Of a DNA stretch of 20,283 nt, positions 1 through 20,283 are shown in pieces; positions within the stretch are counted from its first letter, which is position 1, and each line of letters starts with the position of its first letter. Position numbers and translations under genes: made by a program. The stretch is from a virus. Location of the stretch: positions 1-20,283 of IMG/VR virus record IMGVR_UViG_3300020195_000187, one strand, 5' to 3'. The notes beneath the pieces were generated by a model. That model did no database searches. It worked only from the letters and a program-made list of their open reading frames with translations, and had not been told where the DNA came from.

Positions 1-76
1 ATGGTTGTGGTTGTGGTTAGTCAGCCCTCATCGTCGGCTACGATCAGATCTATACCTAATTCTTACTTGTTGATGT

Positions 77-104
77 CTAGTGCTTGATGCCTAGTGCCTA
101 GGGC
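77..104. repeat. Three short CTAG[T/G]GC direct repeats in the leader
   Basis: The 7-base word CTAGTGC occurs at 77-83 and 91-97, and the variant CTAGGGC at 98-104. TGATG or CGATG words are interspersed. A separate (GGTTGT)-type hexamer repeat lies at 3-20. No gene covers 1-162. The repeats may be replication-slippage products, binding sites, or part of a packaging or end region, since the terminase genes follow. I see no convincing sigma70-type promoter here; the nearest -10-like words have poor -35 partners. Confidence 0.3.
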
Positions 105-121
105 TCGATGAAATATCACCC

Positions 122-159
122 CACCTCCTCGTGCGACACGAGCACAAAGGTAAGAGGTG
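122..159 (+). promoter_or_regulatory. Possible hairpin covering the ribosome binding site of the first gene
   Basis: CTCGTG (128-133) and CACGAG (137-142) form a perfect 6-bp stem with a 3-base CGA loop. Immediately outside it, CACCTC (122-127) is exactly complementary to GAGGTG (154-159), which is the Shine-Dalgarno sequence of the acetyltransferase gene. The two stems would stack on the 5' side, with an 11-base bulge on the 3' side. The 5' arm, CACCTCCT at 122-129, is identical to the anti-Shine-Dalgarno tail of 16S rRNA. If it folds, the RNA would block initiation until it melts. This is seen as complementarity only; stability and function are inferred. Confidence 0.4.
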
Positions 160-162
160 AGA

Positions 163-546
163 ATGAAGCCCACGCTGCGAGAAATGACAGCCGATGACAG
201 ATCGTTTATTTTGAGCAGTTGGCTCAAGTCCTATAGAGATACTGACTTTGCCCGCCATATTTCCAATGATGCTTACTACGCTGGTCAGGCTCGGTTGATT
301 GATGACCTTTTAGACACATCCTGTGTCATCGTGGCGTCCGACCCCGAATACCCCACCTCGATTTATGGTTACGTTGTCTATAAAGACAATATACTTCACT
401 ACTTATATACAAAATACCCGTTCAGGCGTAACGGGGTTGCAAACCTTCTCTACGAGGTTGCAGGTCGCCCAGCTGTAGCTACTCACTGGACGTTTGTAGT
501 ACCTAAGCTCCCGTTTAAATTGTCTTATAACCCATATCAGAGGTAA
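163..546 (+). CDS. GNAT-like N-acetyltransferase, phage type
   Basis: This encodes a protein of 128 residues. The start of the protein (K-P-T-L-R-E-M-T-A-D-D followed by SSWLKSY) is like phage-encoded GNAT-family acetyltransferases. The segment at residues 88-93 (R-R-N-G-V-A) matches the R/Q-x-x-G-x-A acetyl-CoA pyrophosphate-binding signature. The protein ends in a Tyr-Asn-Pro motif that I associate with these short phage versions. The substrate cannot be told. I chose ATG 163 because AAGAGGTGA (152-160) is a near-perfect Shine-Dalgarno sequence in the right place. A GTG at 157 in the same frame would add two residues. It is the first gene of the run and stops three bases before the next start. 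It is short for a full GNAT domain, so it may be a reduced or structurally divergent version. Confidence 0.65.
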   Translation: MKPTLREMTADDRSFILSSWLKSYRDTDFARHISNDAYYAGQARLIDDLLDTSCVIVASDPEYPTSIYGYVVYKDNILHYLYTKYPFRRNGVANLLYEVAGRPAVATHWTFVVPKLPFKLSYNPYQR

Positions 547-549
547 CAA

Positions 550-792
550 ATGAAGTGTGATCGCATCAGATTCGTCCATACCGTCCGCCATGCGAACATC
601 GCAGAGAACACCTTTGCAGTGGATAAGGCTCGTGATCTCACCATTGAGATCGAAGGCCCGTTCGTTCGTCTCAAGTCGGGTGAACACGTAACCGTGATTC
701 CTATTCACAACGTGGCGTACTTCCACCCCGCTAGTACCCCCTCGTCCAAAGTGTCCACTGATGAAGTGAAGGAGGATAAGAAGCGTGGCTAA
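550..792 (+). CDS. Small protein of unknown function, 80 residues
   Basis: I do not recognise this protein firmly. Residues 4-58 alternate hydrophobic and polar positions, with short strands around RIRFVH, LTIEIEG and HVTVIPIHNVAYF. This suggests a small beta-barrel, perhaps of SH3 or Sm type. The last 20 residues are charged and probably disordered (S/T/K/E/D rich). The start is ATG 550, with AGAGG at 539-543 overlapping the stop of the acetyltransferase gene. The last eight bases overlap the following GTG-started gene, so translation of the two is probably coupled. Similar small proteins sit just upstream of terminase genes in other podoviruses, but no role can be given. Confidence 0.75.
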   Translation: MKCDRIRFVHTVRHANIAENTFAVDKARDLTIEIEGPFVRLKSGEHVTVIPIHNVAYFHPASTPSSKVSTDEVKEDKKRG

Positions 793-1150
793 GGAAGGTA
801 GAAAAGAGCGCGCGAAGCCTGCGAACATTCGTGAGTACCTGAATGACGCCTCAAAGGTGGCCGCTCAGATAGTTGAAACATTGTCCGCGAAAACTTCACA
901 AAAGCAGCTCTTGGATGCCACCGAACTTGCCAACTACAAAGCCGCCTGTGAGATGCTTAAAACCTGCCGGGAACTTTACCTCCGCCAGCAAGCGATCAAA
1001 AAAGCCCAGCCGCCAATCCAGCAGGTGTTCTCCGTAGGTCAAGCGCCCAACGCTATCACGGACGAACTACGCCAACTTGCCGCTGCCCTCATAAACACGT
1101 CATCCGCGCCCGTGAAGCGCCTCGAACGGCCTGCCCGTGATGATGACTAA
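785..1150 (+). CDS. Candidate terminase small subunit
   Basis: This encodes a protein of 121 residues. It lies directly upstream of, and overlaps, the large terminase gene, which is the usual place for the small DNA-recognition subunit. The sequence is basic at the N-terminus (residues 1-15), helical through the middle (about 18-80), and ends in a charged tail. I cannot point to a definite helix-turn-helix, so the assignment rests on position and general character. The start is GTG 785, with a perfect AAGGAGG at 769-775, nine bases upstream, inside the end of the preceding gene. An alternative is that this is another small packaging or regulatory protein and the true small terminase lies outside the window. 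Confidence 0.5.
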   Translation: MAKEGRKERAKPANIREYLNDASKVAAQIVETLSAKTSQKQLLDATELANYKAACEMLKTCRELYLRQQAIKKAQPPIQQVFSVGQAPNAITDELRQLAAALINTSSAPVKRLERPARDDD

Positions 1151-2528
1151 CCTCACTGCCATTGACCACTACGTGGCGGCTAATCGGGCTTCGTTAGAGC
1201 TTCTGCGCTCTCTTCTTCCGTATCAGCGTGATGCTATTTTTTCGCCCGGTTCACACAAGGCGATTCTTGCCACTCGGCGCGCGGGCAAATCCCACGCCTG
1301 TTGTGCTGCCCTCATTATTAAGGCGCTCTCGAGGCCAGGGGCCGTGTGCCACTACCTCGCTCTCACCCGCGCCTCGGCTAAACGTATCGCGTGGAAGGTA
1401 CTAAAGGCGCTCTGCCGTCAGCATAAGATCCCAGCCGAGTTTTCAGAGTCCGAGCTAGTCGTCACGTTTCCTAATGAGGCGTCAATCAACCTCTACGGGG
1501 TGAACCAGGAGGGCCTGCTAGATAACCTCCGTGGTACGCCCGTTGATCTCGCAGTGCTTGACGAGGCGGCTTCCTATCGTGGGGGCATCGTCGAGCAGCT
1601 TGTGGAAGAAATCCTCGAACCAGCTTTTGCTGACCACGACGGTAGCCTTTTGCTCATTGGAACGCCCTCGCCAGTGTGCGCCGGGTACTTTTACAAGGCG
1701 TCCACGGGCCAGCTAGGCGAGTTTGAGACATTCAAGTGGGATATCCGCAACAACCCTCACGTCGCCAAGGGTGACCCGCAAGGCTGGCTTGACCGCCACA
1801 AAGCTAAAAAGATGTGGTCCGACGACAACCCCACCTTCCGCCGTGAGTACTGCGGTGAGTGGGTCCGTGGTGACGACATGCGCGTCTATGCCTTCGACCC
1901 CACCAAGAATGTGGGCTTGCCCGATTTCAAGCTGACACACTTCGTATGCGGTATTGACTTAGGTTGGCGCGATGACGCTGCATTCGTCGTGCTCGGCTTC
2001 AACCCGGAAGTGTCGCCTAACGCCTACGTCGTTGAAGCGTACAGCAAGCCTAAAATGCAGCTTAGTCAGATAGCTGAGAACATCTCTATACTGGTCAACC
2101 GCTACAGCCCCTATCGGGTTGTGATTGACGAGGGGGGCCTCGGTAAGTCTATCGCTGAGGACTTCCGTACACGCCTCGGCTTACCCTGCCAGCCTGCTAA
2201 GAAGACCGAGAAGCGCGCCCACATCGAATCTATGAACGCTGAGTTTTTCGAGGGCCGTATCAAGCTGCCCGCCGCTGACACCAAACTTGCTCTAGAACTG
2301 ACTAACCTTGTCTGGGCAGACGATGACCGGAAAGAGGAAGACCCACGCCTACCTAACCACCTCTGTGACGCGGCGCTGTACTCCTGGAGAGAGGTAACTG
2401 CCTACACGTTCAAGCCAAAAGTGAAGGTGGCGACACACACGCCATTGCAGAACGTTGACGAGTATTTCGCCCGCCAAGAGCGAGCCCTCGCCCAACGCGC
2501 AAAACAAGAGTGGTGGGAGGTTTCGTGA
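1140..2528 (+). CDS. terL: Terminase large subunit (DNA-packaging ATPase and nuclease)
   Basis: This motor protein pumps phage DNA into the procapsid and cuts the concatemer. Counting from ATG 1140, the N-terminal ATPase has a Walker A-like P-loop, ATRRAGKS, at 44-51. Its Walker B is a hydrophobic run ending L-D-E, with D141 and the catalytic glutamate E142. The C-terminal RNase H-like nuclease shows the three expected acidic residues: D273 in GIDLGW, D330 in VVIDEGG, and D410 in LCDAALYSW. The length of 462 residues is normal for the family. The start is uncertain among GTG 1137, ATG 1140 and ATG 1143, all within the 3' end of the previous gene and without a good Shine-Dalgarno sequence, which suggests translational coupling. 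The last four bases overlap the next GTG start. Confidence 0.95.
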   Translation: MMTNLTAIDHYVAANRASLELLRSLLPYQRDAIFSPGSHKAILATRRAGKSHACCAALIIKALSRPGAVCHYLALTRASAKRIAWKVLKALCRQHKIPAEFSESELVVTFPNEASINLYGVNQEGLLDNLRGTPVDLAVLDEAASYRGGIVEQLVEEILEPAFADHDGSLLLIGTPSPVCAGYFYKASTGQLGEFETFKWDIRNNPHVAKGDPQGWLDRHKAKKMWSDDNPTFRREYCGEWVRGDDMRVYAFDPTKNVGLPDFKLTHFVCGIDLGWRDDAAFVVLGFNPEVSPNAYVVEAYSKPKMQLSQIAENISILVNRYSPYRVVIDEGGLGKSIAEDFRTRLGLPCQPAKKTEKRAHIESMNAEFFEGRIKLPAADTKLALELTNLVWADDDRKEEDPRLPNHLCDAALYSWREVTAYTFKPKVKVATHTPLQNVDEYFARQERALAQRAKQEWWEVS

Positions 2529-2713
2529 ACGTTGAAGCGTTAGCGGCATTGCTGAAGGTTCTGAACGAACACCGAGTGACCTCGTACGAGAGTGACGGAT
2601 TGAGCCTGACCCTCCAGCCTTCTGGCCCCCACACGCCCGCTGACGCACAGACGCGCATCCCCGCTGTTGAGCAGCCGGATGAAGACGAACTCCTTTACTG
2701 GTCAGCAGGCTAA
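2525..2713 (+). CDS. Small conserved-looking protein between terminase and portal, 62 residues
   Basis: The frame opens at GTG 2525, which overlaps the terminase stop (GTGA), with GGGAGG at 2515-2520 as ribosome binding site. The product has an N-terminal amphipathic helix (about residues 3-16), a short strand-turn-strand region (about 18-30), a Pro/Thr-rich linker, and an acidic-aromatic tail ending DELLYWSAG. The helix plus strand at residues 4-29 resembles the extreme N-terminus of biotin carboxyl carrier proteins. That is a loose resemblance and there is no biotinylation site. No function can be assigned. Small proteins in this slot are common in phages whose portal gene follows terL. Confidence 0.7.
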   Translation: MNVEALAALLKVLNEHRVTSYESDGLSLTLQPSGPHTPADAQTRIPAVEQPDEDELLYWSAG

Positions 2714-2715
2714 TT

Positions 2716-4662
2716 ATGACAAATGTAAGAACCGAGTACGTGGGTCGTGGAGCCGTTGAACGCCAAGCAAAATCGCAATGGTGGCTTGAGCCAACCGAAA
2801 GCGTGGGACAAGCGGCCTTCTCCGTTGCTAGTCGTATTGATAAAGACCAGTCATTTCGGCGCGCAATGAACCTCCGTTACGCACGCCTCTACTCCAACCG
2901 CGAGTTGATGGGGCTTGGCGTTGGCCTGTACTCCCGCGCCAGTCAGATAGGGCAGGCGAAGGGCGTTACCCTTAATATTATCAAGTCCTGCATTGACGCC
3001 GCCGCCGCTAAAATCTCATCGGCACGCCCACGCCCTCGGTTCCTCACCTCTGGTGGCAATTGGAAGCTTCAGGCCAAGGCTAAAAAGCTCACCAAGTTTA
3101 TGGACGGCCTATTCGCAGCCCAAAAGGTCTATGAGGTCGGGCAACGCTCTTTCGCGGACGCATGTGTGTTTGGCACGGGTGTAATGAAAGTGTTTCGCCA
3201 GGACGCTGAAGTAGTATTTGAGCGCGTGCTGCCCGACGAAATCCTCGTTGACGACTCGGAAGGGTTCTATGGCCAGCCCCAGCAGATGCATCAGCGTAAA
3301 TTTATTCCCCGCGATGTTCTTGTCGCCATGTACGGCGATGACGAAGAGATGCGCATCAAGATTAAGGCTGCACAGGCAGGCGGTACTGACGTTGCCTCAA
3401 ACATGTCTGCCGACCTCATCCAAGTAATTGAGTCGTGGCACCTCAAAAGCGGCCCAAAGGCGACAGACGGGCGGCACTGCATATCTATTGCTGAAATGAT
3501 GTTGTTCGAAGAGAAATGGGACAAGCCATACTTCCCCTTCTGTTTCCTTCGCTGGAGCAATCCGGTTGTAGGCTTCTTTGGCACAGGTATCGCCGAAGAA
3601 ATCACAGGCATACAGCTAGAAATTAACAAGATTCTGCGGAACATCCAGCAGGCAATGCACATCACTGCTTTCCCCCGGGTGTTCCTGGAAACTGGCTCAA
3701 GTGTTAACAAGGACGCCATGAACACGTTTGGCGGCCTCGTCAACTACACTGGGCAGGCCCCAACGTTCGACACCCCCAAGGCGATGAATGCAGAGTCCTA
3801 TCAGCACCTCGAACGGCTGAAGAATTTCGCCTACGAGCAAGTGGGGGTCAGCCAACTTTCTGCCGCCTCGAAGAAGCCCGCTGGCCTCGACTCGGGGCGC
3901 GCTTTGCGGGACTTCCAAGATATCGAATCAGAGCGTTTCATCCTCACGGGGCAGCGCTACGAGCAGTTCTATATGGACGCTGCCGAGCTGGCTATCGACG
4001 TGATGAAGGAAATCGTCCTGGACGAACCGAAGGTTAAAATCCAGGTCGCTGGTAAAGGTTTCATCGAAGAGATCCCCTGGAAAGACGTTGATATCGAGAA
4101 AGACCAATACGTGATGCGGGTCTTTCCTACGTCCATCTTGCCCACGCTACCAGCCGGTCGCCTGGAGGCCGTGCAGGAGCTTATCCAAGGGCAGTTTATT
4201 TCGAGGGAAGAGGGTGTGGCGCTTCTTGACTTCCCAGACCTTGAAAGCGTCGTGAACCTCGCCACAGCGGCGTACGAGGACGTGATGACAGTCCTTCAAA
4301 AGATTGTCGAAGACGGCGAATACGCCTCGCCTGAACCCTATCAGAACCTCGCTTTGTGCGTGCAGCTTGGCCAGTCCGTTTACCTACGTGCGAAGCAGCA
4401 GAGCACACCCGAAGACCGCTTAGAGCTTGTCCGCCGCTTCATAGACGACGCTGATGCCATGCTGAAGCAGAAGGCCATAGCAGAGGCCCTACCGCCTCCC
4501 CCTGAGCCGCTGCAATCGTCAGCCATACCAGGCATGGCAGTTGACCCAATGATGGCACTGGGTGCACCTGAGATGGCTCCTATGGTCCCACCAGAACTAT
4601 CCCCCGCAATGGCAGCAGTACCCGAAGCCTTACCTACTAGCGACCTGTTACCTACCGGCTGA
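2716..4662 (+). CDS. Portal protein
   Basis: This 648-residue protein probably forms the dodecameric ring at one capsid vertex, through which DNA enters and leaves and to which terminase and then the tail dock. The evidence is its position (after terL, before scaffold and capsid), its size (similar to P22-type portals of about 700 residues), and its composition. Residues 1-45 include a Gln/Trp-rich start (KSQWW). The middle has segments I recognise from podovirus portals, such as the region around FLRWSNPVVGFFGTGIAEEI and later GLDSGRALRDFQDIESERF. From about residue 590 there is a Pro/Ala/Met-rich, probably disordered tail. ATG 2716 follows the previous stop by two bases, with a weak CAGG Shine-Dalgarno sequence at 2706-2709. 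It is followed by a 43-base gap that carries a strong hairpin. Confidence 0.88.
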   Translation: MTNVRTEYVGRGAVERQAKSQWWLEPTESVGQAAFSVASRIDKDQSFRRAMNLRYARLYSNRELMGLGVGLYSRASQIGQAKGVTLNIIKSCIDAAAAKISSARPRPRFLTSGGNWKLQAKAKKLTKFMDGLFAAQKVYEVGQRSFADACVFGTGVMKVFRQDAEVVFERVLPDEILVDDSEGFYGQPQQMHQRKFIPRDVLVAMYGDDEEMRIKIKAAQAGGTDVASNMSADLIQVIESWHLKSGPKATDGRHCISIAEMMLFEEKWDKPYFPFCFLRWSNPVVGFFGTGIAEEITGIQLEINKILRNIQQAMHITAFPRVFLETGSSVNKDAMNTFGGLVNYTGQAPTFDTPKAMNAESYQHLERLKNFAYEQVGVSQLSAASKKPAGLDSGRALRDFQDIESERFILTGQRYEQFYMDAAELAIDVMKEIVLDEPKVKIQVAGKGFIEEIPWKDVDIEKDQYVMRVFPTSILPTLPAGRLEAVQELIQGQFISREEGVALLDFPDLESVVNLATAAYEDVMTVLQKIVEDGEYASPEPYQNLALCVQLGQSVYLRAKQQSTPEDRLELVRRFIDDADAMLKQKAIAEALPPPPEPLQSSAIPGMAVDPMMALGAPEMAPMVPPELSPAMAAVPEALPTSDLLPTG

Positions 4663-4672
4663 TACACCCATG

Positions 4673-4701
4673 CCCTCTTAGAAAGAAATTTTCTAAGGGG
4701 G
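4673..4701 (+). promoter_or_regulatory. 12-bp hairpin that sequesters the scaffold gene ribosome binding site
   Basis: Positions 4673-4684 pair with 4690-4701 over 12 consecutive base pairs (one G-U wobble), closing a 5-base GAAAT loop. The 3' arm ends in the GGGGG run that is the Shine-Dalgarno sequence for ATG 4706. No U-tract follows, so it is not a rho-independent terminator. Likely roles are control of scaffold translation, an RNase III processing site like those between late genes of T7, or stabilisation of a processed mRNA end. The pairing is visible directly; the role is inference. Confidence 0.7.
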
Positions 4702-4705
4702 AGAT

Positions 4706-5632
4706 ATGGCAGTAGAAGAAGTTCTCGTAAATGGCTCTGGTCAATTTGCTGGCACACAAGTTCAAGCGGAAGATGTCAAGCCAAAGGCTAAGAAGGTTGC
4801 AGCGCCCGCTGAACCACCTCCAGAATCCGCGCCTGTTGTGGAAGCCCCACTTAAAAAAGAAGAACTGAAAGACGAGCCTAAAGACCCCAAATTCGGACAG
4901 CGTTTTGCTGAACTGAGCAAACGCCAGCGCGCCCTTCTCGAAAAAGAGAAGGAGCTTAAAGAGCGTGAAGAACGCCTAGCCCCTGTGGTCAGTGCCCGTG
5001 ATGAAAAAGACTACCGCAAACGCCTTGAGGCTATCGGCCTCACCTACGAGGAGCTGACTGACTTCATTCTGAAGGATGGCGAAGAAGACGAGCCGCTTAC
5101 CGAAGAGGAGCGCATCGAGGCGGTAGTTGAGAAAAAACTCACTGCTAAAGAGCAGCGTGAAAAAGAAGCCAAGGACTCCGAAGAAGCCGAGCGCACTGCC
5201 AAGCAGGCGAAAGAGCAGGAAGAAGCACTCCAAGCTGCCATTGAAACCCGCAAAAAGGTACTTGCTGAGACAGTTGAAGCTAATCAGGACAAGTACGAGC
5301 TGACGTTCACCATGCGACAGACAGACCTAGCATGGGACGTAACAGAAGCATGGTGGAACGAACATCAAGAGATGCTTTCACCAGAGCAGGCACTTGAGAA
5401 GGTCGAAGCCTACCTCGAAGAAGAGGCTGGTAAAATCCTCAAAGCTAAGAAGTTCCAAAAGGCCCCAGAGGTACCACAAGAGCCCGAGGCCACACGAGAA
5501 AGAGCCCCAGCGAAAGCCACTACGCTAAGTAACAGGATCCAGACATCGCAATCGCCCGTAGCAGAGAGGCCACACTTTTCCCGTGAGGAAAGTAAACGCC
5601 GTGCTGCCGCGATGCTTAAATTCAACAAATAA
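4706..5632 (+). CDS. Capsid scaffolding protein
   Basis: This 308-residue protein is close in length to the P22 scaffold. It should fill the procapsid interior, direct coat assembly and leave during DNA packaging. It lies between portal and major capsid genes, the classic position. It is very rich in Glu, Lys, Ala and Gln. Long predicted helical or coiled-coil stretches run through about residues 65-95 and 130-190. The last about 20 residues (FSREESKRRAAAMLKFNK) form a basic helix like the coat-binding C-terminus of known scaffolds. The N-terminal 60 residues are Pro/Ala-rich and probably disordered. ATG 4706 is preceded by GGGGGAGAT, which is part of the hairpin described separately. Confidence 0.85.
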   Translation: MAVEEVLVNGSGQFAGTQVQAEDVKPKAKKVAAPAEPPPESAPVVEAPLKKEELKDEPKDPKFGQRFAELSKRQRALLEKEKELKEREERLAPVVSARDEKDYRKRLEAIGLTYEELTDFILKDGEEDEPLTEEERIEAVVEKKLTAKEQREKEAKDSEEAERTAKQAKEQEEALQAAIETRKKVLAETVEANQDKYELTFTMRQTDLAWDVTEAWWNEHQEMLSPEQALEKVEAYLEEEAGKILKAKKFQKAPEVPQEPEATRERAPAKATTLSNRIQTSQSPVAERPHFSREESKRRAAAMLKFNK

Positions 5633-5651
5633 TTAGCTTGGAGTTTCGCAA

Positions 5652-6881
5652 ATGGCTCTTGACCTTACTAGCTTTGAATCCGCACTTAAAGAACACTATA
5701 CCAATGACGCGGTACTTGACCTCGTTTACGCCGACCGTCCTTTCCTTGCTCTTATTGACAAGATGGAAGATTTCGGCGGTAAGGTTCTGCCTATCCCAAT
5801 TATCTGGGGTAATCCTCAAGGCCGTTCTGCTACCTTCTCGAACGCCCAGACACGCGGTGCTGTTTCGTCCACGTCTATCTCTGACTTCGTTCTTACTCGC
5901 GTTCGTGACTATCAGATTGTCACCATTGACGAAGAAACTCTCCGCGCCTCCGAAGGTAACGCCAACTCCTTTATGGAGGCAGTCACAACTGAGATTGACG
6001 GTGGCACCAACAACCTGTCTAACTCACTTGCCTCGGCAATGTTCCGCAAGGCGTCTGGCTCCATCGGTCAGGTTTCCGTTGAGCCTACTGAGGCTGCTGG
6101 CTCGTACGTGGTGAAGCTCTCCAGAGCTTCCGATGTCTGCTCGTTTGCGGTGGGTCAGGTTCTCGTTATCTGGTCTGCCGAAACCGGCGGCTCGCAGCGT
6201 TCTTCGGACGGCTCTGACCTTAACTGGGTTGTGGAAGGCGTTGACCGTGACCTCGGCAATCTTGAACTGACGGGCACCTACAGTGCTTCCGGCACCATCG
6301 CTGCTAACGACTTCATTTTCGTTGAAGGCGACCGTGGAAACCGCATGAGCGGCCTCCTTGACTGGTTGCCTCCTACCACACCTAGCTCTACGCCCTTCTT
6401 CGGTGTTGACCGCACGGTTGATACGCGCTTGTCTGGCATCCGTTTCGATGGCTCTAACCAGCCTATCGAGGAGGCACTGACGGACGCTGCTTCCCGCCTT
6501 GCTCGCGAGGGAGCCAAGCCAACCCACGTCATCATGAGCTTCGAGAAGTACGCGGAACTGGAAAAGAGCCTTGGCTCTAAAGTCCAGTACGTTGACCTGA
6601 AGGTGTCTGCTGAAGTCGGTTTCCGTGGAATCGTGATCAACGGCCCTAAAGGCCCGATCAAGGTTCTCGCTGACCAGAACTGCCCCGGTGGCTACGCGTT
6701 CATGCTCCAGCTCAACACCTGGAAACTGTACTCGCTCGGCAAGGCTGTCTCCATCACGGACACTGATGGTAACCGTATGCTGCGGCAGGCTTCGGCTGAC
6801 GGCGTGGAAGTCCGCATGGCATTCTACGGCAACCTCGGCTGCCGCGCTCCTGGCTACAACGCAGTCATCACCCTCGGGTAA
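5652..6881 (+). CDS. Major capsid protein
   Basis: This 409-residue protein builds the icosahedral shell, and the HK97 fold is expected. It follows the scaffold gene by 19 bases and is itself followed by a strong terminator, as in many phages. Recognisable features are the N-terminal helix and E-loop style start (around residues 5-60, with YADRPFLALID), a middle insertion-like beta region (about 140-215), and a C-terminal P- and A-domain region. The last includes the strand-rich segments GIVINGPKGPIKVLAD and RMLRQASADGVEVRMAFYGN. No protease gene or pro-domain is evident, which fits a separate scaffold protein. The start is ATG 5652 with TGGAG at 5639-5643. The direct neighbours support the call; the family-level resemblance is from memory. 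Confidence 0.9.
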   Translation: MALDLTSFESALKEHYTNDAVLDLVYADRPFLALIDKMEDFGGKVLPIPIIWGNPQGRSATFSNAQTRGAVSSTSISDFVLTRVRDYQIVTIDEETLRASEGNANSFMEAVTTEIDGGTNNLSNSLASAMFRKASGSIGQVSVEPTEAAGSYVVKLSRASDVCSFAVGQVLVIWSAETGGSQRSSDGSDLNWVVEGVDRDLGNLELTGTYSASGTIAANDFIFVEGDRGNRMSGLLDWLPPTTPSSTPFFGVDRTVDTRLSGIRFDGSNQPIEEALTDAASRLAREGAKPTHVIMSFEKYAELEKSLGSKVQYVDLKVSAEVGFRGIVINGPKGPIKVLADQNCPGGYAFMLQLNTWKLYSLGKAVSITDTDGNRMLRQASADGVEVRMAFYGNLGCRAPGYNAVITLG

Positions 6882-6890
6882 TGGCTCATA

Positions 6891-6944
6891 AGCCCGCGCT
6901 TGAACCATCCAGATATTCTGGGGTGTTGAAGGCGCGGGCTTTTT
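6891..6944 (+). terminator. Rho-independent terminator after the capsid gene
   Basis: AGCCCGCGC (6891-6899) pairs perfectly with GCGCGGGCT (6932-6940) and is followed by a run of five T (6940-6944). The 32-base loop contains a second perfect hairpin, CCAGA/TCTGG (6909-6913 with 6917-6921), so the element is two stacked hairpins. It would reduce read-through into the following genes after the highly expressed capsid gene. Confidence 0.85.
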
Positions 6945-6965
6945 CTAAATACAAAGGAATTTATT

Positions 6966-7367
6966 ATGGCTTCCCGTCTTTTTTCTCAATTTCAAGGGAC
7001 GCTTGAACGCGGCGTCATTAAACTTTTTGCTCGTGTGACAACTAGCACGGCAGGCGTGGTTGCCTCACAGGAGGCTTCGGGTCTCGTCGTAACAAAGACC
7101 GCAGGTGAAGAAGGCCGATACACGCTGGCGCTCCAAGACCGCTACGTCGAATTGCTTGCAGCTCACGTTGTAGTGCAGGGTGCTGCGGATGCTGCTTATA
7201 CCGCTTCAAAGGGCCTCGTGCCTCTCGTTCGTACAGTGTCTGTCAATGCCGCTTCTCCTGCGATCTTAGTTCAGTTTGCTGACCCCGCTACTTCGGCTGA
7301 CGCAGAGTTGGCTGACGGCGCAAGTTTCTACGTTGAACTTACTCTCAAAAACACCACGGCTCGCTAA
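6966..7367 (+). CDS. Putative head accessory or decoration protein, 133 residues
   Basis: The function is not certain. The gene directly follows the capsid gene and its terminator, where capsid decoration, head-fibre or minor head proteins are usually encoded. The protein looks all-beta: alternating hydrophobic residues from about 16-60 and 95-130, many Ser/Thr/Ala/Val, and no cysteine. The start (MASRLFSQFQGTLERGVIKLFARV) recalls small structural proteins found after capsid genes in other podoviruses. ATG 6966 has AAAGGA (6953-6958) about seven bases upstream. The stop at 7365-7367 overlaps the AAGGGGG that serves the next gene, so the two genes form a unit between two terminators. Confidence 0.75.
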   Translation: MASRLFSQFQGTLERGVIKLFARVTTSTAGVVASQEASGLVVTKTAGEEGRYTLALQDRYVELLAAHVVVQGAADAAYTASKGLVPLVRTVSVNAASPAILVQFADPATSADAELADGASFYVELTLKNTTAR

Positions 7368-7378
7368 GGGGGTCTGGT

Positions 7379-7600
7379 ATGATTGACAAAAAGAAGGCTG
7401 TTCTATCCATACTTGCGATGAAACCCAAGAAGGAAGCGGGAGCGCCAACCGCACCTAAAGAAGAGGAAATGGAAGAGGAGGCCGAAGAGGAAGTCTCAAT
7501 GGATCTCGAAGCAGCAGCTGACGATGTACTCGCAGCCTTCGAATCGAAAGACCCAGCCGGACTTGCCAAGGCGCTCAAGGCTTTCATGGGACTCTGCTGA
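7379..7600 (+). CDS. Small acidic protein of unknown function, 73 residues
   Basis: The protein has three parts: a basic N-terminus with a hydrophobic helix (residues 1-20, several Lys), a strongly acidic Glu-rich linker (about 25-42), and a C-terminal helical segment (about 45-73). The last part has the pattern D-D-V-L-A-A-F-E-S-K-D-P-A-G-L-A-K-A-L-K and ends in Cys. I associate this last pattern with small proteins encoded near capsid genes in other phages, but no function is known to me. A role in the head, or as a chaperone or inhibitor for a basic partner, is possible. ATG 7379 has AAGGGGG at 7366-7372. A strong terminator follows 22 bases after the stop. Confidence 0.75.
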   Translation: MIDKKKAVLSILAMKPKKEAGAPTAPKEEEMEEEAEEEVSMDLEAAADDVLAAFESKDPAGLAKALKAFMGLC

Positions 7601-7622
7601 AGTAAGAAGACCCCTACATTCA

Positions 7623-7651
7623 GGCGGGGGGCTAAGGCTTCCCGCCTTTTT
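7623..7651 (+). terminator. Rho-independent terminator after the acidic protein gene
   Basis: GGCGGGGGGC (7623-7632) pairs with GCTTCCCGCC (7637-7646) over ten pairs, two of them G-U, with a TAAG tetraloop. Five T follow (7647-7651). It closes the small two-gene unit that starts after the capsid terminator. There is no obvious promoter between here and the next gene, so the downstream tail genes probably rely on read-through or on an unrecognised phage promoter. Confidence 0.9.
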
Positions 7652-7663
7652 GCGCCACGGATA

Positions 7664-7678
7664 CCCTAGAGAGGAGGG
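7664..7678 (+). promoter_or_regulatory. Short stem-loop overlapping the adaptor gene ribosome binding site
   Basis: CCCT (7664-7667) can pair with AGGG (7675-7678) across a 7-base loop. The 3' arm is the end of the GGAGGG Shine-Dalgarno sequence of the gene starting at 7686. The stem is only four pairs and would be weak alone. It is listed because a sequence of the same shape (TACCCT, short spacer, GGAGGG) precedes the tail fibre gene near 19480. It may equally be chance, or part of a promoter-like element. Confidence 0.25.
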
Positions 7679-7685
7679 ACTATCT

Positions 7686-8354
7686 ATGGCGACTACGCTT
7701 GCTGAATTTCGCACAAGAGCACGCGAGCGGGCTGACCAAGAGGGTAGCCAGTTCATCACTGATACCGAACTAGACACCTACGTCAACGCTTCGGCCGCAG
7801 AGCTATACGACATCCTTGTCAGCCGCTTTGTTGATTATTACCTCGAAAGCTTTGTCTACACCGTAGCTTCTGGCTCGGACGTAATCCCGTTGCCTACCAA
7901 CTTCTACAAGCTTCGTGGACTGGATGTTAGCGGGGGTGGGGGTCGCTGGCTCACTGTTTCCGCCTATAACTTTGCCCAACGTAACGATGATACTGCTGAC
8001 CTCCGCATCATAAATCGGGCCGCTCAGCGCATCCGCCACCGCGTTCAAGCCGGGAGTGTAAAACTCATTCCAGCAGATCAAGCGGTAGGTAACTATCAGG
8101 TTTGGTATGTGCCTAGAATGCCTACGCTGGTAGCCACTACGGACGCATTCGACGGTATCAACGGCTGGGAAGAGTACGTTGTAGTCGATGCGGCTATAAA
8201 AATGATGCAGAAAGAAGAGTCAGACACTTCCGCTCTTGAGCGCCAGAAAGCAGCTCTCTTGAAGCGGATTGAGACTATGGCGGCAGAGCGCAACGTAGGC
8301 GAGCCTGAGCGGCTTATCGGCCCCCGTGGCTCGTCCGACGGTTGGGGGTGGTGA
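7686..8354 (+). CDS. Head-tail adaptor (connector) protein
   Basis: This 222-residue protein is expected to form the ring between portal and tail nozzle, like P22 gp4, T7 gp11 or the SU10 adaptor. The evidence is its place after the capsid cluster and its sequence pattern. The N-terminal helical region (ARERADQEGSQFITDTELDTYVNASAAELYD) is followed by a beta-rich middle with IPLPTNFYKLRGLD. Then comes the helical stretch GWEEYVVVDAAIKMMQKEESD, which is characteristic of phage adaptor proteins as I remember them. The C-terminus is a Gly/Trp-rich tail. I chose ATG 7686, preceded by GGAGGG at 7673-7678. The frame is open further upstream to 7524, but that would cross a terminator and the previous gene. 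The next gene begins one base after its stop. Confidence 0.82.
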   Translation: MATTLAEFRTRARERADQEGSQFITDTELDTYVNASAAELYDILVSRFVDYYLESFVYTVASGSDVIPLPTNFYKLRGLDVSGGGGRWLTVSAYNFAQRNDDTADLRIINRAAQRIRHRVQAGSVKLIPADQAVGNYQVWYVPRMPTLVATTDAFDGINGWEEYVVVDAAIKMMQKEESDTSALERQKAALLKRIETMAAERNVGEPERLIGPRGSSDGWGW

Positions 8355-8663
8355 GTGCCAACACCTTTCCGCCGAATTAACACCAAAGACTCCGAGCTAA
8401 TGCGAGTTCAAGACGCCGTGTCGGATTCGCTGCAGTCATTGCTGTCCGTGCCTTTGCTCAATCAAAATACGACTACAGCCACGCTCTCGACGACCCCTTT
8501 AGCGGTGGCCCATGGCCTTGGACGACCGATAACTGGGTGGCTTGTGACACGTAAGAACGCCGCCGCAGATGTATACGAGGCAGCCGGTGTAAACCTTGCG
8601 CCCACAAAAACAATTAACCTTGTCGCCACCTTCCCGGTGGACGTCACGATTATGTTCTTCTAG
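8355..8663 (+). CDS. Small beta-rich phage protein, 102 residues, unknown
   Basis: The gene starts at GTG 8355, immediately after the TGA of the adaptor gene, with GGGGG (8344-8348) as ribosome binding site. The first 35 residues look helical or charged. From about residue 40 the protein is strand-rich (TPLAVAHGLGRPITGWLVTR, then NLVATFPVDVTIMFF at the end). The pattern of a His-Gly-Leu turn followed by GWLV is one I have seen in small proteins encoded beside tail genes of podoviruses. They are generally left unnamed and may be fibre-attachment or minor virion proteins. It lies between the adaptor and a fibre gene, which fits a structural part. Confidence 0.7.
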   Translation: MPTPFRRINTKDSELMRVQDAVSDSLQSLLSVPLLNQNTTTATLSTTPLAVAHGLGRPITGWLVTRKNAAADVYEAAGVNLAPTKTINLVATFPVDVTIMFF

Positions 8664-8671
8664 GAAACAAA

Positions 8672-10234
8672 ATGACTACCACAACTCCGCTGATGCGCTT
8701 GGTTCTTCCCACACCCTCGGACACAACGGGCCCTCAGTGGGCCACGCTCCTTAACGCGGCTATGGCCATCATAGACGAGCATGATCACGGCAACGGTAAG
8801 GGCTCTAAGGTCACACCTTCCGGGCTCAACATCATCACTGAACTGAGCTTTCAAGGTAGCGACGCCATCCAGTTGCGAAGCGTTCGCTTTAGTGACCAAT
8901 CAGCTACCTTCTCAAACGCGGCTGATGTTCGCGCCATGTACGTGGTCAATGGTGACCTGTACTACGTGAACGACGAGGGCGACTCTGTACAAATTACGTC
9001 CGGGGCGGGTCTGTCCTTCTCATCGCTGGGCACCATCGGTGGTGACTTCGGTCAGCCTGGCGTGGCTGCTACCGCCACCTACTCGAACCTCACTAAGACC
9101 TTCTCTTGGCTGAGGGCAGCAGGGGAGGCGGCTGACCTCTACGCTTCGGGCCTCTCGCTTGGCTTCCCTCAAGCGGGCGCGCTGGCAGTAAAGATTATCA
9201 GCGATGTAAACACGATTGCCTACACACTGGTGATGCCCGCAGCGGCCCCGACAGATAACTCTGTCCTCAGTTTCGATTCGTCAGGCGTCGGCACGTTCCG
9301 CTCAATCCTCGGCACGGCAGGTGAGACGACGGTTAGCTCGTCAGCGTCGGCGCACACAGTTGGGCTACCCAACACGATTACGAAGCAGGTTACGATATCG
9401 GGGAACAACACGCATTCTGGAAACAATTCCTTTACAGGTACGAACACGTTTAGCGCCGGTACAACAGGGTGTGGAATAGTACCGCTGGGTGCAGTCCTCC
9501 CGACGTTCGCCGGATTGACGGGCGCGTATGCTTGCGTAGCAACCACGGCCGCCGACGCTAATGGCTTTGTGCAGTGCGCTGGCCAGACAATCGCGGACGC
9601 AACCAGCCCGATGAATGGCGCAGTGATTCCAAACATCAACAACAACGTGTTTTTGATGGGTAATGTAGCAAGTGGAACGGCTGGGGGGTCGAACACAAAG
9701 ACGCTAACAAGCACAGAACTACCGGCGCACGTCCACGGCATGGGACACGGGCACGGCAACTCGTTTGCGCTTACCGGCACGACGAGCTTTGCGTCGACTG
9801 CACACACACACGACCATTCGCACTCGCATCAGTGGACCGCACGGTTCCGCACCGACGCCAACGTGACGACGGACTACTCAGTCACATCGCCCAACTCGTC
9901 TCTCTCAACGTGGTCAACGACCGGCACAGGCGTGGGCACGGTCGCCTCACTCGGAGCATCGACGTATTCCGGTTCACTTTTTCAATACACATACGCACCT
10001 AATCCGCTGCCGATTCCGGTTGGCTCCGGTGTAAATCGCAACTACACGGGCGGACCAATCGACAACAGTGGCAACCTTGTAAGTAACACTGGCGGCCCAT
10101 CCGCTACAGGCTCAGTGGGTCTGACAGGAGCTGTGACCGACTATGAAGGCGTCACCACTTCCGCCGGCAGTGGTTCCGCCTTCGATATCAGGCCCTCTTA
10201 TATCTCTGCACGCTTTATTATCCGGGTGAAGTGA
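8672..10234 (+). CDS. Tail fibre or spike protein with phage tail-collar domain
   Basis: This 520-residue, Ser/Thr/Gly/Asn-rich protein probably takes part in host recognition at the tail. The N-terminal about 60 residues (LVLPTPSDTTGPQWATLLNAAMAIID) look like a virion-attachment segment. Residues about 60-260 are a repetitive beta-rich shaft. The tail-collar type domain follows: a cysteine/glycine-rich stretch near 270-310, the PNINNNVFLMGN segment, a Gly-rich turn, and the TLTSTELPAHVHGMGHGHG motif with H353 and H355. A second histidine cluster spells His at every other position from 378 to 386. In T4 gp12 such HxH motifs bind a metal ion. The C-terminus ends with a strand-rich segment (IRPSYISARFIIRVK) typical of collar-domain ends. 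ATG 8672 has AGGA at 8662-8665. Its stop overlaps the next start. Confidence 0.8.
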   Translation: MTTTTPLMRLVLPTPSDTTGPQWATLLNAAMAIIDEHDHGNGKGSKVTPSGLNIITELSFQGSDAIQLRSVRFSDQSATFSNAADVRAMYVVNGDLYYVNDEGDSVQITSGAGLSFSSLGTIGGDFGQPGVAATATYSNLTKTFSWLRAAGEAADLYASGLSLGFPQAGALAVKIISDVNTIAYTLVMPAAAPTDNSVLSFDSSGVGTFRSILGTAGETTVSSSASAHTVGLPNTITKQVTISGNNTHSGNNSFTGTNTFSAGTTGCGIVPLGAVLPTFAGLTGAYACVATTAADANGFVQCAGQTIADATSPMNGAVIPNINNNVFLMGNVASGTAGGSNTKTLTSTELPAHVHGMGHGHGNSFALTGTTSFASTAHTHDHSHSHQWTARFRTDANVTTDYSVTSPNSSLSTWSTTGTGVGTVASLGASTYSGSLFQYTYAPNPLPIPVGSGVNRNYTGGPIDNSGNLVSNTGGPSATGSVGLTGAVTDYEGVTTSAGSGSAFDIRPSYISARFIIRVK

Positions 10235-10467
10235 TGAAATATTGCTTTAAGTTTCGTCGCAAGTGGTTTTGGCGTTCGCTTACAGTCGTAGGACACTCTT
10301 ACGTAGTAGACCAGGACAAGATGGTTCTGTTCTTTGAGGGAGGCTCCGTCAGGGAAATAGCCCATTGGAAAGAGTGTGAGCTTCGACTTGGCGTGGACTG
10401 GGTGCTAGCCCAGAAACGCGCCCTTGAAGAACAAGCCGGGCAGGCAGTGCCAGTTAGGGGTGTCTGA
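10234..10467 (+). CDS. Small basic-aromatic protein of unknown function, 77 residues
   Basis: The start at ATG 10234 overlaps the stop of the fibre gene. A GTG at 10231 in frame would add one residue. The first 15 residues are basic and aromatic (KYCFKFRRKWFWR), followed by short strands (about 16-44, with HSYVVDQDKMVLFFEGG) and a C-terminal helix rich in Glu, Ala and Gln. There is no membrane segment long enough to call. Similar small proteins with a K-Y-C-F-K-F start occur between tail genes in other phages as I recall, without a known role. Its stop overlaps the start of the next gene by one base, so expression is probably coupled. Confidence 0.7.
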   Translation: MKYCFKFRRKWFWRSLTVVGHSYVVDQDKMVLFFEGGSVREIAHWKECELRLGVDWVLAQKRALEEQAGQAVPVRGV

Positions 10468-13400
10468 TGGCTCTAGGGAAGACGAACGTACCGATCTCTT
10501 TGGGGCTCGGCCTTGATACAAAAACAGATTCAAAGCAGTTGCAAGGCTCTTTAATATCCCTGCAAAATGGATATGTTAGCAAAGTAGGAGAAATCAGGAA
10601 ACGTTATGGCTATGATTCTCTTGGGAAAGAGGTCATTGGTGGGGTTGATTTGAGCGACGGCGTGAAGCTGGCAACGTTCAACAACGAGCTTGCCTTGCTG
10701 ACGGCTAATACCCTCTATTCATATGCTTTAGAGGCTGGTAAGTGGTCTAACAAAGGGCCAGTGGCTACGGCGTCAGTGAGCACGCGGCCCGTTATCGCCA
10801 ACTCCTACCAGCAAGAGTGTCAGGATATGGCTCTCATTGGTGGGACAGCCGTATATGCGTGGGAAGACAGCCGAGGCGGTGTGCGTGCAACAGTGATTGA
10901 CCAAGCTTCAGGCGCGTCGCTCATTGACGACGTGTCGTTGGATACAGGAGGCGCACGTCCCCGTTGTATAGCTATAGGCTCATTCGTATTCGTGTTCTGG
11001 CATAACCTCACTGACCAGACGCTGTACGCCGCACGAGCGGACATCAACAACCCCAACCAGTTCACAAGCCCAGTGGTGGTGGCAGCCGACCTTAACAACG
11101 GCGGCCTATTTGATATGTGCGTGTTTGGTTCGACTATGCTCGTAGCCTACCGCACCGTGGGTAATGACTTGAAGCTGGCTTACTTCCTTCAGTCGAACCA
11201 TACTGGGTCTGTTGTGGACGGCGTGCCTGCGCCACTGCTCATTAGTGCTGAAGACCCTGACAGCTGCGTGAGCATTACGGCAGGCGTCACGATTAGCGGT
11301 AGCTCCACGTTCCATGTCGCGTGGTACAACACTGTGGCTGGCGTCAAGACCATGGGGTTCTATCAAGACTTCACGACGTACAAGGCTGCCGTGGTTGTGG
11401 ATTCAAGTACCACAGCAAGTGTACGTAATATCACGGCGGTGTCATTCACTAACGAGTTTACGACGCTGAACACGCTAGAGATTTACTACGAACGCGAGGC
11501 TGCGAAGCTCGTTGACCACTACGTCAGCAGAGCCCTTGTGGCTGTTGATGGTAACACAGTTAACACTGTGGACGTCTATCAACGTTCGGCTGGTCTTGCC
11601 TCCAAGGCTTACCGCGTGCTTGGCGCTACACGGCTCAATGTTTCATATGAGTCCGAGGCAGGCTTTCAAAACACGCTGTTCAATATCTCTGACGATGCTA
11701 GCCGCACGCTTGGTGGTTGGGGTTTCGATTGGGGTTTTAGCTGGGGTGGAGTCCAAGTCAAAGCAATCATCGACACCAAGATGCTTGCTTCAGTGAGCGG
11801 TGGACACACACCAAAGGCAAGTCAGTTACCTGGAGTGTGGTTCGACACCCCTACATCCATTGTAACCGCAGCTAGCCGCAAGACGCGCATCGTTGCGGAT
11901 AACGTTGACTCGTTCACACTGACGGGTATCAACGTCCTCGAAGTGCAATACAAGGCCACCAACGTAGGGCTATCAGCCCAGTTGGGGCAGAACCTCCATA
12001 TCCCTGGAGGGTTCCTCAAGGGCTACGACGGCAAGACGGTCGTTGAGCACGGCTTCCACTTGTTCCCGGAAACACCCGCTGCAGCTGCAGGGGCTACGGG
12101 CAGCATCGCGTCGGGGACGTATCAGTGGGTCGTAGTGTGGGAATGGATTGATGCCAAGGGGCAGATACACCGCAGCGCACCGAGCATACCTGCTAGCTTT
12201 ACGGTACTTGGTCCTGATGCGGTGAACCTCACCATCCCCACATTACGTTACACAGCTAAGAAGGCTCCAGCGCGCACGGAAGTGATTGCCAGCGTGTATC
12301 GCACCACCGCAGGCGGCACTCTGTTCTACAAGGTGAGCAGCGACACGGCTCCGCTCTACAACGACGTGTCAGTTGATACGATTGGGTTTGCTGACACGCT
12401 CTCGGACGCGGCTATACAGGCAAGGTCGCTGCTGTACACGACAGGCGGTACGTTGGAAAACATTGCCCCACCGGCCTGTAATGTGGTCAAGGCGTTTAAG
12501 AACAGACTGTTCCTCGCTGGCCTTGAGAACCCTAACGACGTGCTGTTCTCGAAGGAGTTTGTAAGTGACGAGGGTGTAGCGTTCTCTGACCTGTTGAGGG
12601 TTAGCGTGAATGCATCAGGTGGCAGTGTGACGGCGCTCGCCTCGCTTGATGAGAAGCTCGTGCTGTTCAAGCCAACAGGTATCTTTGTACTCAGCGGGCA
12701 AGGGCCAACGGACACGGGCGCTCAGAACGACTTTCAACAGCCACAGCAGGTTAGCTCCGACGTGGGTTGTAGTCAGCCTGAGAGTATCGTTGAAACCCCA
12801 ATGGGGGTGACGTTCAAGTCGTCCAAGGGCATTTACCTGTTAGACCGAGCCCTGAACGTGTCCTACATCGGGGACAAGGTAGAGGCGTTCAACGGTCTGG
12901 ATGTAACAGGTGCAGTGCTCGTGCCTCAGTTCAACCATGTGCGCTTCACGACGGCTGAAGGCACCACGCTTGTGTACGACTACCTGTTCAAGCTTTGGAC
13001 AACGTACACGAACCAAGCCGCCGTCTCCGCTGTCAGTTGGAATGATGCCTATTGCTTTCTACGCTCAGACGGAGCTGTGTGGAAGGAATCGACGTCGGGC
13101 TACGCTGATAACGGTACGCCAGTAAAAACACGCATAGAGACGTCCTGGATACAGACAGCAGGCTTGCAGGGCTACCAGCGCGTGTATCAGGCCATGGTGC
13201 TAGGTGAATACGTTGGCGCGCACCACCTCAAGGTGAGCGTTGCATATGACTTTGAGGCGTTCTATCGCGAGTCGTTCACCATCAACCCTGACGGGGTAAC
13301 GGTATCGTCAACTTACGGTACTGAGACGCCTTACGGGTCTGGTACGTTCGGCGGGGTAGAGAACGGTGTGTATCAGCTAGATTGCAAGGTAGCGCGTCAG

Positions 13401-13547
13401 AAGTGCAGTGCCATCAAGTTCTTAATTGAAGACTTCTTCCCCTCCGCACAGGCGACAGGCGGATTTAACATCAGCGCGTTGACTCTGGTCACAGGTGTCA
13501 AGCAAGGCATGAATAAGCTGAGCGGCAGCAGAACCATGCGGTCTTAA
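10467..13547 (+). CDS. Probable tail nozzle or stabilisation protein, 1026 residues
   Basis: This is the largest gene in the window. The product is beta-rich through its length, with many short Val/Thr/Ser strands, which suggests a multi-bladed propeller-like core. The start (VPISLGLGLDTKTDSKQL, residues about 8-25, then a KRYGYD motif near 44-49) and the end (CSAIKFLIEDFFPSAQATGG, then a Val-Lys-Gln-Gly-containing tail) match what I remember of podovirus tail nozzle or tail tube B proteins and P22 gp10-like stabilisers. These form the channel below the adaptor. ATG 10467 overlaps the previous TGA by one base, with AGGGGTG as ribosome binding site. The position after adaptor and fibre genes and before ejection proteins supports the call. 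The exact name is inferred. Confidence 0.7.
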   Translation: MALGKTNVPISLGLGLDTKTDSKQLQGSLISLQNGYVSKVGEIRKRYGYDSLGKEVIGGVDLSDGVKLATFNNELALLTANTLYSYALEAGKWSNKGPVATASVSTRPVIANSYQQECQDMALIGGTAVYAWEDSRGGVRATVIDQASGASLIDDVSLDTGGARPRCIAIGSFVFVFWHNLTDQTLYAARADINNPNQFTSPVVVAADLNNGGLFDMCVFGSTMLVAYRTVGNDLKLAYFLQSNHTGSVVDGVPAPLLISAEDPDSCVSITAGVTISGSSTFHVAWYNTVAGVKTMGFYQDFTTYKAAVVVDSSTTASVRNITAVSFTNEFTTLNTLEIYYEREAAKLVDHYVSRALVAVDGNTVNTVDVYQRSAGLASKAYRVLGATRLNVSYESEAGFQNTLFNISDDASRTLGGWGFDWGFSWGGVQVKAIIDTKMLASVSGGHTPKASQLPGVWFDTPTSIVTAASRKTRIVADNVDSFTLTGINVLEVQYKATNVGLSAQLGQNLHIPGGFLKGYDGKTVVEHGFHLFPETPAAAAGATGSIASGTYQWVVVWEWIDAKGQIHRSAPSIPASFTVLGPDAVNLTIPTLRYTAKKAPARTEVIASVYRTTAGGTLFYKVSSDTAPLYNDVSVDTIGFADTLSDAAIQARSLLYTTGGTLENIAPPACNVVKAFKNRLFLAGLENPNDVLFSKEFVSDEGVAFSDLLRVSVNASGGSVTALASLDEKLVLFKPTGIFVLSGQGPTDTGAQNDFQQPQQVSSDVGCSQPESIVETPMGVTFKSSKGIYLLDRALNVSYIGDKVEAFNGLDVTGAVLVPQFNHVRFTTAEGTTLVYDYLFKLWTTYTNQAAVSAVSWNDAYCFLRSDGAVWKESTSGYADNGTPVKTRIETSWIQTAGLQGYQRVYQAMVLGEYVGAHHLKVSVAYDFEAFYRESFTINPDGVTVSSTYGTETPYGSGTFGGVENGVYQLDCKVARQKCSAIKFLIEDFFPSAQATGGFNISALTLVTGVKQGMNKLSGSRTMRS

Positions 13548-13583
13548 GCGACACGGGCACCATCCTGAACGGAGGTAACCCCG

Positions 13584-15425
13584 ATGACACCTGAAGAAGA
13601 AGCGAAACAAAAAGCCATGCTTGCGGCTCTAGCCCCTAAGCCACTGGCTCCAGCTCCTGTAGCGGTACAAGCTGCCCCAGCCCCGAAACCTCCTCCCGGC
13701 TCAGCCAGCGCGGCACTTGAAGATATCAAGAATGGTAAGGTTTCGGGCTCAAATGTCTCCACAGCGGTAACTAAGAACGTAACCCGTGGTGCTGCTGCGG
13801 CGGGTTCGTGGGGTCTGTCAGAAATCCCAATAGGTGGGCAAGGTATAGGCGAGCGGGTTGGTAACGCTGCAGCCAAGGTTGACGCCAAAGTTAACAGCTT
13901 CTTCAAGGCACTTGACCCTACCAACGTCAAGATGACTCGTGCTTCTACGGGTGGCATCGACACTGCTCAGGGCGGTATAACCGCAGTAGGCACTAAGGCT
14001 GGTGGGTTGGCTCAAGCACTCGCTGCAAACCCCGTTACCTCTCAGCAAGTCCAGGTTGCCATGCCGGGGAATGCGTCCACCGTGATGCGCCAGGATGGAA
14101 TTGTCGCTGACCGTATTGCGGGTCAGCTTCCTACCGTTCAGGCACAACAAGCACGGATGCAGTCCGTTGACCCTGCTATGATTGCTGAGCTTGAGCGCAT
14201 GAACGCAGCCCAGATTAATCGCGGTGAAGACCAGCAAGTCAGATCCAGTCAAATGGGCTTGATTGAGGCTCTACAAGGTCAGGCTAACGGCACGGCACCG
14301 TCTCTCGCTGAACAGCAGCTCAAGCGTTCAAATGAGCAGACTATAGCCTCACAGATGGCTCAAGCAGCTTCTGCCCGTGGCGGTAATCCCGCTATGGCCC
14401 AACGTATGGCGGCTCAGAACATCGCTGGCCTTCAGGCTGATGCAGCGGGTAGGGCGGCAGAGCTTCGTATCCAGGAGCAGACAGCAGCACGCCAGCAGCT
14501 CACACAGGCTCTTGATTCCACTCGTGGTCAGGATGTTACAGTCGCTTCGCAGCAAGCCCAGCTCGCACAGCAGGCAGCACAGGTTAATAAGACAGCAAGT
14601 GACCAAGCAGCTCTCGCACAAGCCCAACTCATTCAACAGGCGGCACTGGCTAACCAAGGTGAGTTTGGGCAAACGCAGCGGTTCAACGTGGAGCAGGACA
14701 CAGGGGCACAGAAGGCTAACCAGTCTACGTTGCTGCAAGGGCTCACGGCTGACCAGGGTGCTTCACTCGACGCACAGAAGGCCACGGCAGCTAATACTAT
14801 CAACGTTGATCAGTTCAATGCCAAGGCTACTGATGAAATGGCGAGATTCTCTACTGATGCCAGACTACGAGCTGACGTAGCCAACCAAGCCGCAGCCCTT
14901 CAGGCTCAGGGCATGACGGTGGATAGCATTGCGAAGTTCATGGGGCTTGAGCAGGACTCCCTCAAGGCTGTGCTAGCCAGCGAAACAGCTAAATTCACCT
15001 CTGAACAAGCTACGCTGAACGCTGAGTCGGAGAAGAAATCGAATATGCTTGGGAACGTCGTTGGCACCGTGGCGCAGGTAATCGCCATGTGTTTCCCCGC
15101 TGGTACACCAATCAGCATGATGGACGGCAGCACAACGCCCATTGAAGATATTGAAATAGGCGACATGGTGAGCGGTGGTGCCGTGCTCGGTACCCGTAAA
15201 CAGCTTGTGAACGAGCGCCTTTACGACGTTGGCGGAGTTCTGATGACAGGCTCACATGCGGTCTTCGAAGGCGGTAAGGCCGTGTATGCGAGGGATGTGA
15301 GCGTACCTGCTCATACGCACGTTGGACTTGTCTATAACATTGTGACTTCAACGCACCGCATGTGGGTCAAAGGGATTGAGCTTGGCGACGACACAGTCGA
15401 CGCTGGAGGTGCTGTATGCAACTGA
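13584..15425 (+). CDS. Internal virion (DNA-ejection) type protein with C-terminal Hint autoprocessing domain
   Basis: This 613-residue protein has three parts. Residues about 1-45 are Ala/Pro-rich and disordered. Residues about 160-500 are Gln/Ala-rich, long-helical or coiled-coil (with GNPAMAQRMAAQNIAGLQAD), in the style of proteins packed in the capsid and ejected with DNA. From Cys503 to the end is a Hint domain with CFPAGTPI, TGSH and THR motifs. The Hint fold should cleave the bond before Cys503 and release a 502-residue N-terminal product. The start is ATG 13584 with GGAGGT at 13571-13576. The last ten bases overlap the next gene, whose ribosome binding site lies inside the Hint coding region. 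The ejection role is inferred from composition and gene order. An alternative is a tail or needle component. Confidence 0.8.
   Translation: MTPEEEAKQKAMLAALAPKPLAPAPVAVQAAPAPKPPPGSASAALEDIKNGKVSGSNVSTAVTKNVTRGAAAAGSWGLSEIPIGGQGIGERVGNAAAKVDAKVNSFFKALDPTNVKMTRASTGGIDTAQGGITAVGTKAGGLAQALAANPVTSQQVQVAMPGNASTVMRQDGIVADRIAGQLPTVQAQQARMQSVDPAMIAELERMNAAQINRGEDQQVRSSQMGLIEALQGQANGTAPSLAEQQLKRSNEQTIASQMAQAASARGGNPAMAQRMAAQNIAGLQADAAGRAAELRIQEQTAARQQLTQALDSTRGQDVTVASQQAQLAQQAAQVNKTASDQAALAQAQLIQQAALANQGEFGQTQRFNVEQDTGAQKANQSTLLQGLTADQGASLDAQKATAANTINVDQFNAKATDEMARFSTDARLRADVANQAAALQAQGMTVDSIAKFMGLEQDSLKAVLASETAKFTSEQATLNAESEKKSNMLGNVVGTVAQVIAMCFPAGTPISMMDGSTTPIEDIEIGDMVSGGAVLGTRKQLVNERLYDVGGVLMTGSHAVFEGGKAVYARDVSVPAHTHVGLVYNIVTSTHRMWVKGIELGDDTVDAGGAVCN
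15090..15422 (+). other. Hint (Hedgehog/intein) domain coding region
   Basis: This region encodes residues 503-613 of the preceding entry. Block A is Cys503 followed by FPAGTPISMMDGSTTPIEDI and then GDMV. Block B is the TxxH signature as T555-G-S-H558, followed by AVFEGG. A block F-like segment, YNIVTSTHRMWVKGIE, contains H591. The C-terminus ends Val-Cys-Asn613, immediately before the stop. A splicing intein would end His-Asn and continue with Cys, Ser or Thr, so this is a cleaving Hint domain without a C-extein. At 111 residues it is short but complete in its N-terminal catalytic motifs. The Hint call comes from motif recognition; activity is inferred. Confidence 0.85.
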
Positions 15426-16873
15426 TGAGCCAAGAATTAGACGAGAACGGCAACCCCGCTGCAAAGCCTTTGTCACCCGAACTGGCGGGGATGAAACCCC
15501 CGGCTGTAGTCTACCCTGACGCACCACCTCCAGCCGCAGCCCCTGAACCAGAACCAGCTGCGCCTGTGGTAGCTGCGGCACCTGCCCCTGTGATGCCCGC
15601 GTACGATATCGCTAAGACCACAACGACCTCAACGTCAGCGCCCGTAGCCAACCCGGGCGAGAAGGCTACACAGGCCGCGCTTGATGGTGACACCGCACGC
15701 CTGCAAGACCTCGCGCAACAGGAAGGCAAGCTCCTAGAGGCCAAGGCTCAGATTGACGAACAGCGCGCCGCTACAGCTGATAAGATTGCGACCGACTCCG
15801 AACAGCGCAAGGTTCAGTATGCCTCCGCTATTGAGAAAGCCACTCAAGAAGCTGACGCTGAAATTGACGCCCGCTACACAGAGATGAAGAGTTTTAAGTT
15901 CAGAGATTACTGGGAAGACCAGAGCACAGGGGACAAGGTACTCGCTGCCATTGCTATCGGCCTCGGTGGACTTGGCGCAGGCATGACGGGTAAAGGTGGC
16001 AATGGTGCGCTCGACGTCATCAACAACGCAATTACCCGTGATAGCGAACGCCAGAAGTCACAGTTTGAACAGCTCAAGGCTACGTTGGGTGAGGCTCAGG
16101 CGCTCAAGGCCAGCAAGCTGAACGGTATGAGCAACGTTGAAGCAGCATTCGCTCTGTCAGATGCTGGCAAGTACGACGCCGCTCTTAAGAAGGCTGAGTC
16201 TATGCTTGCAAAGCAGGGTGTACCTGCTGCTGAGATTCAGACAAACCAAGTGGTAGCGGGCCTCACGCAGAAGCGAAACACCGAACTGCTGAAGGCGCAG
16301 CAGTCGTTGCGCGCCACAAAGACAACGCAAGTACAAGAGCAAATCGTCAAGGCTCAGCCTGTACCCGGCGCTACGCCGAAGGATGCACAGGAAGAGATCC
16401 AGGCAAACGTTGACTTCAAGGCATTCAAAGAACGTCGTGCAGCTCGTGACAACTTCAAAGGGTTCGTTAAGACAGGGGCCACGGGCGCAGCACTGGCTGA
16501 CTTCCTTGCCACAGGTATGAAACAAGGCTCGTTCGGGCCTGAGATGATTAACATCCTGTCAAAGCGCAGCCTCATTGACCAAGCGGGCGAAGTGGTTCGT
16601 AACAAGGTGGAAGGTGACTACTCGCCTGCCCTGATGCGGACGATTCAGGACGGGCTAAACGCTCAGTATGCAGTGTCTGAACGTAACGCGAAGCCAGTGA
16701 TTACACGGGCTCGCCAACTGGGAAAAGAACGCTTCGGGGACGCCAACTACTTCCTTGGCGAAGCGGAAGCACCACAGAAGCTTTCGGTAGACGACCAAGC
16801 GGCGTTGAACTGGGCTACCTCGAACCCCAACGACCCCCGCGCCGCTGAAATCAAGAGGAGCCTCGGTCAATGA
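15416..16873 (+). CDS. Putative internal virion (DNA-ejection) protein, 485 residues
   Basis: The N-terminal about 75 residues are strongly Pro/Ala-rich and disordered. Residues about 80-165 are charged and helical (coiled coil). Around 175-200 there is a Gly/Ala-rich hydrophobic stretch (VLAAIAIGLGGLGAGM) able to contact membrane, then more helix to the end with many Ala, Lys and Gln. This architecture is like internal core or ejection proteins of podoviruses, which pass through the tail and help DNA cross the envelope. ATG 15416 is favoured over the in-frame ATG 15425, because GGAGGT (15405-15410) is five bases upstream of the first. It overlaps the Hint-domain gene by ten bases and the next gene by four. 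There is no enzymatic motif that I recognise. Confidence 0.7.
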   Translation: MQLMSQELDENGNPAAKPLSPELAGMKPPAVVYPDAPPPAAAPEPEPAAPVVAAAPAPVMPAYDIAKTTTTSTSAPVANPGEKATQAALDGDTARLQDLAQQEGKLLEAKAQIDEQRAATADKIATDSEQRKVQYASAIEKATQEADAEIDARYTEMKSFKFRDYWEDQSTGDKVLAAIAIGLGGLGAGMTGKGGNGALDVINNAITRDSERQKSQFEQLKATLGEAQALKASKLNGMSNVEAAFALSDAGKYDAALKKAESMLAKQGVPAAEIQTNQVVAGLTQKRNTELLKAQQSLRATKTTQVQEQIVKAQPVPGATPKDAQEEIQANVDFKAFKERRAARDNFKGFVKTGATGAALADFLATGMKQGSFGPEMINILSKRSLIDQAGEVVRNKVEGDYSPALMRTIQDGLNAQYAVSERNAKPVITRARQLGKERFGDANYFLGEAEAPQKLSVDDQAALNWATSNPNDPRAAEIKRSLGQ

Positions 16874-18657
16874 GCACGTTCAACCCTGACGATTACCTGA
16901 AGAAAAAGAAGACAGTAACTCCTGTACCTGCCTCAACACCAGCGCCTACGACGCCGGGTGCGTTCAACCCTGACACATACCTCGCTGCTAAGACCGCTGT
17001 AGCTGAAGGCCCGATCACTAAGACGGACTCTGCTCTACGTGGCGCTGCTCAAGGTGCAACATTGGGCTTTGCTGACGAGGCTGTGGGCGCGGCTCAAGGG
17101 CTATTTGACACAGCAACAAAGGGTGGCTCACTCGTCGAAAACTATACCAGGGCGCGCGATGAGAGCCGCGATAACTTCAAGGCGGCTGAACAGGCTAACC
17201 CATGGTCCTACATTGGCGGCAACGTGGCAGGCGGTTTCGCCTCCAGCGCGGTTATGCCGGGGTCGGGTGTATTGGGGCTTGGTAGGGCTGCGGCAGGCAT
17301 CATCAAGGGTACTGGCACTATCGCTAAGATAGGCCGTGGCGTAACTCAGGCTGGCGTTGCGGGCGCTGTTGTAGGGGCTGCTCAGGGTTTGGGCGACTCC
17401 ACTGAGAATACGGCTGGTGGGATGATAAGCGATGCGGGCAAGGGCGGCCGTGCGGGGGCTGCGTTCGGTGGTGCCTTCGGTGCTGCTGGCAAGCTGCTGC
17501 CTGGCGTGAAGGATTCCGTATCGAACGAGCTGTACCGCAAGGTGCTTTCCATCACGCTTGACGACGACAAGGCTGAGTCAGCCTACAAGCTCCTGAAGCA
17601 CCCCGAAGTGCGTAATCAAGTCGTGGCGCTTGCGAACAAGGACACCATCGACAAGGTGAAGTCGCAAGTCATGACTGTGATTGGTAATGATGTGCAGGAA
17701 TTTAACAAGATGGCTGGGCAGATTGGTCAGTCTATGCTGCAACGTGTTGACGATAAAATGGGCGGGCAGCTTGATAAGTTCCGCGAAACCATCGCCAAAA
17801 CCTACGAGCCTGCCATCTCTAAAATGAACCCCAAGGTAGCGCGTGCCGTGCCCGCCGTGCTCGAAGAAGTGCAGGACATTCTGTCGGGCCGTGCTCGTAT
17901 GGCTGCGGGTGAGATTGCTGACGCCACAGGCGAGCGTCTTCTCAATGCGCCCAATGCCCAGTCTATGCGTGATGTGCGTGATGCCCTCAAGCAAGCCTTG
18001 TACGTAGGCGGCAACCCCAAGCAGGGTATCAAGGACGGTATCAGCAAGACTGAAGCGCGCATAATGGAGTCGATGTACGCTCAGGTACAAACGATGTTCA
18101 AGGCCATTCCTGAAGCACGAGCGGCTGACACTCTTTACTCGAAGGCTGCGAACTACTCCAAGGCTGCACAGAAGGCGCTGTTTCGTCCCACGGGTAATGG
18201 CGGGAAAGAGATATCAAACGCTGCTGTAGAATCCTTCGTACTCGGTAAAGGCTCGGCGGGGCGCGTGGAAGACCTTGACCGCGTACTGACACTGCGTGCT
18301 GAGTTTGGCGATGCCTTGCAAGAGATTGCAGGCCGTGAGCTTGTCGATAGCCCCAACCTCGGCAACGCACGCAAGGTAATGGAGTTCAACCGCCTCGGTG
18401 TGGGCGATTCTACAGGCCGTTCCCTGGCCCCGCTTGTAGGCATGATCGCCTCCGCTGCGAGTGGTGGCTCTGACCTTGGATTAATGGCTGGCCTCACTGC
18501 CGCCGCCTATAACCCCCGCATGTACCTCAAAGCACTCGCCAAGGCTGACCAGCTCACAGGCGAAGACAGGCGTGTGATGCAGGCGATTATCCGGGCTGTA
18601 GGACGTGAGAGAGACAAGCAGGCCGTTAAGAAGTCAACAGATAAGGACAAGCAATGA
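16870..18657 (+). CDS. Putative internal virion (DNA-ejection) protein, 595 residues
   Basis: The N-terminus carries two copies of an F-N-P-D-x-Y-L motif (residues 4-10 and 32-38) separated by a Lys- then Pro/Thr-rich linker. Then comes an Ala/Gly-rich region (about 55-215) containing ALRGAAQGATLGFADEAVGA and a long small-residue hydrophobic zone (about 113-180) that could insert in membranes. The rest, to residue 595, is mostly helical and charged, ending with a Lys/Asp-rich tail. Phage proteins of this design are usually ejection proteins; the length is close to P22 gp16 (609). ATG 16870 overlaps the previous stop (ATGA), with AAGAGGAG upstream. No lytic transglycosylase or peptidase motif is evident. 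The functional call rests on composition and gene order. Confidence 0.7.
   Translation: MSTFNPDDYLKKKKTVTPVPASTPAPTTPGAFNPDTYLAAKTAVAEGPITKTDSALRGAAQGATLGFADEAVGAAQGLFDTATKGGSLVENYTRARDESRDNFKAAEQANPWSYIGGNVAGGFASSAVMPGSGVLGLGRAAAGIIKGTGTIAKIGRGVTQAGVAGAVVGAAQGLGDSTENTAGGMISDAGKGGRAGAAFGGAFGAAGKLLPGVKDSVSNELYRKVLSITLDDDKAESAYKLLKHPEVRNQVVALANKDTIDKVKSQVMTVIGNDVQEFNKMAGQIGQSMLQRVDDKMGGQLDKFRETIAKTYEPAISKMNPKVARAVPAVLEEVQDILSGRARMAAGEIADATGERLLNAPNAQSMRDVRDALKQALYVGGNPKQGIKDGISKTEARIMESMYAQVQTMFKAIPEARAADTLYSKAANYSKAAQKALFRPTGNGGKEISNAAVESFVLGKGSAGRVEDLDRVLTLRAEFGDALQEIAGRELVDSPNLGNARKVMEFNRLGVGDSTGRSLAPLVGMIASAASGGSDLGLMAGLTAAAYNPRMYLKALAKADQLTGEDRRVMQAIIRAVGRERDKQAVKKSTDKDKQ
16877..16974 (+). 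repeat. Two-copy 14-base direct repeat coding for an FNPDxYL motif
   Basis: The word CGTTCAACCCTGAC occurs at 16877-16890 and again at 16961-16974, exactly 84 bases (28 codons) apart and in the same reading frame. It encodes the F-N-P-D part of a repeated F-N-P-D-x-Y-L peptide motif. Codons after the identical core differ (GAT versus ACA, TAC in both), so the peptide rather than the DNA seems to be kept. Confidence 0.7.
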
Positions 18658-19463
18658 GACAAGCCGCACGGGAAGTAATGCTTGATGCTGACCCCGCCTC
18701 GCTGGCGAGTATGGAAGACGCTTCGGCATTGCTTGCCGTTATTGGCTTGCCCGCGCTGATGAAGAAGGGCGCACTGAGGGTATCCGAGGCCACTAAGGCA
18801 AGGGCCGTCAAATTCCCCTTTGAAGTAAGCAAGCGAATGCTGCGTTTCCTTGAGACACAAGACTTCGAGAAACTTAAGCTTGAGCTACCGAAAACAGACC
18901 TCAGTGCCCTTCGTGATGAGTTTTCTCGAGAGATTGATGCTTCGTGGTTGGCTGAGAAGCTGACTGACCTTGACGACGAGGATAAAATCTCCTTCGCACA
19001 GATGGTAGGTAAGGCTTATGCGTACCTGCTGGCGAAAATCCCACCACTTCCAACGTCTTTTAGGCCCGTGAAGGCGTCTGACTTCGTATCAGCGTCGTTT
19101 ATGAGGCGCTACCGCACTGTTTCTGACCCAATGACGGTCATATCTGACATGGAAATGGGCTGTCTTTCGATTGAACAGGTCAAAACGCTGGCGGAAGTGT
19201 ACCCCAACCTTCACGAAATGATGAAAACGGCACTCTTGTCAGCAGCCACCGATGTGATGCGGGATCCTGACTACATTATCCCCTACAAAAAGCTGAAAAT
19301 GGTAGCCATCCTAACGCTTCAGCCAATGCTGGGCTCCTCGTTACAGGAGGTGCTGCAAACGAACTTCCAACCCTCGGAAGAACAGCGGGCTAGTAGCCCT
19401 ACGCCTACGGCAAAACCCTCGGAATCCCTCACACAAGCACAAAAGGTCGAATTCGGTCGCTAA
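18654..19463 (+). CDS. Protein of unknown function between ejection and fibre genes, 269 residues
   Basis: I do not recognise this family. ATG 18654 overlaps the previous stop (ATGA) with AAGGA at 18643-18647, so it is translated with the ejection-protein genes. The product looks mainly alpha-helical. It has a hydrophobic stretch near residues 24-40 (ALLAVIGLPALMKKG), a charged middle (about 55-115), a strand- and helix-rich region around 130-215 with SFMRRYRTVSDPMTVISDMEMG, and a Ser/Thr/Pro-rich disordered end. The position suggests a virion component or an assembly chaperone for neighbouring tail or ejection proteins. There is no signal peptide, and no lysis-enzyme motif was found. Confidence 0.75.
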   Translation: MRQAAREVMLDADPASLASMEDASALLAVIGLPALMKKGALRVSEATKARAVKFPFEVSKRMLRFLETQDFEKLKLELPKTDLSALRDEFSREIDASWLAEKLTDLDDEDKISFAQMVGKAYAYLLAKIPPLPTSFRPVKASDFVSASFMRRYRTVSDPMTVISDMEMGCLSIEQVKTLAEVYPNLHEMMKTALLSAATDVMRDPDYIIPYKKLKMVAILTLQPMLGSSLQEVLQTNFQPSEEQRASSPTPTAKPSESLTQAQKVEFGR

Positions 19464-19479
19464 GGCTGCGACTTGGGTA

Positions 19480-19496
19480 CCCTCATAATAGGAGGG
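19480..19496 (+). promoter_or_regulatory. Stem-loop overlapping the tail fibre ribosome binding site, T3-promoter-like
   Basis: CCCTC (19480-19484) pairs perfectly with GAGGG (19492-19496) across a 7-base loop. The 3' arm is the Shine-Dalgarno sequence of the gene starting at 19501, four bases further on. The same stretch, ACCCTCATAATAGGAGGG, shares an exact ACCCTCA and a similar A/T-then-GG transition with the T3 RNA polymerase promoter. It could therefore be a translational hairpin, a phage-polymerase promoter, or neither. No phage polymerase gene is in the window. Confidence 0.4.
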
Positions 19497-19500
19497 CTCA

Positions 19501-20283
19501 ATGGCCATTAGCGTTGTTTTTGCCGGTGCGACGTATTCGATTCCCAGCGCTGCGGGAGAGAATGGCTGGGGGCCGAACCTTACCGCTTACCTCCAGGCGC
19601 TCGCAGCCGGGGCAGCGGTCAATACAGTATTTAAACAGAATATCCGTGTAGCTACGGCCTCGCCTGTGACCGTGCTCGCTGTATCTGACTTCACTGTAGT
19701 TTGCAGGATGGCTTCGCCCGGCGCTGTAGCGGTTAGCCTCCCAGCAGGTGTTTCAAAGCAGACGTTTTCTATCGTGGACGGCACAGGTGACGCGAGTACG
19801 AACCTCATTACCATTACCGGGAACGGTGGCGAGCAGATTAACGGTTCTGCGACCTACGTTATCAATGAGAACCACGGCGGCATCCTGCTCCAGTGGAACG
19901 GCACCCAGTGGAACGTGCTGTCAGACTTCGTAGGTAAAGACCCATCTTTTACTTCCATTACGGTCACCACTCTTAGCGTGAGCGGCACAGCTACCATCGG
20001 TACGCTAGCAGCGACGAATGCCACAGTCGGCGGAAGCGCAGTCGTTACACTCGCAGCAGCTCAGACGCTCACCAGCAAGACTCTTACATCACCTGTAATC
20101 AACTCCCCAACAGGCATAGTTAGAGGCGACGTAGGTCTAGGTAACGTAGATAACACGAGTGATGCCACAAAGAACTCAGCAGCAGCTACACTGACAAATA
20201 AGACTATTTCGGGTGCCAGTAACACACTGTCGGCCATCCCGGCGGCGGCGCTCGCTGCCACCACTGCATCCAGGGCGCTCGCC
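19501..20283 (+). CDS. Tail fibre protein, N-terminal part (runs off the window)
   Basis: The reading frame is open from ATG 19501 to the last base, giving 261 residues with no stop. Residues 1-40 (ISVVFAGATYSIPSAAGENG, then GPNLTAYLQALAAG) look like a tail-attachment domain. Residues about 60-145 form a beta-rich domain (DFTVVCRMASPGAV, LITITGNGGEQINGSATYV) common near the base of phage fibres. From about 150 there are fibre-shaft repeats: TLTSKTLTSPVINSP and TLTNKTISGAS share a T-L-T-x-K-T unit, and GDVGLGNVDNTSDATKNS is a widespread tail-fibre motif. The ribosome binding site is GGAGGG at 19491-19496. The receptor-binding tip lies beyond the window. It is the last structural gene seen, following the ejection block as in T7-like late regions. 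Confidence 0.88.
   Translation, partial: MAISVVFAGATYSIPSAAGENGWGPNLTAYLQALAAGAAVNTVFKQNIRVATASPVTVLAVSDFTVVCRMASPGAVAVSLPAGVSKQTFSIVDGTGDASTNLITITGNGGEQINGSATYVINENHGGILLQWNGTQWNVLSDFVGKDPSFTSITVTTLSVSGTATIGTLAATNATVGGSAVVTLAAAQTLTSKTLTSPVINSPTGIVRGDVGLGNVDNTSDATKNSAAATLTNKTISGASNTLSAIPAAALAATTASRALA

Follow-up and report, generated by a model that had tools for sequence, protein, structure and literature searches.

A Hint domain at the C-terminus of a phage virion protein: a divergent member of a virus-specific subfamily and a candidate self-cleaving cap

The window analysed here is a virus record of 20,283 bases that carries genes for terminase, portal, capsid and tail. Its virion cluster encodes a 613-residue protein that ends in a Hint domain (Table 1). 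We read this domain, with a probability of about 0.58, as a C-terminal autoprocessing module that would free the 502-residue virion protein preceding it by self-cleavage resembling that of B-type BIL domains. The fold, the conserved residues, the strictly terminal position, the exchange of the module and its absence in a syntenic relative were seen directly; we infer the cleavage, its timing, its nucleophile and its benefit to the phage.

Hint domains that cleave themselves are familiar from inteins, which are parasites, from Hedgehog signalling and from variable proteins of bacteria. Both the fold and its chemistry are already known, and some proteins of uncultured phages bear automatic ‘Hint’ labels, such as A0A6J5KSY2 and A0A8S5UY86 in UniProt/BFVD, which share the Hint fold but differ in that their labels are automatic. 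The phage Hint papers that we found concern inteins in terminase, helicase or ribonucleotide reductase, and the literature searched here holds no description of the present subfamily, of its terminal position on virion proteins, of its cassette behaviour or of its linkage to GNAT-fold genes. If our reading is true, a virus-specific Hint domain that always comes last, is found on many virion proteins of unrelated kinds, spreads as a cassette and is frequently accompanied by a tightly linked GNAT would be a general device for protein maturation in phage particles. Small cleaving domains without the C-terminal reaction of inteins are also possible laboratory tools.

Identification of the Hint domain

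A first-pass annotation, made from the sequence, had placed a Hint domain at the C-terminus of the 613-residue protein and had suggested a profile search and a structure prediction as checks. Both were run, and both bear it out. The best single Pfam match is Vint (PF14623; E 6.5e-6, 26.5 bits against a cut-off of 27), with Hom_end_hint (E 1.8e-4, 22 bits against 32.1) and the Hedgehog (Hog) Hint model PF01079 (17.2 bits against 29.7) also below their cut-offs, and the PHROGs profiles gave no match for the domain. A subfamily HMM built from 63 non-redundant relatives, the window excluded, recovers residues 503-602 at 90.9 bits (E 3.5e-25 per 100,000 sequences), a score with mild circularity because these relatives were partly recruited with the window as bait; the best of 2,000 shuffles of the domain reached 6.7 bits against the same HMM. 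A further HMM, of 51 HN-type viral Hints, aligns the window at residues 503-532 only.

An AlphaFold2 model of the domain, built from a 12-sequence alignment, has a mean pLDDT of 87.5 and a pTM of 0.80, and its top Foldseek matches are all Hint domains. VIA-align superposed it with Z of 12-13.5 on structures of inteins, Vint, Hedgehog and BILs. Among these, Tetrahymena BIL2 (BUBL; 6y75) gave Z 13.5 with 1.9 A over 104 and the C. thermocellum BIL (2lwy) Z 12.7 with 1.6 A over 99, while Z was 12.9 for Hedgehog (1at0; 1.8 A over 101) and 12.7 for Vint (8r2c). The horseshoe Hint fold is thus predicted for the window protein, with its best structural matches, 6y75 and 2lwy, pointing to Tetrahymena BIL2 and the A-type BILs. 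Vint is the best Pfam match, shares the fold and likewise lacks the late motifs, but the window protein has no VWA or Vwaint domain and the Vint profile matches only one of 12 subfamily members. Hedgehog resembles the window in C-terminal autoprocessing without splicing, and Hedgehog and the subfamily alike keep gaining new N-terminal partners (for Hedgehog, PMC2362128); the window domain differs in its low Hog score and in having no sterol-recognition region. On sequence grounds, it is a divergent member of a virus-specific Hint subfamily that has no curated model.

Key residues and the end of the domain

All residues named in the first-pass annotation lie where it put them, namely Cys503 within CFPAGTPI (codon 503 at 15090), T555-G-S-H558, T590-H591-R and a V-C-N end. 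Their weight differs. His591 had been taken as a mark of the Hint fold, but its position is variable across the family, which rules it out as a conserved catalytic histidine. That the chain stops without a usable C-extein holds; the notable end is not Val-Cys-Asn, but Asp602, which family-wide stands at the site of the inteins’ terminal Asn. In structural alignments, Asp602 is the last residue aligned against NpuDnaE 137, SspDnaE 159, MxeGyrA 198 and gp41-1 125, which we take to be the final residues of those inteins. Sequence and structure alignments agree on this placement and rule out V-C-N as a degenerate His-Asn end; they indicate that the intein His-Asn became Gly601-Asp602 in the window and that V-C-N is an incidental tail. 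A-type BILs differ at this point, since they end in His-Asn. Asp itself is among the terminal residues listed for class 1 inteins (PMC7664689).

The residue after Asp602 is D603, not Cys, Ser or Thr, and only 11 residues are left. With no C-extein nucleophile (D602 then D603), a splicing intein is ruled out, and the earlier preference for cleavage or acyl transfer over splicing, as the likelier chemistry, was upheld. A truncated or frameshifted Hint gene is likewise ruled out, because the Hint fold is complete to its final strand and the gene that follows brings its own ribosome site and an overlapping start. These two facts also count against a decayed or split intein, that is, a gene that once ran into a C-extein and was then truncated. 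Block A does resemble that of PI-SceI, and splicing-type inteins are present in the same kind of viral contigs, but the domain is always terminal in unrelated proteins and evolves under purifying selection, with a median dN/dS of 0.10 across 160 pairs of equal length that are not independent. We regard decay as largely refuted and hardly credible.

Table 1. Coordinates of the features discussed. Positions without a prefix are those of the window; prefixed positions refer to the named locus.
Feature	Position	Strand	Basis
1026-aa tail-type protein, upstream of the Hint gene	10467..13547	+	37% identity to L006 2512-5451; phrog_511 and phrog_3287 matches; synteny marker with L006
Gene of the 613-residue virion-cluster protein with C-terminal Hint	13584..15425	+	ORF, GGAGGT upstream
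Core of the N-part, residues 226-309, common to the Hint-less syntenic L006 protein	14259..14510	+	51% identity over 84 residues, E 9e-19
Proposed scissile junction Met502-Cys503	15087..15092	+	Cys1 invariant in 64/64 non-redundant members; cleavage inferred
Hint domain proper, residues 503-602	15090..15389	+	HMM without window, 90.9 bits; structure model and VIA-align matches
Block B, T555-G-S-H558	15246..15257	+	His 64/64; first position S 47, A 9, T 7, E 1
His591, block-F position	15354..15356	+	Variable in family: R 31, N 17, H 11, K 3, Q 2 of 64
Asp602, site of the inteins’ terminal Asn	15387..15389	+	Asp in 63/64; model residue 100 meets last intein residue in 2keq, 1zd7, 1am2, 6qaz
11-residue C-terminal tail DTVDAGGAVCN, overlapping the next gene’s ATG at 15416	15390..15422	+	Sequence; without counterpart in relatives
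Two large downstream genes (485 and 595 aa), presumed ejection or virion proteins	15416..18657	+	Profile and homologue matches
Hint-ended tail assembly protein I genes	L140:11-1192; L155:4137-5441
GNAT-fold gene examples	L213:2207-2671; L179:5368-5787; L060:2897-3328; 55 further loci

Members and distribution of the subfamily

Members were collected in two scans of viral contigs, one with the pattern CFxxGTx[IVM]xMxDG, whose loci are a minimum, and one guided by a profile, from which the best 80 of 398 relatives among 599 candidate stretches were taken. Together the scans gave at least 113 loci whose domain is full-length and scores above 80 bits; with the window these make 114 sequences, or 64 non-redundant at 90%. 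The non-redundant members share without exception Cys1, the block-B His and a Gly-Gly pair at positions 29-30, and the Asp at the intein Asn site, present in all but one, forms a Gly/Thr/Ala-Asp end. The constancy of Cys1 extends to 78 of 78 members of the profile-guided set, where the patterns contained neither Cys1 nor the block-B His. Every member above 80 bits carries the domain at the chain end, with 0-33 residues past the matched profile, and in many of them the tail after the Asp is conserved.

These conservation patterns bear on whether the domain could be non-catalytic in phages, a folding, trimerisation or assembly module retained on the virion protein. Variation of the block-F His and block-B Thr speaks for such a role, as do the conserved post-Asp tails, which suggest an interaction surface. 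Yet Cys1, unneeded for the fold, is invariant at high divergence; the block-B His is just as constant, and the Asp nearly so. With Cys1 and His unchanging, a structural role is less likely, and we hold it to be quite improbable.

In the Hint tree the window forms a long branch, and its activity may therefore differ from that of the family. Four queries with limited peptide patterns found no full-length subfamily domain in 50,697 phage records. A one-per-species genome collection gave a single match with the family’s own C-terminal end, in L213, a contig that was binned into a Verrucomicrobia MAG and carries phage tail-type genes; the other C-terminal matches in that collection, L214 (61 bits) and L234 (41 bits), are more distant relatives. 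The subfamily thus appears almost only in viruses, as judged from scans with limited peptide patterns in which absence is not absolute.

Some subfamily members directly follow an HN-type Hint in tandem (L036, L038, L060), a further likeness to A-type BILs. The arrangement of HN-type Hint, short linker and terminal Asp-type Hint within one protein was noted in these loci and in L043, L049, L183, L204 and L205. In a roughly classified sample of 89 viral Hint starts, 32 had HN followed by a residue other than Cys, Ser or Thr, compared with 16 that had splicing-type ends, and 10 further ones end at most 12 residues past HN. BIL-like Hints seem to be abundant in environmental viruses.

Fusion partners and cassette exchange

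The fusion partners of the terminal Hint domain fall into many unrelated groups. For example, the partner in L140 (phrog_32 E 5e-50) and L155 (E 5e-38) is the lambda tail assembly protein I, and a large gene comes next, where lambda has J. The L140 match covers positions 3-201 of the 203 in the tail assembly protein I profile and ends before Hint starts. A DUF4815 baseplate protein is the partner in L030, Gly-rich tail proteins are further partners, and other partners lie between tail and presumed ejection genes (L046, L102, L129, L152, L174, L179). By such profile matches, the partners look complete before the Hint domain. Cultured DUF4815 homologues number 903 records; the five inspected extend to 1,579-2,879 residues, and no Hint-linked GNAT was found at these five loci.

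Evidence for exchange comes from DNA comparisons between loci. In L001, L002, L004 and L008, the Hint DNA is 97-100% identical and the N-parts are 39-51% identical in protein. DNA similarity begins three bases upstream of the Cys1 codon in the pairs L020/L157, L036/L153 and L144/L171. The Hint stretch is the sole similarity found between L098 and L116 and between L020 and L147, and between L144 and L171 it is the sole similarity found at this gene. Since DNA similarity is confined to Hint or starts just before Cys1, N-parts are exchanged at the Hint boundary. As these alignments indicate, the Hint domain is an exchangeable cassette capping unrelated phage virion proteins.

Several side observations concern the partners and their neighbours. 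A lambda tail assembly protein I with a ubiquitin-like domain and a terminal Hint recalls the ciliate polyubiquitin-BIL genes. L046 has, between its Hint gene and the genes presumed to serve ejection, a short ORF (6606-6965) that looks by eye like an M15-type peptidase. SET-domain genes stand beside some Hint-ended proteins, as at L038:1436-1909 (Pfam SET E 1.5e-9) and L009:7067-7501; their frequency, seven of 113 subfamily loci against four of 92 other Hint loci, leads us to claim no association.

Relatives of the window protein

The N-part of the window protein has a natural counterpart without the cap. In L006, a 980-aa tail protein 37% identical to the window’s 1026-aa protein precedes one of 248 aa, in which the core of the 613-aa protein recurs (51% over 84 residues), and no Hint was found anywhere in this 18-kb record. 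The Hint domain is therefore dispensable for this protein family, and a released 1-502 form would resemble a natural protein. L046 preserves the gene order of the window, with a tail protein, a Hint protein and a homologue of the 595-aa protein (E 2e-7); the 595-aa protein also matches phrog_5880 (E 4e-22), and the 485-aa protein has a weak match to L006. Separately, an 839-aa protein of L006 (7785-10304), in the place corresponding to window 16870-19463, matches the window’s separate 269-aa protein (E 7e-9), which suggests that relatives differ in whether the 595- and 269-aa genes are separate or joined.

The 613-aa protein had been called ejection-type in the first-pass annotation. Its position fits, as it follows the 1026-aa tail protein and precedes two large virion-type genes in the order seen in L006 and L046, and the assignment is plausible. 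None of the profiles puts a name to the protein, and its N-part gave no significant hhalign match (E 0.16) to the Ala/Gln-rich N-parts found in L102 and L129. A cleavage timed to ejection, also proposed there, gained no support, because Hint is a swappable cap across many kinds of virion protein and is not peculiar to ejection proteins. Used as bait, the 1026-aa protein found no loci in viral contigs, and neither the N-part nor the MCP found a match in cultured phages.

Proposed chemistry

We propose that Cys503, aided by T555 and H558, would carry out an N-to-S acyl shift at Met502-Cys503, that the resulting thioester would yield to water or a small thiol, and that residues 1-502 would thereby be freed from the Hint cap. 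Water or a small thiol is the expected destination because Asp602 replaces the intein Asn, the next residue is a non-nucleophile and there is no C-extein. The module, made up of the final 111 residues, would then act as a removable, exchangeable C-terminal cap, analogous to the N-terminal cleavage of B-type BILs. These domains share with the subfamily the Hint fold, blocks A and B, the lack of a C-terminal His-Asn motif and an occurrence in variable proteins, and their cleavage is expected at the N-terminus (PMC7765530). BIL domains without a +1 nucleophile mostly cleave (PMC7664689). The subfamily differs from B-type BILs in that it always sits at the C-terminus, on phage virion proteins, that our scans met it in viruses only and that it has a conserved Asp at the Asn site; the proposed likeness to B-type BILs is one of anatomy. 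Counting against self-cleavage is the block-B Thr (T555 in the window), which is usually Ser or Ala in the family. The conserved Asp, together with the conserved tails of other members, suggests a role beyond plain hydrolysis.

The main rival of self-cleavage is ligation, in which a specific acceptor with an amine or hydroxyl group, be it a glycan, a lipid, a further copy of the protein or a partner in the virion, would receive the thioester, an attachment like that of Hedgehog to cholesterol or the isopeptide formed by Tetrahymena BIL2. The nearest folds to the window domain include Hedgehog 1at0 and BIL2 6y75, BIL2 conjugates ubiquitin-like proteins (PMC8616854), and the near-invariant Asp could activate a second nucleophile. 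However, no sterol-recognition region follows the window domain, and the partner proteins are too varied for one acceptor to be easily pictured. Attachment to an envelope component, one of the options named in the first-pass annotation, gained no support. We consider ligation unlikely, and turn below to the neighbouring genes that bear on it from both sides.

Linked GNAT-fold genes

A small GNAT-fold gene lies downstream on the same strand at 58 of the 113 subfamily loci, the main clade being phrog_17252-like, and either overlaps the end of the Hint gene or starts about 1.2-2 kb downstream. GNATs of this clade were found at none of 92 other viral Hint loci and at none of the bacterial Hint loci L214-L286. 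In a reciprocal scan with the GNAT only, a Hint gene lay upstream within 3 kb in 79 of 80 cases, and the exception has 1,365 bases upstream; the seeds had been chosen for adjoining Hint genes, and several contigs recur between scans. GNAT genes exclusive to Hint loci as a general rule are ruled out, since distant GNATs (25-34% identity) occur in Hint-less virion clusters of cultured Bacteroidetes phages. By these comparisons, Hint linkage holds for the closer GNAT clade, not for all phage GNATs.

The partner genes could encode acyl-transfer enzymes, which would favour ligation, but motif A, [RQ]xxGx[GA], is missing in 57 of the 58 Hint-linked GNATs. A model of a linked GNAT (pLDDT 89.6) matches GNAT structures (5jph E 5.6e-7), and among its matches are chains of 4cry and 4crz, presumably those of PanZ from the PanD-PanZ study.

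PanZ is a GNAT-fold protein that promotes activation of the PanD zymogen in a CoA-dependent manner (PMC4410942). The present case is similar in tying a GNAT-fold gene to a protein of self-cleaving type; it differs in that the self-cleaving fold of PanD is not Hint and the window has no linked GNAT, and the likeness is known here from genes and models. By analogy, one might speculate that terminal Hint and GNAT form a two-component virion maturation system, in which the motif-A-less GNAT, instead of acetylating, would bind the Hint-tailed protein and trigger or redirect its N-to-S acyl shift as PanZ does for PanD. Hint traded as a cassette would then give any virion protein a controllable self-cleaving end, and the window, as a divergent member, would use another trigger or a GNAT located elsewhere. 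We consider this scheme a long shot.

The window itself has no GNAT of the Hint-linked clade. Its ORF 157-546, upstream of terminase, shows weak acetyltransferase similarity (phrog_1249 E 0.049) with an RRNGVA motif, and falls outside that clade.
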